A stretch of 64,000 nt of DNA from Roseibium aggregatum IAM 12614 (GTDB lineage Bacteria > Pseudomonadota > Alphaproteobacteria > Rhizobiales > Stappiaceae). Below, piece by piece: positions 1 to 64,000 of this stretch. The notes under the pieces were generated by a model. It searched no databases and was not told the origin of the DNA. It worked only from the letters and a program-made list of their open reading frames with translations. The stretch's first letter is position 1. The number at the start of each line of letters is the position of its first letter. Position numbers and translations under genes: made by a program. The stretch is from NCBI RefSeq assembly GCF_000168975.1, contig NZ_AAUW01000026.1, positions 1 through 64,000 on the forward strand, read 5' to 3'.

Positions 1-257
1 CAGCCCCCAGTGACGGAAGTAATCTTGGAGAATGCTACAACAACTGGATTTCGTGGTGTAACGATAAGACCAGTGGCTACCCGAACAGTTGCTACGGCGA
101 AAGCCTGGATCACTGTGACGGCGTCCATAAGGCCAGTATGACCCAGATTCCCGGCTATAAGGCCAAGTCGATGCGAGCCAATGCCTTGCGCAAGGCCAAA
201 CGCACCAATACCCGCCTGGTCTCTCCTGTCGTTCAGCCGGTTCGCACAAGCAACTGA
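1..257 (+). CDS. Unknown cysteine-containing protein, C-terminal part
   Basis: An open frame enters from the left edge (codons in phase with position 3) and stops with TGA at 255-257, giving about 84 residues. The visible part has four cysteines within roughly 30 residues (motifs GECYNN, WCND, NSCYGE and DHCDG) and a basic tail (ANALRKAKRTN). The paired cysteines suggest a disulfide-bonded exported protein, but the N-terminus and any signal peptide lie outside the window. I do not recognise the family. A good hairpin terminator follows 18 bp after the stop, which supports this being a real gene end. Confidence 0.55.
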   Translation, partial: APSDGSNLGECYNNWISWCNDKTSGYPNSCYGESLDHCDGVHKASMTQIPGYKAKSMRANALRKAKRTNTRLVSPVVQPVRTSN

Positions 258-275
258 GCCAACGCTCTTGTAGCA

Positions 276-309
276 AAAAGCCCTGCAATGGACGCATTGC
301 GGGGCTTTT
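276..309 (+). terminator. Rho-independent terminator
   Basis: A 15-bp stem (276-290 with 295-309, one G-U pair) closes on the loop GACG. It starts with AAAA and ends with TTTT, so it could work on both strands. It lies just downstream of the truncated gene. Confidence 0.75.
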
Positions 310-478
310 GTGTTTCTGGGACCGGTCTGAACAGCAATACCCCTCGCCAATCCTCGCCAGACTTGCCCCCTTCGGCTGCGGCCTCTCGCAAATGACAATC
401 CGGCTCATTCGTGCAAGATAGCCACAACGGCCAGTCAGCCTCCCCCATCCATCATCTATCGCCTTACCATCGGAAACC

Positions 479-1657
479 ATGCCAGCCACACCACGCCATC
501 CCGTCGCACTGGCTTTCGGCGGCCTGCTGTCCCTTGCCGCTGCAATGGGGATCGGCCGGTTCGTCTATACCCCGATCCTGCCCTTCATGACCGCGGGCTT
601 GTCGATGCCGCCCGACGATGCGGGGTTGATCGCGTCGGCTAACTTTCTGGGGTATCTGGCCGGAGCGCTTGCCGGCGCCTCCAGGTCCCTGCCCGGCAAT
701 CCCCGCATGTGGTTTCTCGGCGGGCTGATCGCCAGCGCTCTCACCAGCGCCGCGATGGCACTGACCACTGCTTTACCGCTGTTCCTGCTGATCCGTTTTG
801 CCAGCGGCGTGGCAAGTGCCTTTGCGCTGGTCTTTTCCACCAGCCTGATCCTGGAAAGGCTGACTGCCGCCGGGCGCGGCGGGTTGAGCGCACTCCACTT
901 CGCCGGAGTCGGCTGCGGCATCGCCTTCTCCGCCGTCCTGGTGGCTTTGCTTGCTCATCTGGGGGCAGATTGGCGCATGCTCTGGCTGGCAAGCGGTGCG
1001 GCAACGCTCTGCTTTCTGCTGGTTGCCGCCGTTCTGGTGCCGGCTGGTCCGGTGTCCGTGCCTGGTCCAGCACCGGTGCAGACCTCACCTGCCGCTCCCC
1101 AATCGTCCCCCTTCGGTTCCGCGAGCCGCATCCGTCTGATACTGGCTTATGGCCTGTTCGGTTTCGGCTACGTCATCACCGCAACCTTCATCAACACGAT
1201 TGCACGTGCCGATCCGGCGCTTCAGTCGACCGAAGCATACGTGTGGCTGACGGTCGGCCTCTCCGCCGCCCCTTCGGTTTACGTCTGGAACAGGATCGCC
1301 TTGCGGCTGGGAACCCGAAAGGGTTTTGCGCTTGCGTGCATTCTGGAAGCGGCCGGCGTGGCCCTGACGGCCATCACCGCCGCCCCCGCGCTTTTCCTGA
1401 TAGGCGCAGCGCTTCTCGGGGCAACCTTTGTGGGCATAACGGCGCTTGGCCTGATGGAGGCCCGGCGCGAAGTCAGTGGGGATGGTCCGGCGGCAGTGCG
1501 TCAGATGCTGGCGGTTCTGACGGCAAGTTTTGGTGTCGGACAAATGGCGGGTCCCTGGGTCGCGGGCCAGATGCACCATCTGACAGGATCCTTTACCGCT
1601 TCCTCTCTGGCGGCCGCCGCAGCTCTTGTGGTTGCCGCGGCACTGGTCGTCAGATGA
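479..1657 (+). CDS. MFS transporter, YbfB/YjiJ family
   Basis: A 392-residue, very hydrophobic protein with about 12 predicted membrane spans in two halves joined by a Pro/Ser-rich loop near residues 190-220. Residues 24-35 (GIGRFVYTPILP) match the signature at the end of the first helix in the YbfB/YjiJ group of the major facilitator superfamily. It is an inner-membrane secondary transporter of unknown substrate. The next gene converges on it, with stop codons about 10 bp apart. The ribosome-binding site is weak (CGGAAACC). The family call is firm; the substrate cannot be read from sequence. Confidence 0.85.
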   Translation: MPATPRHPVALAFGGLLSLAAAMGIGRFVYTPILPFMTAGLSMPPDDAGLIASANFLGYLAGALAGASRSLPGNPRMWFLGGLIASALTSAAMALTTALPLFLLIRFASGVASAFALVFSTSLILERLTAAGRGGLSALHFAGVGCGIAFSAVLVALLAHLGADWRMLWLASGAATLCFLLVAAVLVPAGPVSVPGPAPVQTSPAAPQSSPFGSASRIRLILAYGLFGFGYVITATFINTIARADPALQSTEAYVWLTVGLSAAPSVYVWNRIALRLGTRKGFALACILEAAGVALTAITAAPALFLIGAALLGATFVGITALGLMEARREVSGDGPAAVRQMLAVLTASFGVGQMAGPWVAGQMHHLTGSFTASSLAAAAALVVAAALVVR

Positions 1658-1666
1658 ACTTCCCGC

Positions 1667-2524
1667 TCAGGCGTGAGAGAATTCCCAGTAGAGCTCTCTT
1701 GCGCGGGCCGCAATCGGGCCCGGCTGCAAGTCACGCTCCTCGATCCGTTTGACCGGCGTCACCTTGCTATAGTTTCCGGTCGAGAAGATCTCGTCCGCTT
1801 CCAGAAACTCGCCATAGTCCATGGTGCGCTCGAACACATCATAGCCGACCGACCGCAGCAACTGAATCACGCGCTGGCGGGTAATGCCGTTCAGGAAAGT
1901 GCCGTTTGGAACCGGCGTATGCACCTTGCCTTCCTTGGCCATGAAGATATTGGCCGACGTCAGCTCGGCAACATTGCCAAGCATGTCGCGGACAACCGCG
2001 TTGTCGAAGCCGCGCCCCTTGGCCTCAAGCATGGCTCTGGCGTTGTTGGGATAAAGGCAACCGGCCTTGGCGTTGACGGGCATGCATTCGACCGTCGGGC
2101 GGCGGAACGGCGACAGCGTAATGCTCATGGCCGCATCCTTGGGCGCCATCGGCGCATCGAACAGGCACAGGCAGAACCGCGTGCTGTCGGGATCGCCCAC
2201 GATCACACCGGGTCCGTCACTCTCGACCCAGTACATCGGCTTGACGTAGACCTGCTGGTCGCCGCCAAATTTCGCACAGCCTTCCTTGGTCAGTTCGACC
2301 ATTTCACCCACCTGCATGGTGGGCTTCATTCCCAGCGCAACGGCACTGTCGTTGACGCGCTTGCAGTGGAGATCGATGTCCGGCATCACGCCTTCAAAGA
2401 AGCGGGCGCCGTCAAAAACGCTGGAGCCGAGCCAGGAAGCGTGCGTGCGCGGGCCCATGATCGGTGGATTGCCCTCGTGCCAAGTCCCGTCGATCCAGGT
2501 CCAGGTGTCACTCCATCCGCTCAT
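1667..2524 (-). CDS. Branched-chain amino acid aminotransferase-like (class IV)
   Basis: A 285-residue PLP enzyme of fold type IV. The Schiff-base lysine is probably K153 in NAKAGCLYPNNARA. Downstream come the conserved E-L-T-S-A-N-I-F and N-G-I-T-R-Q-R-V blocks typical of IlvE-like enzymes. It would interconvert branched-chain 2-oxo acids and amino acids, although D-amino acid aminotransferase and aminodeoxychorismate lyase relatives share the fold. The ATG at 2524 was chosen because GGGAAGAG lies just upstream; the frame stays open 20 codons further but without homology. It sits alone, convergent with the MFS gene. Confidence 0.85.
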   Translation of the reverse strand: MSGWSDTWTWIDGTWHEGNPPIMGPRTHASWLGSSVFDGARFFEGVMPDIDLHCKRVNDSAVALGMKPTMQVGEMVELTKEGCAKFGGDQQVYVKPMYWVESDGPGVIVGDPDSTRFCLCLFDAPMAPKDAAMSITLSPFRRPTVECMPVNAKAGCLYPNNARAMLEAKGRGFDNAVVRDMLGNVAELTSANIFMAKEGKVHTPVPNGTFLNGITRQRVIQLLRSVGYDVFERTMDYGEFLEADEIFSTGNYSKVTPVKRIEERDLQPGPIAARARELYWEFSHA

Positions 2525-2836
2525 GTCTCTTCCCTTTTCAGCGCTGCGGTTGTGCAGTTCGTTCGCCGAAACAACACCTACCATCTCGGCAGGTCAATAG
2601 CTTGCCGCCAAAATCCGAAAAGTTGCTGTCTTTCTTCGCAAAATCCGATGTGATCGGAATGGAAATCACCAAAAACGAACAAATGCTGATATAAATTTTC
2701 CTATCTCTTCGATGCAATGACGAGGTGCGAGCTACCCGCCTGGTCTGGCTGGAGCGCGCCGGATCTGCATCCGGACCATTGACTCTCGCCGCACAAAGTT
2801 CTCTATATGTTCTTCCTTTAATCTTGGGAGGGCAGG
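2525..2836. promoter_or_regulatory. Divergent promoter region with a palindrome
   Basis: This 312-bp gap separates the divergently transcribed aminotransferase and VOC genes. A perfect palindrome CCGAT-GTG-ATCGG lies at 2645-2657, and AAAATCCGA occurs twice (near 2610 and 2639), so the second copy overlaps the palindrome. The stretch 2640-2705 is AT-rich. An operator is plausible; the regulator is unknown. Confidence 0.35.
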
Positions 2837-3271
2837 ATGGAACAGCGCATTTCCGTCACGACACTCGTGGTTGAAGACGTCGCCGAAGCACGTCGGTTCT
2901 TCGAAGACGGTCTGGGATGGCAGGCTCATTCCTCACCAGGCCCCGAAGTGGTGTTCTTCCAGGTTCCTGGCAGCGTGTTTGCCCTTTACGGCCGCACCTC
3001 GCTGGAAGAGGAGATCGGACGCCCCGTGACCGACAGCCCCACCGGTGCGGTCACCCTCGCCTGGAACGGCAGGTCGGAAGCCGAAGTCGACGAGAGTTTC
3101 CTGAAAGCGCTCGCTGCGGGTGCAAGACCGGTCAAGGAACCCCAGAAAGCTTTCTGGGGCGGGTACTCTTCCTATGTGGAAGTGCCCGGCGGCCACCTGC
3201 TCGAGATTGCCTATAACCCATTCTGGCCGGTGGAAGAGAACGGTACAATCACGCTACCTCCAGTCCAATAA
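2837..3271 (+). CDS. VOC family (glyoxalase/bleomycin-resistance fold) protein
   Basis: A 144-residue single-domain protein starting RISVTTLVVEDVAEARRFFE, the usual opening beta-strand and helix of the vicinal oxygen chelate fold. It ends with GGHLLEIAYNP, whose glutamate is the usual C-terminal metal-ligand position. The expected length of a half-glyoxalase is met, so it should dimerise. GGGAGG upstream supports the start. The substrate is unknown; members include dioxygenases, isomerases and resistance proteins. It precedes the haloacid dehalogenase on the same strand with a 121-bp gap. Confidence 0.8.
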   Translation: MEQRISVTTLVVEDVAEARRFFEDGLGWQAHSSPGPEVVFFQVPGSVFALYGRTSLEEEIGRPVTDSPTGAVTLAWNGRSEAEVDESFLKALAAGARPVKEPQKAFWGGYSSYVEVPGGHLLEIAYNPFWPVEENGTITLPPVQ

Positions 3272-3392
3272 CAGGGCACAATAGCGGGAAAAGTCGTGCC
3301 TGCGTCCTTTGTCGCAGATTGCCGCGCTTGACGCAGGAGGCCGCAGGCTGTTCTCTTCCGCGGTTTCGTGAAAGGACTTGGAGGTCTTGAAG

Positions 3393-4055
3393 ATGGCGCA
3401 TGCTGCTTACGTGTTCGATGCGTATGGAACCTTGTTCGACGTGCATGCAGCCGTCCGCAAACATGCGGAAAAACTTGGCCCGGATGCCCAGAGACTGTCG
3501 TCGCTCTGGCGGGAAAAACAGCTTGAGTATTCCTGGGTGCGTGCCCTGATGGGCAAATACCTGGACTTCTGGGAACTGACCCAGCAAGGCCTGGACACCG
3601 CGTTCGCCCTGGTGCCTTCCGCCGACAAGTCGCTGCGCGAGGATCTTCTGAGCGCCTATTGGGAACTTGATTGCTATCCGGAAGTGCCGCAGGTCCTGAC
3701 CAACCTGAAGGCGACCGGTGCAAAAATCGCGATCCTTTCCAACGGGTCTCCGGCCATGCTGGAGGCAGCCGCCAAGGCCGCCGGTCTGACCGAGCTCTTT
3801 GACGAGATCTTCTCCGTCGATGACCTTCGAACCTTCAAGACCGATCCGCAGGTCTATGAAATGGTCACGACCCATTTCCGGATCTATCCGGAAGAGGTCT
3901 CCTTCCAGTCATCCAACCGGTGGGATATTGCGGGCGCGACCGCGTTCGGGTTCCGCACGGTGTGGATGAACCGCATGGGCATGCCGGACGAATACCCGGA
4001 CCTTTCTCCCAAAGCGGTGCTGGTCGATCTGACGGGACTTGCCACTCTCGGCTGA
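3393..4055 (+). CDS. L-2-haloacid dehalogenase (HAD type II)
   Basis: A 220-residue HAD-superfamily enzyme that hydrolyses L-2-haloalkanoates to D-2-hydroxy acids (EC 3.8.1.2). The diagnostic residues of the biochemically known family are visible: nucleophile D9 in FDAYGTLFD, the R-E-K-Q-L-E-Y-S-W substrate-pocket segment, LSNGSP, FKTDPQVYE with the catalytic lysine, and FQSSNRWDIAGA. The start is ATG 3393, eight bases after GGAGG (3380-3384); a TTG five codons upstream is less likely. It stands in front of a TRAP transporter, which could supply its acid substrate, though the 321-bp gap argues against one transcript. Confidence 0.85.
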   Translation: MAHAAYVFDAYGTLFDVHAAVRKHAEKLGPDAQRLSSLWREKQLEYSWVRALMGKYLDFWELTQQGLDTAFALVPSADKSLREDLLSAYWELDCYPEVPQVLTNLKATGAKIAILSNGSPAMLEAAAKAAGLTELFDEIFSVDDLRTFKTDPQVYEMVTTHFRIYPEEVSFQSSNRWDIAGATAFGFRTVWMNRMGMPDEYPDLSPKAVLVDLTGLATLG

Positions 4056-4376
4056 CCCGCCGCACCTCCCCTCGAGGAAGGAATGGCAAAGCCAGGTTGG
4101 AGCTTCTCTATTTTCAAAACAGTTCCTCACATTTTTTCCAACAAGGAAAAGATGTTTTGAGCGCCTGGCAAGGTTGCAGGATTCTGTAAGTGTAATATCC
4201 TCTTCTTGGTTGGGAGGAAAAGAAGAGCGACAGACTTCCTCGAGGTCATCCCGAACCAGTTACAAAACAACTGCTTAAGAACACAAACTGCTGGTTTGTC
4301 ACCGCGAAGAAGAAGGGGCGTTCAAACACCCCTACGCGATCGCTCATTTGCTCCCAGACCTATTTGGGAGGATACC
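4056..4376. other. Gap upstream of the TRAP operon
   Basis: A 321-bp non-coding stretch between the dehalogenase and dctP. It is less GC-rich than its surroundings. No convincing hairpin, operator or small gene was seen. It presumably holds the TRAP operon promoter and a leader. Confidence 0.5.
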
Positions 4377-5483
4377 ATGAAACAACTTACGACTCGCAGG
4401 CAGGCCCTGCAGACGCTCGCAGGTGCCGGAACGGTTGGAGCAGCGACACTCGCAGCGCCGCATATCGCATCGGCACAAGGCCAGACGACAACCTGGAAAA
4501 TCCAGACGTCCTGGCCAGGCGGTGCCGGTTTGCAGATCTTCAAGGACTGGTGCGCAACCATCGTCGAGAAAACCGGCGGCGAGCTGGCCTTCCAGCCGTT
4601 CGGCGCAAATGACGTGGTGGGCGATTTCCAGCTGTACGACGCCGTAAAAAACGGCGTTCTCGACGCGGTCAATCCGTTCACCATCTACGCCCAGGGCATC
4701 ATTCCCGCGGCCACCTTCCTGACGAGCTATCCACTCGGCATGCGCAACCCGCACGAATGGGACGTGTTCTACTATTCCCTCGGCGGCCTCGAAATCGCCC
4801 GTGAACTCTACGCAGCCCAGAACATGGTGTTTGTCGGACCGGTACATCACGGCCCCAACATTATTCACTCCAAGGTACCGATCCGCTCCATCGACGATTT
4901 CCGCGGTCGCAAGATGCGTCTGCCTGGCGGCATGGTCGCTGAAGTCTTCACCGAGATCGGGGCGGAAACGACGGTGCTTCCGGGATCGGAAATCTTCCCC
5001 GCACTTGAAAAAGGCACGATCGACGTCGCCGACTATGTCGGTCCGGCAGTCAACTATGCCCTCGGCTTCAGCCAGGTCACCGAATACATTTCCATGGGCC
5101 CTCCGGGCTTCATGTCGCTGTATCAGCCGGTCGACCTGATGGACATCACCGTTGGCATGGATGCCTGGAATGCCCTCAGCCCGCAGATGCAGCAGTTCGT
5201 CGAAATGGAAACACACGTCTATTCTGACATGCACCATGCGGCCATCCAGAAGGCAGACCAGGAGGCCTGGGCGAAATTCGAAGCCGATGGCACCGAAATC
5301 ACCCGGCTCAGTCAGGACGATGTCGAGCTGATGACCGAAGTCGCCGTCCCCATCTGGTTCAACTATGCGAACCGGGACAAGGACAGCGCGCGCCTCTTCA
5401 AGATCCAGCTCGACTACATGATGTCCGGTTCGCTCGGCTACGTCACGCCGGAGCAGGTCGAAGGCCTCGAACTCGACCTCTGA
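4377..5483 (+). CDS. dctP: TRAP transporter solute-binding protein (DctP/TakP-like)
   Basis: A 368-residue periplasmic receptor. It has a twin-arginine signal peptide (TTRRQALQTLAG, then a hydrophobic stretch, cleavage near HIASA-QG). The mature part shows TRAP binding-protein blocks: RSIDDFRGRKMR, with the arginine that usually salt-bridges the carboxylate, and LPGSEIFPALEKGTIDVADYVGP. This arrangement resembles TakP (2-oxo acids) and the mannitol/chloroaromatic-type receptors more than C4-dicarboxylate DctP. ATG 4377 follows GGGAGG; a longer upstream reading frame lacks a ribosome-binding site. First gene of the TRAP operon. Confidence 0.9.
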   Translation: MKQLTTRRQALQTLAGAGTVGAATLAAPHIASAQGQTTTWKIQTSWPGGAGLQIFKDWCATIVEKTGGELAFQPFGANDVVGDFQLYDAVKNGVLDAVNPFTIYAQGIIPAATFLTSYPLGMRNPHEWDVFYYSLGGLEIARELYAAQNMVFVGPVHHGPNIIHSKVPIRSIDDFRGRKMRLPGGMVAEVFTEIGAETTVLPGSEIFPALEKGTIDVADYVGPAVNYALGFSQVTEYISMGPPGFMSLYQPVDLMDITVGMDAWNALSPQMQQFVEMETHVYSDMHHAAIQKADQEAWAKFEADGTEITRLSQDDVELMTEVAVPIWFNYANRDKDSARLFKIQLDYMMSGSLGYVTPEQVEGLELDL

Positions 5484-5506
5484 TCCCAGACGACGTCTCG
5501 GGAAAC

Positions 5507-5534
5507 GGACCCGCGCGGCCAGCCGCGCGGGTCC
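5507..5534 (+). terminator. Intercistronic hairpin after dctP
   Basis: A 12-bp GC-only-core stem (5507-5518 with 5523-5534) closes on CCAG, 23 bp after the dctP stop. There is no T-run. It therefore looks like a partial terminator or 3'-stabilising structure that lets the binding protein outnumber the permease, as is common in transporter operons. Confidence 0.65.
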
Positions 5535-5579
5535 TGTTCAACTCAACAGGGGCTTGTTTCCCCTGGGGAAGGGAGAGGC

Positions 5580-6914
5580 ATGCCTCATCTGGACTTTACC
5601 CTGCCGCACTGGGCCTATTGGCTGGGGCTGATCATCTTTCCGCTGATCGCCGCAGCCCTTGCCAAGCGGCCGAAGCGGACTGAGCGGCGCTACTCGCTGG
5701 TGCTCGGCTATTTCATCCTTGTGACCGGCGGCATTCTGGGCCTGCACAGGCTTTACCTGAAAAGCCTGATCGGCCTGGTGTATATCCCGGTTTTCGTGCT
5801 GATCCTTTACGCCAATGCGCAAAGCCAGGATGCGCGTGCAGTCGTCTCGGACATGGCCAACGCCGTGCGCCAGGCGGAGCGCACACTGGAGCGCGAAGGC
5901 GAAAGGGTGAAGACCGCAGAAGCCGATCTTCCTGCCTTGCGTCAGAAGCTCGCCGATGCGGAAGCACAGGCCGAAGAAGGCAGCTTTGCCAAGCGACGTG
6001 CAGAACGGGACGTCCAGCGCGCCGAACAACGTGTTGAACAGGGCAAGGCCCGGGTTGCCGAGGCTGAGGCAACTCTGGAGACCGCTCGCCCGGCTGTGGC
6101 AACAGCACGCGAAACCCTCGGTTTCTGGGGCAATGTTGCCAAATACGCCTTCTGGCTGTTGCTGGCTGGCGTTGCCCTGGACGCACTGCTTCTGCCCCGG
6201 CTGGTCTCGAAAGCCAACGAGAACCTGCCCCCGGACCCGGAACTCAGCGAAGCTGAAAAGAAGCTCAAGGAGCTGGAAGAAGCCGAGCGCAAGGACGATG
6301 CCGATCACGTCTCGTCCGGTTGGACCGGCCGGATCGACCGGCTGTCGCTCTATTGTGGCGAGTTTGTCAGCTACTGGGCGGTGATCGCCGTTCTTGTCTA
6401 CTACTTCGAAGTCATGAGCCGCTACGTCTTCGGCAGCCCGACCAACTGGGCTCACGAGGCGATGTATCTCATGTTCGGCATGCAGTATCTGATCGCCGGA
6501 TCCTACGCCATGCTGACGGAATCCCACGTACGGGTCGATGTCTTCTACGCGCCGCTCTCGCCGCGCCGGAAGGCAATTGTCGATCTGCTGACATCCGTCT
6601 TCTTCTTCATCTTCGCCGGCACCCTGCTGGTCACCTCCTGGATCTTCGCGTTCGATGCCATCGCGGTTCCCTCCGGCAACTCGCTGGTTTCGGACTGGGC
6701 ACGAGGCCAGATCGGTTTCAGCGAAGTGGTCGCAAGCTGGAACCTTGCCCAGTGGACCGACCCGAATATCCGCTGGGGCGAAATCAGCTTCAACGAATGG
6801 GAAGTGCCGCTCTGGCCAATGAAGTGGGTCATGGTGCTCGGTGGGTTGCTGCTGGTGCTCCAGGGAATTTCCAAATTCGCGCAGGACATCCGCGCAGTGA
6901 TGGGCAGGGCTTGA
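5580..6914 (+). CDS. dctQ: TRAP small permease DctQ with TM2-like/coiled-coil N-terminus
   Basis: A 444-residue protein, more than twice the usual DctQ length of about 170-200. Residues 10-80 form membrane spans around a TM2-like motif (GGILGLHRLYLK, 50-61). Residues 85-180 are a charged heptad-rich coiled coil. A further membrane helix spans about 183-207, followed by a charged linker to 245. Residues 250-444 are the four-helix DctQ domain (SYWAVIAVLVYYFEVMSRYVFGSP, with AHEAMYLMFGMQYL). AGGGAGAGG precedes ATG 5580. dctM follows after 3 bp, so the fusion lies inside an intact operon and no frameshift is needed. Confidence 0.85.
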   Translation: MPHLDFTLPHWAYWLGLIIFPLIAAALAKRPKRTERRYSLVLGYFILVTGGILGLHRLYLKSLIGLVYIPVFVLILYANAQSQDARAVVSDMANAVRQAERTLEREGERVKTAEADLPALRQKLADAEAQAEEGSFAKRRAERDVQRAEQRVEQGKARVAEAEATLETARPAVATARETLGFWGNVAKYAFWLLLAGVALDALLLPRLVSKANENLPPDPELSEAEKKLKELEEAERKDDADHVSSGWTGRIDRLSLYCGEFVSYWAVIAVLVYYFEVMSRYVFGSPTNWAHEAMYLMFGMQYLIAGSYAMLTESHVRVDVFYAPLSPRRKAIVDLLTSVFFFIFAGTLLVTSWIFAFDAIAVPSGNSLVSDWARGQIGFSEVVASWNLAQWTDPNIRWGEISFNEWEVPLWPMKWVMVLGGLLLVLQGISKFAQDIRAVMGRA

Positions 6915-6917
6915 TCC

Positions 6918-8273
6918 ATGGGACTTGAAATCGGAATTGAGTGGCTGACACTCATCATGTTCGGCTCGCTGCTGGTCCTGCTCATGGCAGGTTTGCCGCT
7001 GGCCTTCGTCACCGGAGGGCTCGCCTGTGTGTTCCTGTTCGTCCTTGGCGACGAACGGGCGCTCAACATCGTGCCCTCCCGCATCTTTCCGTTGATGACC
7101 AACTATCAGCTTTCGGCAATCCCGCTGTTCATCTTCATGGCATCGATGCTGGAACGGGCCGGCATCATCAACGACATGTTCGATGTCATCTACAAGGTGC
7201 TCGGCGGCGTCAAAGGCGGCCTGGCGGCTGCCACCATCATCGCCTCCACCGTTCTGGCGGCCATGGTGGGGGTTATCGGGGCAGCCGTGGTCACCATGGG
7301 CATCATCGCCCTGCCCGCCATGCTGAAACGAAACTACGATCCCAAGATCGCCATGGGCTCGATCATGGCCGGAGGAACGCTCGGCATCCTGATCCCGCCT
7401 TCGATCCTGGCAATCATCTATGCCGTGGTGGCCGAACAATCCGTCGGTGAGCTCTTCATCGGCGCGGTCATACCCGGCCTGCTGCTGTCCGGGCTTTACA
7501 TCCTTTATGTGATCGTCAGTTGCATGATCGATCCCAGAAAGGGGCCGCCGATCCCCGAGGAAGAGCGCATTCCCTTGAAGGAAAAGATCCGGCTGCTGTC
7601 GAACATGTCCGCTCCGATCGCACTGATCGTGATCGTGCTGGGTGTGATCTTCACCGGTGTCGCAACTCCGGTGGAAGCTGCCGGGATCGGCACCTTCGGC
7701 GCCATCGTCGTGGCCGCCATCCACCGCAATCTCGACTGGCAGACACTGCGCGAAGCCTCACTGACCACCTTGAAAGCTTCGGCCATGGTGATCTGGATCA
7801 TGTTCGGCGCGACCATCTTCGTCGGTCTCTATGTGCTGGAAGGCGGTCAGCAGTTTGTCCAAGGCGCCCTGGAAGCAACCGGCCTCGGCCCGTGGGGCAT
7901 CCTGATCATCATGCAGATTGTTCTGGTCGTCCTGGGCATGTTCCTGGACTGGGTCGGCATCCTGCTCCTCTGCGTGCCGATTTTCGTACCGATCATCAAG
8001 GCGCTCGGAGCTGCATCCTTCGGACTCGACAGCCCGGACGATCTGGTGCTGTGGTTCGGTGTTCTCTACCTCGTCAACATGCAGATGAGCTTCCTGTCGC
8101 CACCGTTCGGTTACGCGCTCTTTTACCTGCGCGGCGTCGCTCCGGCGGACATCCCGATGACAGACATCTTCAAGTCTGCCCTGCCATTCCTGGCTCTGCA
8201 GGTTCTCGGCCTGGCTCTGTGCATGCTGTTCCCGGGGCTGATCACCTGGCTACCGAACCTGGTCTACGGGTAG
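6918..8273 (+). CDS. dctM: TRAP transporter large permease DctM
   Basis: A 451-residue integral membrane protein with about 12 spans, the ion-coupled transport subunit of the TRAP system. Family blocks include VVTMGIIALPAMLKRNYDPKIAMGSIMAGGTLGILIPPSI near residues 130-165 (quoted here only as a landmark: GGTLGILIPPS) and the C-terminal LSPPFGYALFYLRGV. Translation starts 3 bp after the dctQ stop, so the two are probably coupled. With DctP it should import an organic acid using a sodium or proton gradient. Confidence 0.92.
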   Translation: MGLEIGIEWLTLIMFGSLLVLLMAGLPLAFVTGGLACVFLFVLGDERALNIVPSRIFPLMTNYQLSAIPLFIFMASMLERAGIINDMFDVIYKVLGGVKGGLAAATIIASTVLAAMVGVIGAAVVTMGIIALPAMLKRNYDPKIAMGSIMAGGTLGILIPPSILAIIYAVVAEQSVGELFIGAVIPGLLLSGLYILYVIVSCMIDPRKGPPIPEEERIPLKEKIRLLSNMSAPIALIVIVLGVIFTGVATPVEAAGIGTFGAIVVAAIHRNLDWQTLREASLTTLKASAMVIWIMFGATIFVGLYVLEGGQQFVQGALEATGLGPWGILIIMQIVLVVLGMFLDWVGILLLCVPIFVPIIKALGAASFGLDSPDDLVLWFGVLYLVNMQMSFLSPPFGYALFYLRGVAPADIPMTDIFKSALPFLALQVLGLALCMLFPGLITWLPNLVYG

Positions 8274-8298
8274 CGGCGCAAAAACGACAAAAGGAAAC

Positions 8299-8326
8299 GG
8301 CTGCGCTCAGTGGGAAGAGCGCAGCC
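8299..8326 (+). terminator. Terminator-like hairpin after the TRAP operon
   Basis: A perfect 10-bp stem GGCTGCGCTC/GAGCGCAGCC with an 8-nt loop, 25 bp after the dctM stop. There is no strong T-run. The next gene is convergent, so the hairpin could serve both. Confidence 0.6.
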
Positions 8327-8375
8327 ATTCCGTACCGCCGGGTGAACGTGGCCAGCGGGTTCCCGAGAAAGCAGA

Positions 8376-9131
8376 TCAGAATGAGCGTGAGAGGCCGATC
8401 ATGAGCCTGTGGTTTCCGGCCGTCTGGTCCACCTTCGTGCCGCCAAATCTGGCCGTCTCGTCCAGAATTCCGGTCAATGAATAGTCAGCGCGCAGGTGCC
8501 ACGCATCCATGACGGCAACCTCCACACCGCCACCAAGCACCGGGCCGACAGAAACAGAGTTTCTCTCCGTCCCGTTTGCCTTCAGGCTATGTTCTGTCGC
8601 AGCAATGCCCAGGCTGAGATAAGGCATGACGTTTTTGATCGGCATCCCCACCCGGGCCTTCGCATTGATGGTCCATTTGGATCCTGTCTCGATAGCGCCA
8701 AGCGTCGGATGGGTGCCCTTTTCACGTGCCCCGAGATAAGCCGCTCCGCCTTCTACACCCAGGACGAAGCGCGAGACTTCCCAGTTGTAGCCGCCGAAGA
8801 GACCAAACGCTGCGTCGACCCTTGAAAAGTCCTTTGTCCGGCCGCCCGACTTGAGCTCGGTCACCGTCTGCGAGACGCCGCCCTCAAACCCGAGATAAGG
8901 TCCTGCCCAAAGCGATTGCGGCGTTGGCGCGTAAAGGGGTGTCTCATAGGTGTCGAGATCGGCGGCGTTCGCCCCCACGACAAGCACTCCCAGAACCGCG
9001 CAAAGCACCAGCGGCTCCAACAACCAGTGGCTTCTGAGGAAGCGCCGGATCACCCCGGCATGCCGCAGGGAGCGCCGCCGCCCGATAGTCGGAGGCGCAC
9101 GAAAAACACAATTGGCAAAGGAACTTACCAT
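8376..9131 (-). CDS. Outer-membrane beta-barrel protein (Omp25/31-like)
   Basis: A 251-residue protein from ATG 9131 (a GTG four codons upstream is possible). A long basic N-region precedes a hydrophobic signal segment ending near VVGANAADL. The mature part has alternating beta-strands: WAGPYLGFEGG, LFGGYNWEVSRFVLGVEGGAAYLG, LRADYSLTG. It ends in a terminal phenylalanine (MIGLSRSF), the usual signature for BAM-dependent insertion. This matches the small eight-stranded porin-like/opacity family of Hyphomicrobiales. The upstream AT-rich direct repeats at 9173-9218 lie in its promoter region. Confidence 0.8.
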   Translation of the reverse strand: MVSSFANCVFRAPPTIGRRRSLRHAGVIRRFLRSHWLLEPLVLCAVLGVLVVGANAADLDTYETPLYAPTPQSLWAGPYLGFEGGVSQTVTELKSGGRTKDFSRVDAAFGLFGGYNWEVSRFVLGVEGGAAYLGAREKGTHPTLGAIETGSKWTINAKARVGMPIKNVMPYLSLGIAATEHSLKANGTERNSVSVGPVLGGGVEVAVMDAWHLRADYSLTGILDETARFGGTKVDQTAGNHRLMIGLSRSF

Positions 9132-9172
9132 CAGTGATCTCACTTCATGTAGGACAACTTCATCGCCTCACA

Positions 9173-9218
9173 AATTTAAAAAATTAATGCAAAACGATAA
9201 TTTAAAAAATGAATGCAA
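9173..9218. repeat. Two 20-bp AT-rich direct repeats in a divergent promoter
   Basis: AATTTAAAAAATTAATGCAA at 9173-9192 recurs at 9199-9218 with one mismatch, a 26-bp period. Both lie in the 179-bp gap between the divergent outer-membrane protein gene and the DUF2975 gene. They could be iterated operators or curved DNA. Confidence 0.6.
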
Positions 9219-9310
9219 TAATTTTTTTGTCAATAGCAATGTTTTGGATTTGTGTTCGGCGGGCAAATGAACTAGACACGACGCCGCAATGACACGATGC
9301 GGAGCGAGCG

Positions 9311-9892
9311 ATGAGCGAACTTGAATGGGCGGAACGGGAAAAACGGCTGACGCGGATAAGGCGGGTATCCGCGTTCATGAAATGGGCCGTTACCTTCATC
9401 CTGCTGATCCTTGTTGTGCTGGGCCTGGTCATCACGATTGGCATTGCCCTGCCGAACGACCTGATGATCGGCGCAGAAGAAACCTTCGATGTTGCCGACA
9501 CGGAACGCATGCTGGGTGACATTCCGCAGGTGCAGCGCATCGGCATATCGGTGCTGGCGGCAATAGCCTTCGGATTGGTTTTGGCGGTCGGCTGGAATAT
9601 CCGTCAGGTTTTCAAGCGGTTTCAGCGAATGGAGTTCTTTTCGCCGAAGACCCTGGCAAATGTCTTTGCCTTCGGCATCTGGCTGATCGTGTTCGCGGTC
9701 TTCGATCTGATCAGCGATCCGATCGGCTCCATCATCCTGACCTATGATTTCCCTCCAGGTCAGCGAGCAGTCGACGTCAGTCTGGACGGTGGAGAGATCT
9801 TCTTCTTCGTCCTTGGCGCTTTGATGCTTCTGTTCGGCTGGATCCTGCGCGAAGCAGCCCTCATTGCGGACGAGAACCAGCAGTTCATTTGA
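9311..9892 (+). CDS. DUF2975 membrane protein
   Basis: A 193-residue protein with four predicted membrane helices (about 25-50, 75-95, 118-138, 160-182). It has the C-terminal DUF2975 signature GEIFFFVLGALMLLFGWILREA followed by ALIADENQQF (landmark: LREAALIADENQQF). The function is unknown; family members are almost always paired with a small YozG-like XRE regulator, which is found here at 10141. GGAGCGAGCG precedes the ATG. The gene is divergent from the outer-membrane barrel gene. Confidence 0.85.
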   Translation: MSELEWAEREKRLTRIRRVSAFMKWAVTFILLILVVLGLVITIGIALPNDLMIGAEETFDVADTERMLGDIPQVQRIGISVLAAIAFGLVLAVGWNIRQVFKRFQRMEFFSPKTLANVFAFGIWLIVFAVFDLISDPIGSIILTYDFPPGQRAVDVSLDGGEIFFFVLGALMLLFGWILREAALIADENQQFI

Positions 9893-9914
9893 GGCGAACC
9901 CCGGAGGACACCGG

Positions 9915-10118
9915 ATGACCATTTATAAGAACATTGCCGGCCTTCCCGGCGGGGCGCCGTTCACAGCCCGGAAGGCTCCGCAGGCACAATGGATTGTTGA
10001 CGGAGCGCATAAGGGCTGTGAAATATCAGGAGTGATTCTCCGGACACTCACGCCCTGCGCACACCGATCATGCGGAAAGGCTGTCCAGCTCGCAGAACAA
10101 AATCGAAAAACAAGTTAG
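9915..10118 (+). CDS. Possible small protein between DUF2975 and XRE genes
   Basis: A 67-codon frame with an excellent ribosome-binding site (GGAGG at 9903-9907, 7 bp spacing), starting 22 bp after the DUF2975 stop. The protein (MTIYKNIAGLPGG at its start, three cysteines later) matches no family I know and has no clear hydrophobic segment. The strong translation signal is the main support. It may be a genuine small gene of this cassette or the remnant of a longer one. Confidence 0.4.
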   Translation: MTIYKNIAGLPGGAPFTARKAPQAQWIVDGAHKGCEISGVILRTLTPCAHRSCGKAVQLAEQNRKTS

Positions 10119-10140
10119 CGACAGCGCCGGGGATCCCATC

Positions 10141-10362
10141 ATGCCCATCATCATCGAACTGGACGTAATGCTCGCCCGCAGAAAGATGCGGTCCAAGGAG
10201 CTGGCCGAACGGATCGGCATTACCGAGCAGAATGTTTCGCTGCTCAAGTCCGGCAAGGTAAAAGGCGTCCGCTTCGAAACTCTGGAAAAGATCTGCGATG
10301 TCCTGGATTGCCAGCCCGGCGACCTCCTGATCTACGAGCCGGACAAAACGTCGGACGGTTAG
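10141..10362 (+). CDS. YozG-like XRE family regulator
   Basis: A 73-residue DNA-binding protein that is essentially one Cro/CI helix-turn-helix. It has RKMRSKELAERIGITEQNVSLLKSGKVKGVRFETLEKICDVLDCQPGDLL organisation (landmarks: LAERIGITEQNVSLLKSG and LDCQPGDLL). This is the standard partner of DUF2975 membrane proteins. It probably controls the local cassette; the family's signal is unknown. The stop overlaps the convergent DUF1232 gene by 4 bp. Confidence 0.85.
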   Translation: MPIIIELDVMLARRKMRSKELAERIGITEQNVSLLKSGKVKGVRFETLEKICDVLDCQPGDLLIYEPDKTSDG

Positions 10363-10745
10363 GCTGAAAGAAGCCGCCAGATCCACACCATCACCACCAG
10401 GAACGTACCCGCCCAGACCAACAGGACCAGCCCTGCCGCAGTCCGGCTGCCAGGCGGACTGTCCTGTCTTCTGTCAGCTTCCGCCCGGCATTCCTCCATC
10501 ACCTGCGGCGGAATGAGTTTCACCACCAGATAGATGCCAAGCGGCACGAGCAGCAAATCGTCGAGATAACCGATCACCGGAATGAAGTCCGGTATCAGAT
10601 CTATGGGTGAGAGAGCGTAGGCCGCCGTCGCGACGGCCAGAAGCTTCACATACCAGGGTACCCTCGGGTCGCGGCCAGCCAGATAAAGGGCATGGAGATC
10701 GCGCTTGATACGCTTCGCCCAGGTTTTGATGGCATCCCTCAGCAT
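10359..10745 (-). CDS. DUF1232 (YkvA-like) membrane protein
   Basis: A 128-residue protein from ATG 10745. The DUF1232 core is clear: DPRVPWYVKLLAVATAAYALSP then IDLIPDFIPVIGYLDDLLL (landmarks: ALSPIDLIPDFIPVIGYLDD, residues about 44-63). A second hydrophobic helix ends the protein (GLVLLVWAGTFLVVMVWIW). Function is unknown across the family; it probably sits in the inner membrane. An upstream TTG would add 20 residues, but those lack family similarity. Convergent with the XRE gene. Confidence 0.8.
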   Translation of the reverse strand: MLRDAIKTWAKRIKRDLHALYLAGRDPRVPWYVKLLAVATAAYALSPIDLIPDFIPVIGYLDDLLLVPLGIYLVVKLIPPQVMEECRAEADRRQDSPPGSRTAAGLVLLVWAGTFLVVMVWIWRLLSA

Positions 10746-10906
10746 GACAGACCGCGTGTGGTCGCCTCCACTATGCAGGCCCCGCCATATGCAATGCCGG
10801 TGCAAGCATCTTCAAACGGATGTTCCTTCCAGTCCTGCGCAAGCTTCCCTGCCTAAAACGTCATCCGTAATTTCAACAGGTTCGAACAAGCGAGCAGTCT
10901 TCAGCC

Positions 10907-11221
10907 ATGACACGATCGAGTTATCCCCTTGAAGGCAGGCCGGTGCCTGCAACAAGAGCGAGGCTGCGATCCGGCAAGCTGCTCAATCTAGACTGTACGC
11001 TTTTGAGCGAATGCACCCTATACGATCTCGAAAATGGAGACATCGGCATTGTCGTGCAGGATCCGGATCTGCCGGTGCCGGACCGTATTCTGATCGACGA
11101 CGACAAGGACCTCACCCGCGTCTTTACCGAAATCCACTGGCGTATGGGCCCCTATCTGTTCGGCATGTACCTGGAACCGCCAGTTCCGCTCCATGAGTTT
11201 CATGGCGCTGAGGAAAACTGA
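10907..11221 (+). CDS. PilZ-like domain protein
   Basis: A 104-residue protein patterned like the short PilZ-type beta-barrel proteins common in this group: ARLRSGKLLNLDCTLLSECTLYDLENGDIGI, with VPDRILI and VFTEIHWRMGPYLFGMYL (landmarks: CTLYDLENGDIGI and RVFTEIHWR). The canonical c-di-GMP residues RxxxR and D/N-x-S-x-x-G are not intact; the second motif reads DLENGDIG. Nucleotide binding is therefore doubtful and it may be a PilZ-fold relative only. Convergent with the GFA gene, stops 10 bp apart. Confidence 0.55.
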   Translation: MTRSSYPLEGRPVPATRARLRSGKLLNLDCTLLSECTLYDLENGDIGIVVQDPDLPVPDRILIDDDKDLTRVFTEIHWRMGPYLFGMYLEPPVPLHEFHGAEEN

Positions 11222-11230
11222 ACGACATCG

Positions 11231-11656
11231 TCAACCTTGAGGCGCCTGCGGTGTCATTTCCTCAAAGCATTGCAGGCTCGTGTCGACCGTATCCCACGAC
11301 ACTGCGCGCGAGACATAGATCGCCCGTGTCGGCTTGACGGCTTCCGGGGTGTCCAGGGTCGATGTCCGGATAACGACCAGCCCCTCCATAGCCGTGCGTG
11401 TGTGGAACACCGGGCTTCCACAGACCGGACAGAAACGCCGGTTGATGGTGCGCCCGCTATCTGCCGTCTTGACGTATTCGGTCACCTCGCCAGTCAGGAC
11501 AAAGGCATCTTCATCGAAAACCGTATGGGTCGAATGCCCGGTTCCACTCAGTTTCCGGCAATCCGTGCAATAGCAATGAACGGTCAGCTTGGGCGCCGCC
11601 TCACACCTGTAGCGCACGGCCTCGCACAGGCAGCCTCCGGTCAGTGTCTCACTCAC
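11231..11656 (-). CDS. GFA family (glutathione-dependent formaldehyde-activating-like) protein
   Basis: A 141-residue zinc protein of the GFA/CENP-V fold. Metal-binding cysteines are visible at C9 and C11 (GGCLCEAV), C28, C30 and C33 (HCYCTDCR) and C76 and C79 (RFCPVCGSP), a complete set. Gfa catalyses formation of S-hydroxymethylglutathione; most paralogues like this have no proven substrate. The start is GTG 11656, preceded by GGGGAG. The gene is followed at 38 bp by mutB on the same strand but upstream of it in transcription, so it reads away from the mutase. Confidence 0.85.
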   Translation of the reverse strand: MSETLTGGCLCEAVRYRCEAAPKLTVHCYCTDCRKLSGTGHSTHTVFDEDAFVLTGEVTEYVKTADSGRTINRRFCPVCGSPVFHTRTAMEGLVVIRTSTLDTPEAVKPTRAIYVSRAVSWDTVDTSLQCFEEMTPQAPQG

Positions 11657-11693
11657 GAAGCATCTCCCCGGCTCCCGCAGCTATGTCATGGGT

Positions 11694-13855
<2,162 letters not shown>

Positions 13856-13859
<4 letters not shown>

Positions 13860-15868
13860 GATTGGACCTCCAGATCTGTCAGCTCGACCCCTTCACGGGT
13901 CTCCAGCCGGTCAAATGCATCCTTCAAAAGGGCCAGCAGATCGCAACCGGCAAAGACGAAGGCATCCACACCGGCCTTGCGATAGGCATCTTCCCGCTCT
14001 CCCGGTCGGCCTGCAAGGTAAAGATAAGCAGCGCCCGCCGCTTTCAGGGCTTGAGCAGCGTCTTCCGCCTGCGCCTCATAGGCATCATCGGAGGAAACCA
14101 GGCAGGCCAGCACCGCACCGCTTTTGCGGAAGTCCGCGACAAGGTCTTCGAGCGAGGCATAGACGGCAGGTCCTACGGACGTCACCCCGCCGGCCGCAAA
14201 AGCGTTTGCCGTCCAGGTGGCACGGGCTGAAAACTGCGCAAGGCTTCCCAGAGAGGCCAGAAACACGGAAGGTGCCTTCGAAGCGGCTTTTTCGAACGCT
14301 TCGGCCCTGGCGCGCAACTGCTCGTAAGGTTCTGCAATCCGCGCTGTCTCCAGCTTCGGCAGGGAGTAGTCGCGTGGCAGAAGGTCGAGCCGCATGCCCA
14401 GCTCATTCAACGGCGTCCCCTCAAGGGCAAGCTTGCGAAGAACGGTAAAGCGTTCGCCATCGCCCGGTTCCGGCAGGTCTTCGCGCGGCCCGCTTACACC
14501 GGCAAGGTTCTCTTCGCTGGACTTCAGCACGGCAACTTTCTTTTCCGCGAGATCCGGAAACTCGCTCACGCCGGTGATCGGACGTTTTCTGGTGGCAATA
14601 TTCTTGGAAAGGCTGGCTCTGGCGGCGCTGACCCGCTGGTGCACCAGACCGGTGCGTACCGCCTCGAACAGCCCCCCGGCCGCTTCGATTTCCTGGAACA
14701 GACCCCAGGCTGCCTCGCAAACACTGTCCGTCCGGTCTTCAATGGCACCCGAACCTGCCGCCGGATCGATCACTCTGGCAAGGTTGCTTTCTTCCAGAAG
14801 GATCGTCTGGGTGTTGCGGGCAAGCCTGCGGGCAAACCCGTCGGGAAGCCCGACGGCCAGCGTATGCGGCAGAACGCAGATACTGTCGGCCCCGCCGACG
14901 CCCGCAGCGAAGGTTGCCACCGTGTTGCGCAGAAGATTGACCCAGGGGTCCCGGCGCGTCAGCATTCTGTAGGATGTCGACATATGCAGCGGCAGACCAG
15001 CCTGCGGCAGCCCTGCCCCATCCAGAACAGACGCCCAGAGCGCCCGGATGGCGCGGGCCTTGGCAATCGTTCCGATCTGATCGGCTTCGGCAATCAGGCT
15101 GAAAGAAATTCTGTCAGCCCATTGCTCGGGCGCCAGCCTTGTGCCCTCCAGCAACCGCAAATGTGCTGTCGCAGACGCCAGCGTCAGGGCAAGCTCCTGT
15201 GCGGGCGTTGCCCCTGCTTCATGCCAGATGCGGCCATCGGCCTTCAGGGCCCGCACCGGGCTGCCGAAATCATGAGCCGAAACCACCATGTCGCGGAAAT
15301 GTCTGTAGGCGTTTTCCATGTCGGCCAGCGCGACACCGTTGGCCGCCACCCAGCCAGTGGTATCGAACCCGGCAGTCAGGCGAACGCCCACGGGATCTAT
15401 CCCGCGCTTTTCAATCAAAGCCAGAATGGAAGCAAATACCTCGACGTTTTCCCGTCCTGCTTCGAAGCGCACATCGATGAGATCGAGCTCGACCCCATCA
15501 AGCAGCCGATCGAGGCCGGAAAGGTCGTCAACCCGGATGCCATTGCCGTAGGCAGCGGCCGCACCGCGGAAAATCAGATCGAGGCCACTCGCGCCTCCCT
15601 CCAGATCTTCCAGAATTTGCGCATTTGCCTCGGCAGGGTCGGGAATATCGACCCGCTGAACCACGGACCAGTCACCGGCGGCGGCCCTGAGAGCGCGGGC
15701 GGGACTGTCTGTCCTGCGCTCATAAAGCGGGGCGATGTCCAGTCCGTCATCGGTCTTTCCGTAGAGCTTCTGCCGGGCACTGCCTTTCAGGGCCTTGTCA
15801 ACGGCCGCCCACCAGGCATCCGCATCGGCAGAATAGAAACTGTCAGGTCCGGTAAAGCTGTTCGGCAT
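13856..15868 (-). CDS. mutA: Methylmalonyl-CoA mutase small subunit
   Basis: A 670-residue paralogue of MutB that forms the heterodimer. It keeps the barrel (landmark: [20 protein letters not shown] is recognisable near the middle). Its C-terminal B12-like domain lacks the DxHxxG ligand motif, reading [16 protein letters not shown] instead, as is normal for the non-catalytic subunit. GGGAG lies 9 bp before ATG 15868. First gene of the mutAB operon, with the upstream region AT-rich and possibly carrying its promoter. Confidence 0.93.
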
Positions 15869-16366
15869 GGCACTTACTCCCTGGCCCCGTTTTAGTCCCT
15901 GGCCCCGAAGCTTGGCAACTCAGCAGAATGGGTAAGGTTTTGAAGACCACAAGAGCGAGCCAAGTTGAACCCGCAACAACTTCGAATTGCGAATCACTGG
16001 TAGAATTAATTAGACGTATAAAAAATAAATTTCTCTACGAAATACGTTTTTCGAACTACGCTTACGAAGACGTTAAACACTTCGCAAAAAGACTTTTCGA
16101 CTTCTTCTAGGCGGCAACTTGTCAATTTTTTGGCGGAATAAGCTAATTTTGCCAGTTTTCCCTATTGGTACGATCATCAATTGTATTGTAGCGTATAGCT
16201 GCTGACGCATGGGAAATTCTACCCTCATAACAAATGCGCGGCACCGAGGTCCGACACTCACCGGAATAGGTTTGGCGGTCACGGTTATCACCCATCAGCG
16301 GCTGATCCGGCACGCGTTCGGACACCCGCAAAGAAGCGGCAATCCAAGCCGCAAAGGATGTGCACA
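15869..16366. promoter_or_regulatory. AT-rich divergent intergenic region, mutA/luxR
   Basis: Nearly 500 bp between divergent genes. 15990-16240 is distinctly AT-rich compared with everything around it. It contains a 60-codon frame (15928-16110, +) with AT-rich codons and no recognisable family. A perfect ATCAG-CGG-CTGAT palindrome lies at 16294-16306, about 60 bp before the LuxR-type gene, a possible autoregulatory site. A short direct repeat CCCTGGCCCC (15880 and 15897 area) precedes mutA. Confidence 0.4.
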
Positions 16367-17068
16367 ATGCTTGATCAAACGGAACTGAAGAGCAAACTGA
16401 GAGCAATCTCGGAAGCAAATGCCGCCCATCATGTGCTCGATATCTTGGAATCGAACCTTCGCCGCATGGGGGCAACGCATATCCTGATAACAGGCTTGCC
16501 AATGCCGAACCGTCCGATCGACAATCTCGTTCAAAGGTTCCGGTGGCCCGATCAACGCAATGACGGAATTGAAAGCACTTCGCTTTCTGCAAATGACAGC
16601 GCCCTGATGCTTGGCCTCGGCTCCAACCGGGCTCGCGTCTGGACAATCTCCGCTGGCGACATGGAGCATTCCGACCTTCTGGCATCTGCGGGAGAAGGAA
16701 GCCAGGTCCTCGTCATCCCCGTGACGGAGCTTTATCCTTTCCAGGCTTTCGTATTTGCGAGCGGCCCAGCTCTTCAGGTCAACAAGTACGATCTGTCGAA
16801 CCTGGAAGCTCTGGCAGCCGCCGCTTTCTCGCGCCTTCGCGAACTCGGCGTGATTTCCGGGCAGCGGCCGGGCGCCTTGTCGACCCGGGAGCGCAAGGTT
16901 CTGGAATTGACCGCCTATGGCAAGACAGCTGGCGAAATCGCGGACGTGCTCGACATTTCGCAGCGGACCGTCCACGCTCATCTGCAGAATGCCAGCGTCA
17001 AGTTGAACGCTTCGAACAAGACCCATACCGTGGTCGAAGCGCTTCGTTACGGCCAGATCAGCGTCTGA
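16367..17068 (+). CDS. Orphan LuxR-family transcriptional regulator
   Basis: A 233-residue protein. The C-terminal 63 residues are a LuxR/GerE helix-turn-helix (LSTRERKVLELTAYGK, then GEIADVLDISQRTVHAHLQN). The N-terminal 165 residues fit the length and layout of an autoinducer-binding domain, but the usual Trp/Tyr/Asp pocket residues are not obvious. ATG 16367 is preferred to ATG 16358 because AAAGG sits 9 bp upstream of the former and touches the latter. No luxI-like synthase is nearby, so it is a solo. A strong terminator follows. Confidence 0.8.
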   Translation: MLDQTELKSKLRAISEANAAHHVLDILESNLRRMGATHILITGLPMPNRPIDNLVQRFRWPDQRNDGIESTSLSANDSALMLGLGSNRARVWTISAGDMEHSDLLASAGEGSQVLVIPVTELYPFQAFVFASGPALQVNKYDLSNLEALAAAAFSRLRELGVISGQRPGALSTRERKVLELTAYGKTAGEIADVLDISQRTVHAHLQNASVKLNASNKTHTVVEALRYGQISV

Positions 17069-17108
17069 CGTCGCTTCCTGAGCCAACGGCTTTTTGCAGC
17101 TAACAACG

Positions 17109-17133
17109 GGCGCACTTCGGTGCGCCTTTTTTT
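17109..17133 (+). terminator. Rho-independent terminator after luxR-type gene
   Basis: A perfect 7-bp GC stem (17109-17115 with 17120-17126) on a UUCG tetraloop followed by seven T. Textbook intrinsic terminator. Confidence 0.9.
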
Positions 17134-17227
17134 GTCCTGGCGCACAACCGGACAATCCCCCCCTCAGATCAGACCGTGTCCAGTCCGCGCTTCGGGCAGC
17201 AAGGTCAACAGGCCAACCACCAAAAGG

Positions 17228-17254
17228 AAAAGGCGCGCTGTCCGCACGCCTTTT
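17228..17254 (-). terminator. Terminator for the DUF4332 gene
   Basis: An 8-bp stem AAAAGGCG/CGCCTTTT (17228-17235 with 17247-17254), 28 bp past the DUF4332 stop. The A/T ends make it usable from either strand. Confidence 0.55.
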
Positions 17255-17281
17255 GTCGTCTCGTAATGCGGTTTGCCGACC

Positions 17282-17689
17282 TCAATAGGTCATCATCGGC
17301 GGCAATTCCTTGGCCTGCTCGACCCATTTCGAGACCTGGCTTTCGCTCGGTACCTGGCGAACGAGCTTCTTGGCTTCGTTCACTTCCTGCATCTTCTCCG
17401 CAAGGTTGGCGGCATTGCGATGCTTCAGTTCCTTCACCGTGTCGACACCGGCCGCTTCCAGAAGTTCGGAATATTCCTCGCCGACACCGCTGATGCGCAT
17501 CAGATCCGCCATGTTGGCCCACTTGAGGATCCGCTTGCCGTCGATGCCGGTTGCTTCTTCAAGTGCCTTGCGACCTTTCGGGTCCTTTGCACGTTCCAGA
17601 TAGGCTTCCGTCGTCTTGATGCCGACTTCACCAAGCTTTGCAGCATAGGCCGGGCCGATACCTTCGATTTCATCGATGGAATAAGACAT
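17282..17689 (-). CDS. DUF4332 helix-hairpin-helix protein
   Basis: A 135-residue protein with two helix-hairpin-helix-like repeats: IDEIEGIGPAYAAKLGEVGIKTTEAYL near residues 4-30 and LMRISGVGEEYSELLEAAGVDTVKEL near 62-87 (landmarks: EGIGPAYAAKL and SGVGEEYSELL). This is the DUF4332 arrangement related to DNA-binding HhH folds of polymerases and topoisomerases. Function is unknown. It lies 45 bp downstream of the DUF2267 gene on the same strand, so the two may be co-transcribed. Confidence 0.85.
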   Translation of the reverse strand: MSYSIDEIEGIGPAYAAKLGEVGIKTTEAYLERAKDPKGRKALEEATGIDGKRILKWANMADLMRISGVGEEYSELLEAAGVDTVKELKHRNAANLAEKMQEVNEAKKLVRQVPSESQVSKWVEQAKELPPMMTY

Positions 17690-17734
17690 GCGCTCAGAAC
17701 TCCCTAATCAACCGGCAACCGAACCTTGGGACAG

Positions 17735-18127
17735 TCAAACGATCTGGCTCAGCCCCGGAATTTGTGAAACCACTTCATTCACAACATCGTCCCCGGCTTT
17801 TTCCTTAGCATAGGAGACGAGTTCTTTGACAACACTTTGCACGCCATCCATGTCGAGGCCCGCATTGGTCAACTCATTCAGTGCGGCCATGGCCCCCATG
17901 CCGCCCCCCATCATGCTTCCGAGGCCGCTTAGAAAGCCGCCGCCGGAGCCTGCCGCGGCCCGCGCATCCACCAGTTCTTTCGCCCCCGGCAGTGCATCGA
18001 AGATGAGCTCCATCTTGTCTTCCGGACCTTCCTTGTTCAGGAAGCCCAGAATGATGCCAATAGCGTTCTTTGCGACATCTTCTTCAATGCCGGCAGCCGC
18101 CATGATCCGGTTGATGAGCTCTTCCAT
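17735..18127 (-). CDS. DUF2267-like small protein
   Basis: A 130-residue protein: a helical N-terminal half (MEELINRIMAAAGI, then NAIGIILGFLNKEGP), a glycine-rich middle (SGGGFLSGLGSMMGGGMGAM), and a helical end. The organisation fits DUF2267-type proteins of unknown function. ATG 18127 has AGGAG in front; a start 12 codons further up has none. No membrane helix is convincing despite the Gly/Met-rich centre. Probably co-transcribed with the DUF4332 gene. Confidence 0.65.
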   Translation of the reverse strand: MEELINRIMAAAGIEEDVAKNAIGIILGFLNKEGPEDKMELIFDALPGAKELVDARAAAGSGGGFLSGLGSMMGGGMGAMAALNELTNAGLDMDGVQSVVKELVSYAKEKAGDDVVNEVVSQIPGLSQIV

Positions 18128-18348
18128 GAAAATCTCCTGATCAAATGTCTGGCGCCAAGTCATCAGGCGCCTGTTTGGCTCCTCTATACAAGCCTCAAGG
18201 TGCCTACGTCGATGGCCAATTCCCGTTCTGCTTGACTATGCCGCATCCGCCCCGCGCACTTGCGTGCCGTCACCTGGCAACAGAATGTTTCAATCTCGTC
18301 GCGAAAGGCACTAGGCTGCGGCAAGATGCAGGGATTCGGGGGACAAAC

Positions 18349-19908
18349 GTGACGGCGAAAGACAGTATTTTCATTGGGTCCAGCACCAGGGAAGAAACCC
18401 TCACGCTCAAGCTCGCCAACCGCCACGGCTTGATTGCCGGAGCCACCGGAACGGGCAAGACGGTATCGCTGCAGATCCTTGCCGAAGGCTTTTCAAGAGC
18501 CGGTGTTCCTGTCTTCTGTGCCGATATCAAGGGCGACCTGTCAGGTCTTGCGACCGCTGGCGTTTCCAAGGACTTTCTGGAAAAACGCGCCAGCGATGTC
18601 GGGATTTCGGCCGACTATACCTATGAAGCCTATCCTGCGGTTTTCTGGGACCTTCTCGGCGAGCAGGGCCACCCGATCCGCACCACTGTTTCCGAAATCG
18701 GTCCGCTGCTTCTCGCCCGCCTGCTGGAACTCAACGACACCCAGGAAGGCGTTCTGAACGTTCTGTTCGAATTGGCCGACGATGAAGGCCTGCTGCTGCT
18801 GGACCTGAAGGACCTGAGGGCCATGCTCGCCCATGTGGCAGAGCGGGCGTCTGAGCTTTCCACCATTTACGGCAATGTCTCCAAGGCCTCGGTCGGCGCT
18901 ATCCAGCGCCGGCTTCTGGTGCTGGAGCGTCAGGGCGGTGAACACTTCTTCGGGGAACCTGCACTGGACATCCGTGATTTCATTCGCACCGCGCCGGACG
19001 GACGCGGCGTCGTCAATATCCTTGCAGCCGACAAACTCATGTCCGCTCCCCGGCTCTACGGCGTGTTCCTGCTCTGGTTGCTGTCGGAACTCTTCGAGGA
19101 ACTGCCGGAAGTCGGCGACCCGGAGAAACCGAAACTGGTGTTCTTCTTCGACGAAGCGCACCTTCTGTTCTCTGATGCGCCCAAGGCGCTGATAGAGAAG
19201 GTGGAGCAGGTTGTCCGGCTGATCCGTTCCAAGGGCGTCGGTGTCTATTTCGTCACCCAGAACCCTCTGGACGTGCCGGAGACCGTGCTTTCCCAGCTTG
19301 GTAACCGTATCCAGCATGCCCTGCGCGCCTTCACCCCGCGCGACCAGAAGGCCGTGCGGGCGGCAGCCGAAACCTTCCGCCCCAATCCGGATCTCAACAC
19401 CGAACGGGTGATCACCGAGCTTGGCGTCGGCGAAGCCCTGGTCTCGACTCTGGAAGGCAAAGGCATTCCATCGGTTGTTCAGCGCACACTGATCCGTCCT
19501 CCCTGTTCGCGGCTTGGTCCGGTCACCCAGGCTGAACGGCGTGCGCTGATTCAGTCCAGCCCGGTCTTCGGCACGTACGAGCGCACCCGCGACCGAACGT
19601 CCGCTTACGAGGTACTGCTGGGCCGCGCGGAAGAGGCCCAGCGGCAGGAACAGCGGCGCCGGGAAAAGGAAGACAGCTACGCCGAAAAGCACGGCGAGCC
19701 CCGCCGCTCCCGTTCCGGCTTCCAGCTTCCCGACTTCGGACGCGATGACAGACCCCGGCAGGAAAGCCGGGAGCGGCGCAGCAATCGCCGTGGACAGCGT
19801 GACACGGTTCTGGAAGCAGGTCTGAAGTCCGCCGCCAGAAGCTTAGGCTCTTCACTTGGCCGGGCACTGGTGCGCGGCTTGCTCGGATCCCTGAAAAGAG
19901 GCAACTAG
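18349..19908 (+). CDS. DUF853/HerA-like ATPase
   Basis: A 519-residue P-loop ATPase. Walker A is GATGTGKT at residues 31-38 and Walker B is [12 protein letters not shown], as in HerA/FtsK-type hexameric motors. The C-terminal third is charged and Arg-rich ([11 protein letters not shown]), as in the YjgR/DUF853 family. GTG 18349, 6 bp after GGGGGAC, is preferred over an ATG at 18145 whose extra 68 residues show no homology. Cellular role is unproven for the family. The CDF gene starts 8 bp after its stop, suggesting an operon. Confidence 0.85.
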
Positions 19909-19916
19909 ATCAAGCG

Positions 19917-20864
19917 ATGTCGGCAAATGCGGCCCGAAACCTGGCAATCGAGCGCAAAGCGCTTGGCGTCGGCAAATGGGCCAACCTGTTCATGGCTGCT
20001 GCCGGCCTCTTGACCGCCTGGGCATCCAGGTCCGACGCCATGCTGGTGGATGGGCTTTATTCGGCGGTCAACTTCATTTCCGCCATTGCCGCCGCCCGCA
20101 TCGGTGCAAGGGTCGGCCTGCCGCCGACACGCTCCAGGCCCTGGGGACACGATTTCGACGAGGTGCTCTACGTCACCTTCCGAAGCCTTATCCTGATCGG
20201 TGTGCTGGTCTTTGCGGCCTTCGTCTCCATTTCGAAAATCTGGACGTTCTTTTCCGGGGGCGTCGTGCCGCAACTGGTGTTCGGGCCGATTGCGGTTTAC
20301 GCGGTTGTCATCGTCAGCATCTGTCTTGGCCTTGCAGCCAATTTTCACCGCGCCTACAGAAACACCGGCCGGCGCAGCGCGATCCTGAAGACTGAAGCTC
20401 GCGCCGCGCTCATCGACGGCGCGCTCAGCGTCGGTTCAGGGGCTGCCCTGCTCTCTCTGCCCTATCTGGAAGGCACGATCCTCGGCCCTTACGTCCCGAT
20501 CGGCGATGCGGTCATCGTTCTTTTGCTGATCCTGGCAATCATCTGGCAGCCGCTTTCGACGTTCCGCACGACACTGGCCGATCTTGCCGGCGTCAGTGCG
20601 CCCAGCAGCACTTATGCCAAGGTTGCCCGTGCAGCCCGCAACCTTGCCCGCGAAAAAGGCTATCGTCTTCACCGGGCCGCCGTTCTCCAGGCCGGACGCA
20701 TGCACTGGGTGGCTGTCTATCTCGATCCGAAGAAACCGGTTCTTGCAGAGGAAATAGACCAGTTCCGAGACCTGCTCTCAACCCGGCTTGAAGATGCCAT
20801 CGGACCGGCCCGGGTAGAAGTCGTCCTGACGACAAGCGATTCCACCAAAGCGGATCCCAAATAA
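19917..20864 (+). CDS. Cation diffusion facilitator family transporter
   Basis: A 315-residue protein with about six membrane helices and a C-terminal cytoplasmic domain. Transmembrane acidic residues fit CDF metal sites: SDAMLVDGLYS in the second helix and EARAALIDGALS in the fifth. The first site has D in place of the commoner H, so metal specificity (zinc, iron, manganese, cobalt) is open. It should export divalent cations to the periplasm. Starts 8 bp after the HerA-like gene. Confidence 0.8.
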   Translation: MSANAARNLAIERKALGVGKWANLFMAAAGLLTAWASRSDAMLVDGLYSAVNFISAIAAARIGARVGLPPTRSRPWGHDFDEVLYVTFRSLILIGVLVFAAFVSISKIWTFFSGGVVPQLVFGPIAVYAVVIVSICLGLAANFHRAYRNTGRRSAILKTEARAALIDGALSVGSGAALLSLPYLEGTILGPYVPIGDAVIVLLLILAIIWQPLSTFRTTLADLAGVSAPSSTYAKVARAARNLAREKGYRLHRAAVLQAGRMHWVAVYLDPKKPVLAEEIDQFRDLLSTRLEDAIGPARVEVVLTTSDSTKADPK

Positions 20865-20952
20865 TACGGATGGCTTAAATTTCCCCCGGGTAACAGGATG
20901 GTTACCCCTTCCCGTTATGGCTGTAGCCGAAACAACGGGTAGATGGGGCATC

Positions 20953-22893
20953 ATGCTTAACCGAGTATTCCGGCCACAACCGCACTTGAAAACCGGGCGC
21001 CTGCACCAGCGCCCTGTCACGCCGCTGCTGCATCTGCTGTTTCTGCTGTCACTGGTAACCGCTGTCTTGACCGGGGCTTCAGGGGCCTGGGCACAGGAGC
21101 CCAACCCGGCGGCTGTCGTGAGCCAGGAGCGCGTGGGTAAGCTGGATCAGGAACGGATCGCCCTGGCCCGTGAATACCTGCGCGACAACCCGATCTCACC
21201 TCCCGACACGTCCAGCCCGCGTGCGACCCTGGAAAGCTTCGTCTACATCATGAACGAAGTGAACACGCTCTGGATGTCGGTCCGGGACAGCTATGACAAC
21301 AGCAACCGGCTGTTCCTGTCGGACGAAGAACAGGAAAAACTGGTTTTGGTCGAGGCGCTCCTCTCAAAGGCAGCGCAAACCTTCGACCTGAGCGACATCC
21401 CCGTAACTTCGCGCGAAAACGCCAGCGTCGAGATCGCGCTGCAGCTTCAGGAGATCCTGGACAGGATCCCGGCGCCCCTCTTTGAAGACATTCCCGGCTC
21501 GCCTGCCGGCAGCTCCAACAAGACCGGCGATCAGTCCAGCCTGCCCGAACACTGGACGATCCCGGGAACCAGCATCACGCTGATACGACAGGACACCGGA
21601 GAACGGCACGGCCAGTACCTGTTTTCGAAATCCTCCGTCGAGCGCATTCCGGAAGACTATGCCGTTGTCCGCGTGCTGCCCATCAAGGCCGACAGGGGGG
21701 AAGACCTCTTCGAATATTACATCTACACCCCAGGCAATCTAGTTGCACCGCTCTGGTATGATGTGATCGAAGCCGGTCCCGACTTCCTGCATCAGCACTT
21801 TGCCGACCAGGCGTATTGGCAGTGGCTCGCGCTCATCGGCCTGCTCGCGCTTTATGCGATCGTGCTCGGGTATTACGTGCGCTGGCGCAGAATGCGCGCG
21901 GTCTCGGTGCATGAAGGCACCCGTATCGTCCATGCAATCCTCAATCCGATCCTCGTGATCCTTGCCGCAAGCCTTTTCCGCTATCTGTGCGAAGACCAGA
22001 TCAACATCACCGGCACGCCTCTCGTGGCCATCGGCACGGTAAGCACGGCCATCATCTGGTCGGCCACGGCCTGGATGGTCTACCAGATCCTGCAGCTCTT
22101 CTACGTCTGGTTCTCCAGCAGCTCCGGAGCTGCCAGGGACGGTCTCGACGTCAGTCTGCTGCGCACGGGTTTCCGGGTCTTCTCCCTTGGCATTGCGCTG
22201 ATCGTGCTGGGGTACGGCGCTACCCAGATCGGCATTCCGATCTATGGCGTCATCGCAGGTCTCGGCGTCGGCGGTCTGGCCATTGCCCTTGCCGCCCAGC
22301 CGACGATTGAAAACCTGATCGGCGGGATCATTCTTTATGCCGACCGGATGGTGCGGGTGGGCGAGTTCTGCCAGTTTGACGATCTGGCTGGCACAGTGGA
22401 ATCCATTGGCATCCGGTCCACCCGCATCAGGGCGCTTGACCGGACGCTCATCACCGTTGCCAATGCCGACCTCGCCAAACGGAAAATCATCAACTACAGC
22501 TACCGCGACCAGTTTCATTTCCGCCACAAGCTCGGCCTGCGCTACGAAACCAGCCAGGAAGCTCTGAAGCGTGTTCTGGCTGCGATCCATGATTATCTTG
22601 AGGCACACGACAAGGTGGTCGAAGACCCGCTGCGCGTCCGCCTGATCAGCTTTGACGACTATGCCGTTACGGTCGACGTTTACGCCTATGTGCAGGCATC
22701 CAACATGGCCGACTTCCTTGAAATTCAGGAAGAACTGCTGTTCGGCATCAGGGAGATCGTTGAGACAAACGGGTCGGAAATCGCCTATCCGTCGTCGACT
22801 GTCTATCTGTCCCGCGACAAGGGTCTTCAGGATGGACAGGCCGCCGGTGATAGCAGCCCTGCCGGCGATAATGGAGAGACGCAGGCCGCCTGA
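20953..22893 (+). CDS. Mechanosensitive channel of the MscS family
   Basis: A 646-residue protein from ATG 20953 (ATG 20917 would add 12 residues). A signal peptide (LLHLLFLLSLVTAVLTG, cleavage near GAWA-QE) is followed by a roughly 250-residue periplasmic domain. Several membrane helices then lead to the MscS pore and beta domain: GVIAGLGVGGLAIALAAQPT, GGIILYADRMVRVGEFC (landmark), IRALDRTLITVANADL. It opens on membrane tension to release solutes in osmotic downshock. The long N-terminal domain resembles larger MscS-like proteins. Confidence 0.88.
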   Translation: MLNRVFRPQPHLKTGRLHQRPVTPLLHLLFLLSLVTAVLTGASGAWAQEPNPAAVVSQERVGKLDQERIALAREYLRDNPISPPDTSSPRATLESFVYIMNEVNTLWMSVRDSYDNSNRLFLSDEEQEKLVLVEALLSKAAQTFDLSDIPVTSRENASVEIALQLQEILDRIPAPLFEDIPGSPAGSSNKTGDQSSLPEHWTIPGTSITLIRQDTGERHGQYLFSKSSVERIPEDYAVVRVLPIKADRGEDLFEYYIYTPGNLVAPLWYDVIEAGPDFLHQHFADQAYWQWLALIGLLALYAIVLGYYVRWRRMRAVSVHEGTRIVHAILNPILVILAASLFRYLCEDQINITGTPLVAIGTVSTAIIWSATAWMVYQILQLFYVWFSSSSGAARDGLDVSLLRTGFRVFSLGIALIVLGYGATQIGIPIYGVIAGLGVGGLAIALAAQPTIENLIGGIILYADRMVRVGEFCQFDDLAGTVESIGIRSTRIRALDRTLITVANADLAKRKIINYSYRDQFHFRHKLGLRYETSQEALKRVLAAIHDYLEAHDKVVEDPLRVRLISFDDYAVTVDVYAYVQASNMADFLEIQEELLFGIREIVETNGSEIAYPSSTVYLSRDKGLQDGQAAGDSSPAGDNGETQAA

Positions 22894-23043
22894 CGCTTCT
22901 GCGTCCGGCAAGCTGCTGACTGGTTTCAGCTTCAAGAATAGCAATTGCGCTCAGCGCGCCGATATGGCCTGTTAGGACCTTCTCACATCGTCCGAGTCCA
23001 TCGGGCCTCCGCTCCTATTTGTTCAAAAATTCAAGGATCCGTC

Positions 23044-24432
23044 ATGAGTTCCATCGACAAGGTCTTGGCGCGCATCGATGCCAATCTCGACAATAGCCTC
23101 GACCGTCTGTTCGACCTCCTCAAGATCAAGAGCATTTCCACCGACCCGGCCTTCAAGGCCCCCTGCCGCGAGGCTGCGGAGTGGCTGGCGAAAGAACTGA
23201 ACGACATCGGCTTTGAAGCATCCGTGCGCGACACGACCGGCCATCCGATGGTTGTCGGCCACCGCAAGTCGGGCAAGCCGGGCCCGCACGTGCTTTTTTA
23301 CGGCCACTACGACGTTCAGCCGGTCGATCCGCTGAACCTTTGGAAGCGCGACCCGTTCGACCCGGCCATCGAAACAAAGCCGGACGGCAGCAAGATCATC
23401 GTTGCCCGCGGTTCCGCCGACGACAAGGGCCAGTTGATGACCTTCGTGGAAGCTGCCCGCGCCTATCTGGAAGAAACCGGCGACCTGCCGCTCGACGTGA
23501 CGATCCTTTTCGAAGGTGAGGAAGAATCCGGTTCGCCGTCCCTTCATCCCTTCCTGGATGCCAACAAGGACGAACTCACCTGCGATCTCGCGCTTGTGTG
23601 CGACACCGGCATGTGGGACGCGGAAACGCCGGCAATCTCCATCATGTTGCGCGGCATGGTCGGGGACGAAGTCATCGTCAAGGCGGCCAGCCGTGACCTG
23701 CACTCTGGCTCCTATGGCGGTTCGGCTCAAAACCCGAACCACATCATCGCCTCGATCATTGCAGGTCTGCACGATGAGAACGGCAAGGTGACCCTGCCCG
23801 GTTTCTACGACGGTGTCATCGACATGCCGGAAGAAGTCACCAGGATGTGGGACGAGCTCGGTTTCTCGGTGGAAGAATTCCTCGGCGACGTCGGCCTGAA
23901 ATATCCGCGTGGTGAAAAGGACCGCATGCCGCTTGAACACCTGTGGACCCGGCCGACCGTTGAAGTGAACGGCATGTGGGGCGGCTACCAGGGAGCCGGT
24001 TCCAAAACCGTGATCCCTTCCGAAGCTCATGCCAAGTTCACCTTCCGCCTTGTCGGCGATCAGGATCCGGACAAGATCCAGGAAGCGTTCCGCGCCTACG
24101 TGCGCTCGAAAGTTCCGGCCGACTGCACGGTGGATTTCATTGCCAAGGATGGCAGCCCTGCTCTCCGGCTCGACTTTGCGATGCCGGCCCTTGAAAAGGG
24201 CAAGAAAGCCCTCAAGGCCGAATGGGGCAAGGACGTCGCGCTGACCGGGATGGGCGGCTCGATCCCGATTGTTGGTGATTTCAAGCGTAAGCTGGGCATG
24301 GATTCCCTGCTGATCGGCTTTGGTCTGGAAGACGACCAGATCCACTCGCCAAACGAAAAATACAATCTGACCAGCTTCCACAAGGGCATCCGTTCCTGGG
24401 CCCGTGTCCTTGATGAACTGGCCAAGGACTAA
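23044..24432 (+). CDS. M20 family metallodipeptidase
   Basis: A 462-residue di-zinc peptidase. Metal and catalytic blocks are intact: FYGHYDVQPVDP, GSADDKGQ, FEGEEESGSPS, VCDTGMW and a final HSPNEKYNL with the last histidine ligand. The lid/dimerisation insertion lies in the middle. The likely substrate is a dipeptide or N-acyl amino acid, cleaved in the cytoplasm. ATG 23044 follows CAAGGA; the frame extends 33 codons further with no similarity. Confidence 0.9.
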   Translation: MSSIDKVLARIDANLDNSLDRLFDLLKIKSISTDPAFKAPCREAAEWLAKELNDIGFEASVRDTTGHPMVVGHRKSGKPGPHVLFYGHYDVQPVDPLNLWKRDPFDPAIETKPDGSKIIVARGSADDKGQLMTFVEAARAYLEETGDLPLDVTILFEGEEESGSPSLHPFLDANKDELTCDLALVCDTGMWDAETPAISIMLRGMVGDEVIVKAASRDLHSGSYGGSAQNPNHIIASIIAGLHDENGKVTLPGFYDGVIDMPEEVTRMWDELGFSVEEFLGDVGLKYPRGEKDRMPLEHLWTRPTVEVNGMWGGYQGAGSKTVIPSEAHAKFTFRLVGDQDPDKIQEAFRAYVRSKVPADCTVDFIAKDGSPALRLDFAMPALEKGKKALKAEWGKDVALTGMGGSIPIVGDFKRKLGMDSLLIGFGLEDDQIHSPNEKYNLTSFHKGIRSWARVLDELAKD

Positions 24433-24443
24433 ACCTGAAAATC

Positions 24444-24471
24444 GGCACGCGGATGGAAACCTCCGCGTGCC
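24444..24471 (+). terminator. Hairpin after the M20 peptidase
   Basis: A perfect 10-bp stem GGCACGCGGA/TCCGCGTGCC with an 8-nt loop, 12 bp after the stop. There is no T-run, so it may be a rho-independent-like or mRNA-end structure. Confidence 0.6.
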
Positions 24472-24538
24472 TCGGAATTGACTACGAACAAGTTATCCTG
24501 CTGGCATCCCATTTCGCGTCAGCTACCGGAGAACAGAC

Positions 24539-25120
24539 ATGAAATCCATTTGCGTCTTTTGCGGCTCCAGCTATGGCGCGCTCCAGGCATATGCAGATGT
24601 TGCACGTGACACGGGACGCGTCATCGCCGAACAGGGCTATACGCTTGTCTATGGCGGCGCCAAGGTTGGCCTGATGGGCACCGTTGCCGATGCCGCGCTT
24701 GCGGCCGGGGGCAAGGTACTCGGCGTGCTGCCGCGGTCGCTTCAGGACAAGGAAATCGGCCACGAAGGCTTGAGCGAGCTGCACCTTGTCGATTCAATGC
24801 ATGAACGCAAGGCGATGATGGCCGATCTCTCCGACGCCTTCATTGCGCTTCCTGGCGGCGTTGGCACGCTGGAAGAGATTTTCGAAGTCTGGACCTGGGG
24901 GCAGCTCGGCTATCACAAGAAGCCCTGCGGTTTCCTCAATGCCGAAGGCTATTACGATCACCTGGTCACCTTCCTCGACCACCAGACCGAGCAGGGTTTC
25001 ACCAAACAGGTGATGCGCGACATGGTGCAGATCGCCAGTTCTCCGCTGGATATGATCCGCCAGTTTGAGAACTATGCGCCGCCTTCCGCCCCCAAATGGA
25101 TCAACCGGGACGAAACCTGA
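24539..25120 (+). CDS. LOG family protein (TIGR00730)
   Basis: A 193-residue Rossmann-fold enzyme with the LOG signature PGGVGTLEE at 105-113 and MHERKAMM at 87-94. Characterised members are cytokinin riboside 5'-monophosphate phosphoribohydrolases that release free base from nucleoside monophosphates; bacterial substrates are often AMP-like. GGAGA precedes ATG 24539. It is probably monocistronic, between two hairpin-bounded gaps. Confidence 0.88.
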   Translation: MKSICVFCGSSYGALQAYADVARDTGRVIAEQGYTLVYGGAKVGLMGTVADAALAAGGKVLGVLPRSLQDKEIGHEGLSELHLVDSMHERKAMMADLSDAFIALPGGVGTLEEIFEVWTWGQLGYHKKPCGFLNAEGYYDHLVTFLDHQTEQGFTKQVMRDMVQIASSPLDMIRQFENYAPPSAPKWINRDET

Positions 25121-25284
25121 CAGGCAAGAAAATGCAAAGGCCTTGAAGCCCTTGCGGCACTTGCCGGGCCAAGCCCGGAACTGTCCACAGGGGTCATCGC
25201 TCTCTTTGCAAACAAGACGTTACTTGGTAAATCCCGTATCGCTTCTGCGCACTTCGGCGCAGACAAATCAGCCCGAGTATCAAT

Positions 25285-25875
25285 ATGCGTCTAACTGCCA
25301 TCGGTCTTGCCTGCCTTTTCGCACTTACAGGAGCGGCCTGCGCCCCGACGTCAGATCTGGACGGCACATCCGGGCGCTTGGTCAGAACCTCCGACATCAC
25401 CCTGGTGCAGATCTCAGAAGATCATGTCGGTGGCATTACCGGTGAGACCCAATACGGCCAGAAAGCCATCGAGGCCGCCCTGCCCGGTTTCACCACCGAA
25501 GGCATCCAGACAGCCAACGAGAATTCGACCGAATGGGCTCTGGCCGCTTTCAACAGCGACGGGTTTCAGGTGTTGCAGGTCTTCAAGGGACAGAACGGCA
25601 AGGTCCGCACCGTCCACGGTGTGACCCATCATCTTCAGGGCCCGAACGGCGAACGGATCGGCATGACCTTTTCCGAAATCGGCTCCTCGCGTGCTGATTG
25701 CCGCGTTGGCCAGAACCTCTGGCGCGGCATGGCAATCTGCCATTCCGATGGCCACCCGAACGTGGAACTGGTCTACGCAATCCCGGGCTACGGCGGCCCG
25801 TTCGACCGCCTGCCGGCCGAAAACGACCTGTTCGATGCCCAGCTCCAGCGGATCCTCTGGACACCGAAGAGCTGA
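25285..25875 (+). CDS. DUF1131 (YfeY-like) lipoprotein
   Basis: A 196-residue exported protein. The signal peptide ends in the lipobox-like TGAAC with C19 as the likely lipidated cysteine, though the -3 residue is Gly rather than Leu. The body resembles the DUF1131 family of E. coli YfeY: VGGITGETQYGQKAIEAALPG, a central ...QVLQVFKGQNGKV, GMTFSEIG, and a final RILWTPKS. In enterobacteria the family is under the envelope-stress sigma factor; no such promoter was identified here. It is probably a periplasm-facing lipoprotein of unknown role. Confidence 0.75.
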   Translation: MRLTAIGLACLFALTGAACAPTSDLDGTSGRLVRTSDITLVQISEDHVGGITGETQYGQKAIEAALPGFTTEGIQTANENSTEWALAAFNSDGFQVLQVFKGQNGKVRTVHGVTHHLQGPNGERIGMTFSEIGSSRADCRVGQNLWRGMAICHSDGHPNVELVYAIPGYGGPFDRLPAENDLFDAQLQRILWTPKS

Positions 25876-25923
25876 CGGTTACGACCGGCTAGGCTCATTC
25901 CGACAGAACGCCCCCAATTTCCC

Positions 25924-26031
25924 CCTCATCCTGAGGAGCACCGTCAGGTCCGTCTCGAAGGATGGGCCGCAAAGGTAGGTGCTTGCCGCCCATCCTTCGA
26001 GACAGCGCTATCGCGCTTCCTCAGGATGAGG
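25924..26031. repeat. Nested palindromic intergenic repeat, copy 1
   Basis: A 108-bp element with outer arms CCTCATCCTGAGG/CCTCAGGATGAGG and inner arms GTCTCGAAGGATGGGC/GCCCATCCTTCGAGAC. A second copy is at 28978. It is of the interspersed palindrome type common in Hyphomicrobiales genomes. It lies between convergent genes. Confidence 0.88.
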
Positions 26032-26108
26032 CCGTTTGTGAAGTGACATCTGTGAATATCAGGTGGCGCTAGAAAGTACTGCAAGCCTATACCGGCTCAC
26101 CTCAGCCC

Positions 26109-27146
26109 TCACACATGCGGCTGGGAGCGGACCATGACTTCGCCGACCTTGCGCCAGACGTTGCGCTGTTTCAGGGTCTTTTCCGCAACATCGGCAAGAT
26201 CCATCAACACTGGCATACCGCGATCCTTGAGACCCGGCAGTGCCTTGATGTCGCCGCCGGTCCACGGCAGGAACGGGTTGCGGCGCATGTGCCAGTGGAT
26301 TTCTGAACGTACAGTCGGCTTGTCCGACGGCGTGCGGCCGTGGAAGGCGAAGGTATCGGCCACGATCAGCGTGTTTTCCGGCACGGCCATCTTCTTTGGT
26401 TGCGGCAGGCCCAGGGAGGCAAGCTCATCCGCCTTGATGCGGAACGAGCCGCTGGCATGGTGGGACCTCAGGTCCTTGGCCGCGGTCAGGGAGCATTCAT
26501 ACTCCCATTCCAGCCGCTCCTTGGTGAGTTTATGCGAGCCCGGCACAAAGAAGAACGGTCCATCCTCCTCGCCGACATCCTGCAGGAACAGCCAGGCCTT
26601 GGACGTTGCGTGGAACGTGTCGGCGTGAGCATCGGACTGCGGGTCCTTTTTCTTCACCTTCAGCGGTTCGACAAGAACCGTCTGGATGAAGTTGAGCGGC
26701 TGCCCACCCTGTGAGGCGGCATAGCGGATCATGTTGATCGCGCGCGGATCGCGCACAGCCGTAGCCAACGCCGCGTTTCTGCGCAGCACGTCCGGCGGCA
26801 GAAGGGTCATCCGTGTCACCGCCTGCCCCTGACGCATCTCCCGCGATTCGAATGGCTGGTTGAACACTTCTTCCTTGAGCTGGCGGAACGTTTCCTCCGG
26901 CAGGAAGTCCTTGACCAGGAAATAGCCGTTTTCATCGAAGAACGCCTGCTGCTCCCGGTCCACCAGATGTGCCAGCTTCGCGCGTCTGTGCGCGGCCAGA
27001 TCGGCAGCGAGTTTCACCCGTTTCTTGTGCAGCCCCCAGGTATTCAGCCGCTCGCTGCCCAGCAGCGGGTTCTTGCGCGGGGACTTGTCGGTTCCGGCGA
27101 GACCCAGAACCCAGAACGGGGCTTTCAGATAAGACAAGGGTGTCAT
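26109..27146 (-). CDS. Phytanoyl-CoA dioxygenase (PhyH) family protein
   Basis: A 345-residue non-haem iron, 2-oxoglutarate-dependent oxygenase candidate. The HxD iron ligands are seen in SDAHADTFHA, and the distal histidine and 2-oxoglutarate arginine in DTFAFHGRTPS. A GPFFFVPGSHKLTKERLEWE block (landmark) is typical of the family. ATG 27146 was chosen because the extra 25 upstream codons carry no similarity; the ribosome-binding site is weak. The substrate is unknown; family members hydroxylate acyl-CoAs, amino acids and ectoine. Confidence 0.8.
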   Translation of the reverse strand: MTPLSYLKAPFWVLGLAGTDKSPRKNPLLGSERLNTWGLHKKRVKLAADLAAHRRAKLAHLVDREQQAFFDENGYFLVKDFLPEETFRQLKEEVFNQPFESREMRQGQAVTRMTLLPPDVLRRNAALATAVRDPRAINMIRYAASQGGQPLNFIQTVLVEPLKVKKKDPQSDAHADTFHATSKAWLFLQDVGEEDGPFFFVPGSHKLTKERLEWEYECSLTAAKDLRSHHASGSFRIKADELASLGLPQPKKMAVPENTLIVADTFAFHGRTPSDKPTVRSEIHWHMRRNPFLPWTGGDIKALPGLKDRGMPVLMDLADVAEKTLKQRNVWRKVGEVMVRSQPHV

Positions 27147-27323
27147 GCAGCACCAAAAATGAATTGCATCGAAGTGGCGTGTATCTAACACGTTTTTGCC
27201 TGCGGGGTTCAATGTTTCCATGCCGTTCGGCGCGGGGGGAGCGGCTTACGGATGCATCATCGATGCGTCTTCACCCTTTGGCGACAGTGACCTTTGCCGA
27301 ATCCTGCGCTAACACCTTGAGGC

Positions 27324-28322
27324 ATGACGACAACGGCACGAAATCTCGACCCCGCCAAGCTGGCGGACGGTCTGAAAGCCGGACAGCGCGCGGCGCTGGC
27401 CCGCTCCATCACGCTTGTGGAGTCGCGCAAGCGCGAGCACCGCCGCCTGGCCCAGCACCTGATCCAGGACCTGCTGCCTCTGACGGGCAACGCGCTCAGG
27501 GTCGGGATTACCGGAGTGCCGGGCGTCGGCAAGTCTACCACCATCGATACGCTCGGGTCCAACCTGACGGCGGCCGGGCACAGGGTTGCCGTTTTGGCGG
27601 TCGATCCCTCCTCCACCCGCACCGGAGGGTCGATCCTCGGCGACAAGACGCGCATGGCGCAGCTTGCCGTCGACCCGAATGCCTTCATCCGCCCCTCGCC
27701 CTCCGCCGGTACCCTCGGCGGGGTTGCCGCAAAGACGCGGGAAACCATGCTGTTGTGCGAGGCGGCCGGCTACGATGTGATCCTGGTGGAGACTGTCGGC
27801 ATCGGCCAATCGGAAACGACGGTTGCCGACATGGTCGACTTCTTCCTGGTCCTGATGCTGCCCGGTGCCGGCGACGAGCTTCAGGGCATCAAGAAGGGAG
27901 TTCTTGAAATCGCCGACATGATCGCCGTCAACAAGGCAGACGGCGACGGTGCAAACCGTGCACGCGCCGCGGCCTCGGACTACCGTGCCGCCCTGCATAT
28001 TCTGGCCCCCAAGTCGCCAACGTGGACGCCGCCCGTCATTACGGTGTCCGGCCTTGCCAACGAGGGCCTGGATCACCTGTGGGATCAGATCACCGTCTAC
28101 CGCGAGCGCACGCAGGCCAGCGGTGAATGGCATGAAAAACGCAGCCGCCAGCAGGTCGCCTGGATGTGGGACATGCTTCAGCAGCGCATGATGGAAGCGC
28201 TCACAACGAACACCCGCACGGCCGAGCGTCTCAAATCGCTGGAAGAAGAAGTGCGCGGTGGCAAGACGGCCGTTTCGCTCGCAGTCGATGAACTGGCCAC
28301 CTTGATGGGGCTTGGCGAATGA
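27324..28322 (+). CDS. meaB: Methylmalonyl-CoA mutase-associated GTPase MeaB
   Basis: A 332-residue G3E-family GTPase that gates B12 loading and protects methylmalonyl-CoA mutase. Walker A GVPGVGKS is at 64-71. Further G motifs follow: VDPSSTRTGGSILGDKTRM (landmark), ETVGIGQSE, and NKADGDG for guanine recognition. It lies about 11 kb from mutAB rather than next to it. Its stop overlaps the start of the peptidase gene (ATGA, 28319-28322). It is divergent from the PhyH gene. Confidence 0.93.
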   Translation: MTTTARNLDPAKLADGLKAGQRAALARSITLVESRKREHRRLAQHLIQDLLPLTGNALRVGITGVPGVGKSTTIDTLGSNLTAAGHRVAVLAVDPSSTRTGGSILGDKTRMAQLAVDPNAFIRPSPSAGTLGGVAAKTRETMLLCEAAGYDVILVETVGIGQSETTVADMVDFFLVLMLPGAGDELQGIKKGVLEIADMIAVNKADGDGANRARAAASDYRAALHILAPKSPTWTPPVITVSGLANEGLDHLWDQITVYRERTQASGEWHEKRSRQQVAWMWDMLQQRMMEALTTNTRTAERLKSLEEEVRGGKTAVSLAVDELATLMGLGE

Positions 28323-28930
28323 AGACATCTGATCGCAAGACCGTTCTGGTCACCGGCTTTTCGCCGTTCCCCGGGGCGCCCGTCAATCCGACGGAGCGGC
28401 TTATGCGGCGGCTGGCCAAGCGCATGGGCGCACATCAGTCCGGTGTCGACTTCGTCTTTCATGTCCTGCCGACCACCTGGGCGGGGCGTGAAGAGGTCAC
28501 CGACCGGCTGCGCACGACCCTTTTGCCGGACGCCATCGTGCATTTCGGCGTCGACGGCACGCGGCGAACCATCAACATTGAAACAAGGGCCGTCAACAAG
28601 GCCGTACGCGTGCGCCCCGATGCCCTGGGCAAGGCACCGGTGAGGCCAGAACTGGCGGTTTCACAAGAACGCTCGCGGCATTCAATCCTGCCCGCTGCAG
28701 CCCTGCGCGATGCAGCTCTTGCCGCCGGCGCGCCGGCGCGGCTTTCCACCAATGCCGGAACCTATCTCTGCAACGCAACGCTATGGGATTCGATCGGCTC
28801 GGGCATCGCCAGCATCTTCGTTCATGTTCCCGCGTTGCCAAAAGGCCCGCGCGACACAAGACCGGCCTACCCCGTCATCGAGGAAGCCGCTGTGAGGATA
28901 CTTCGGGAACTGGCAAGGCGCTTGCGATAG
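28319..28930 (+). CDS. pcp: Pyroglutamyl peptidase I (C15)
   Basis: A 203-residue cysteine peptidase that removes N-terminal pyroglutamate. The catalytic triad is visible: E88 in INIETRAVN, C151 in TYLCNATLW and H169 in FVHVPAL. The N-terminal VLVTGFSPFPGAPVNPT matches the substrate-pocket segment. It is translationally coupled to meaB through an ATGA overlap, an unexpected pairing. Length is near the usual 200-215. Confidence 0.9.
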   Translation: MKTSDRKTVLVTGFSPFPGAPVNPTERLMRRLAKRMGAHQSGVDFVFHVLPTTWAGREEVTDRLRTTLLPDAIVHFGVDGTRRTINIETRAVNKAVRVRPDALGKAPVRPELAVSQERSRHSILPAAALRDAALAAGAPARLSTNAGTYLCNATLWDSIGSGIASIFVHVPALPKGPRDTRPAYPVIEEAAVRILRELARRLR

Positions 28931-28977
28931 GGGGGCTCGGCTCACACTCCTGAAGAACTTTCCCCTCATCCCTTCTC

Positions 28978-29083
28978 CCTCATCCTGAGGAGGGCTGAAA
29001 GCCCGTCTCGAAGGATGGGCCGCTTGCTCCGGAATGTGTCGCCCATCCTTCGAGACAGCACTTCGTGCTTCCTCAGGATGAGG
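28978..29083. repeat. Nested palindromic intergenic repeat, copy 2
   Basis: A 106-bp element with the same outer 13-bp and inner 16-bp inverted arms as 25924-26031 and a diverged centre. It again lies between convergent genes (pcp and the TetR gene). Confidence 0.88.
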
Positions 29084-29165
29084 TGGTATTTGGCTTCCGG
29101 AAATTCAGTATTTCAGGACTTCAAAGACCCCGAGCCGCAACAAACCACCTGCTCCTGACCCCGCC

Positions 29166-29744
29166 TCAACGCATACGCCCAAGCATCCGCTCGACCTGGC
29201 GGATGCAGTCGGACGCCATGTCGGCGGATAGGCCCGCCCGGCCGAGAACCCGCAGACCGAAGTAGGCCGTCAGAATGCCGCGTGCTGTGCCGCGTGCTTC
29301 CGTTTCCTCAAGCCCATCATCCTGAAGCGCGCGGTAAAATCCGTTTTCCAGACGTCTGGTCATGGCCTGCAGCTTTGCTTCCGCCTCGGCCCCACCTGCC
29401 TTGTCGACCAGGGCATTGCACAAAAAGCAGCCCAGCCTGTCCCCCTCCTTCTGCGCGAGATCGGCGATGCGACCGAACAGGGCGAGGATGCGGTCCCCAC
29501 CCGTGCCTTCTGCCGGGTCGCCCAGGAAGGCGACGGTGTTGCTGACCACCTGATCGTTATACCTGTCGAGCGTTGCCAGATAGACCGACTGCTTGTCCTG
29601 GAAGGCCTTGTAAAAAGAGCCCTTGGTGATCTCCATGGCACCAAGCAGCTCGGACAGAGAGGCTTCGTCGTAGCCAACGTCCCAGAACAGTTCCATGGCC
29701 TTTTCCAGTGCCTCATCGGCATCGAATTCCCGTGGTCTTGCCAT
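29166..29744 (-). CDS. TetR/AcrR family regulator
   Basis: A 192-residue repressor. Its N-terminal helix-turn-helix reads FDADEALEKAMELFWDVGYD, then ASLSELLGAMEITKGSFYKAF (landmark: GSFYKAFQDKQSVY). The C-terminal ligand domain resembles the TetR_C_6/YxaF-type class. ATG 29744 follows GGGAGA. It is divergent from the YHS gene, and inverted GGAACC/GGTTCC motifs in between are likely operators, so it probably represses itself and the YHS gene. Confidence 0.87.
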   Translation of the reverse strand: MARPREFDADEALEKAMELFWDVGYDEASLSELLGAMEITKGSFYKAFQDKQSVYLATLDRYNDQVVSNTVAFLGDPAEGTGGDRILALFGRIADLAQKEGDRLGCFLCNALVDKAGGAEAEAKLQAMTRRLENGFYRALQDDGLEETEARGTARGILTAYFGLRVLGRAGLSADMASDCIRQVERMLGRMR

Positions 29745-29806
29745 TCTGTCTCCCGTCAAGCCGCTTCACGAAATCCTCAACAGAGTGTCACGCGCTTGTG
29801 TTTTGT

Positions 29807-29884
29807 ACCATTCGGTTCCTAACTCTATGTAGGAACCACCGGCAGGGTTGGTCAAGTGCGGCCGATTAGGAACCAATCGGTTCC
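29807..29884. promoter_or_regulatory. Candidate TetR operators
   Basis: GGAACC-AATC-GGTTCC (29869-29884) is a near-perfect 16-bp palindrome. Related half-sites ACCATTCGGTTCCTAA (29808 area) and TAGGAACCACCGG (29830 area) lie upstream in the same divergent gap. Spacing and symmetry fit a dimeric TetR repressor controlling both genes. Confidence 0.65.
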
Positions 29885-29947
29885 GATTTCACCATCGCTT
29901 GAGCACCTCTTCGCCGGACAAGTTCAACCCCTCGGGAGTGTTTCTAA

Positions 29948-30421
29948 ATGTTTGCAAACTTCATTCGCGGCTCGGTCGCGGCTCTTGTCGTTGTCACCGG
30001 TCTGGTTTCCAGCGCCTTCGGCGCCGGTTTCGATGTCAACGCCACCATAACGGGCCTCGCCCTTCGCGGTGTCGACCCGGTCTCCTATTTCGTCAATGGT
30101 GCTCCGCAGGACGGTGATATCTCCATCACCGAAGTCCATAACGGCGCCACCTACCGCTTCGCCTCTGAAGAAAACCGTAAACTCTTCAAGCAGAACCCGG
30201 AAAAGTACCTGCCGCAATACGGCGGTTTCTGTGCCTTTGGCGCTGCCATGGGCGTGAAGGTCGATGGTGATCCGGACCTGTGGAAGATCGTCGACAACAA
30301 GCTTTACCTCAACCTCGCGCCGTCGATCCAGCAACGCTGGAACAAGGACATCCCGGGCTTCATCACCAAGGCCGATGAAAACTGGGTGGGTCTGGAAAAA
30401 GTCGACCCGAGCAGCCTCTGA
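29948..30421 (+). CDS. Exported YHS-domain protein
   Basis: A 157-residue protein with a signal peptide (VAALVVVTGLVSSAFG, cleavage near AFGA-GF) and a YHS domain. The domain reads GLALRGVDPVSYFVNG, then TYRFASEENRKLFKQNPEKYLPQYGGFC (landmarks: GVDPVSYF and NPEKYLPQYGGFCA). The cysteine-containing YHS fold is often metal-associated; exported versions are of unknown function. GGGAG precedes the ATG. It is paired with the divergent TetR gene and followed by a strong terminator. Confidence 0.85.
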   Translation: MFANFIRGSVAALVVVTGLVSSAFGAGFDVNATITGLALRGVDPVSYFVNGAPQDGDISITEVHNGATYRFASEENRKLFKQNPEKYLPQYGGFCAFGAAMGVKVDGDPDLWKIVDNKLYLNLAPSIQQRWNKDIPGFITKADENWVGLEKVDPSSL

Positions 30422-30455
30422 CCGGTCTCTTCTGCCCCTGTAGATCGGTTAACTG

Positions 30456-30487
30456 ACCGGCCAGGCCTTGTGCCTGGCCGGTTTTTT
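30456..30487 (+). terminator. Rho-independent terminator after the YHS gene
   Basis: An 11-bp stem ACCGGCCAGGC/GCCTGGCCGGT with a 5-nt loop and a T-run at 30482-30487. Confidence 0.92.
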
Positions 30488-30602
30488 ATGTGCCCTCTCA
30501 ACTGTTGCCCGAAGGTCAATCCGGCACGGCTCTTGCGTTTTCAACCACAGATACCTGAGACGCATCCCAATCCGGGACGCAAGCGAGCAATTGGCCGGAC
30601 CG

Positions 30603-31973
30603 ATGACACGTAACCTTTCGAAACTGAACCGCCGCGCGTTTCTAGCCGGGACAGCTTTGTGTCTTTCCGGGACAGTCGCCACGGCCCAGATGAAGGTTGC
30701 CGACCTGCGCGGCTCTATTGATTCCCAGGAACTTGGTCTTCTGCCCAATGCCGCCGACGACCAAAGCGCCCAGTTTCAAAATGCCGTCAACCGGGCAGTC
30801 GAGCGTGGCCGCGCCCTGTTCCTCCCAGCCGGCACCTACCCGGTCGCCAACCTGCGCCTGCCTTCCGGCACGTTGATTGTGGGCGTTCCCGGCAGGACAC
30901 GGCTTGTCTATCAGGGTGGTGGCGGCCAGTTGATCCGCGCCGAGGACGTGTCCAACGTCGGCCTGACCGGCATAACCTTCGACGGCGCCAATCGCTCCAT
31001 CGGCGATTTCACCGAAGGACTGCTCCATTTCATCGGCGTCAGGAACGTCACGCTGGACAATTGCGAGATCACCGGTTCTTCCAAGATGGGGCTTTTGCTG
31101 GACCGCTGTTCAGGCCGTGTCGAAAATTGCCGGATTTCCGGTGCTGCCGAAGCCGGCCTGCGCTCGAACGAGGCCGAGGGCCTTGCCATCACCGGCAACA
31201 CGGTGGCCGACTGTGCCAATGGCGGCATCTGGGTGCACCGCTGGCGTGAAGGGGAAGACGGCACGATCGTTTGCGGCAACCGGGTGGAGCGCATCGGCGC
31301 CCGCTACGGCGGCACCGGTCAGTTCGGCAACGGTATCAATGTCTTCCGCGCCCATGGCGTCATGGTTTCCAACAACCGTGTCGCGGACTGCGCTTTCTCA
31401 GCGATCCGCTCCAATGCCGGCTCCAACGTCCAGATCATCGGCAATTCCTGTCTTCGTTCCGGCGAAACCGCGATCTATTCCGAATTCGGCTTTCAGGGAG
31501 CGATCATTGCCAACAATATCGTCGACGGTGGCACGATCGGCATATCCATCGCCAACTTCATGGATGGCGGCCACCTGGCGGTCTGTTCCGGCAATCTGAT
31601 CCGCAACATCAAGAAGGAAGGCCCCTATCCGCCGGAAGTCGCCGGCTTCGGCATCGGCATCGCGGTTGAAGCGGACACAACGCTGACCGGCAATGTGGTC
31701 GAAGGCGCGCCGAAATTCGGCCTGATGCTCGGCTGGGGCCCCTACATGCGCAACATCGCAGCCTCCCAGAACGTGATCCGGGACTGCGGCACCGGCATTG
31801 CCGTTACCGTGGTCGACGGGGCGGGCGCCGCCGTGATCACAAACAACATCGTCCAGGGCTCGAAACAAGGCGCCATCAACGGCTTCCGCTGGCTCGAAAA
31901 AGCAACAGGCGAACTGAACGATGTTTCTGAATTCAGCAATCTCACCGTTCACGGCAATCAGGTGGCTGCCTGA
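30603..31973 (+). CDS. Tat-exported right-handed beta-helix repeat protein (TIGR03808-like)
   Basis: A 456-residue protein. A twin-arginine signal (LNRRAFLAGTALCLSG) is followed by pectate-lyase-like parallel beta-helix coils, seen as repeated N-x-V/I patterns: GVRNVTLDNCEITG, GLAITGNTVADCANGGIWV (landmark), VMVSNNRVADCAFSAI, NVIRDCGTGI. This matches the uncharacterised TIGR03808 family of alphaproteobacteria. It probably acts on or binds a polysaccharide in the periplasm, but no catalytic residues can be named. ATG 30603 was chosen for the Tat motif; the frame extends 45 codons upstream into the preceding terminator. Confidence 0.85.
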   Translation: MTRNLSKLNRRAFLAGTALCLSGTVATAQMKVADLRGSIDSQELGLLPNAADDQSAQFQNAVNRAVERGRALFLPAGTYPVANLRLPSGTLIVGVPGRTRLVYQGGGGQLIRAEDVSNVGLTGITFDGANRSIGDFTEGLLHFIGVRNVTLDNCEITGSSKMGLLLDRCSGRVENCRISGAAEAGLRSNEAEGLAITGNTVADCANGGIWVHRWREGEDGTIVCGNRVERIGARYGGTGQFGNGINVFRAHGVMVSNNRVADCAFSAIRSNAGSNVQIIGNSCLRSGETAIYSEFGFQGAIIANNIVDGGTIGISIANFMDGGHLAVCSGNLIRNIKKEGPYPPEVAGFGIGIAVEADTTLTGNVVEGAPKFGLMLGWGPYMRNIAASQNVIRDCGTGIAVTVVDGAGAAVITNNIVQGSKQGAINGFRWLEKATGELNDVSEFSNLTVHGNQVAA

Positions 31974-32059
31974 CCGCAAAACACGCTCATCCTCCAAGAC
32001 TTGCCGGCGACCGCTTCCTCCAGGCCTAAGGTAAAAACCGTACAAGTGGAAACGGATCG

Positions 32060-32867
32060 GCATGGATGCCATGGTCAAGCCATGGCGTGACGAGGGGGAT
32101 GGAAACGCTCAAGGCTTAGATCCAGCCAGCGCAATACGCATCTTAAGCCAAAAGACAGGCCACTTCTCAATCCCCGTCATTGCAGGGCTGGCCCCTGCAA
32201 TCCATGCCGTGACAGCGCCTCGAACGAAGGCTGCTCAAACAGAAACGCACCGGCGTGGATGCCATGGTCAAGCCATGGCGTGACGAGGGGGATGGAAACG
32301 CTCAAGGCTTAGATCCAGCCAGCGCAATACGCATCTTAAGCCAAAAGACAGGCCACTTCTCAATCCCCGTCATTGCAGGGCTGGCCCCTGCAATCCATGC
32401 CGTGACAGCGCCTCGAACGAAGGCCGCTCAAACAGAAACGCACCGGCGTGGATGCCATGGTCAGGCCATGGCATGACGAGGGGGATGGAAACGCTCAAGG
32501 CTTAGATCCAGCCAGCGCAATACGCATCTTAAGCCAAAAGACAGGCCACTTCTCAATCCCCGTCATTGCAGGGCTGGCCCCTGCAATCCATGCCGTGACA
32601 GCGCCTCGAACGAAAGCCGCTCAAGCAGAAACGCACCGGCGTGGATGCCATGGTCAAGCCATGGCGTGACGAGGGGGATGGAAACGCTCAAGGCTTAGAT
32701 CCAGCCAGCGCAATACGCATCTTAAGCCAAAAGGCCGACCACTTCTCAATCCCCGTCATCGCAGGGCTTGACCCTGCAATCCATGCCGTGACAGCGCCTC
32801 AAACGAAGGCCGTTCAGGCAGAAACGGAACGGCGCGGATGCCATGATGAGCCATGGCATGACCAAGG
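32060..32867. repeat. Four 193-bp tandem repeats plus a partial fifth
   Basis: Units begin near 32062, 32255, 32448 and 32641, with a partial copy at 32834-32867. The period is exactly 193 bp and the first three are almost identical. Each unit has two hairpins: GCCATGG-N5-CCATGGC at its start and ATTGCAGGG-CTGGC-CCCTGCAAT in the middle (copy 1: 32179-32201). The fourth copy is the most diverged. The 73-codon frames it contains are not credible genes because the period is not a multiple of three. It lies between convergent genes. Confidence 0.93.
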
Positions 32868-32936
32868 AGATCGCGCTTCCGCGCGTTCCCAGGATCGAGA
32901 TGAACGGGTTTCAGACCTCGCAAAGATCGTGAGCAA

Positions 32937-33737
32937 TCAGTCCAGCGCAAACCGCAGCGACAGGCAGGACAGGCCGCCATCGACCTTGCGGGCTTCGTGG
33001 GTCGGCAGAATGACGGTTGTAAAACCGGCCGCCTCGATGGCAGCCTGGGTTTTCGGATAGCCTTCCGGCACCATCACCACATCGTTCACGCGGATGACGT
33101 TAGCAGCATAGTCTTCGCCTTCCGGCACGACCACGATTTCACGGTCGCCGAAAAAGCCGCTGTCCGCCATCACCTTGGTCGCCAGGATAACGCCATCTCC
33201 AAGGGTGGAGCAGGCCGTCTTGAAATGCAGCACGCCTTCCGGCGTTTCGCAAACTTCAGCCTTGTACCCCCATTCGCCCAGCAGTCCGGCAAAGGCATCA
33301 GCGCCTTCCCGATCGGTACGGGCGGACAGGCCGATCAGGATGACATCATCCAGCATAAGGATATCGCCGCCATCGACATGACCGGTACCCGGCAGTTCGA
33401 CAACCTTGCCGAACCGGCTTTCCAGCGCGGCGCGGATCTCAGCGCCTTCCCCAGCACGGCTGGCCGCGCCCGGCCGCAGCTGAATAGCCCCTTCCGGCAG
33501 ACAGAAAGCCGGGTCTTCGACAAAGCAGCTGTCCGGAAAAGCTTCCAGCGGTGGCAGAACGTCGACGGTCAGTCCCGCTTCTTGCAACGCTTGCACATAA
33601 AGCTCATGTTCTGCCCGGAAGTTCTCGCCGCTCGGGTTGCCAGTATCCACCGCCCGGATACCGTCGGCCACACTGTCGGCAGGCGTACGGGTTATCGCAT
33701 GAGTAAAGTGGAAGGACAGACCGGGACGATGGGCCAT
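32937..33737 (-). CDS. ddaH: Dimethylargininase (DDAH)
   Basis: A 266-residue enzyme of the amidinotransferase fold that hydrolyses methylated arginines to citrulline and methylamines. Expected blocks are present: DSCFVEDPAF (69-78), HVDGGDIL (120-127), catalytic H171 in VLHFKTACS, and nucleophile C258 in GGLSCLSLRF. TGGAG precedes ATG 33737. The related arginine deiminases are longer, so DDAH is preferred. Its start overlaps the divergent GNAT gene. Confidence 0.87.
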   Translation of the reverse strand: MAHRPGLSFHFTHAITRTPADSVADGIRAVDTGNPSGENFRAEHELYVQALQEAGLTVDVLPPLEAFPDSCFVEDPAFCLPEGAIQLRPGAASRAGEGAEIRAALESRFGKVVELPGTGHVDGGDILMLDDVILIGLSARTDREGADAFAGLLGEWGYKAEVCETPEGVLHFKTACSTLGDGVILATKVMADSGFFGDREIVVVPEGEDYAANVIRVNDVVMVPEGYPKTQAAIEAAGFTTVILPTHEARKVDGGLSCLSLRFALD

Positions 33738-34199
33738 GAGAATACTCCAGTGACAAAAACAAGCGCTCAACCAGCCATCCGCAGGGCGAAATTGCAAGAC
33801 GCACCGCGCCTGAAAGCGTGCATCGACGCAGCCTATGCACCGGTAAAATCAACCCTGCCGGACTTGCCCGACGTCTCCGCCGGCATCGCCGCAGACATCT
33901 CACAGAACCATGTCTTCGTCGCCGAATTCGCGGACAGGATCATCGGCTGCGCCATTTTGGGTCTCAGCGGTACCAGCGCACATCTGATGAACCTTGCCGT
34001 CGATCCGGACGTCAAGGGCCGGGGCGTCGGCCGACGTCTGATCGAAGCGGCCGAGGCATTTGCCGGGAAGAACGGGGCGCGCGCGATGCATCTGGCAACC
34101 CATATAGGCATGCCGGAGAATATCGCGCTCTACACCCATCTTGGCTGGAGTGAAATGGAAAGAAATGGCAACAAGGTTTTGATGTCGAAGGACCTTTAA
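33729..34199 (+). CDS. GNAT family N-acetyltransferase
   Basis: A 156-residue acetyltransferase with the acetyl-CoA motif A: LMNLAVDPDVKGRGVGRRLI, followed by AEAFAGKNGARAMHLATH and NIALYTHLGWSEM. ATG 33729 overlaps the first codons of the divergent ddaH gene; GTG 33750 is an alternative leaving a 12-bp gap. The substrate is unknown. The tight divergence suggests shared regulation with ddaH. Confidence 0.82.
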   Translation: MGHENTPVTKTSAQPAIRRAKLQDAPRLKACIDAAYAPVKSTLPDLPDVSAGIAADISQNHVFVAEFADRIIGCAILGLSGTSAHLMNLAVDPDVKGRGVGRRLIEAAEAFAGKNGARAMHLATHIGMPENIALYTHLGWSEMERNGNKVLMSKDL

Positions 34200-34357
34200 G
34201 TAACGGAAGATCCTGACCACACCCGCATTCGAGAAGGACCATCGCGTCCGTCACGAATGCAGCCCGTTTCCTCGAATGTTTGGCCCCTCCTGTGAGACGC
34301 CGCGTTTGCGACCCTTCAAGGGGAGGTTTGTGAACTGGCCAGCTAAGGCCGGATATC

Positions 34358-35398
34358 TCAGGGCAATGCCGCCTTCAACTCTGTCAGAAACTCTTCACGC
34401 GGCTTGATATGACCGGCCTGGATACCGACCCGGGTCAGGATCGGCGGGTTGACCAGTCCGTCGAGCAAAGCAGCCTCGTCGTCATTGAGCTCCAGCATCG
34501 CCTCAAGAACGGTTGCCATCATCACTTCGGACGCTCGGGTCGCGCCGTCGTCGCATTTCAGCGAAACGCCGAAGCCAAGCTCCGGAATGGACGCGCAGAA
34601 GACGCCCTCAGCGCCGGTCTTCACAAAGACTCGGCCACGGAAAGCGTCCATCACCCGAGTGCAGAAACGATCTGTGCCGGCGACCATGTAAGGCTCGTTG
34701 ATGCAGGCATCGAACAACCGTTCCGCGGCCTCGGCCCGCAGCGGCTCCAGTCCCTCGCCGGTCCCGAAGGCTGCGAAGGCACGGGCGAAGCTGCGCAAAG
34801 GCGAAGCGTAAGTCGGGATTGAGCAACCATCCGTGCCGCACACATCTTCCGACAGAGTATCCCCGGTCATCTGCTCCATCACGTTGCGAACTTCACGCTG
34901 CACGGGATGATCCGCATTCACATAGCCACGCGTCTCGACCCCCATGACCTTGGCCAGACCAAGGAAACCGGCGTGTTTGCCAGAGCAATTGTTGTGAAGG
35001 CCGCAGGGCGTCTCATTTGCAAGGATCAGTTTGGCGGCATCTTCCATGCGCTGCGGCCACTGCGGGCCGCATTCCAGATGATCTTCCGCAAGGCCAGCTT
35101 TTATCAGCATGACCCGCGCCGAATTGGCATGAACTTCTTCGCCATTGTGCGAGGCGCAGGCAAGCGCCAGTTCCGCGTCGGAATAATCAAGCGCTTCTGC
35201 AGCGCCCGATTCCACCAAAGGCAAGGCCTGAAGCGCCTTGATGGCGGAGCGCGGAAATACGCGGGCATCCACATTGCCGATACCGAAAACGAGCTTTCCG
35301 GCGCTATCGACAATTGCGATGCTGCCCCGATGCAGGCTTTCGATCACAGAGCCGCGGGTAACGTCGACCAGAGCCGGATTGTCCATGAAGTTTCTCAT
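34358..35398 (-). CDS. Rhizobial-type (class 3) L-asparaginase
   Basis: A 346-residue enzyme similar to the thermolabile asparaginase II (AnsA) of Rhizobium etli, which hydrolyses asparagine to aspartate. Characteristic segments include RSAIKALQALPLVESG, CASHNGEEVH, NNCSGKHAGFL and CGTDGCSIPTYA. Conserved Ser, Lys and Cys residues form its zinc/active site in known members. The start is ATG 35398 or ATG 35386. An aminotransferase gene lies 23 bp upstream on the same strand, so they likely form an operon. Confidence 0.88.
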   Translation of the reverse strand: MRNFMDNPALVDVTRGSVIESLHRGSIAIVDSAGKLVFGIGNVDARVFPRSAIKALQALPLVESGAAEALDYSDAELALACASHNGEEVHANSARVMLIKAGLAEDHLECGPQWPQRMEDAAKLILANETPCGLHNNCSGKHAGFLGLAKVMGVETRGYVNADHPVQREVRNVMEQMTGDTLSEDVCGTDGCSIPTYASPLRSFARAFAAFGTGEGLEPLRAEAAERLFDACINEPYMVAGTDRFCTRVMDAFRGRVFVKTGAEGVFCASIPELGFGVSLKCDDGATRASEVMMATVLEAMLELNDDEAALLDGLVNPPILTRVGIQAGHIKPREEFLTELKAALP

Positions 35399-35421
35399 TT
35401 CCAGGGTTTCATAATGTCAGG

Positions 35422-36600
35422 CTAAGCGGATTCGGCGCGGGCCGCAGTCAAAAATGCGGCAAGACGGGACAGCGCCTCGTCAATCACGGCATCCTGCTTG
35501 CAGAAACAGAAGCGAATATAGCCCGAAGGCGCGTCCGAACCATAGAAGGCAGACACGGGGACAGCCGCAACGCCGGCGGCGGTGACAAGGGTTTCACATG
35601 CCTCGACATCGTTTCGGCCAAGCCCCAGTCCTTCAAATCCGCACGTCAGGAAGTAGGTCGCGTTGCAAGGCAGAACGGAAAAGCCGAGGTCCGCGAGACC
35701 TGCCGCCATGCGGTCGCGTTTTGCCGCCAGGTCTTGCGCCAATCCCTCGTAATAGCTGTCGTCCTTGCGCAACCCATAGGCAACAGCCTTCTGCAAGTGA
35801 GGCGGTGTGGTGAATGTCACCCATTGGTGCGCCTTGGCAATCGGGTCCATCAACGCGGCCGGACCGGTGATATAGCCCACCTTCCAGCCGGTCAGAGAGA
35901 AAGTCTTGCCCGCGGAGCCGATCCGCACAGTGCGTTCGCGCATGCCGTCCAGCGTCATCAGCGGCCTGTGCCGGCGTCCGTCAAAGACGAGATGCTCATA
36001 GACTTCGTCACAGATCGCATAGGCATCGTACTGCCGGCAGAGAGACGCGACCAACTCCAGCTCCTGATCCGAAAACACCTTCGCTGTCGGATTCATCGGG
36101 TTGTTGATCAGGACCGCCTTGGTCTTGTCGGAAAAAGCCGCGCGAAGCGCATCTGCATCGAGGGACCAGTTCGGCGGGGTCACCCTGACGCGCACCGGGA
36201 TGCCACCGGCCTGTTTCACCAGCGGCAGATAGCAATCGTAGAGCGGCTCGATCAGAACGACTTCGTCCCCCGGCGACACCAGCGCGAAGATGCAATCCGC
36301 CAGCGCTTCAGTGGCTCCGGACGTGACCATGATTTCGGTCTGCGGATCGACCTCCAGACCGTAGAAGCGGCGATTGGCCTCTGCAACGGCCTGGCGCAGG
36401 TCCGGTAACCCCAGCATGGGCGGATACTGGTTCGGGCCCTGCAGCAGCGCATCGGCAGCAGCCTGCCGGATATCCGCAGGCCCGTCGACATCCGGGAACC
36501 CCTGTCCGAGGTTCACCGCGCCATGCGCCATGGCAAGCCGCGACATCGTCTCGAAAACAGTAGTGGCAATGCCGGTGAAGACCGGATTGGTCGGCTTCAT
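35422..36600 (-). CDS. Class I/II pyridoxal-phosphate aminotransferase
   Basis: A 392-residue fold-type I aminotransferase. The PLP lysine is K232 in GSAGKTFSLTGWKVGY; other landmarks are LGQGFPDVDGP, TSGATEAL, NNPMNPTAKVF and the ICDEVYEHLVFDG cofactor aspartate. Closest characterised relatives are kynurenine/methionine aminotransferases (YbdL-like) and DapC-like enzymes, so the exact substrate is uncertain. Probably co-transcribed with the asparaginase gene 23 bp downstream. Confidence 0.87.
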   Translation of the reverse strand: MKPTNPVFTGIATTVFETMSRLAMAHGAVNLGQGFPDVDGPADIRQAAADALLQGPNQYPPMLGLPDLRQAVAEANRRFYGLEVDPQTEIMVTSGATEALADCIFALVSPGDEVVLIEPLYDCYLPLVKQAGGIPVRVRVTPPNWSLDADALRAAFSDKTKAVLINNPMNPTAKVFSDQELELVASLCRQYDAYAICDEVYEHLVFDGRRHRPLMTLDGMRERTVRIGSAGKTFSLTGWKVGYITGPAALMDPIAKAHQWVTFTTPPHLQKAVAYGLRKDDSYYEGLAQDLAAKRDRMAAGLADLGFSVLPCNATYFLTCGFEGLGLGRNDVEACETLVTAAGVAAVPVSAFYGSDAPSGYIRFCFCKQDAVIDEALSRLAAFLTAARAESA

Positions 36601-36717
36601 GGTTCCTCCCGAGCGTCTTTTGCCGGTTCTAATCCCAGCCGCGTGTGCCGTCGAGCTTTTTCATCTGAACGGGTTGCTGGTAAACGCCGGAGGAGGCGCA
36701 GCGGAGGCCTTGGTTCG

Positions 36718-37461
36718 TCAGCTCCAGCCGGTCCTGTGCAGAACATTGCCATCCTGCCCCGGTGCCATTTCCTCCGCCTCATCGGTTTCCTCACCCGCCG
36801 GCACGGAAAGCATCCTTCGCAGAACGGCTTCGATCTTTGGCACCAGATCGACATGTTTTTCATGCAGATAGTGATAGAACGCGACCTCGTGCAAAGACGG
36901 CCTTAACGGAAAAACACCCTCCAGCTTTTTGTCCCGAATGACGCGACGTGCGGTGCCTTCCCCGGCAATGACGAGATCGACGCGGTCACGCCGTAGCATT
37001 TCGAACAATTGTTCCGCAGTGTCGGCAGTCCAGATCTCGGCAAACCCGTCTGCCAGTTCCGCGGCGAACCGCGCACCGGAGACATGGCCGACCCGCAAAT
37101 GCCGGAGTTGCTTGAAAGACTTGCCACGAAGCTGACGCTTGTTCGCATAGGCAAAGGTACGCGCCACAATAACCGGCACATCGACGCGCAACAGGCTGCT
37201 GTGGTCGGCTCCGACGGCCTTCACCCGAACCAGTTCACCATCGGTCTTGCCGGAAGCTGCATCCAGCAGCGCCCTTTGCGGGTTGCTTATGACTGTTTCA
37301 ATTCGAATGCTGAGTTCGGAATAGGCCTTGGCGAGGATTTTCTCTGCAACGGGCGTCAGATTGGGAGCTTCAAAACCGGATAGTCTAAGAACTTCCTCAG
37401 CCCGGGCGCTGGAGATAAAAAGAAAAACGCTCAACATGGAGCAGAAGATGAGCCGATGCAT
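36718..37461 (-). CDS. Periplasmic binding-protein-like (type 2 fold) protein
   Basis: A 247-residue exported protein. The signal peptide MHRLIFCSMLSVFLFISSARA ends near ARA-EE. The body fits the short amino-acid-type substrate-binding fold: LRLSGFEAPNLTPVAEKILAKAYSEL, a PQRALLDAASGKTDGELVR block, LRHLRVGHVSG and DRVDLVIAGEG (landmarks). No ABC permease is adjacent, so it may be a sensor or orphan receptor. AGGAGG precedes ATG 37461. The acidic tail (EETDEAEEM) is unusual. Confidence 0.72.
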   Translation of the reverse strand: MHRLIFCSMLSVFLFISSARAEEVLRLSGFEAPNLTPVAEKILAKAYSELSIRIETVISNPQRALLDAASGKTDGELVRVKAVGADHSSLLRVDVPVIVARTFAYANKRQLRGKSFKQLRHLRVGHVSGARFAAELADGFAEIWTADTAEQLFEMLRRDRVDLVIAGEGTARRVIRDKKLEGVFPLRPSLHEVAFYHYLHEKHVDLVPKIEAVLRRMLSVPAGEETDEAEEMAPGQDGNVLHRTGWS

Positions 37462-38102
37462 TGCGCCTCCTTGAGCTGCTGCCATGACAAGTTCGTTCAA
37501 CATCTGCAGTTTGACTGCGGCCACGTCCTCAGCAATCCAACATCTGATGCAATGACCCTACGGGACAATTTGCGGGGTTTGCAACCTGATTGCATTGCGG
37601 TGGTAAATTCTAATGAGAATATCCAAAAACGTGTATGTGACTGGCGCGTCCGTACAGCTTTCGGAGCCGGCCCTGCGGAGCGAGACCAGCCCACCCACGC
37701 GTCAATTGCCGACGCGGCAACAGAAAATGGAAACTGCAAATTAAAAGAGCAGATTTTCGAACGATAAGAACGAGATGATATTTGTTTGACCAGACGCGCC
37801 TCGAAAGCAGATTAAGAATGTTCCGCGAAAACATACAATAAAGTGGAGAAGCTATAGCCTTTCCACCTGCAGTCCACCTGGAGAAGACATCCACTTTTTC
37901 GGTTTCTACTGCCCGAGGATCTCACGCAATCTCCCTTCAGGCTGCAAGAACTCTGAACAACGCAGGCCAGTTCCTCAGTAGCCTGCCTTGCTGCATTGCA
38001 AAAAATCGATTAGAAGATGGCAACTTGATCCAGGTCAAAAGTGGAAATCCGGGCATGGATTGGCGCTGACCTAAAAACCACACCAAATATCCGGAGCAGC
38101 CC
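37462..38102. other. Long intergenic region upstream of SulP gene
   Basis: 641 bp between divergent genes. It is less GC-rich than its neighbours, and no gene of credible length or family was seen. The one recognisable element is the FNR/FixK-like box at 38025-38038, described separately. Confidence 0.5.
38025..38038. promoter_or_regulatory. FNR/FixK-like box
   Basis: TTGATCCAGGTCAA fits the Crp/Fnr consensus TTGAT-N4-ATCAA with one mismatch. It is centred about 70 bp upstream of the SulP start codon, a usual activator position, suggesting oxygen-responsive control. Confidence 0.6.
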
Positions 38103-39686
38103 GTGTCAGCACGCGCGGAGGCCGTTGCGCCTGAACAACCGTTGAAAATGGATGCGTCCCGCATCAAAACCGAACTCCTCGCCGGGCTGACCGTCGCCCT
38201 GGCGCTTGTCCCCGAAGCCGTGGCATTCGCCTTTGTTGCGGGCGTCAATCCGCTGGTGGGTCTCTATGCGGCATTCTTTGTCGGCCTGATCACCGCCTGC
38301 ATCGGTGGACGCCCCGGCATGATCTCCGGCGCGACCGGCGCCCTCGCCGTGGTGATGGTCTCCCTCGTCAGCCTGCACGGTGTGGAATACCTCTTCGCTA
38401 CCGTGGTGCTGATGGGCCTGATCCAGATCGTTGTGGGCCTGCTGAAGTGGGGCAAGTTCATTCGCATGGTCCCTCACCCGGTCATGCTCGGCTTCGTCAA
38501 CGGCCTGGCCATCGTCATCTTCCTTGCGCAGCTCGGCCAGTTCAAGGTTCCCGATGGCTCCGGCGGACTGACCTGGATGACGGGCTCTCAGCTTTATCTG
38601 ATGCTCGGCCTGATCGCGCTCACCATGGCCGTCATCTGGTTCCTGCCCAAGATCACATCGGCCTTTCCCGCGCCGCTGGCGGGCATTCTCGTTGTCTCCG
38701 GGCTCGTGCTTGGCTTCAATCTCGACACCCGCGCGGTCGGCGATCTGGCCTCGATTTCCGGCGGACTGCCCCAGTTCCACATTCCCATGGTGCCGCTGAC
38801 GCTCGACACATTGCAGATCATCCTTCCCTATGCCGTGATCCTGGCTGCCATCGGCTTGATCGAGTCCCTTTTGACGCTGAACCTGGTGGCCGACCTGACC
38901 GGCACCAAAGGCGGTGCTTCCAAGGAATGCCTTGCGCAGGGCACGGCAAACGTGGTGACCGGTTTCTTCGGCGGCATGGGCGGTTGCGCCATGATCGGCC
39001 AATCCATGATCAACGTGAAATCCGGTGCACGCACCCGGATCTCCGGCATTTCCGCAGCTCTTTTCCTGCTGTCCTTCATTGTCATCGCTTCACCGCTGAT
39101 CGAACAGATCCCGGTCGCGGCGCTGGTCGGTGTGATGTTCATGGTCGTGATCGGCACCTTCGCCTGGACCAGCCTGAAGATCATGCACAAGATCCCGCCG
39201 ATCGACGCGCTCGTGATGGTCATCGTCACCTGCGTCACCGTCTACTCGGATCTTGCGGTCGCTGTCGTTGTCGGCGTGATTATCTCCGCGCTCGCCTATG
39301 CCTGGAACGCCGCCAGCCGCATCCGGGCCCGCATCGGCACCAGCAAGGAAGGCTGGAAGGTCTACCGTCTGAGCGGGCCGTTGTTTTTCGGCTCCGCCAC
39401 CGGCTTTACCGACCTGTTCGATCCGCTGAACGACCCTGAAGACGTTGTCGTGGACTTCATCGATAGCCGCGTGGTCGATCATTCCGGCCTGGAAGCGATC
39501 GATGCACTGGCCTCGAAGTACCTCGCAGCCGGCAAGCGCCTGCACCTGCGCCATCTGTCTCCGGACTGCAAGAAGCTTCTGGACAAGGCCGGGAATCTTG
39601 TTGAAGTCTCGGTTCTTGAAGACCCCGACTACGAAATCGCCGTGGACTACGGTCATAGGTTTGACCGGGCGGAAAAAACCACCTGA
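38103..39686 (+). CDS. SulP family anion transporter
   Basis: A 527-residue inner-membrane transporter with 12-14 spans and a C-terminal STAS domain (about 430-515; VVVDFIDSRVVDHSGLEAID). The SulP signature near residues 25-70 is clear: LVPEAVAFAFVAGVNPLVGLYAAF (landmark: PLVGLYAAFFVGLI). SulP proteins move sulfate, bicarbonate, oxalate or C4-dicarboxylates; which one is unclear. GTG 38103 follows GGAG by 6 bp. A strong terminator ends the gene and an FNR-like box precedes it. Confidence 0.9.
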   Translation: MSARAEAVAPEQPLKMDASRIKTELLAGLTVALALVPEAVAFAFVAGVNPLVGLYAAFFVGLITACIGGRPGMISGATGALAVVMVSLVSLHGVEYLFATVVLMGLIQIVVGLLKWGKFIRMVPHPVMLGFVNGLAIVIFLAQLGQFKVPDGSGGLTWMTGSQLYLMLGLIALTMAVIWFLPKITSAFPAPLAGILVVSGLVLGFNLDTRAVGDLASISGGLPQFHIPMVPLTLDTLQIILPYAVILAAIGLIESLLTLNLVADLTGTKGGASKECLAQGTANVVTGFFGGMGGCAMIGQSMINVKSGARTRISGISAALFLLSFIVIASPLIEQIPVAALVGVMFMVVIGTFAWTSLKIMHKIPPIDALVMVIVTCVTVYSDLAVAVVVGVIISALAYAWNAASRIRARIGTSKEGWKVYRLSGPLFFGSATGFTDLFDPLNDPEDVVVDFIDSRVVDHSGLEAIDALASKYLAAGKRLHLRHLSPDCKKLLDKAGNLVEVSVLEDPDYEIAVDYGHRFDRAEKTT

Positions 39687-39712
39687 CGCGCCTTTCAAGG
39701 CATCGTTTCATG

Positions 39713-39747
39713 AGACCCGCACGGCATCGGCCGTGCGGGTCTTTTTT
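39713..39747 (+). terminator. Rho-independent terminator after SulP gene
   Basis: A 13-bp perfect stem (39713-39725 with 39730-39742) on an ATCG loop, followed by a T-run to 39747. Confidence 0.93.
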
Positions 39748-39878
39748 GCATTTGAGGCAGGTTTCTGGAGCTCGGAGATGCTCCCCGGTTGCTCCGCGGC
39801 GCGTAATTTGAAACAGATACGAGCCTGGGGTGTGGACCCATAAATGAAGACGAAATAGCGCACGAACAGGACGTCACA

Positions 39879-41693
39879 GTGGCAGCACGCAGGAAACTCT
39901 TCATCACGCCGACCCTTGCGACCGTCATCGGCAGCTTTGTGCTGATAACTGCGGCCGCCATCCTGATCATACAGGCTGTCACCTCATCGGAAGTCGTCAG
40001 GCGAATGGGCGGCGAACTGGTCGACATCGGTATGGATGCAGCGGAAACCGCGTTTGTCGAGCAACTGCACGCCGTCACCGAAACCGCCGAATTCACCCGG
40101 TTGACCTATCAGCGCAAGGAGCTGCCGCTCGACGATCCGGACCTCGTCCTGTCCTATCTCTATGGTGCGCTTGCCCCCATGGAGCAGGTGTCCTTTCTTG
40201 TGCTGGTGGATGAAAACGGCCAGGGCGTCGATGTCGACAGGGGCGATGCGGATGGCAAGCTGCTGGGCGGCGACGTCAACCTGGCGAAGGATATCCCGAT
40301 CCTCGTGCCCCTGTCGGAACGCGCCAAGACACAGACAGGCGCTTTCTGGAGCGAGCCGTTCTATATGCCGAACCGGGAGCACACCTACTACGTCTTCGTG
40401 CGCCCGCTCCATGAGGGAAAGACCTATCGTGGCAGCCTGATGATCGGCATGTCACTCGACAGAATGTCCGAAATCACCTGGCATGTTTCCACGGACGACA
40501 TAACCGTGTTCCTGATGAAGGAGGGATCGGACGAAATCGTCGCCCATCCGGACCTTCACAAGTCCTTTGGCGACCTAAGCAAGGATATGCCGCTGCTCGA
40601 TGTCACCCGGCTTCCCGATGCCTTTCTGGCCGGGTTCAACGATATGCCGAAGGTGGACAAGGCGTCCTTCGACATTTCCGAGGCCCTCGACATCTATTCC
40701 GGCACTGATCCAGACGGCGCCAAACGGTTCGTGATCCTGGAGCAGAAGAACAAAAACCTGCTGGGGCTTCCGGTCAGGATTGGCGTGCATTTTCCTGCCG
40801 AGTACCTGGATCAGCCGCTCAGGCAATTGCTGATGGCGCTTCTTGTGGGCGGCGGACTGCTTGTCCTGTCCCTGCTGGGCGCGGTTTTGCTGGCACGGCG
40901 GATCGCAAGGCCGGTGCAACGGGCTTCGGTTGCAGCCAGAGAAGTGGCAGACCTGAACCTTGAGGCTGTATCCCCCCTGCCCACCAGCATCATCCGGGAG
41001 CTGGATGATCTCTCCAAGGGCTTCAATGCCATGGTCGGCGGCTTGAAAGCCTTCAACCGCTACGTTCCGGCGACACTCGTTCGCAAACTCCTGCGCGAAG
41101 GCAGAGCAGATGCCCCGCCGGAGGAACGGGAGGTCGCGGTGCTGTTCACCGACATTGCCGGCTTCACCTCCGCCTCCGAAGGCATGACGGCGACCGAAAC
41201 GGCTGCTTTCGTGAACCATCATCTTTCCATGCTGGGTGCGGAAATCACAAAGGAAGGCGGCACCATCGACAAATACATCGGCGACAGCGTCATGGCGTTC
41301 TGGGGCGCTCCGGAGCGGCTGGAAAACCCGGCAGAACCTGCTGCGCGCGCCGCAATCGGAATGGCGCGGGCCATAAGGGCGGACAATCAGGCACGCATCG
41401 CCCGGGGCGAGGCACCGGTGCGCATCCGTATCGGCCTTCACATGGGCCCGCTTGTGGTCGGCGACATCGGTGCGCCTGAGCGAGTCAACTACACGGTGAT
41501 CGGCGACACGGTGAATGCCGCCTCCCGTCTGGAAAGCCTCGGCAAGGAGATCGACGCAAGTGCCGACGTGGTGATCCTCGTCTCAGGCGAGATCGCCAAA
41601 CGCCTCGACAGCACGATCGATCAGGAGGCCATTGGTCCGCACAAGGTCAAAGGCAAATCGGAAGCGGTCGAAGTAGTCCGTTTGCGCGGCTAA
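39879..41693 (+). CDS. Membrane class III adenylate cyclase, paralogue A
   Basis: A 604-residue protein: N-terminal membrane helix (about 12-35), a roughly 280-residue periplasmic sensor resembling Cache domains, a second helix (about 313-335), HAMP, then a class III cyclase domain. Catalytic residues are present: metal Asp D425 (LFTDIAGF) and D469 (YIGDSVMAFW), adenine-specifying K465 and D543, and N546/R550 (VNAASRLE). It should make cAMP in response to an extracytoplasmic signal. GTG 39879 has AGGA 8 bp upstream. A close paralogue follows directly. Confidence 0.9.
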   Translation: MAARRKLFITPTLATVIGSFVLITAAAILIIQAVTSSEVVRRMGGELVDIGMDAAETAFVEQLHAVTETAEFTRLTYQRKELPLDDPDLVLSYLYGALAPMEQVSFLVLVDENGQGVDVDRGDADGKLLGGDVNLAKDIPILVPLSERAKTQTGAFWSEPFYMPNREHTYYVFVRPLHEGKTYRGSLMIGMSLDRMSEITWHVSTDDITVFLMKEGSDEIVAHPDLHKSFGDLSKDMPLLDVTRLPDAFLAGFNDMPKVDKASFDISEALDIYSGTDPDGAKRFVILEQKNKNLLGLPVRIGVHFPAEYLDQPLRQLLMALLVGGGLLVLSLLGAVLLARRIARPVQRASVAAREVADLNLEAVSPLPTSIIRELDDLSKGFNAMVGGLKAFNRYVPATLVRKLLREGRADAPPEEREVAVLFTDIAGFTSASEGMTATETAAFVNHHLSMLGAEITKEGGTIDKYIGDSVMAFWGAPERLENPAEPAARAAIGMARAIRADNQARIARGEAPVRIRIGLHMGPLVVGDIGAPERVNYTVIGDTVNAASRLESLGKEIDASADVVILVSGEIAKRLDSTIDQEAIGPHKVKGKSEAVEVVRLRG

Positions 41694-41770
41694 CCCGCCG
41701 CCGTCGATGATCCTTGCAGTTACCCGTTTGGCCGATTTCCCCGCGCTTTGCCTCAAGACGTTATCGCGGT

Positions 41771-43636
41771 ATGGGTAATGAATTGAAATTCAGTCCGCAG
41801 GCCAGACACTTGCCCCTCAACAGGCGCCTTCACATCACGCCGACACTCACGACGGTTATCGGCGGTTTTGTCTTCATGACCGCAGCGCTTGTGCTGATCG
41901 TTCAGGCAGCAACATCCGAAAAGGTGGTGCGCAACCTGGGCGGATCGCTGATCAACTCGGGCATGCATTCCCTGGACCAGGCTTTCGCCGCCCAGATCGA
42001 AGCGGTGGAGGAAGCCAGTTCCTTTACCGTGGACGCCCTGGCCTCCGGCAGCATCCTGATGAGCCGCCCGCAGGAGGTCGCCGAATATATGTTCGGCGTG
42101 CTTTCGGCCATGGAGCATGTCTCCTTTGTCATCGTTGCCGACAAGAATGGCAATTTCATACAGGTCGACCGGGGCCGCGCCGACGGTATTCTTGTGCCGC
42201 AATTTGTGCCCAAAACCGACGAAACCCACGCGCTTGTAGGTCTGATATCCTCTTCGAGCAAAAAGACCGCCCCCTTCTGGTCCGGGCCGGCCTTCTACCC
42301 CCAGCGCCAGCACACCTACATTGCCCACGTTCAACCGATCCTTTCCCCAGGGCCTGAGGGCGGCGCATACGAGGGGCTGGTTCTCATGGCCATGTCCATG
42401 GAGCGCTTGTCGGAGGTCACAAGCGACATCTCCACCGGACTGGTTCAGGTGTTCATGATCAATCCACAGAGTTACGGCCTGATCGCACATCCGGCGCTGC
42501 CGGAAGTTTTCAACCTTCTGTCGCCGACCCATCCGTTGATTGATCTCGAGAACGTCCCGGACTCCTTTCTGAAAACCTTGCGATCAACCGAGCCGGTCGA
42601 TGCATCGGCCTACGGCATACGCCCGGGGCACGAAATGCGTGCCGGTTACGATGCCCTTGGCAAAAGGAGATTTGTCGTCATACAGAGCCCGGATCTTGGC
42701 CCGACCGGGCTGCCGCTTTCCATTGGCGCTCATTTTCCGGCAGAAATTCTGGAGCAACCGCTTGAGCAGTTGACCGATGCCATCCTGATCGGCATTGCGC
42801 TGCTTGGCCTGTCCCTGGTCGGCGCCGGTTTTCTGGCCCATCGCATAGGCCAGCCGATCCGCCGGGCAGCCCTGGGAGCACGAGCCGTTGCCGATCTGGA
42901 ACTGGACGCCGCGGAGCATTTGCCCGGCAGCTTTGTCCGCGAACTGGACGATCTGGCCAACGGCTTCAACTCCATGGTCGGCGGCCTGACCGCTTTCAGC
43001 CGCTACGTGCCGAAAACGCTCGTCCGGAAGCTTCTGCGTGAGGGCCGTGCGGAAGCACCGCCGGAGGAACGGGAGGTCGCTGTGATGTTCACCGACATCG
43101 CCGGGTTCACCTCCGCCTCCGAAGGTATGACAGCGACCGAAACGGCTGCTTTCGTGAACCATCATCTTTCCATGCTGGGTGCGGAAATCACAAAGGAAGG
43201 CGGCACAATCGACAAATACATCGGCGACAGCGTCATGGCGTTCTGGGGCGCTCCGGAGCGGCTGGAAAACCCGGCAGAGCCTGCTGCACGCGCCGCAATC
43301 GGAATGGCGCGGGCCATAAGGGCGGACAATCAGGCACGCATCGCCCGGGGCGAGGCACCGGTGCGCATCCGCATCGGCCTTCACATGGGCCCTCTTGTCG
43401 TCGGCGATATCGGTGCGCCTGAGCGAGTCAACTACACGGTGATCGGCGACACGGTGAATGCCGCCTCCCGTCTGGAAAGCCTCGGCAAGGAGATCGACGC
43501 AAGTGCCGACGTGGTGATCCTCGTCTCAGGCGAGATCGCCAAACGCCTCGACAGCACCCTTGAGCGCCGTCCGATTGGCCTGCACCAGGTCAAAGGCAGG
43601 GTCGAGCCGCTGGAGGTCGTGCGGCTGATCGGCTGA
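41771..43636 (+). CDS. Membrane class III adenylate cyclase, paralogue B
   Basis: A 621-residue paralogue with the same layout: membrane helix, periplasmic sensor, membrane helix, HAMP, cyclase. Catalytic residues are D442, D486, K482, D560, N563 and R567. The sensor half is strongly diverged from paralogue A, while a 494-bp catalytic block (43064-43557) is nearly identical to 41121-41614. ATG 41771 lacks a clear ribosome-binding site; an upstream TTG would add 19 residues. It is 77 bp downstream of A, so both may share a transcript. Confidence 0.88.
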   Translation: MGNELKFSPQARHLPLNRRLHITPTLTTVIGGFVFMTAALVLIVQAATSEKVVRNLGGSLINSGMHSLDQAFAAQIEAVEEASSFTVDALASGSILMSRPQEVAEYMFGVLSAMEHVSFVIVADKNGNFIQVDRGRADGILVPQFVPKTDETHALVGLISSSSKKTAPFWSGPAFYPQRQHTYIAHVQPILSPGPEGGAYEGLVLMAMSMERLSEVTSDISTGLVQVFMINPQSYGLIAHPALPEVFNLLSPTHPLIDLENVPDSFLKTLRSTEPVDASAYGIRPGHEMRAGYDALGKRRFVVIQSPDLGPTGLPLSIGAHFPAEILEQPLEQLTDAILIGIALLGLSLVGAGFLAHRIGQPIRRAALGARAVADLELDAAEHLPGSFVRELDDLANGFNSMVGGLTAFSRYVPKTLVRKLLREGRAEAPPEEREVAVMFTDIAGFTSASEGMTATETAAFVNHHLSMLGAEITKEGGTIDKYIGDSVMAFWGAPERLENPAEPAARAAIGMARAIRADNQARIARGEAPVRIRIGLHMGPLVVGDIGAPERVNYTVIGDTVNAASRLESLGKEIDASADVVILVSGEIAKRLDSTLERRPIGLHQVKGRVEPLEVVRLIG

Positions 43637-43683
43637 CACCCGCCTCCGGCCGGGACCAGCCAACCTGTTCCGCTGAGTGAACT

Positions 43684-44247
43684 TTACAGGATCTTGTAGA
43701 GGGTCCGGTCGCGCCTCAGAACGTGGTGGAACACAACTGCGCCGATGTGAAGGGCAAACAAGACCAGTAGCGCCCAGGCACTCCAGGAATGTATCGCCGA
43801 GAGCGTTCCGGCAATGTCCGGCGACTTGCCGATCGGGCTCCAGACAGGGATGATGCCGAACCAGCTCAGCGGGAAACCGTGCGCATTCGTCGCCAGAAAT
43901 CCGCTCACCGGCATGACAATCAGAAAAAGATAGAGCAACCCGTGAACGGTGGCAGCAGCCATCCGCTCCAGGGCGGGCCCTTCCTCTTCCGGTTTGTGGG
44001 CGACAATCTTGTTGCCCACGCGGACGAGCATCAGCCAGAGCACCAGAAAGCCGAAGCTTTCATGCAGCAGGTAGAAATCCAGCGACACTTCACTCTTCAC
44101 GAACTTGATGACATAGCCCAGCGGCCACGTCGCCAGAACAAGAGTAGCAATTATCCAGTGCAGGATCCTGGTCGTTCCGGCGTGACGGCTTTCGGGTGCA
44201 AGCGGGTGCACGGACGTTTGTGAGGTCGTTTCCGGGGAAGTCAGCAC
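43684..44247 (-). CDS. Cytochrome b561 family protein
   Basis: A 187-residue four-helix di-haem b protein. Haem-ligand histidines are in RILHWIIA, LLHESFG, TVHGLLY and LFALHIGAVVFHHVLRRD. It would move electrons from quinol or superoxide across the inner membrane. The start is GTG 44247 with AAGGA 8 bp upstream. It is convergent with the cyclase pair, and about 48 bp separates the stops. Confidence 0.87.
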   Translation of the reverse strand: MLTSPETTSQTSVHPLAPESRHAGTTRILHWIIATLVLATWPLGYVIKFVKSEVSLDFYLLHESFGFLVLWLMLVRVGNKIVAHKPEEEGPALERMAAATVHGLLYLFLIVMPVSGFLATNAHGFPLSWFGIIPVWSPIGKSPDIAGTLSAIHSWSAWALLVLFALHIGAVVFHHVLRRDRTLYKIL

Positions 44248-44557
44248 TGTTATTGTCCTTTTTTCCTGTCAGCAGGGGGCTGTTCGTCATGGGGCGCCCG
44301 GTTCTTTCGCGATCGGCCACTCCCTTTGCGGGTGCGCTAAACGGCTACTGTCGTCCTCAGCGTTTGAAGTGGTCGGCAGCGCCGGTACGTCCTCATCTTA
44401 CCTGCCCCATGTCCAGAACCCTGTGACGGGCGACACTGCATAACCCAGCCGAACACATCCGGGCGCGGCGAAACCGGCAAACCCGCGCAAAACGACATGG
44501 AAAGGCAGCGCAGCCCGCCGGAGACGACAGGTAATCTACAGGCCACAGGGACTTTTG
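44248..44557. other. Intergenic gap, no feature seen
   Basis: 310 bp upstream of the cytochrome gene and downstream of the PAS-LuxR gene. No convincing gene, terminator or operator was recognised apart from the start-proximal AAGGA of the cytochrome gene. Confidence 0.5.
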
Positions 44558-45709
44558 TCAGCGAAGACGGAAGAAGCAAAACCGCTCGACCAGCCGCAAG
44601 AGATCCTTTTGCGAGCGGCAAGTGGCCTTGGCCATTGCGTTTTTAAGGTGTTTTCGGGCCGTATCAAGCGAGATGTTCCGTTCGCGGCCATGTTGTGACA
44701 GATCCTGCCCTGCGGCGATTGCCCCGACCACACGCTCCTCGGAGGGCGTCAGTCGGAACAGGCCGGCAAATTGCTTGATCTCCGATGAGTCCGGCCCGTG
44801 CTGCATGTGCAGCGGAATACACAGGACTGCCAGCAGAGAGCCGCTTCCACCGATCCCTCCAGGTACGGGCAGAAAGCGGACACCGATCTGATGGTCCGTG
44901 GTCTCGGTAAGCGTGACGATCTCGCCCGAGGGAACGCCTGAGCGGAAGTGAAGCGCTTCCAGAGCGAGCGCGAGTTGCCGGTTCAAGCCCCTGTCCCGGA
45001 AGACAAGACCCCGGCTGCTCATTTTGAAAACCTGCTCCTGCTGCAGGGCTTCCGCCTGTGAATTCGCAAAGATGATCCTGCCGTCCGCGGTGATCAGGAT
45101 CACACCTTGTCCGCGTGCCGCCAGAAGATCGCCGAGCGTGTCCGCGTTGGCTTTTGCCTCTGCGAGCGTCAGGTGCATTCGCAAGGCCTGCCGTGTATGG
45201 CCGAGAACAAGTTGTTGAGCGTCGAGTTGATCCTTTTGCCAAGGCTCTTCATCATAGAGCGAAAAGCCGAGCCAGCTTAGCCTGCCGGGCATGGCAAGCT
45301 GGGCGCCTGTGACCTCGTAGAGTTCGAACGGCAGCAGGTTTTCGTGATAGACGGGACTGGCCAGCCGCTCCTCTTCCGTCCACAGCAGATCCCCGTGCAG
45401 AACCTTGCCGATCGGCCCATCCATAATGCGCGGAAATCTGACGTCGAGAGCAGCGTAGGTGTTCATGTAGTCCTTATGAAAATCCGGATCCATCCGCACG
45501 GTAACAAACAGATCGTCGCGCACCTCGGCCAGGTTGTTGGAGAAGAAATGACAGCTCTTTGCCTGAAGAGCGTCGGTTACCTCTTCCAGGGCCGGTTTCC
45601 AGAACTCTGGCGTGACCGCCGCTTCATAAAGGCCCCGGATCGCAGCGTTCAATCTTTCCTGATCAAGTCTCACCTGGCCCTCATCGCATAATTGCTGCCT
45701 GCGAGGCAT
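44558..45709 (-). CDS. LuxR-family regulator with PAS-like sensor
   Basis: A 383-residue protein. The C-terminal 60 residues are a LuxR helix-turn-helix: RLTPSEERVVGAIAAGQDLSQH (landmark: LTPSEERVVGAIA), then ISLDTARKHLKNAMAK. The middle (about 185-255) looks PAS-like: RGQGVILITADGRIIFANSQAE. The N-terminal 180 residues are unassigned. ATG 45709 is used; TTG 45718 is possible and neither has a good ribosome-binding site. No synthase or kinase partner is adjacent. Confidence 0.8.
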   Translation of the reverse strand: MPRRQQLCDEGQVRLDQERLNAAIRGLYEAAVTPEFWKPALEEVTDALQAKSCHFFSNNLAEVRDDLFVTVRMDPDFHKDYMNTYAALDVRFPRIMDGPIGKVLHGDLLWTEEERLASPVYHENLLPFELYEVTGAQLAMPGRLSWLGFSLYDEEPWQKDQLDAQQLVLGHTRQALRMHLTLAEAKANADTLGDLLAARGQGVILITADGRIIFANSQAEALQQEQVFKMSSRGLVFRDRGLNRQLALALEALHFRSGVPSGEIVTLTETTDHQIGVRFLPVPGGIGGSGSLLAVLCIPLHMQHGPDSSEIKQFAGLFRLTPSEERVVGAIAAGQDLSQHGRERNISLDTARKHLKNAMAKATCRSQKDLLRLVERFCFFRLR

Positions 45710-45792
45710 ATTCAGCAAATATATATTTCAGGAATGTTGTGATGGTCACAAAGTTTCGAAAACCGAAACCTTCCTGAAACCCACAAATCAAT

Positions 45793-45820
45793 AAAAAAGC
45801 CGCCGGGGTTACCCGGCGGC
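45793..45820 (-). terminator. Terminator for homospermidine synthase gene
   Basis: A perfect 9-bp stem GCCGCCGGG/CCCGGCGGC with a 4-nt loop, followed on the minus strand by six T. It lies 28 bp past the hss stop. Confidence 0.9.
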
Positions 45821-45848
45821 CAATATTGAACAGGAATTGAGTTTCGCG

Positions 45849-47768
45849 TCAACGCACCAGTATATTCCGGAACTGCCAGGGATCCTTGGTGTCGATGTCT
45901 TCCTTGTAGAAGCCCGGTCGCCCTTCAAGCGGCGTCCAGTCGGTGTAATAGCCCTTCACCGGGCCAAGATACGGCAACTGGATCTCGAGGCAGCGCTTGT
46001 AGTCCATCTCGTCCGTCTCGACGATACCGGCCTCCGAGTTCTCCAGCGCCCAGACCATGCCGGCCAGAACGGCCGAGGTCACCTGCAGACCCGTCGCGTT
46101 CTGATACGGCGCAAGCTCCCGAGCTTCCTCTACGGACAGCTGAGAGCCGTACCAGTAGGCATTTTTCTTGTGGCCGTAGAGCAGAACGCCGAGTTCATCG
46201 ATACCATCCTGCAGTTCGCTCTCATCGAGAACATGCAGGGTCTCCTGAACCTTGCCGGCAGAGCCGAACAGCTCGTGAAGCGACAGCACCGCGACGTTTG
46301 CCGGATGATAGGCATAGTGGCAGGTCGGGCGGTAGCTGACCTTCTTGCCGTCATGCACGGAGAAATAGTCGGCGATCGAAATCGCCTCATTGTGCGTGAC
46401 CAGGAAGCCATATTGCGCGCCGGGTGTCGGGCACCACGTCCGAACACGGGTGTTGGCGCCCGGCTGTTCCAGATAGATCGCGGCCTTGCAGCCCTTCTTG
46501 TGCTTTTTGGCGTTCGCGGGCTTCCAGGTTTCGTGCGTGCCCCAGCCAAGTTCAGCCGGCTGGAAGCCTTCGGACAGGAAGCCTTCCACCGACCAGGTGT
46601 TCCAGAATTCGCCGAAAGGCTTTGGTTCCTTGGCACGCTGGGTGTCGCGTTCGGCGATGTGTATGCCCTTGACGCCAACCTTCTTCATCAGCTTCGCCCA
46701 GCCCTTCTGGCTGGTCGGCTCCTTGAATTTGACGCCGGTATCGGTTGCGATATCAACCAGAGCCTTTTTCACGAACCAGGACACCATGCCTGGATTGGCC
46801 CCGCAACAGGAGACCGCCGTGGTGCCGCCAGGGTTCTTCTTCTTTTCCCGGCGCACGGCTTCGCGCAGTGCGTAGTTGGTGCGGTCGGCCGCTGTCGCGG
46901 TGTCGTCGAAGTAGAAACCCGGCCAGGGCTCGACCACCGTGTCGATGTAAAGCACACCCAACTTGCGGCAAAACTTCATCAGGTCCAGCGATGAGGTGTC
47001 GACTGACAGGTTGACCACAAAGCCCTGCCCCTCACCCTCGGTGAGCAAGGGTGTGAGAACGTCCTTGTAGTTTTCAGGTGTCAGCGGAACCTTTTCGAAC
47101 CTGTAGCCCCGGTCCGTGACAAGCTTGGCATCGGCATCGACCGGGTCGATCACGGTGAACCGGTTTTTGTCGAAGTTGAAATGTCGCTCGATCAGCGGCA
47201 GCGTTCCCTTGCCGATGGAACCGAGACCGATCATCACGAGGGGGCCGGTGATGGTGCCGTGAATAGGGCCCTTTCCGGAATCAGTAGCGGCCTTGGCTAC
47301 TGGAGCTTTCGAAGCGGCGGATTTCGCCGGAGCAGCTTTGGTGGCACCAGCTTTTCTGTCCGAGGGTTTCCCCGCTGTCCCGGCTGAGGTTTTCTTATCT
47401 GTTGCCTTGGCAAGTGCTGCTTTCGCGACCGATGCCGCCGGCTTCTTTGCCGCAGGTTTGGTCGCAGAAGACTTTGATGCCCCAGAAGCTTTTACAGGCG
47501 CTTTTGCGGTGGCCTTGACGGTGGCCGGCTTTCCGGCTGAAGCCTTCCCGGGAGCCGCTTTTGCTGCGGCCGGTTTGGCGGACGTTGTCTTGGTAGCCGC
47601 AGCTTTGCCAGACGTCGAATTTGCAGGAGTTGATTTGGAGTTTGCCGGCTTTCCGGCGGCAGGTCTGGACGCAGCCGCGCGCGTTGTTGTCTTGCGCCGT
47701 GAGGCCGGCTTTGCAGCGGTCTTTGCCGCCGGTTTCTTCGGCGCACCGTCGTTGGTGTCGTCGGTCAT
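45849..47768 (-). CDS. hss: Homospermidine synthase with Ala/Lys/Pro-rich N-terminal tail
   Basis: A 639-residue protein. Residues about 166-639 are a full homospermidine synthase that makes homospermidine from putrescine with NAD: Rossmann GLGSIGKG at 181-188, SCCGANPGMVSW, FNTW/GWGTHETW-type blocks and DEMDYKRCLEIQLPYLGP (landmark: DEMDYKRCLEIQ). That core matches the usual length of about 475. Residues 1-165 are low-complexity, dominated by Ala, Lys, Pro, Ser and Thr with KPAA/AKAA repeats like a histone H1 tail. TTGGAG precedes ATG 47768, so the tail is in the translated frame. Confidence 0.92.
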   Translation of the reverse strand: MTDDTNDGAPKKPAAKTAAKPASRRKTTTRAAASRPAAGKPANSKSTPANSTSGKAAATKTTSAKPAAAKAAPGKASAGKPATVKATAKAPVKASGASKSSATKPAAKKPAASVAKAALAKATDKKTSAGTAGKPSDRKAGATKAAPAKSAASKAPVAKAATDSGKGPIHGTITGPLVMIGLGSIGKGTLPLIERHFNFDKNRFTVIDPVDADAKLVTDRGYRFEKVPLTPENYKDVLTPLLTEGEGQGFVVNLSVDTSSLDLMKFCRKLGVLYIDTVVEPWPGFYFDDTATAADRTNYALREAVRREKKKNPGGTTAVSCCGANPGMVSWFVKKALVDIATDTGVKFKEPTSQKGWAKLMKKVGVKGIHIAERDTQRAKEPKPFGEFWNTWSVEGFLSEGFQPAELGWGTHETWKPANAKKHKKGCKAAIYLEQPGANTRVRTWCPTPGAQYGFLVTHNEAISIADYFSVHDGKKVSYRPTCHYAYHPANVAVLSLHELFGSAGKVQETLHVLDESELQDGIDELGVLLYGHKKNAYWYGSQLSVEEARELAPYQNATGLQVTSAVLAGMVWALENSEAGIVETDEMDYKRCLEIQLPYLGPVKGYYTDWTPLEGRPGFYKEDIDTKDPWQFRNILVR

Positions 47769-48042
47769 ATGCGTAACTCCAATCCTATCCGATATGCCGC
47801 CCTCGCCTTATCCGGAGGGTCCGGCCCATTGGGGTATCCTTCATACAGAAAAGCGCACTAATTGCGCCTAAGTAACGTGTGGCTGGTTTCTGCAGGAATT
47901 TCAAGTCTTCCTGAAAGCAGTTTATTCAAGGAAAGACAAACGATCTTCTCAGGACCTCGTGAGCAAAAGACAGGCCTTTGCTTGAAAAAACAAGAGACGG
48001 CGGCGAAAAAGTCCGCCGCCGCCATTTTTCATATCCTGAACT

Positions 48043-48594
48043 TCAGAGTGTTTGCGACACCGAGAAAACATCATCCCGCGCCGCTGGCACTGCCATCGGG
48101 TCCGGCAAGCCGGCCGCCGACAGAACGCCTTCCAGCCCGGCAATATGCCCGGAAGCAAACTCCAGGGCGAGAAACCGGTGATCGTCCACCGGGCCCGGCA
48201 GGCCGACCTTGTCGAGAAGACCAGCTACAAATCCGAAGCGCGCGTAATACGGCTGGTCGCCGACCAGGATCACCGACCCGTGGCCATGCATGGCTGCCTG
48301 GTTGAGGGCGTGCCGCATCAAGCGGTCTCCGACCTTCAGCCCCCGGCAGCCAGGATCGACGGCAAGGGGTCCGAGCAACAAGCTTTGTGAGCTGTTGCGG
48401 TCCGCCACAGACCAGAGCCTTACCGTTCCGACTAGCTTGCCAGATTCGTCGATCGCAGAAAATGCGAAGACCGGAAGCCGGCCTTCACGCAGACGCTCGG
48501 AGGTTTTCCTGAAGCGGTCCTCACCGAAGCAAAGGTCAAGCAGACCCTCGCGGGCGCCGGTGTGATCCGGCGCCTCGTCCACAATATCAATCAT
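48043..48594 (-). CDS. GNAT family N-acetyltransferase
   Basis: A 183-residue acetyltransferase: LLGPLAVDPGCRGLKVGDRLM is the acetyl-CoA motif, followed by GHGSVILVGDQPYYARFGF, as in the YhbS-like group. It starts 10 bp after the ornithine decarboxylase stop, so it is likely in that operon and could act on polyamine-related substrates, although nothing in the sequence proves that. ATG 48594 is preferred over an upstream extension inside the decarboxylase gene. Confidence 0.83.
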   Translation of the reverse strand: MIDIVDEAPDHTGAREGLLDLCFGEDRFRKTSERLREGRLPVFAFSAIDESGKLVGTVRLWSVADRNSSQSLLLGPLAVDPGCRGLKVGDRLMRHALNQAAMHGHGSVILVGDQPYYARFGFVAGLLDKVGLPGPVDDHRFLALEFASGHIAGLEGVLSAAGLPDPMAVPAARDDVFSVSQTL

Positions 48595-48604
48595 GGCACT
48601 TGCC

Positions 48605-49735
48605 TCAGATGACGAAGGACGCCAGCGGCGCAAAGCCGTTGAAGCCGACCGTGGAATAGGTCGTGGTGTAGGCACCACAAGCCTCGATCAGCACCTTGTC
48701 GCCAATGGACAGGCTCACCGGCAGTTCGTACGGCGTCTTTTCGTAAAGAACGTCGACGCTGTCGCAGGTCGGGCCGGCCAGCACGCAAGGTGCGGTGATG
48801 TCGCCGTCGCGCGGGGTGCGGATCGGATAGCGGATTGCCTCGTCCATGGTTTCGGCCAGGCCGTGGAACTTGCCGATATCGAGATAGACCCAGCGCACGT
48901 CGTCGTTGGCGGATTTGCGCGAAATCAGAACGACTTCAGCTTCGATCATGCCGGCATTGCCCACCATGCCGCGGCCCGGCTCGATGATGGTGGACGGCAG
49001 ACGGTTGCCGAAATGCTTGCACAGCGCCTGGAAGATCGCTTCGCCATAGGTCGAAACGCCCGGGACGTCTTTCAGGTAACGGGTCGGGAAGCCCCCACCC
49101 ATGTTGACCATTTTCAGTTCGATACCGCGGAGCGCCATTTCCTGGAAAACGCCTGCTGCCATGGCGAGAGCGAGATCCCACGCCGTGAGGTTGGCTTGCT
49201 GGGAGCCGACATGGAAGGAGACGCCGTGGGCAACAAGGCCGAGCCGGTGCGCGTGTTCGAGGACGTCGGGCGCCATTTCGGGGTCGCAGCCGAACTTGCG
49301 GGAGAGCGGCCATTCGGCGCCGACTCCGTCGCACAGGACGCGGCAGAAGACTTTGGAGCCAGGGGCAACGCGGGCGATTTTTTCAACTTCTTCGACACAG
49401 TCGACGGCGAAGAGGCGGACGCCATATTGATAGGCACGCGCAATGTCCTTCTCCTTCTTGATGGTGTTGCCGTAGGAAATGCGGTCTGCGGATGCACCGG
49501 TTGCCAGAACCATTTCGATTTCGCCGACAGAGGCGCAATCGAAGGAGGAACCGAGGCTTTCCAGGAGCGACAGGATCTCAGGTGCCGGGTTGGCTTTCAC
49601 CGCGTAGTAAACGGAGGTGTCCGGCAGGGACTTGGCAAAAGCTTCAAAGTTGTCGCGCACGATGTCGAGATCGACAACAACGCACGGGCCATCTTCGTCA
49701 CGTCGGCGGAGGAAATCGCGGATACGGTCGCTCAT
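48605..49735 (-). CDS. Ornithine/lysine decarboxylase (alanine-racemase fold)
   Basis: A 377-residue fold-type III PLP enzyme making putrescine (or cadaverine). PLP lysine K47 lies in VYYAVKANP; other landmarks are HVGSQ, NMGGGFP, EPGRGMVG and catalytic C325 in GPTCDSVD. This group is the eukaryotic-like decarboxylase used by Hyphomicrobiales, upstream of homospermidine synthesis. ATG 49735 follows GAGGGA; the frame stays open 57 codons upstream, but this falls in a structured leader and is not believed coding. Confidence 0.92.
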   Translation of the reverse strand: MSDRIRDFLRRRDEDGPCVVVDLDIVRDNFEAFAKSLPDTSVYYAVKANPAPEILSLLESLGSSFDCASVGEIEMVLATGASADRISYGNTIKKEKDIARAYQYGVRLFAVDCVEEVEKIARVAPGSKVFCRVLCDGVGAEWPLSRKFGCDPEMAPDVLEHAHRLGLVAHGVSFHVGSQQANLTAWDLALAMAAGVFQEMALRGIELKMVNMGGGFPTRYLKDVPGVSTYGEAIFQALCKHFGNRLPSTIIEPGRGMVGNAGMIEAEVVLISRKSANDDVRWVYLDIGKFHGLAETMDEAIRYPIRTPRDGDITAPCVLAGPTCDSVDVLYEKTPYELPVSLSIGDKVLIEACGAYTTTYSTVGFNGFAPLASFVI

Positions 49736-50150
49736 TGGGAAGGTTCCCTCTTTCTCAATCTCAGCCGCAGGCGCGCATATTTCCTTGGCTCGCGCGCTGC
49801 GTTCACGTCGCAGGGTGCTGCAAAGCGCACCGGGCCTCCCCCGGGATGGAACCGGAGGCCGGGTTGACTGCAGCGACGGTTGGGCGATGCGACTGCCAAG
49901 CAGCACAAAGCTTTCCCGCGTCGGGAAATGCCGTTGATTGGATCGGGAGAACCGAACCGCACGTCGGGCAATGATGTAACAAGTGCCTCTTCAGTGACGC
50001 CGGAGGTTGGATACCCCGGCAGAGACCAAAAAAGCCCTCTTACGTCGTTGCTTTAAGCCGTCCGGATTTCAACTGCCCCGCCCCTTGGCGGATTGTCTGG
50101 CAGCGGTCCCTTAAGAGATGTCTTGTTCGACATCCCATGGACGACCACGG
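49736..50150 (-). ncRNA. Candidate speF-type structured leader of ornithine decarboxylase
   Basis: The decarboxylase has a long upstream region (about 700 bp to the next gene) with several strong minus-strand stems. These include GATGTC-N6-GACATC (50117-50134), CCGCC-AAGG-GGCGG (near 50080), and an 11-bp stem with one mismatch at 49829-49839/49854-49864. A conserved leader RNA upstream of this gene (speF motif) is established in alphaproteobacteria. Assignment here rests on position and structure; boundaries are approximate. Confidence 0.55.
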
Positions 50151-50442
50151 GCACGTGCGAATTTGGGCAAGGCGTATATGCGCCCGTTCGCCCCCTGATG
50201 CAATAGGAAATTTCCAGTTGCAGACTGTTTTTTTCATGTCGAACCGGTCAAGGCGCCTTTCGACCCGAAAGCCTTGCCCGGCTTTAACTATTTCGTAAAA
50301 ATTGTGACAGTTCCGGCAGGCGTTTTCCCTGTCTTGCCCATGCCCCCAAGCGCCTTGCGTCATTGACTCGCGAACAGCAAGCAGCCAGACAAAACTTCCA
50401 ACATCCACCAGACCAAATCAGCCTGTCGGGAAAGGCAATCGC

Positions 50443-50823
50443 ATGAAGATCGGGAAACTCGACCACGTCAATCTGCGCACCACGCGGCTCGACGAGCTGA
50501 TTGCCTGGTATGGCGACATTCTGGGAATGAAACCGGGCCCGCGCCCCGACTTTGCCTTTCCCGGGGCTTGGCTCTACGCGGGCGAAGATGCAGCCATTCA
50601 TCTGGTCGGCATGGAAGGACCGGAGGCCACCGGGGCCGAAACCAAGCTGAAGCTGGAGCATTTCGCGTTCACGGCGTCCGGCCTCGAAACTTTCGAAGCC
50701 AGGCTGAAAGAACGCGGCGAACGTTACCGCCGCTCCGTTCAGCCCGGCACGGGAACAGTTGCCATCAATGTCTGGGATCCGGACGGCAACCATATCCACG
50801 TCGACTTCACCCCGGAGAACTGA
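50443..50823 (+). CDS. VOC family protein
   Basis: A 126-residue glyoxalase-fold protein: KIGKLDHVNLRTTRLDELIAWYGDILGM (landmark: LDHVNLRT) with the first metal histidine, and NVWDPDGNHIHVDF at the end with a second histidine cluster. Substrate unknown. GGGAAAGG precedes the ATG. It is divergent from the decarboxylase leader and converges on the PNPOx-FNR gene, stops about 14 bp apart. Confidence 0.83.
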   Translation: MKIGKLDHVNLRTTRLDELIAWYGDILGMKPGPRPDFAFPGAWLYAGEDAAIHLVGMEGPEATGAETKLKLEHFAFTASGLETFEARLKERGERYRRSVQPGTGTVAINVWDPDGNHIHVDFTPEN

Positions 50824-50837
50824 GGTCTGGGCCGAAC

Positions 50838-52490
50838 CTAGAACGACTCGAATCGGATTTGCTCCTGCAGCACGCCCTCGCGCTGCAGTCCCTCCTCCAG
50901 TTCCGCCAGAAAGGCCGCGGGTCCGCACAGGAGGTACCGGGTGTCTGCCCTCCCCGAAAGGGCCACGAGACCGGCAGCCGATATCCGGCCGGCATGATCG
51001 AAGTCATAACCCGGAACATCCAACGGCAGCGGACGGGTGTAGTGGGTTATGATCTGAACATTCGGCTTGTCCTTTGCCAGGGCCTGCACTTCCTTTCGGA
51101 AGGCATGATGATCGCCGTCGCGGGCGCTATGCACGAACCACACAGGACGCGTTCCCTCCTCGCCAGCCAACTGATGCAGCATGCTCAGGAGCGGCGTGAT
51201 GCCGATGCCCGCACTTGCCAGCACAAGCGGGCTTTTTGCGTCTGGCAGGGCAAAATCTCCAGACGGCCTTCCGGCATCCAGAAAGCCGCCAACCGGAAAG
51301 ACATCGTGCAGGATGCGTGAGACCAGCCCTTGCGCCTCCCGCTTCACGGATATCCGGTAGCGGCCGTCGGACGGATCGCCGGAGAGCGAGTAACTCCGCT
51401 GAACCTTGCCAAAGCCGCCTGGCAGATGGAGTTCCAGCGGCAGATGCTGGCCGGCCCGAAACGCTGGCAACGCCCCGCCATCGCGTGCCTCGAATACGAA
51501 CGACGTCACATCCGCGCTTTCGTTGTGCCTGGAGGCCAGACGCAAGGACCGGATCGCATCGGCATCTCTCTGCCAACGCAGATGAAGCGCGGACGTCAGT
51601 TCGACGATGCTCTCGATTTCGAACGACACCAGTTGGCGTGCACCGGGAACCTTCGCCGCTTCCACCTTGTCCCAGATTATCGTCGCCCGGCCCGTCATCT
51701 GCAGCAGACTGCCGGTGGTAAAATCCAGAAACAGCAGACCGGTGCGCGGGTCGTTCTGGATGTTGCCCAGAGTGTTGTAGAACTGGTTGCCGGCATAGTC
51801 CGGAAACCGCAGGGTGCGGTCACCCAGCACCTCGACAAAACCACGCTCGCCGCCGCGGTGGCTGATGTCCATGCCGAAAGCCGGATCATCCCCCTCGCCC
51901 CGGTACCCGGTTGCGATGAAGAACGTATCTGCCGACTTGATCCACTGCTGCTGCGACGCACTCAGTATGGCGCTGCGTTGGGCCTTGGCCGTGGTTTTCT
52001 CTGCACTCCAGCGGACATCCCGCGCCCTGATGTATTGCGGGCAATTTCCGAAAGACTGGCCAACCGAGAAGCCGAAGCCTTCTGCCCCCGCACGCGAGAT
52101 TTTGCCGTTCACCCGGTTGCGCCGCCGGGTCGCAAGCTCAATGCCGATGAACCCGACATCGGCTCCTTCGGAAAAAGCGCCCTCCAGCGCATCGCCCTCG
52201 ACCGGCTGCGCGGCCACTGTCAACGACCGTGCGTCGGGCGAGCGCACAAATCCCGGCCAGCCTTCCAGGATCGTCGCCCACGGGCGGCCATCGGCATCTC
52301 TTGCCGATGCGACCATGAACATCTGCGCCTCGAAAAACGCGCGGTGCTGATCGGGCATGGACTCGCGGATAGCACCGCGCGCCCACAATTCGACATTCCT
52401 TTCGCCAAGGCGCTCCTGAACCTGTCTTTCGCCATCGTGAAAGGGCGAGCGGTTTTCCGGCCGGTTCCCGGCTGCATCCGTCTTCAACAT
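50838..52490 (-). CDS. PNPOx-like/ferredoxin-reductase fusion oxidoreductase
   Basis: A 550-residue two-domain flavoprotein. The N-terminal ~300 residues are a pyridoxamine-phosphate-oxidase-like split barrel (RTLRFPDYAGNQFYNTLGNI landmark). The C-terminal ~240 residues are an FNR-type FAD/NAD(P) reductase: RSYSLSG for FAD, SAGIGITPLLSML for NAD(P) and YLLCGPAAFL. The chain ends right after the reductase, so the plant-type 2Fe-2S domain found in many relatives is absent. AGAGGAAA precedes ATG 52490. It lies downstream of the GST gene, with a terminator-like hairpin between. Confidence 0.83.
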   Translation of the reverse strand: MLKTDAAGNRPENRSPFHDGERQVQERLGERNVELWARGAIRESMPDQHRAFFEAQMFMVASARDADGRPWATILEGWPGFVRSPDARSLTVAAQPVEGDALEGAFSEGADVGFIGIELATRRRNRVNGKISRAGAEGFGFSVGQSFGNCPQYIRARDVRWSAEKTTAKAQRSAILSASQQQWIKSADTFFIATGYRGEGDDPAFGMDISHRGGERGFVEVLGDRTLRFPDYAGNQFYNTLGNIQNDPRTGLLFLDFTTGSLLQMTGRATIIWDKVEAAKVPGARQLVSFEIESIVELTSALHLRWQRDADAIRSLRLASRHNESADVTSFVFEARDGGALPAFRAGQHLPLELHLPGGFGKVQRSYSLSGDPSDGRYRISVKREAQGLVSRILHDVFPVGGFLDAGRPSGDFALPDAKSPLVLASAGIGITPLLSMLHQLAGEEGTRPVWFVHSARDGDHHAFRKEVQALAKDKPNVQIITHYTRPLPLDVPGYDFDHAGRISAAGLVALSGRADTRYLLCGPAAFLAELEEGLQREGVLQEQIRFESF

Positions 52491-52534
52491 CCTGGTTTCC
52501 TCTTGGGCTGGAGATGCGTGGGAGAAAAAGCGAC

Positions 52535-52567
52535 GGGACCGGGCACGCCCGCGGTGCGCCCGGTCCC
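52535..52567 (-). terminator. Hairpin between GST and oxidoreductase genes
   Basis: A perfect 10-bp stem GGGACCGGGC/GCCCGGTCCC followed on the minus strand by TTTTT a few bases later. It could end or attenuate the GST transcript before the oxidoreductase gene. Confidence 0.65.
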
Positions 52568-52587
52568 GCTCAACATTCGTCAAGAAA

Positions 52588-53208
52588 TCAGGCGGCAAGG
52601 CCTGCCTTGCTCGCCGGCATGGCAACAAAACCCGGCAGGGACTCGACGCGCTTCAAAAGACCACGAATGCGCGGATAGGGTTCCAGCGAAACATTGCCCT
52701 CCGGCGCATGAGCCGTATAGCTGTAGATGGCGATGTCGGCGATCGTCGGACGGTCTCCAACGAGCCATTCGCGACCATCGAGATGGGCTTCCAGATTATC
52801 AAAAGCCACCTTGGCAACAGACTTCGCGCGTTCCGCGTCAAGCGGCGCTCCGAAGACCGTGATCAAACGTGCCGCGCCCGGTCCGCTGGCAAGTTCACCG
52901 GCGGCAAAGGCCAGGAAGCGGTGCACTTCCGCTTCCAGATACGGATCTGTCGGCAGCCAGTCCGGCGCATATTTGCGGGCCAGGTAGACGAGGATCGCGT
53001 TTGAATCCGCCAGAACGGTCGAGCCGTCTTCAATGACCGGAACGAGGCCTACCGGATTGAGTTTCAGGAACGGGTCGCGCTTGTGCTCGCCGTTGACCAG
53101 GTCGACTTCGACAAGCTCGTAGTTGATGCCGGTAAGGCTCGAAAACAGTTCCACCCTGTGGCAGTGGCCGGAGAGCGGAAAACGGTGGATCTTGATTGCG
53201 GTGGACAT
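52588..53208 (-). CDS. Glutathione S-transferase
   Basis: A 206-residue GST. The N-terminal thioredoxin-like domain has HRFPLSGHCHRVELF with the catalytic-site Ser/His region, NPVGLVPVIEDG with the cis-proline, and ADSNAILVYLARKY for glutathione binding. The C-terminal helical domain has RPTIADIAIYSY. AGAGGAAG precedes ATG 53208. It is divergent from a LysR regulator that probably controls it. Its role may be detoxification of electrophiles. Confidence 0.9.
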   Translation of the reverse strand: MSTAIKIHRFPLSGHCHRVELFSSLTGINYELVEVDLVNGEHKRDPFLKLNPVGLVPVIEDGSTVLADSNAILVYLARKYAPDWLPTDPYLEAEVHRFLAFAAGELASGPGAARLITVFGAPLDAERAKSVAKVAFDNLEAHLDGREWLVGDRPTIADIAIYSYTAHAPEGNVSLEPYPRIRGLLKRVESLPGFVAMPASKAGLAA

Positions 53209-53305
53209 CGCCAGCTTCCTCTTAGCTTTAAAAATCTTTCCGCGGCCGAAGCGCCTTGGTTCGGTCCGCTGTCCGCAATATGTCACTCGCCCTGATTGGA
53301 AATAA

Positions 53306-53343
53306 TCTTCGAATTCATTCAATGATTATGTACAATTCGAAGA
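53306..53343. promoter_or_regulatory. Inverted repeat, likely LysR operator
   Basis: Perfect 10-bp arms TCTTCGAATT (53306-53315) and AATTCGAAGA (53334-53343) separated by 18 bp, in the divergent GST/LysR promoter gap. The location and symmetry fit a LysR-type regulator site. Confidence 0.7.
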
Positions 53344-53382
53344 CAATAACCTGACGCGCTGCATCCACCGAGGACAACAGAG

Positions 53383-54279
53383 ATGGACAAGATCGAAACC
53401 ATGCGGGCCTTTGTGGCTGTGGCGCAGGAAGGGTCTTTCACCGCAGCCGGGCGGCGCCTTGGCCTATCGACGAAACTGGTCAGCAAATACGTGCAGCACC
53501 TGGAAGGCCAGTTGAAGACACAGCTCTTCAACCGCACCACGCGCAGTGTTTCCCTGACCGATGTCGGAGCTGCCTATCTGGAGCATTGCCGGCCGATCCT
53601 GGAACAGCTCGATGATCTGGATTCGCTCGTGCGCGAGCGTCAGGGCGCACTGGCAGGCCAGATAAGACTGACCGCACCGACCGGCTTCGGCAGCACACGG
53701 CTGAGCGAGGCGCTGGTGCCCTTCCTGCGCAAACATCCGGATGTTGAACTGGACATGCGGCTGACAGACCACCGACTTGCTCTGGTGGAAGAAGGTCTCG
53801 ACCTGGCGATCCGCATCGGTGCCTTGCGGGACTCCACCCTGATCGCCCGCAAGCTTGCCGGTATGCCGCTGGTTCTGTGCGCCTCGCCGGATTATCTGAA
53901 GCGGCATGGCAGACCGCAGGATCCCAGAGCCCTGTCGACCCATGTCTGTCTTGTCGACAGCAACCAGACGGAACTCAACATCTGGCGGTTTCATTGCGGG
54001 GGCGAAGAGCATGTCGTCCGGCTGTCAGGAGCCGTCCGCTCCAACTCGCCCGGCGCTCTGGCCCACATGGCAATGGGCGGTCTCGGCATCACCATCGCGC
54101 CGCTGTATGCCATCGAGGACGCGTTGAAAGACGGGCGGCTGGAGCGCGTACTTCCGGACTATGAGACAGACACCTTCGGCCTTTATGCGCTCTATCCCCC
54201 CAACAGACACCTGACCCGGCGTGTGCGCGCCCTGATCGAGCATCTGGCGGCAGAGTTCAGCTCCCGCTGGCCGGACTGA
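53383..54279 (+). CDS. LysR family transcriptional regulator
   Basis: A 298-residue LTTR. The winged helix opens MDKIETMRAFVAVAQEGSF, then TAAGRRLGLSTKLVSKYVQHLE and LFNRTTRSVSLTDVG (landmarks). The effector domain includes PTGFGSTRLSEALVPFL and GGLGITIAPLYA. Divergent from the GST gene, so it likely regulates GST and the oxidoreductase. Its 3' end overlaps the convergent histidine kinase gene by 23 bp. Confidence 0.9.
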   Translation: MDKIETMRAFVAVAQEGSFTAAGRRLGLSTKLVSKYVQHLEGQLKTQLFNRTTRSVSLTDVGAAYLEHCRPILEQLDDLDSLVRERQGALAGQIRLTAPTGFGSTRLSEALVPFLRKHPDVELDMRLTDHRLALVEEGLDLAIRIGALRDSTLIARKLAGMPLVLCASPDYLKRHGRPQDPRALSTHVCLVDSNQTELNIWRFHCGGEEHVVRLSGAVRSNSPGALAHMAMGGLGITIAPLYAIEDALKDGRLERVLPDYETDTFGLYALYPPNRHLTRRVRALIEHLAAEFSSRWPD

Positions 54280-55888
54280 CCGGAGACGGCCTCACAGGAA
54301 AGAACAGCTCGAAGGAAGCGCCATCAACGCTCGGAAGCAGGCGGATCGATGCGCCATGGGCCTTCAGAAGAGCCTGCACGATGCCAAGTCCCATGCCGGT
54401 GCCGCCACTTTCCCGCCGGGTGGTAAAAAACAGATCAAAGACCTGGCCCTGATTTCCCTCGGAAATCCCCTCACCATTGTCGTTCACCTGAACGGTGAGG
54501 CCTTTCCCCGCCTGCTCGGGAATGATTGCGACCCTGGAAGCGCCGTGCCGGCGGGAATTGTCGATCAGGTTCTCAAAGACGATCCGGGCATTTTCCGGCG
54601 ACATCGGCAGGTCCGCCTCGCTGGTCAGGTCGATTTCCAGACCCTCGAGACGATGTTTGAGCGCGGCAGCGACCTCGCTCAGCCGGCAACTGCCACCGAT
54701 CTCGACGCTGTCGGCGCGGGCAAGATCGCGCAGCCGGTTGAGCAGTTTCGATGCCCGCTCCGTATCGCGCAGGATATTGCCGAGAAATTTGTCGCGTTCC
54801 TCGGGGCTGAGATCGCCGCCGCCATCTTGCAGCAGTTCCGCCGCTCCCTGAATGGCCGTGAGAGGCGTCTTCAGCTCATGGGTTACATGATTGGCAAAGG
54901 TGGAAATATAGTCGTTACGTTCGAACAGCTTGCGGGACATGCCCAGCATGCTTTCCGACAGCGCATGGATCTCGCGGTTGCCGTGAATGGCCAGCGGCTT
55001 CAAGGCCTCCCGGTCGCCGTTGCCGATGGCAAGCGAACGGCGGGTAAGCGCCTTGATCGGCCCGGTGATCGCGCGGGCAAAGATAAAGCCGACGACGAAT
55101 GTCGCGGCCAGCACGAAGACCGCCACCCAGAACACAGCCTCGCGTTTCAGGAACATTTCCTTGAGGATATTGCTGGGTGTTCGAGAGGCATAAACGATGC
55201 CGGCAACCCTGTCGTTCAAGATAATCGGCATTGCGACAAAAACGCGAACGCTTGTTCCCCGGCTGATGGAATAGATCGGCTGCGGATTGTCGACGATGCG
55301 CTCGCGCAGCGCAGAGGCATAGCGCCCGGTAAGCGCCTTTTTGACCTCCTCCACATGCGCAAGAGACAGACCGATATCCTCACGCCCGGCGATGATCACA
55401 CCATTGAAATCGAGCACCCGAAACCCGGCAAGTGTCTTCTTCTGCGTCTCCAGCAGAATGCGGTCCACGGATTGTCCCGCTTCCAGATATGCCGGATGCG
55501 GCGGGACGCCGGCAGGCTGCGGAGCCTTGCGGCGAGGCAGAACCGGCGTGCGTGTCAGATCCAGTTCCGGAAGCTGCGGCGCCCAGCTTCCACCCGGTTG
55601 GCGCAAATAGATGCTGCGGCTGCCCGGCACCTCGGCCGCCCTGGCGACCTCTGCTCCCAACGGCAGGCCGTCCTTCCCGACTTCCTCAAGACGCTGTGCC
55701 GTTGCCGCTGCAATCGCCGCGGACTGGCCGATCAGTTCGGCTTCCGTCGTCTCGATGAGCTGGTTTTCATAGACCCGGAAGAAGGCGATCCCGGCGAGCG
55801 GCACCAGCAGCATGATGCCGAGAACCCCCGCCACCACGAGGGACAGCGGCGGCCGCCATTTGTCTCGGAAGGTGCGGGACAAAATCAT
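54257..55888 (-). CDS. Sensor histidine kinase (CreC-like layout)
   Basis: A 543-residue kinase: membrane helix near 15-37, a roughly 200-residue periplasmic sensor, a second helix near 250-272, HAMP, H-box with phospho-accepting H337 (NHVTHELKTPLTAI), then N, G1 (NDNGEGI), and G2 (GGTGMGLGIVQALLKAHG landmark). ATG 55888 overlaps the stop of the response regulator (ATGA). The pair follows the exosortase/VIT genes in the same direction and probably controls or is controlled with them. Confidence 0.9.
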   Translation of the reverse strand: MILSRTFRDKWRPPLSLVVAGVLGIMLLVPLAGIAFFRVYENQLIETTEAELIGQSAAIAAATAQRLEEVGKDGLPLGAEVARAAEVPGSRSIYLRQPGGSWAPQLPELDLTRTPVLPRRKAPQPAGVPPHPAYLEAGQSVDRILLETQKKTLAGFRVLDFNGVIIAGREDIGLSLAHVEEVKKALTGRYASALRERIVDNPQPIYSISRGTSVRVFVAMPIILNDRVAGIVYASRTPSNILKEMFLKREAVFWVAVFVLAATFVVGFIFARAITGPIKALTRRSLAIGNGDREALKPLAIHGNREIHALSESMLGMSRKLFERNDYISTFANHVTHELKTPLTAIQGAAELLQDGGGDLSPEERDKFLGNILRDTERASKLLNRLRDLARADSVEIGGSCRLSEVAAALKHRLEGLEIDLTSEADLPMSPENARIVFENLIDNSRRHGASRVAIIPEQAGKGLTVQVNDNGEGISEGNQGQVFDLFFTTRRESGGTGMGLGIVQALLKAHGASIRLLPSVDGASFELFFPVRPSPVSPASGS

Positions 55889-56607
55889 CCGCCGTTCCCA
55901 GCCTCCACCCGGCACGGCCCGAGCCGGAAGCCGACGCCATGCACTGTCTCTATGGCATCGCCGCAACCGGCGCTGCCGAGCTTGGCGCGGATGTTGCGGA
56001 TGTGACTGTCAATGGTGCGGTCGGAAACGTGGATATTGTCCCGATAGGCGCTCTGCAGGATCTGCTCCCGGGTGAAGACGATCTTCGGCCGGGCCAGCAG
56101 GGTGGCCAGGATATCGAACTCGATGGCCGTCAGCGTCACCGGCGTTTCAGCGACGCTCACATGGCGCTGCGACCGGTCAAGCTCAACCGCGCCGAAACGT
56201 AGCGCGGGAAGATCCTCATCTGTTTGGGCAGCCGTCAGCCCACCATAGCGTTTAAGAATCGCGCCGACCCGTGCAATCAGCTCGCGCGGGCTGAAAGGCT
56301 TGGTCACATAGTCGTCCGCGCCAAGTTCCAGCCCGACGATCCTGTCGATCTCGTCATCGCGTGCCGACAGAAACAGGATCGGCACCTCGGACGTGCGGCG
56401 CAGATGCCGGCAGACGTCCAGCCCGTCCATTTCCGGCAGGCCGATATCCAGAACGATCAGGGACGGATTGCACAAAAGCGCCTTGTCGAGCGCTTCCTTT
56501 CCGTCGGCGGCGACTTCGAACACGTAGGACGCTTTTTGGAGCGCGAAACAGATGACGTCCCGGATATGCGGGTCGTCATCGACAACAAGAATGGTTTGAC
56601 CTGGCAA
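55885..56607 (-). CDS. OmpR-family response regulator
   Basis: A 240-residue regulator: receiver domain with phospho-accepting D54 (LIVLDIGLPEMDG), acidic pair D10/D11 (LVVDDDPH) and the switch lysine in DDYVTKPF. A winged-helix output domain follows (REQILQSAYRDNIHVSDRTIDSHI landmark). The start is a TTG at 56607 with GGGAAG upstream; no ATG fits better. It lies 66 bp downstream of the VIT gene and overlaps the kinase gene by 4 bp. Confidence 0.88.
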   Translation of the reverse strand: MPGQTILVVDDDPHIRDVICFALQKASYVFEVAADGKEALDKALLCNPSLIVLDIGLPEMDGLDVCRHLRRTSEVPILFLSARDDEIDRIVGLELGADDYVTKPFSPRELIARVGAILKRYGGLTAAQTDEDLPALRFGAVELDRSQRHVSVAETPVTLTAIEFDILATLLARPKIVFTREQILQSAYRDNIHVSDRTIDSHIRNIRAKLGSAGCGDAIETVHGVGFRLGPCRVEAGNGG

Positions 56608-56673
56608 ATGTTTCTTCCCGAAAAATGGCTCCCGCAGTTACCTGCGGAAGCGTTACCAATAGCGAAGCGCGGG

Positions 56674-58992
56674 TCAGGTTTCCAGCCACCAGCCATCGCG
56701 GCGCAATGTGCGCGGCAAGGCAAGATCCAGCTCACGTGGCTTGGCCTCCTCACCACGGGACCGGAAACCCCGAACCCTGTCCCGCAATCTGCGGAAGCTA
56801 ATTGCCAGTTGACGCCGGAAACGGGCAGCCACAGCCAGAAGAACCAACATGACACCCAGTATGCCTTCCGGCTCCGGCGCGGAACTGCCCGAAAGGTTCA
56901 GTGACGGATAGGCATTGGTCGAAACGCCTGCAACCTGCGGCAAGGGCACGTTTCGGTGAGAGGCTGTCGCCGGCGCGCCATTCACCACCTTTTCAGAGAC
57001 TGCGACAAAGGACGTAAACCGGGTCTGGAGCGAATAGGTCAGGCCCAGATCGACGATTTCCTGCTTTAGCTGCGTGTCGGTGCTGCCACCGATCGTATAG
57101 GCGCGCTCCTTGTCGAAAATCTGCTCGCGCGCCCAGATCAATGGCAGGGCCCGGCTGGAAACCGCACTGCCATCGACAGAGGACTTCAGGTCGATTTCAA
57201 GCGGCAACCTGGCTGCATGGCCGTTGACCAGACCGTTGATGAAAATCGTGTGCCTGCCACCGGCGGTGTATCGCCCCATCACGCGCACCGAGCCACCTTC
57301 GAACAGATCCGGAATCCGGGCCGGGCTCTGTCCCTCGACCTTGAGACCGTTCCAGTCGATGGAAATGTCCGTCAGTAGCGGCGTCTTCAGGTTTGCCGCA
57401 AGACCTTCCGCCGCTTCGCCGGCGTCTTCTCCCAAAGCGACATAGCGGGCATAGCCCCTGCCCTCTGTGGCCATCGCGTCCAGCAGGAACCGGTTGACCG
57501 AGTTGCCAACGCCGAAGGCATAGATGCGCGCCTTGCCGATGCGGTTCGCGATACTTTTGATCACGGTCGCCTCATCACCGATATAACCATCGGTCAGGAA
57601 GACAACGATACGGGTGGTGTTGTCCGGCTGCGCCTGGTCGAAGGCGGCGTTGACGGCCTGGTTGATTTCCGTCCCGCCACCGGCCGAAAGGTCTGCCACG
57701 AACTTCAAGGCCTTCTGCTTGTTTCGTTCGGTCGCCAGAACAGCCTGTCCGGCAAACTGGGATGTGTCGTTGGAAAAGTGGAGAATGCGGAAATAATCAT
57801 CCGGGCGCAGGGCCTTGATTGCCGCCGTCATGAAGGTCTTGCTCGCTTCAATCGGCTGACCGCTCATGGACCCGGATGTATCCAGCACAAAGACAAGCTC
57901 GCGCTGGCCGATCATGTCTTCGGCCGGCAGTTTCGGCGGCTCGATCAGCAGCGAAAAATAACCACCACCATCGGCTTCGTACCGGGACGAGACTCCGGCG
58001 GCGACATCGCTCTGAGCGGCAAGCTCGTAACGCAACACGAAATCCCGGTTGTCGATGGCCCTGCCGGACTTGAAGCGGACTGTCTGCATGTCGCCCTTGC
58101 TGGAAACCTCCAGTGCATGGGTATCGCTGGACAGCCGCGAGACAGGCATCGGTGCCTTGAGAGCAAGCTCCAGCGACACCCGTTTCGGATCGATTTCCTT
58201 TGGAGCGTTCTGCCCGATGACCTTGGGATAGGCCGGAAGCCTGTCGATCTGCCAGCCGGAAACTGTTTCGCTGTGCGTGAACGCTGCAGGTTTAGCAGAG
58301 ACAGATCCGTCCCTTGGGTATTCAATGTCGCCATATCCAGGACCGTCATCCTCAGCGCCACGCTTGTCCTCAAGGTTCTGCGACGGCTTGAGGACGGCTT
58401 GTGCGCCCGGCCCTTCATAACGCGGCCCCACCACCATCGGCATCACCAGCTCATAAGCGCCATCGATCTTGGGAACGCTCTGGGCGTATTCCAGCGTCAC
58501 CTTCACCGGGCGGCCAGGCATCAGATGGGCGATGTCCTGGGTAAACATGTTGGGCCGGTGCTGCGTCAGAAGGGCCGCGGCCTTGCCTTCCCGTTTTGCC
58601 TTCTCGAAGGTTGCTTCGGCATCTTCCTTCTTCTTCATCCGCGCCACGATGGTCTCGCCGTCGAGATCCATCCGCATGGCGTGGATGGCAGCCTTCTGGT
58701 TCAGTGGAAACAGGTAGGTCGCATTGAGTGGCAGTTTGGTCGGGTTCAGGAAAGTCTGCGTCAGCTCCACGTGGGCGACATCACCGTCAACCTCGACCCT
58801 GTAATCGGCTTTCAGAAGCGGCAGATGGATCTCCTTGCCGCCAGCAGAGGCAACCACGGTGCCCGACAGATCGTCGAGATCAGGCTCGGCGGAAGCTGGC
58901 AGCGTTGAAAGCGTGCCGAGGACAATGACCAGCGGTGCTGCCAGATTTAACTTTAGAGACCTGGCAGACGCCAATTTGGACAGGAACGTCAT
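56674..58992 (-). CDS. VIT/vWA domain protein with exosortase-type sorting signal
   Basis: A 772-residue exported protein. It has a signal peptide (cleavage near PASA-EP), a VIT domain (about 45-180; VELTQTFLNPTKLPLNATY landmark), and a vWA domain with intact MIDAS DTSGSMS from D371. Near the C-terminus PEPEG (706-710) precedes a hydrophobic helix and an Arg-rich run (ARFRRQ), the three-part layout of exosortase-processed signals. About 45 residues follow that run, longer than usual. Its ATG overlaps the exosortase stop (ATGA). It is the probable sole target of that enzyme, placed on the cell surface. Confidence 0.88.
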   Translation of the reverse strand: MTFLSKLASARSLKLNLAAPLVIVLGTLSTLPASAEPDLDDLSGTVVASAGGKEIHLPLLKADYRVEVDGDVAHVELTQTFLNPTKLPLNATYLFPLNQKAAIHAMRMDLDGETIVARMKKKEDAEATFEKAKREGKAAALLTQHRPNMFTQDIAHLMPGRPVKVTLEYAQSVPKIDGAYELVMPMVVGPRYEGPGAQAVLKPSQNLEDKRGAEDDGPGYGDIEYPRDGSVSAKPAAFTHSETVSGWQIDRLPAYPKVIGQNAPKEIDPKRVSLELALKAPMPVSRLSSDTHALEVSSKGDMQTVRFKSGRAIDNRDFVLRYELAAQSDVAAGVSSRYEADGGGYFSLLIEPPKLPAEDMIGQRELVFVLDTSGSMSGQPIEASKTFMTAAIKALRPDDYFRILHFSNDTSQFAGQAVLATERNKQKALKFVADLSAGGGTEINQAVNAAFDQAQPDNTTRIVVFLTDGYIGDEATVIKSIANRIGKARIYAFGVGNSVNRFLLDAMATEGRGYARYVALGEDAGEAAEGLAANLKTPLLTDISIDWNGLKVEGQSPARIPDLFEGGSVRVMGRYTAGGRHTIFINGLVNGHAARLPLEIDLKSSVDGSAVSSRALPLIWAREQIFDKERAYTIGGSTDTQLKQEIVDLGLTYSLQTRFTSFVAVSEKVVNGAPATASHRNVPLPQVAGVSTNAYPSLNLSGSSAPEPEGILGVMLVLLAVAARFRRQLAISFRRLRDRVRGFRSRGEEAKPRELDLALPRTLRRDGWWLET

Positions 58993-60485
58993 ATGCGTTT
59001 CTCCTTTTGGTCGGGGGCAATGCCGGACGTGCGGGTGTTGAGATCAAGCGCGGCCCCGGCAGCAGCCTCGAAGGCGGCGCGTCGCGGCTCGTCCAGTGTC
59101 CAGGGCGTGATCCGCTGGATGCTGGTCCAGGTGGTGCCGGGCCGCTTCAGCCACAGCCAGATCGCCTCGGCGACGTTGTGGGTCGTCTCACCGGTGCTGG
59201 ATGTGAATGTGACGGCAACCCGCCAGTCGCCTCCGGTTTCCGACCGGGCGCGGTAGAGCGCTGTCGGGACAGGTTCAAAACGGGAACCAAGGAAGGTCAC
59301 GTTGAAGCCGAGCCCGCGCAGGCAATCGTCCGGCGCATGCAGGTGGCGCAGCGGCGAGGACGTATGCACCAGCGTCAGGGCCATCGGCCCGTAACGCCGC
59401 TTCTGGGCTTGGCCGCCATATTGACGGAAATAGTGCTCCTCGATGGGCAACAGGGCTTCGTCGACCCCGACCTCACCCGCCAGCGTCAAAGGCAGAGGTT
59501 GCGGCCGGGTTGAAGCCGACACATCGAGGGCCTGCCGCGGCAGACTGACGATGAAAAGGGCAAGGCTCAGGAACACCAGAGCGCACATTTTCCGCATGGG
59601 CCGCGACATGACCGGCAGATTGAAGAAAGCCCGGGAAGCTCTCCACTCAGCGGGGCGTGGCTTGTAGAAAGCCAGCACCGGAGCCATCGACAGAAGAAGC
59701 GTCACATAGCCGATAAGGTCGTGCAGCGGCTGCGCCATGACATCGGCCCCGAAGACATTTCCTGGATAGGCAATGCCGACGGCAAGCAAGGAAATGCGCA
59801 AGGAATTGCCGATGAGGCTCAGCCCCAGTGCAAGTCCGGTCCACAGCGCCGCCGTCAGCAGGTTCGGCCGGTAAAGCGCATTCAGGATGACCAGAAAGGC
59901 CATGGCCAGCATCAGCCCGGATGTGCCCGAACACGGCAGGTCCACCAGAACGTCCTTGCCGGCAAGGTCGATCCGGATGCCCGAACAGGAAAGGTCTGAA
60001 AAGAAAAGACCAAGGCCGCCGCAGGAGAGTTTTGCCGACAGTTCCTGCAGCGGATAGCCGAGCAGCCTCTGGAGAATGCGCTCGACCGGCAGCGTGAACA
60101 GAAACAGGACGGACAGCCAGAATGGCGAAACGGCCCGCAGCCTCTCCCCTGTTCGCAACAGGGTCGCCAGCGCAAAGACATCGATTGCCAGCGCCACTCC
60201 GCCGATCACGTTGATCGCCAGAACCTGGCTTGCAAGCCGGATCAGCGCGGAACCCAGCAGAAGCAGAACGGCCATCTGCCTGTGGCCAATCGAGTTCTGC
60301 CGGACCGGGCTCGTCAGCGACCAGAACGCCAAAGCCGCCAGCGCGGCCAGATAGAGCGCGCCGGTCGATGGATAGGACGGATCGGTCCAGGTGCCGATCA
60401 GCCAGCGCAGCGGCTCATAGGCAAGGATCAGCGAGGCCAGGAGAAAGGCCAGAGAGGGCGGGGAAGATTTTGCCAGGCGGGTCAT
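58989..60485 (-). CDS. Exosortase fused to an EpsI-type domain
   Basis: A 498-residue multi-spanning transpeptidase-like enzyme. The exosortase triad is present: C185 in DLPCSGTSG, R230 in GNSLRISLL and H255 in QPLHDLIGY. After the last helix (near 300-315) residues 320-480 resemble the EpsI domain, with HAPDDCLRGLGF (H383, C388). It should cleave the PEP-type signal of the neighbouring VIT protein. ATG 60485 lies 41 bp after the ABC ATPase stop on the same strand. Confidence 0.88.
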   Translation of the reverse strand: MTRLAKSSPPSLAFLLASLILAYEPLRWLIGTWTDPSYPSTGALYLAALAALAFWSLTSPVRQNSIGHRQMAVLLLLGSALIRLASQVLAINVIGGVALAIDVFALATLLRTGERLRAVSPFWLSVLFLFTLPVERILQRLLGYPLQELSAKLSCGGLGLFFSDLSCSGIRIDLAGKDVLVDLPCSGTSGLMLAMAFLVILNALYRPNLLTAALWTGLALGLSLIGNSLRISLLAVGIAYPGNVFGADVMAQPLHDLIGYVTLLLSMAPVLAFYKPRPAEWRASRAFFNLPVMSRPMRKMCALVFLSLALFIVSLPRQALDVSASTRPQPLPLTLAGEVGVDEALLPIEEHYFRQYGGQAQKRRYGPMALTLVHTSSPLRHLHAPDDCLRGLGFNVTFLGSRFEPVPTALYRARSETGGDWRVAVTFTSSTGETTHNVAEAIWLWLKRPGTTWTSIQRITPWTLDEPRRAAFEAAAGAALDLNTRTSGIAPDQKEKRI

Positions 60486-60526
60486 GGCACCTGTTGTGCC
60501 AAGCCCGCTTGCAGGCCCTTGTCAGC

Positions 60527-61369
60527 CTATGTGCAGATTTTGCGCATTTTGCCGCTCGCCTGCCCGGAAACGCCCACCCCGGAGGCTTTGCCCCAGGATA
60601 CGATGACCGGTCGTTCCAGACCGTCCAGAGGCATGATCCTGCAGTCGATCCCAAAGACGGAAGAGATGATCTCCTCCGTCAAGACCTCTGTCGTCGGCCC
60701 ATTGGCTGCAATCCGTCCCTTTTCGAACAACACCACATGATCGGCATAACGCATGGCCATGTTGAGATCATGCAGAACAATGACGAAGCTTCGGTTCTCG
60801 GAGCGGCTCAGGTGCATGACGAGATCCAGCAGTTCAAACGCATGGGCAATGTCCAGATGATTGGTCGGCTCATCCAGAAAGATCCGCGGTGCATCCTGCG
60901 CCAGTGTCATGGCCACCCAGGCCCGCTGGAGCTGGCCGCCGGAAAGTTGCGCCAGCGCCCGGCCTTTCAGGTCCGCCATTTCGGTGATGTCCAGTGCCCG
61001 GTCGCAGGCTGCCCTGTCCGCGGCCGACGGGCCGCCGAACCGGCTGCGATGGGCGAACCGTCCCATCAGCACCAGATCGCCGACGGAAAGGTCGGACGGG
61101 GCGTCGGGCGACTGGGATAGCATGGCAACCTGGCGCGCCAGATCTTTCTGTGTCCAGTCACCAAGCATCCTGCCCGCGATTTCCACTGTCCCGCCATCCG
61201 GCCGGTGCAATCCGCGCATCACTTTGAGTGCCGTCGACTTGCCGCTGCCGTTTGGTCCGCAAAAGGCGATGATCCTGCCATCGGGCAGGTCGAGGCAGAC
61301 CTCGTTCAGCGCAGGAGCACCATCATAAGCGGCGCTGACACGGTCGAGACTGGCCAGAGTGTCAGGCAT
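60527..61369 (-). CDS. Iron-chelate ABC transporter ATP-binding protein
   Basis: A 280-residue FecE/FhuC-type ATPase: Walker A GPNGSGKS at 38-45, signature LSGGQLQRAWVAMTL, Walker B IFLDEPTNHLDI and the switch VLHDLNMAMRYADHV. It powers import by the two permeases. Its start lies inside the end of the permease gene (8-bp overlap). Confidence 0.92.
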   Translation of the reverse strand: MPDTLASLDRVSAAYDGAPALNEVCLDLPDGRIIAFCGPNGSGKSTALKVMRGLHRPDGGTVEIAGRMLGDWTQKDLARQVAMLSQSPDAPSDLSVGDLVLMGRFAHRSRFGGPSAADRAACDRALDITEMADLKGRALAQLSGGQLQRAWVAMTLAQDAPRIFLDEPTNHLDIAHAFELLDLVMHLSRSENRSFVIVLHDLNMAMRYADHVVLFEKGRIAANGPTTEVLTEEIISSVFGIDCRIMPLDGLERPVIVSWGKASGVGVSGQASGKMRKICT

Positions 61370-62384
61370 GGGATTGCCGTCCTTTTACAAGCAGGTAGAG
61401 AAACAGCGGCGCACCGACGAGCGCGGTCAGGGCGCCTGCGGGCAGTTCCAGCGGCGGCGCGATGATCCGGGCAAGCGTGTCGGCCGCCAGCACCAGGAAG
61501 CTCCCGGTCAGAGCCACGGAAAACAGATATCCGGACCGGAACTGACCGTGAAAGATCCGCGCCACATGCGGCGCAACCAGACCGACGAACCCGATGGCAC
61601 CGACATGGGCCGTCGCCATGGCTGTCAGGAAAACCGCAACCGCCAGCAGGCAGACCTGCGCCCTGTCCAGCGACAGTCCGCTCACGGCCGCACTTTGCGG
61701 ATCCAGCACAAGCTGCCGGATGGTGAGCCGTTGCAGCAGCAAAACGGGTATGACCGCGGCAAGTCCGAGGCCAACCGCAAGGACATCCTGCCAATGCGCA
61801 GCTCCGACAGAGCCCGTCAGCCAGGTCAGCGCCTGACTGGCCCGGTAGACCGGGCCCAGAATGATCAGCAGAGTGACCGCTGCCTTGGCGAGTGCGGCCA
61901 AGGCAATACCATACAGGATGATCTTCAGCGGCTTGCTGCTTCCCCGGTCAAGAGAAGCAAGCGCAATCACCAGGGCACCGAACGCCGCCGCCCCGGCAAT
62001 GGCGGCCAGAGGCTGCCAGTGAATGGAAACGGTCAGATTGTTCGCCTGGTCAGAGAACAGCCACAAGAACAGCACCACGCCGACCGCCGCGCCGTCGGTA
62101 ATGCCCAGAACGGAGGGCGATGCCATCGGGTTGCGCACGACCCGCTGCAGCAAGGCACCGGCAAGGGCGAGCGCGGCTCCTGCCAGTATGGCAAGGGCGA
62201 CGCGGGGCAAGCGAAGTGTCCAGACGATCACCTCGTCCATGCGGCTGCCCTGCCCGGCTAGGGCTGCCACCACGCGATCGGGTGGCATGAAGCTGGAGCC
62301 GATGCCTGTTGCTGCCAGCGTCAGCACAGACACGAGCAGCATGACCGGCAGCAGCCGAACGAGGGCGGAAACGCCTGCCATCAT
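61362..62384 (-). CDS. FecCD-family iron-chelate ABC permease 2
   Basis: A 340-residue inner-membrane permease of the BtuC/FecCD family, about ten spans. Landmarks include RLPRVALAILAGAALALAGALLQ and GAIGFVGLVAPHVAR. Start overlaps the first permease stop by ATGA, and the stop overlaps the ATPase start. Substrate is a ferric siderophore or haem; cannot be resolved. Confidence 0.92.
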   Translation of the reverse strand: MMAGVSALVRLLPVMLLVSVLTLAATGIGSSFMPPDRVVAALAGQGSRMDEVIVWTLRLPRVALAILAGAALALAGALLQRVVRNPMASPSVLGITDGAAVGVVLFLWLFSDQANNLTVSIHWQPLAAIAGAAAFGALVIALASLDRGSSKPLKIILYGIALAALAKAAVTLLIILGPVYRASQALTWLTGSVGAAHWQDVLAVGLGLAAVIPVLLLQRLTIRQLVLDPQSAAVSGLSLDRAQVCLLAVAVFLTAMATAHVGAIGFVGLVAPHVARIFHGQFRSGYLFSVALTGSFLVLAADTLARIIAPPLELPAGALTALVGAPLFLYLLVKGRQSHA

Positions 62385-63370
62385 GCCGCCAGCCCTTTCC
62401 GCCTGTGCAGCAGATGTATCAGCATCGGCACACCGACGAGCGCAAGAACGGCACTCATCGGCGCTTCGCCCGGCGCAACGATGATGCGCGCCAGAATATC
62501 GGCGAGAACCGCAATCAGGGCTCCCATCAGAAGAGAGAGGACGATCAACTGCCGTGTCGACGGCAAGGCGCCGTCAGTCAGGCGGCGCGCCAGATGCGGG
62601 GCAACCAGCCCCAGAAACAGCACCGGCCCGGCCATGGCCACCGCACCTGCCGCAAGCAGGGCCGCAAGCCCAAGCGCTGCCAGCCTGACCACACCAACAT
62701 TGACCCCGACCGACCGGGCACTGGCATCGTCCAGACGCAGCACGTCCAAAGGCGTTGCCAGAAGGAAACTGCCCACGGCTCCAATGAGCAGCAGCGGCAC
62801 CCCGAGTTGCAATAGCCCGATTGGCCGGTCGGAAAAGCTGCCCGACAGCCAGAACAGCAGCGTTTCGAGTGCGGTTTCATCGATCAGGAGCAAGGTTTGC
62901 GTGAAGGACGCCAGCAGAGCGGCAACGGTAAAGCCGGCCAGCAACGTGGTTGCCGGATTGCCTGCACCGCCAGTGGACGCTGAAATCGAAAACACCAGGG
63001 CCGTTGCCGCCAGCGCTCCCATCACCGCCGCAACGCCGATACCGGCAAGGCTTGCCACGCCGAAGACCGTCACTCCGAAGGTCACGAACAGCGCACCGCC
63101 CGCATTGACACCGAGCAGGCCGGGTTCGGCCAGCGGATTGCGCGTGACCGATTGCATCAGCAGGCCGGACAGACCGAGCGAAGCCCCGCAAACCACGCCG
63201 ATTGCGGTCCTGGGAAGACGCAGCGTCGTCACGATCAGCGCATCGGCGCCCTCGCCCCCCATAAGCGCGGCAAAGACCGTCTGAGGCGTATAAAACGTCA
63301 AACCGGCATGCAGACTGAAGACGACAGCCGCACACAGCGCCAGACACAATGCAATCGCCGTCCGCCTCAT
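62381..63370 (-). CDS. FecCD-family iron-chelate ABC permease 1
   Basis: A 329-residue permease partner: RLPRTAIGVVCGASLGLSGLLMQ and GPVLFLGLVAPHLARRLTDG are family landmarks. ATG 63370 follows GGAAGG; the frame continues upstream without similarity. First gene of the minus-strand array, divergent from the binding-protein gene. Confidence 0.92.
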   Translation of the reverse strand: MRRTAIALCLALCAAVVFSLHAGLTFYTPQTVFAALMGGEGADALIVTTLRLPRTAIGVVCGASLGLSGLLMQSVTRNPLAEPGLLGVNAGGALFVTFGVTVFGVASLAGIGVAAVMGALAATALVFSISASTGGAGNPATTLLAGFTVAALLASFTQTLLLIDETALETLLFWLSGSFSDRPIGLLQLGVPLLLIGAVGSFLLATPLDVLRLDDASARSVGVNVGVVRLAALGLAALLAAGAVAMAGPVLFLGLVAPHLARRLTDGALPSTRQLIVLSLLMGALIAVLADILARIIVAPGEAPMSAVLALVGVPMLIHLLHRRKGLAA

Positions 63371-63391
63371 GCGCCTTCCTCTCTCCTCCGA

Positions 63392-63420
63392 TTGACAAAT
63401 CTTCGGCCCGTCCATACACG
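63392..63420 (+). promoter_or_regulatory. Candidate promoter for the binding-protein gene
   Basis: TTGACA (63392-63397), 17-bp spacer, TACACG (63415-63420). The -35 is strong and the -10 weak, a form common for regulated promoters. No clear Fur, RirA or Irr box was recognised in the 95-bp divergent gap. Confidence 0.4.
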
Positions 63421-63465
63421 GATTTAATACTGGAGGCAAATAGTCAACTTTTTGGAGGAATTCTA

Positions 63466-64000
63466 ATGAAGACCTGGTCACGCCTGCTGTGTGCCTTGCC
63501 CCTGTTTGCGATGCTCGCGACAAGCCCCGCTCTTGCCCGCGACATCACCGACAGCATGGGCACCGTCACGGTGCCGGACGCGCCGAAACGGATTGTCGTC
63601 CTGACGAATGAAGGCACCGAAGCTCTGCTGGAACTTGGAGTAACGCCAGTGGGCGCAGCCAACTCCTGGCAAGGTGATCCCTGGTGGGATCACATTTCCG
63701 ATGCCATGGAAGGCGCGGAACCCGTCGGCATGGAAAGCGCAATCAACCTGGAACTGGTCGCGGCCCTCGAGCCGGATCTGATACTGGCCAACAAACAACG
63801 GCACGAGGAAATCTATCCGCAGTTGACCGCCATCGCGCCGACCGTCATGTCCAGGGAATTGCGCGGCGACTGGAAGATCAACTTCCGCCTATATGCCGAA
63901 GCCCTCGGCAAGGAGCAGGAAGCGGATGCAGCCATCGCCGATTACGATGCGTCTGTCTCGGAACTGCGGGAGAAACTTGGTGACCACCTCAACGAGGAAG
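63466..64000 (+). CDS. Iron-chelate ABC substrate-binding protein (truncated by window end)
   Basis: The first 178 codons of a periplasmic binding protein. The signal peptide ends near ALA-RD; the start of the mature chain DITDSMGTVTVPDAPKRIVVLT is characteristic of the FepB/FhuD-type fold. GGAGG lies 7 bp before ATG 63466. It would deliver the ligand to the divergent permeases. The C-terminal half is outside the window. Confidence 0.88.
   Translation, partial: MKTWSRLLCALPLFAMLATSPALARDITDSMGTVTVPDAPKRIVVLTNEGTEALLELGVTPVGAANSWQGDPWWDHISDAMEGAEPVGMESAINLELVAALEPDLILANKQRHEEIYPQLTAIAPTVMSRELRGDWKINFRLYAEALGKEQEADAAIADYDASVSELREKLGDHLNEE

What the first reader, a model, noticed from the sequence alone, without database searches (positions are those of the whole stretch)
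39879..43636. Tandem adenylate cyclases with homogenised catalytic domains
The 494-bp blocks 41121-41614 and 43064-43557 differ at about 13 positions by eye, nearly all synonymous, whereas flanking sensor halves and even adjacent codons are strongly diverged. The boundary after GACAGCAC is abrupt. This is the mark of recent gene conversion keeping the output identical while the sensors diversify.
Basis: seen in the sequence. Interest (0 to 1): 0.65.

Follow-up and report, generated by a model that had tools for sequence, protein, structure and literature searches.

The report
Sensor cyclase pair copying its output
Two neighbouring bacterial receptor genes have old, very different sensors but have copied most of their enzyme half from one another recently, and a sister species has done the same independently; this is a clear, well-bounded case of gene conversion, a known process.

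Summary
Blocks 41121-41614 and 43064-43557 differ at 13 of 494 positions, 12 silent. The genes encode dCache-HAMP-class III adenylate cyclase receptors in a genome related to Roseibium/Stappia. Paralogue dS is 0.104 in the block but 1.46 in the sensor. Sensor and block trees conflict under AU tests. BW2's tract has another left edge, so both lineages converted separately after their split. 'Keeping the output identical while sensors diversify' is weaker: near-identity holds in 2 of 5 tandem genomes, the other three being 77-86% identical in protein; sensors are under purifying selection (dN/dS about 0.15); the tract stops about 17 residues before the end of the Pfam cyclase match. Homology-limited conversion explains this without selection for identical output. 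New member of a known kind; TLR1/TLR6 is the nearest analogue found.

The parts
39879..41693 (+). cyclase gene A: TM - periplasmic dCache-like sensor - TM - HAMP - class III adenylate cyclase, 604 aa (TM helices by eye and predicted helices)
   Evidence: ORF; Pfam HAMP 337-390 and Guanylate_cyc 416-596; model; sensor fold
41714..43636 (+). cyclase gene B, same architecture, 640 aa from TTG 41714; in-frame ATG at 41771
   Evidence: ORF; Pfam HAMP 373-425 and Guanylate_cyc 452-629
39984..40814 (+). sensor of A (dCache fold by prediction), diverged from that of B
   Evidence: AlphaFold2 pLDDT 89.4, Foldseek best hits chemoreceptor ligand-binding domains; sensor region 137/329 identical to B
41115..41614 (+). 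converted tract in A: 13 differences from B, all within 41138-41465
   Evidence: block dS 0.104 against 1.46 in the sensor
43058..43557 (+). converted tract in B (counterpart of 41115-41614)
41615..41690 (+). unconverted tail of A (last codons of the cyclase domain), groups with the orthologue, not the paralogue
   Evidence: 17 orthologous against 0 concerted sites at 41614-41699 versus BW2
43558..43633 (+). unconverted tail of B
38103..39686 (+). SulP-like transporter gene, frequent upstream neighbour of the locus (context, not part of the conversion)
   Evidence: found in 17 of 24 named loci L039-L062; NCBIfam sulP and BicA both below their cut-offs
39712..39743 (+). terminator-like hairpin (14 pairs, T run) between SulP and gene A
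   Evidence: that scan listed no such site between A and B

Best explanation
An old tandem pair of receptor adenylate cyclases is undergoing domain-confined concerted evolution by intragenomic gene conversion. SHOWN: about 500 bp of the catalytic half became nearly identical between copies A and B in this genome after it split from its sister species. The sister did the same separately, with a different left edge. Sensor, HAMP and tail kept the old A/B difference on both sides of the tract, as in a non-reciprocal (or double-crossover) exchange and not a simple unequal crossover. INFERRED: RecA-type homologous recombination between direct repeats 1.94 kb apart copies the stretch that purifying selection has kept alike. 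Sensors and tail are too diverged (about 52% and 64% identical DNA) to pair, so the tract ends where homology ends, and each conversion renews the substrate for the next. INFERRED: A and B are co-transcribed receptors that sense different periplasmic ligands and feed one cAMP pool. Homogenised output is then a by-product that is at least tolerated. The donor copy is not settled.
For: Block dS within genome 0.104 (focal) and 0.196 (BW2) against 0.42-0.45 between genomes; codon bootstrap 0 and 12 of 10,000. Silent-run shuffle test: focal 4, BW2 104 of 10,000. Site patterns focal versus BW2: at 39897-41079, 391 orthologous, 2 concerted, 7 cross; at 41120-41613, 1 orthologous, 33 concerted, 1 cross; tail, 17 orthologous, 0 concerted (the bin 41080-41119 has one cross site). 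Block tree pairs win_A+win_B (100/99) and BW2_A+BW2_B (100/86); AU rejects win_B+BW2_B (p 0.003), win_A+BW2_A (p 0.001) and the four B blocks as a clade (p 2e-7), or five with ECS25B3 (p 6e-7). Sensor tree holds four B sensors together (100/99), and AU rejects win_A+win_B (p 3e-46). BW2 left edge between 41067 and 41088, here 41115. E. coli tar/tap yardstick: two 30-codon windows 97-100% identical in protein but with pS 0.53-0.68, so selection on protein alone need not give pS 0.10. No GC3 shift in the focal block.
Against: Inside the block the orthologous site pattern is nearly impossible once A and B are alike, so the 33-to-1 count alone overstates the case; the dS comparison carries it. Only two lineages show recent tracts. 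R. sediminicola (block dS 0.69 within against 0.78-1.14 to focal/BW2 orthologues, intervals overlapping; its B block sits with the A gene of G016, 98/91) and HCUG1433-1 (dS 1.58, saturated) do not show it by shuffle test (6114 and 5677 of 10,000). For older B blocks an orthologous pairing HCUG_B+ECS25B3_B is not rejected (p 0.16). Import of one block into both copies from an unsampled relative is not excluded. No recombination experiment was done.
Confidence: 0.9

Rival explanations
1. Strong purifying selection or codon constraint alone keeps the catalytic block alike; no conversion.
For: The block is under strong constraint: orthologue dN/dS about 0.07, the six inspected catalytic positions invariant in 42 of 42 rows.
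Against: Synonymous sites in the same block diverge between species (dS 0.42-0.45) but little between copies (0.104). E. coli tar/tap shows protein constraint without silent identity.
Confidence: 0.02
2. Selection actively favours identical catalytic domains in the two receptors (equal output, or ability to form A/B heterodimers with a shared active site), and conversion is retained for that reason.
For: Two sister lineages converted independently. Class III cyclase sites form between two subunits (recalled knowledge). TLR1/TLR6 authors propose a comparable reason (PMC2077338, abstract seen).
Against: Three of five tandem genomes tolerate 14-23% protein difference in the block. The tract stops short of the end of the domain and seems set by homology. 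In one search, 29 of 37 genomes of the genus had a single match of 47-77%.
Confidence: 0.2
3. [quoted passage not shown]
For: Both genomes carry alike blocks, and the right edges nearly coincide.
Against: Within-genome dS is lower than between-genome dS in both, and left edges differ; AU rejects orthologous pairing.
Confidence: 0.04
4. Assembly artefact (collapsed or chimeric repeat) in a draft genome.
For: The focal genome is a draft of 48 contigs; the last 149 bp of the tract are identical.
Against: A collapse gives exact identity, not 13 scattered differences. Misjoins swap flanks but do not create similarity. BW2, a separate assembly, shows the same phenomenon with another left edge.
Confidence: 0.02

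Closest known systems
Mammalian TLR1/TLR6 gene conversion (PMC2077338; abstract and section list seen)
   Same: Tandem receptor paralogues; N-terminal part diverged and orthologous; a C-terminal region more alike within a species than between species, by independent conversions.
   Different: Mammals, nine species, a region of about 300 residues including TM and most of TIR, nearly the same in each species. Here bacteria, recent tracts in two species, left edges differ, and three other tandem genomes have drifted.
Paralogous chemoreceptors PctA/PctB/PctC of Pseudomonas (PMC6974571; passages and one section read) and Tlp2/Tlp3/Tlp4 of Campylobacter (PMC9769880; passages read)
   Same: dCache sensors under 56% or about 30% identical, with signalling domains over 96% identical or identical.
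   Different: The Pct passages explain this by selection on the signalling domain; 'gene conversion' has 0 hits in that text. The Tlp paper uses the words once, for conversion to a pseudogene. Output is a chemotaxis signalling domain, not a cyclase.
Long-lasting concerted evolution in prokaryotes, 26 genes (PMC6053082; passages read)
   Same: Paralogues in a genome closer than orthologues, attributed to recurrent conversion.
   Different: 'cyclase' has 0 hits in that text; 22 of the 26 genes encode proteins of stable complexes; the present case is confined to part of one gene.
Receptor-type adenylate cyclase arrays (GRESAG 4) of Trypanosoma brucei (PMC1855330; passages read)
   Same: Tandem receptor adenylate cyclases with gene conversion reported for an array.
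   Different: Eukaryotic arrays; the passages seen do not describe conversion confined to the catalytic half.
Class III cyclases CyaC of Spirulina (1wc0) and CyaB of P. aeruginosa (3r5g)
   Same: Catalytic domain: best sequence matches and among the best domain fold matches; Thr at the Asp/Thr position (subclass IIIb recalled).
   Different: Here a dCache sensor is attached; bicarbonate response was not tested.

Membership tests
Intragenomic gene conversion / concerted evolution | Paralogues closer within a genome than orthologues between genomes, at silent sites | tested here: met
   Block dS 0.104 and 0.196 within, 0.42-0.45 between
Intragenomic gene conversion / concerted evolution | Converted stretch bounded on both sides by unconverted paralogue-specific sequence (non-reciprocal) | tested here: met
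   Orthologous site patterns on both sides, concerted inside
Intragenomic gene conversion / concerted evolution | Phylogenetic conflict between tract and flanks | tested here: met
   Trees and AU tests
Intragenomic gene conversion / concerted evolution | Recurs independently in several lineages (concerted evolution proper) | tested here: inconclusive
   Clear in two sister lineages; a third (MAG ECS25B3) pairs A with B at 95/91 but with saturated dS; sediminicola and HCUG1433-1 unclear
Intragenomic gene conversion / concerted evolution | Physical exchange observed | not testable with these tools
   Needs a recombination assay
Class III adenylate cyclase | Guanylate_cyc domain above Pfam gathering score | tested here: met
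   87.0 and 82.5 bits against 21.9
Class III adenylate cyclase | Two metal Asp, adenine Lys, Asp/Thr, Asn and Arg present | tested here: met
   D425, K465, D469, T539, N546, R550 invariant in 42 of 42 rows; roles recalled
Class III adenylate cyclase | Makes cAMP | not testable with these tools
   No assay
dCache sensor | Double PAS-like extracytoplasmic fold with long N-terminal helix | tested here: met
   Predicted model pLDDT 89.4; best Foldseek hits are chemoreceptor ligand-binding domains, among them the dCACHE domain of TlpC; best E 5.6e-13, TM-score 0.67. Prediction, for sensor A only
dCache sensor | Sequence match to a Pfam Cache model | tested here: inconclusive
   The window's own sensor A matches none; dCache_1 matches 16 of 37 aligned sensors at E up to 1, best 2.6e-9

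The most novel reading that the evidence does not exclude
Conversion keeps the two cyclase halves interchangeable so that A and B form heterodimers, giving a receptor in which two different dCache sensors gate one shared active site. Related bacterial receptor families with identical output domains would then also be maintained by conversion and not only by selection on the protein.
Probability: 0.1. Interest if true: 0.65.

Novelty: new member of a known kind. Interest (0 to 1): 0.38.

Why it matters
It is a sharply bounded bacterial example of what has been reported for TLR1/TLR6: tandem receptors that keep different sensors while sharing their output half by conversion. It suggests a simple silent-site test for other bacterial receptor paralogues with near-identical output domains (Pct, Tlp), where the passages seen explain the identity by selection or do not raise conversion as its cause. 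It also warns that trees built on the output domain of such receptors can give the wrong orthology.

Tried and rejected
Purifying selection alone, a mutational cold spot, a single ancestral domain transfer and assembly error were considered and rejected on the dS comparison, the second genome and the edges. GC-biased conversion: no GC3 difference between block and sensor in the focal genes (0.762 against 0.766 in A; 0.738 against 0.718 in B). Donor direction: of the 13 differences, 6 have the A letter and 3 the B letter shared with both BW2 copies; 4 are mixed (counted from the table). These look like private changes after homogenisation and do not name the donor. The position of B blocks among A-type blocks mildly favours A to B but could follow from species history. 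Deletion between the repeats leaving A-sensor/B-tail genes: tails were printed and are too short to type.

The top 50 fold matches of the full-length model were all cyclases, so the sensor was folded alone. Sensor B was not folded.

Literature: eight of ten searches used. No listed row (20, 20, 3, 12, 15, 12, 15 and 7 rows; longer result sets were cut) is, by its title and the start of its abstract, about domain-confined conversion in bacterial adenylate cyclases. That is not proof that none is in print.

Rows dropped: trees use loci L009-L062 only; six partial copies were left out and duplicates between collections collapsed, leaving 40 rows, plus win_B (41). The 3' piece of the ECS25B3 B gene was added as row 42 for the block tree. 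The named sed, HCUG and BW2 rows are L040, L048 and L039.
Full report
WHAT IS THERE. Two adjacent genes on the + strand, A (39879-41693) and B (41714-43636), encode proteins of one architecture: an N-terminal membrane helix (by eye), a periplasmic domain of about 280 residues, a second membrane helix, HAMP and a class III adenylate cyclase domain. The periplasmic domain of A folds, by prediction, as a double Cache domain (pLDDT 89.4; best Foldseek hits are chemoreceptor ligand-binding domains). Pfam does not recognise it in A itself, but dCache_1 matches 16 of 37 aligned sensors. By sequence the cyclase half matches CyaB of P. aeruginosa and CyaC of Spirulina best, and six catalytic positions are intact in 42 of 42 aligned rows (their roles are recalled). 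The nearest named genome is Stappia sp. BW2 (92% protein identity), followed by Roseibium and Labrenzia.

The two 494-bp blocks differ at 13 positions; 12 changes are silent. In 30-codon windows along the A/B alignment, DNA identity is 0.40-0.67 through the sensor and the second membrane helix, rises through HAMP and linker, is 0.93-1.00 in the block and falls to 0.61 in the tail. The tract spans 41115-41614; mismatches resume at 41615 directly after GACAGCAC. Pooled dS is 1.46 (sensor), 1.31 (HAMP and linker), 0.104 (block) and 2.91 (tail, few sites).

IT IS GENE CONVERSION. The opposite is found. Focal A/B block dS is 0.104 (95% 0.051-0.173), BW2 A/B 0.196 (0.116-0.301), while the four between-genome comparisons give 0.418-0.451. 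In joint codon bootstraps the within-genome value reached the smaller orthologue value in 0 (focal) and 12 (BW2) of 10,000. Outside the tract, orthologues group: 391 orthologous against 2 concerted sites at 39897-41079 and 17 against 0 in the tail. Inside, 33 concerted against 1 orthologous; that count is partly automatic once copies are alike, so the dS comparison is the main evidence. The block tree unites the copies of each of these two genomes, and AU tests reject the orthologous pairs (p 0.001 and 0.003) and a clade of four B blocks (p 2e-7). The sensor tree unites the B sensors (100/99) and rejects A with B of the focal genome (p 3e-46). Since the tails also follow orthology, a plain unequal crossover, which would exchange everything downstream, does not explain the pattern.

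IT HAPPENED MORE THAN ONCE. In BW2 the alike stretch begins further upstream (two mismatches, 41083 and 41087, between 41067 and 41122) and most of its remaining A/B differences lie at other sites, so BW2 converted on its own after the split. Older events are likely but less certain. The B blocks of R. sediminicola, ECS25B3 and HCUG1433-1 fall among A-type blocks, HCUG1433-1's on a long, weakly placed branch; its union with the single B-type genes L037/L057 is rejected at p 0.02. ECS25B3 B pairs with ECS25B3 A (95/91), but that is a metagenome assembly, the gene is split over two contigs and dS is saturated. R. sediminicola B pairs with the A gene of G016 (98/91), not with its own A. For R. 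sediminicola and HCUG1433-1 the shuffle test finds no recent tract (6114 and 5677 of 10,000). AU does not decide whether their own A and B blocks belong together (p 0.34 and 0.23), nor whether HCUG1433-1 B and ECS25B3 B do (p 0.16); it rejects the three older B blocks as one clade (p 0.016).

DISTRIBUTION. Among the 37 genomes of the genus (the window's own included; E up to 1e-80), three have two full-length copies above 50% identity (G000, G025, G005) and G022 has one plus pieces of a second. Twenty-nine have one match of 47-77%, three only a match of about 33%, and one (G031) none. R. sediminicola is a further tandem genome. Most single genes resemble A; L037 and L057 have a B-type sensor (97/93). 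A SulP-like transporter is found upstream in 17 of 24 named loci L039-L062. In HCUG1433-1 the order is B then A. The SulP tree joins focal and BW2 (100/100) but leaves much of the genus unresolved. Duplication is therefore older than the focal-BW2 split, with later loss of one or the other copy as the simplest reading; the exact history is open.

HOW IT PROBABLY WORKS. Shown: bounded silent-site homogenisation, separately in two lineages. Inferred: ordinary homologous recombination between direct repeats 1943 bp apart copies the only stretch still alike enough to pair. Purifying selection keeps the catalytic core alike, conversion renews that likeness, and the diverged sensor (0.52 DNA identity) and tail (0.64) bound the tract. 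In keeping with this, the tract ends in codon 579 although the Pfam cyclase match runs to residue 596. The constraint-only alternative is illustrated by E. coli tar/tap: protein identity 0.97-1.00 in two windows of the signalling domain, but pS 0.53-0.68 there.

Output identity is not generally kept: 163/164 and 159/164 residues in focal and BW2, but 141, 136 and 126 of 164 in the other three tandem genomes. The sensors are not seen diversifying: orthologue dN/dS is about 0.15 in both. Selection for identical output, including heterodimer formation, remains possible but is not shown.

COMPARISON. TLR1/TLR6 in mammals is the closest description found: diverged N-terminal half, homogenised C-terminal region, independent conversions (PMC2077338, abstract). 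In bacteria, PctA/B/C and Tlp2/3/4 show the same protein-level contrast; the passages seen attribute the former to selection and do not invoke conversion as homogenisation. Concerted evolution in prokaryotes has been surveyed (PMC6053082, passages). The present case is a new member of a known kind, unusually clean.

Noticed in passing
window 32049-32862: A 193-nt unit repeated head to tail 4.2 times (95% matches), downstream of the ORF 30468-31973 and just before the end of the minus-strand ORF 32937-33797.
   Followed up: no
window 38103-39743: A SulP-like transporter lies upstream of the cyclase locus in 17 of 24 named loci and scores below the NCBIfam cut-offs for sulP and BicA. A strong terminator-like hairpin (39712-39743) separates it from gene A. 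The cyclase resembles CyaC, solved with bicarbonate, so a CO2/bicarbonate link is worth a look.
   Followed up: partly
L048 2962-6812: In Roseibium sp. HCUG1433-1 the pair is in the reverse order (SulP-B-A), so the tandem was rearranged or formed differently there.
   Followed up: partly
L036, L037, L038, L057: Some relatives carry a single gene at the same place, slightly nearer to B than to A; L037 and L057 have a B-type sensor (97/93 with the B clade) but a cyclase block outside the A-type group.
   Followed up: partly
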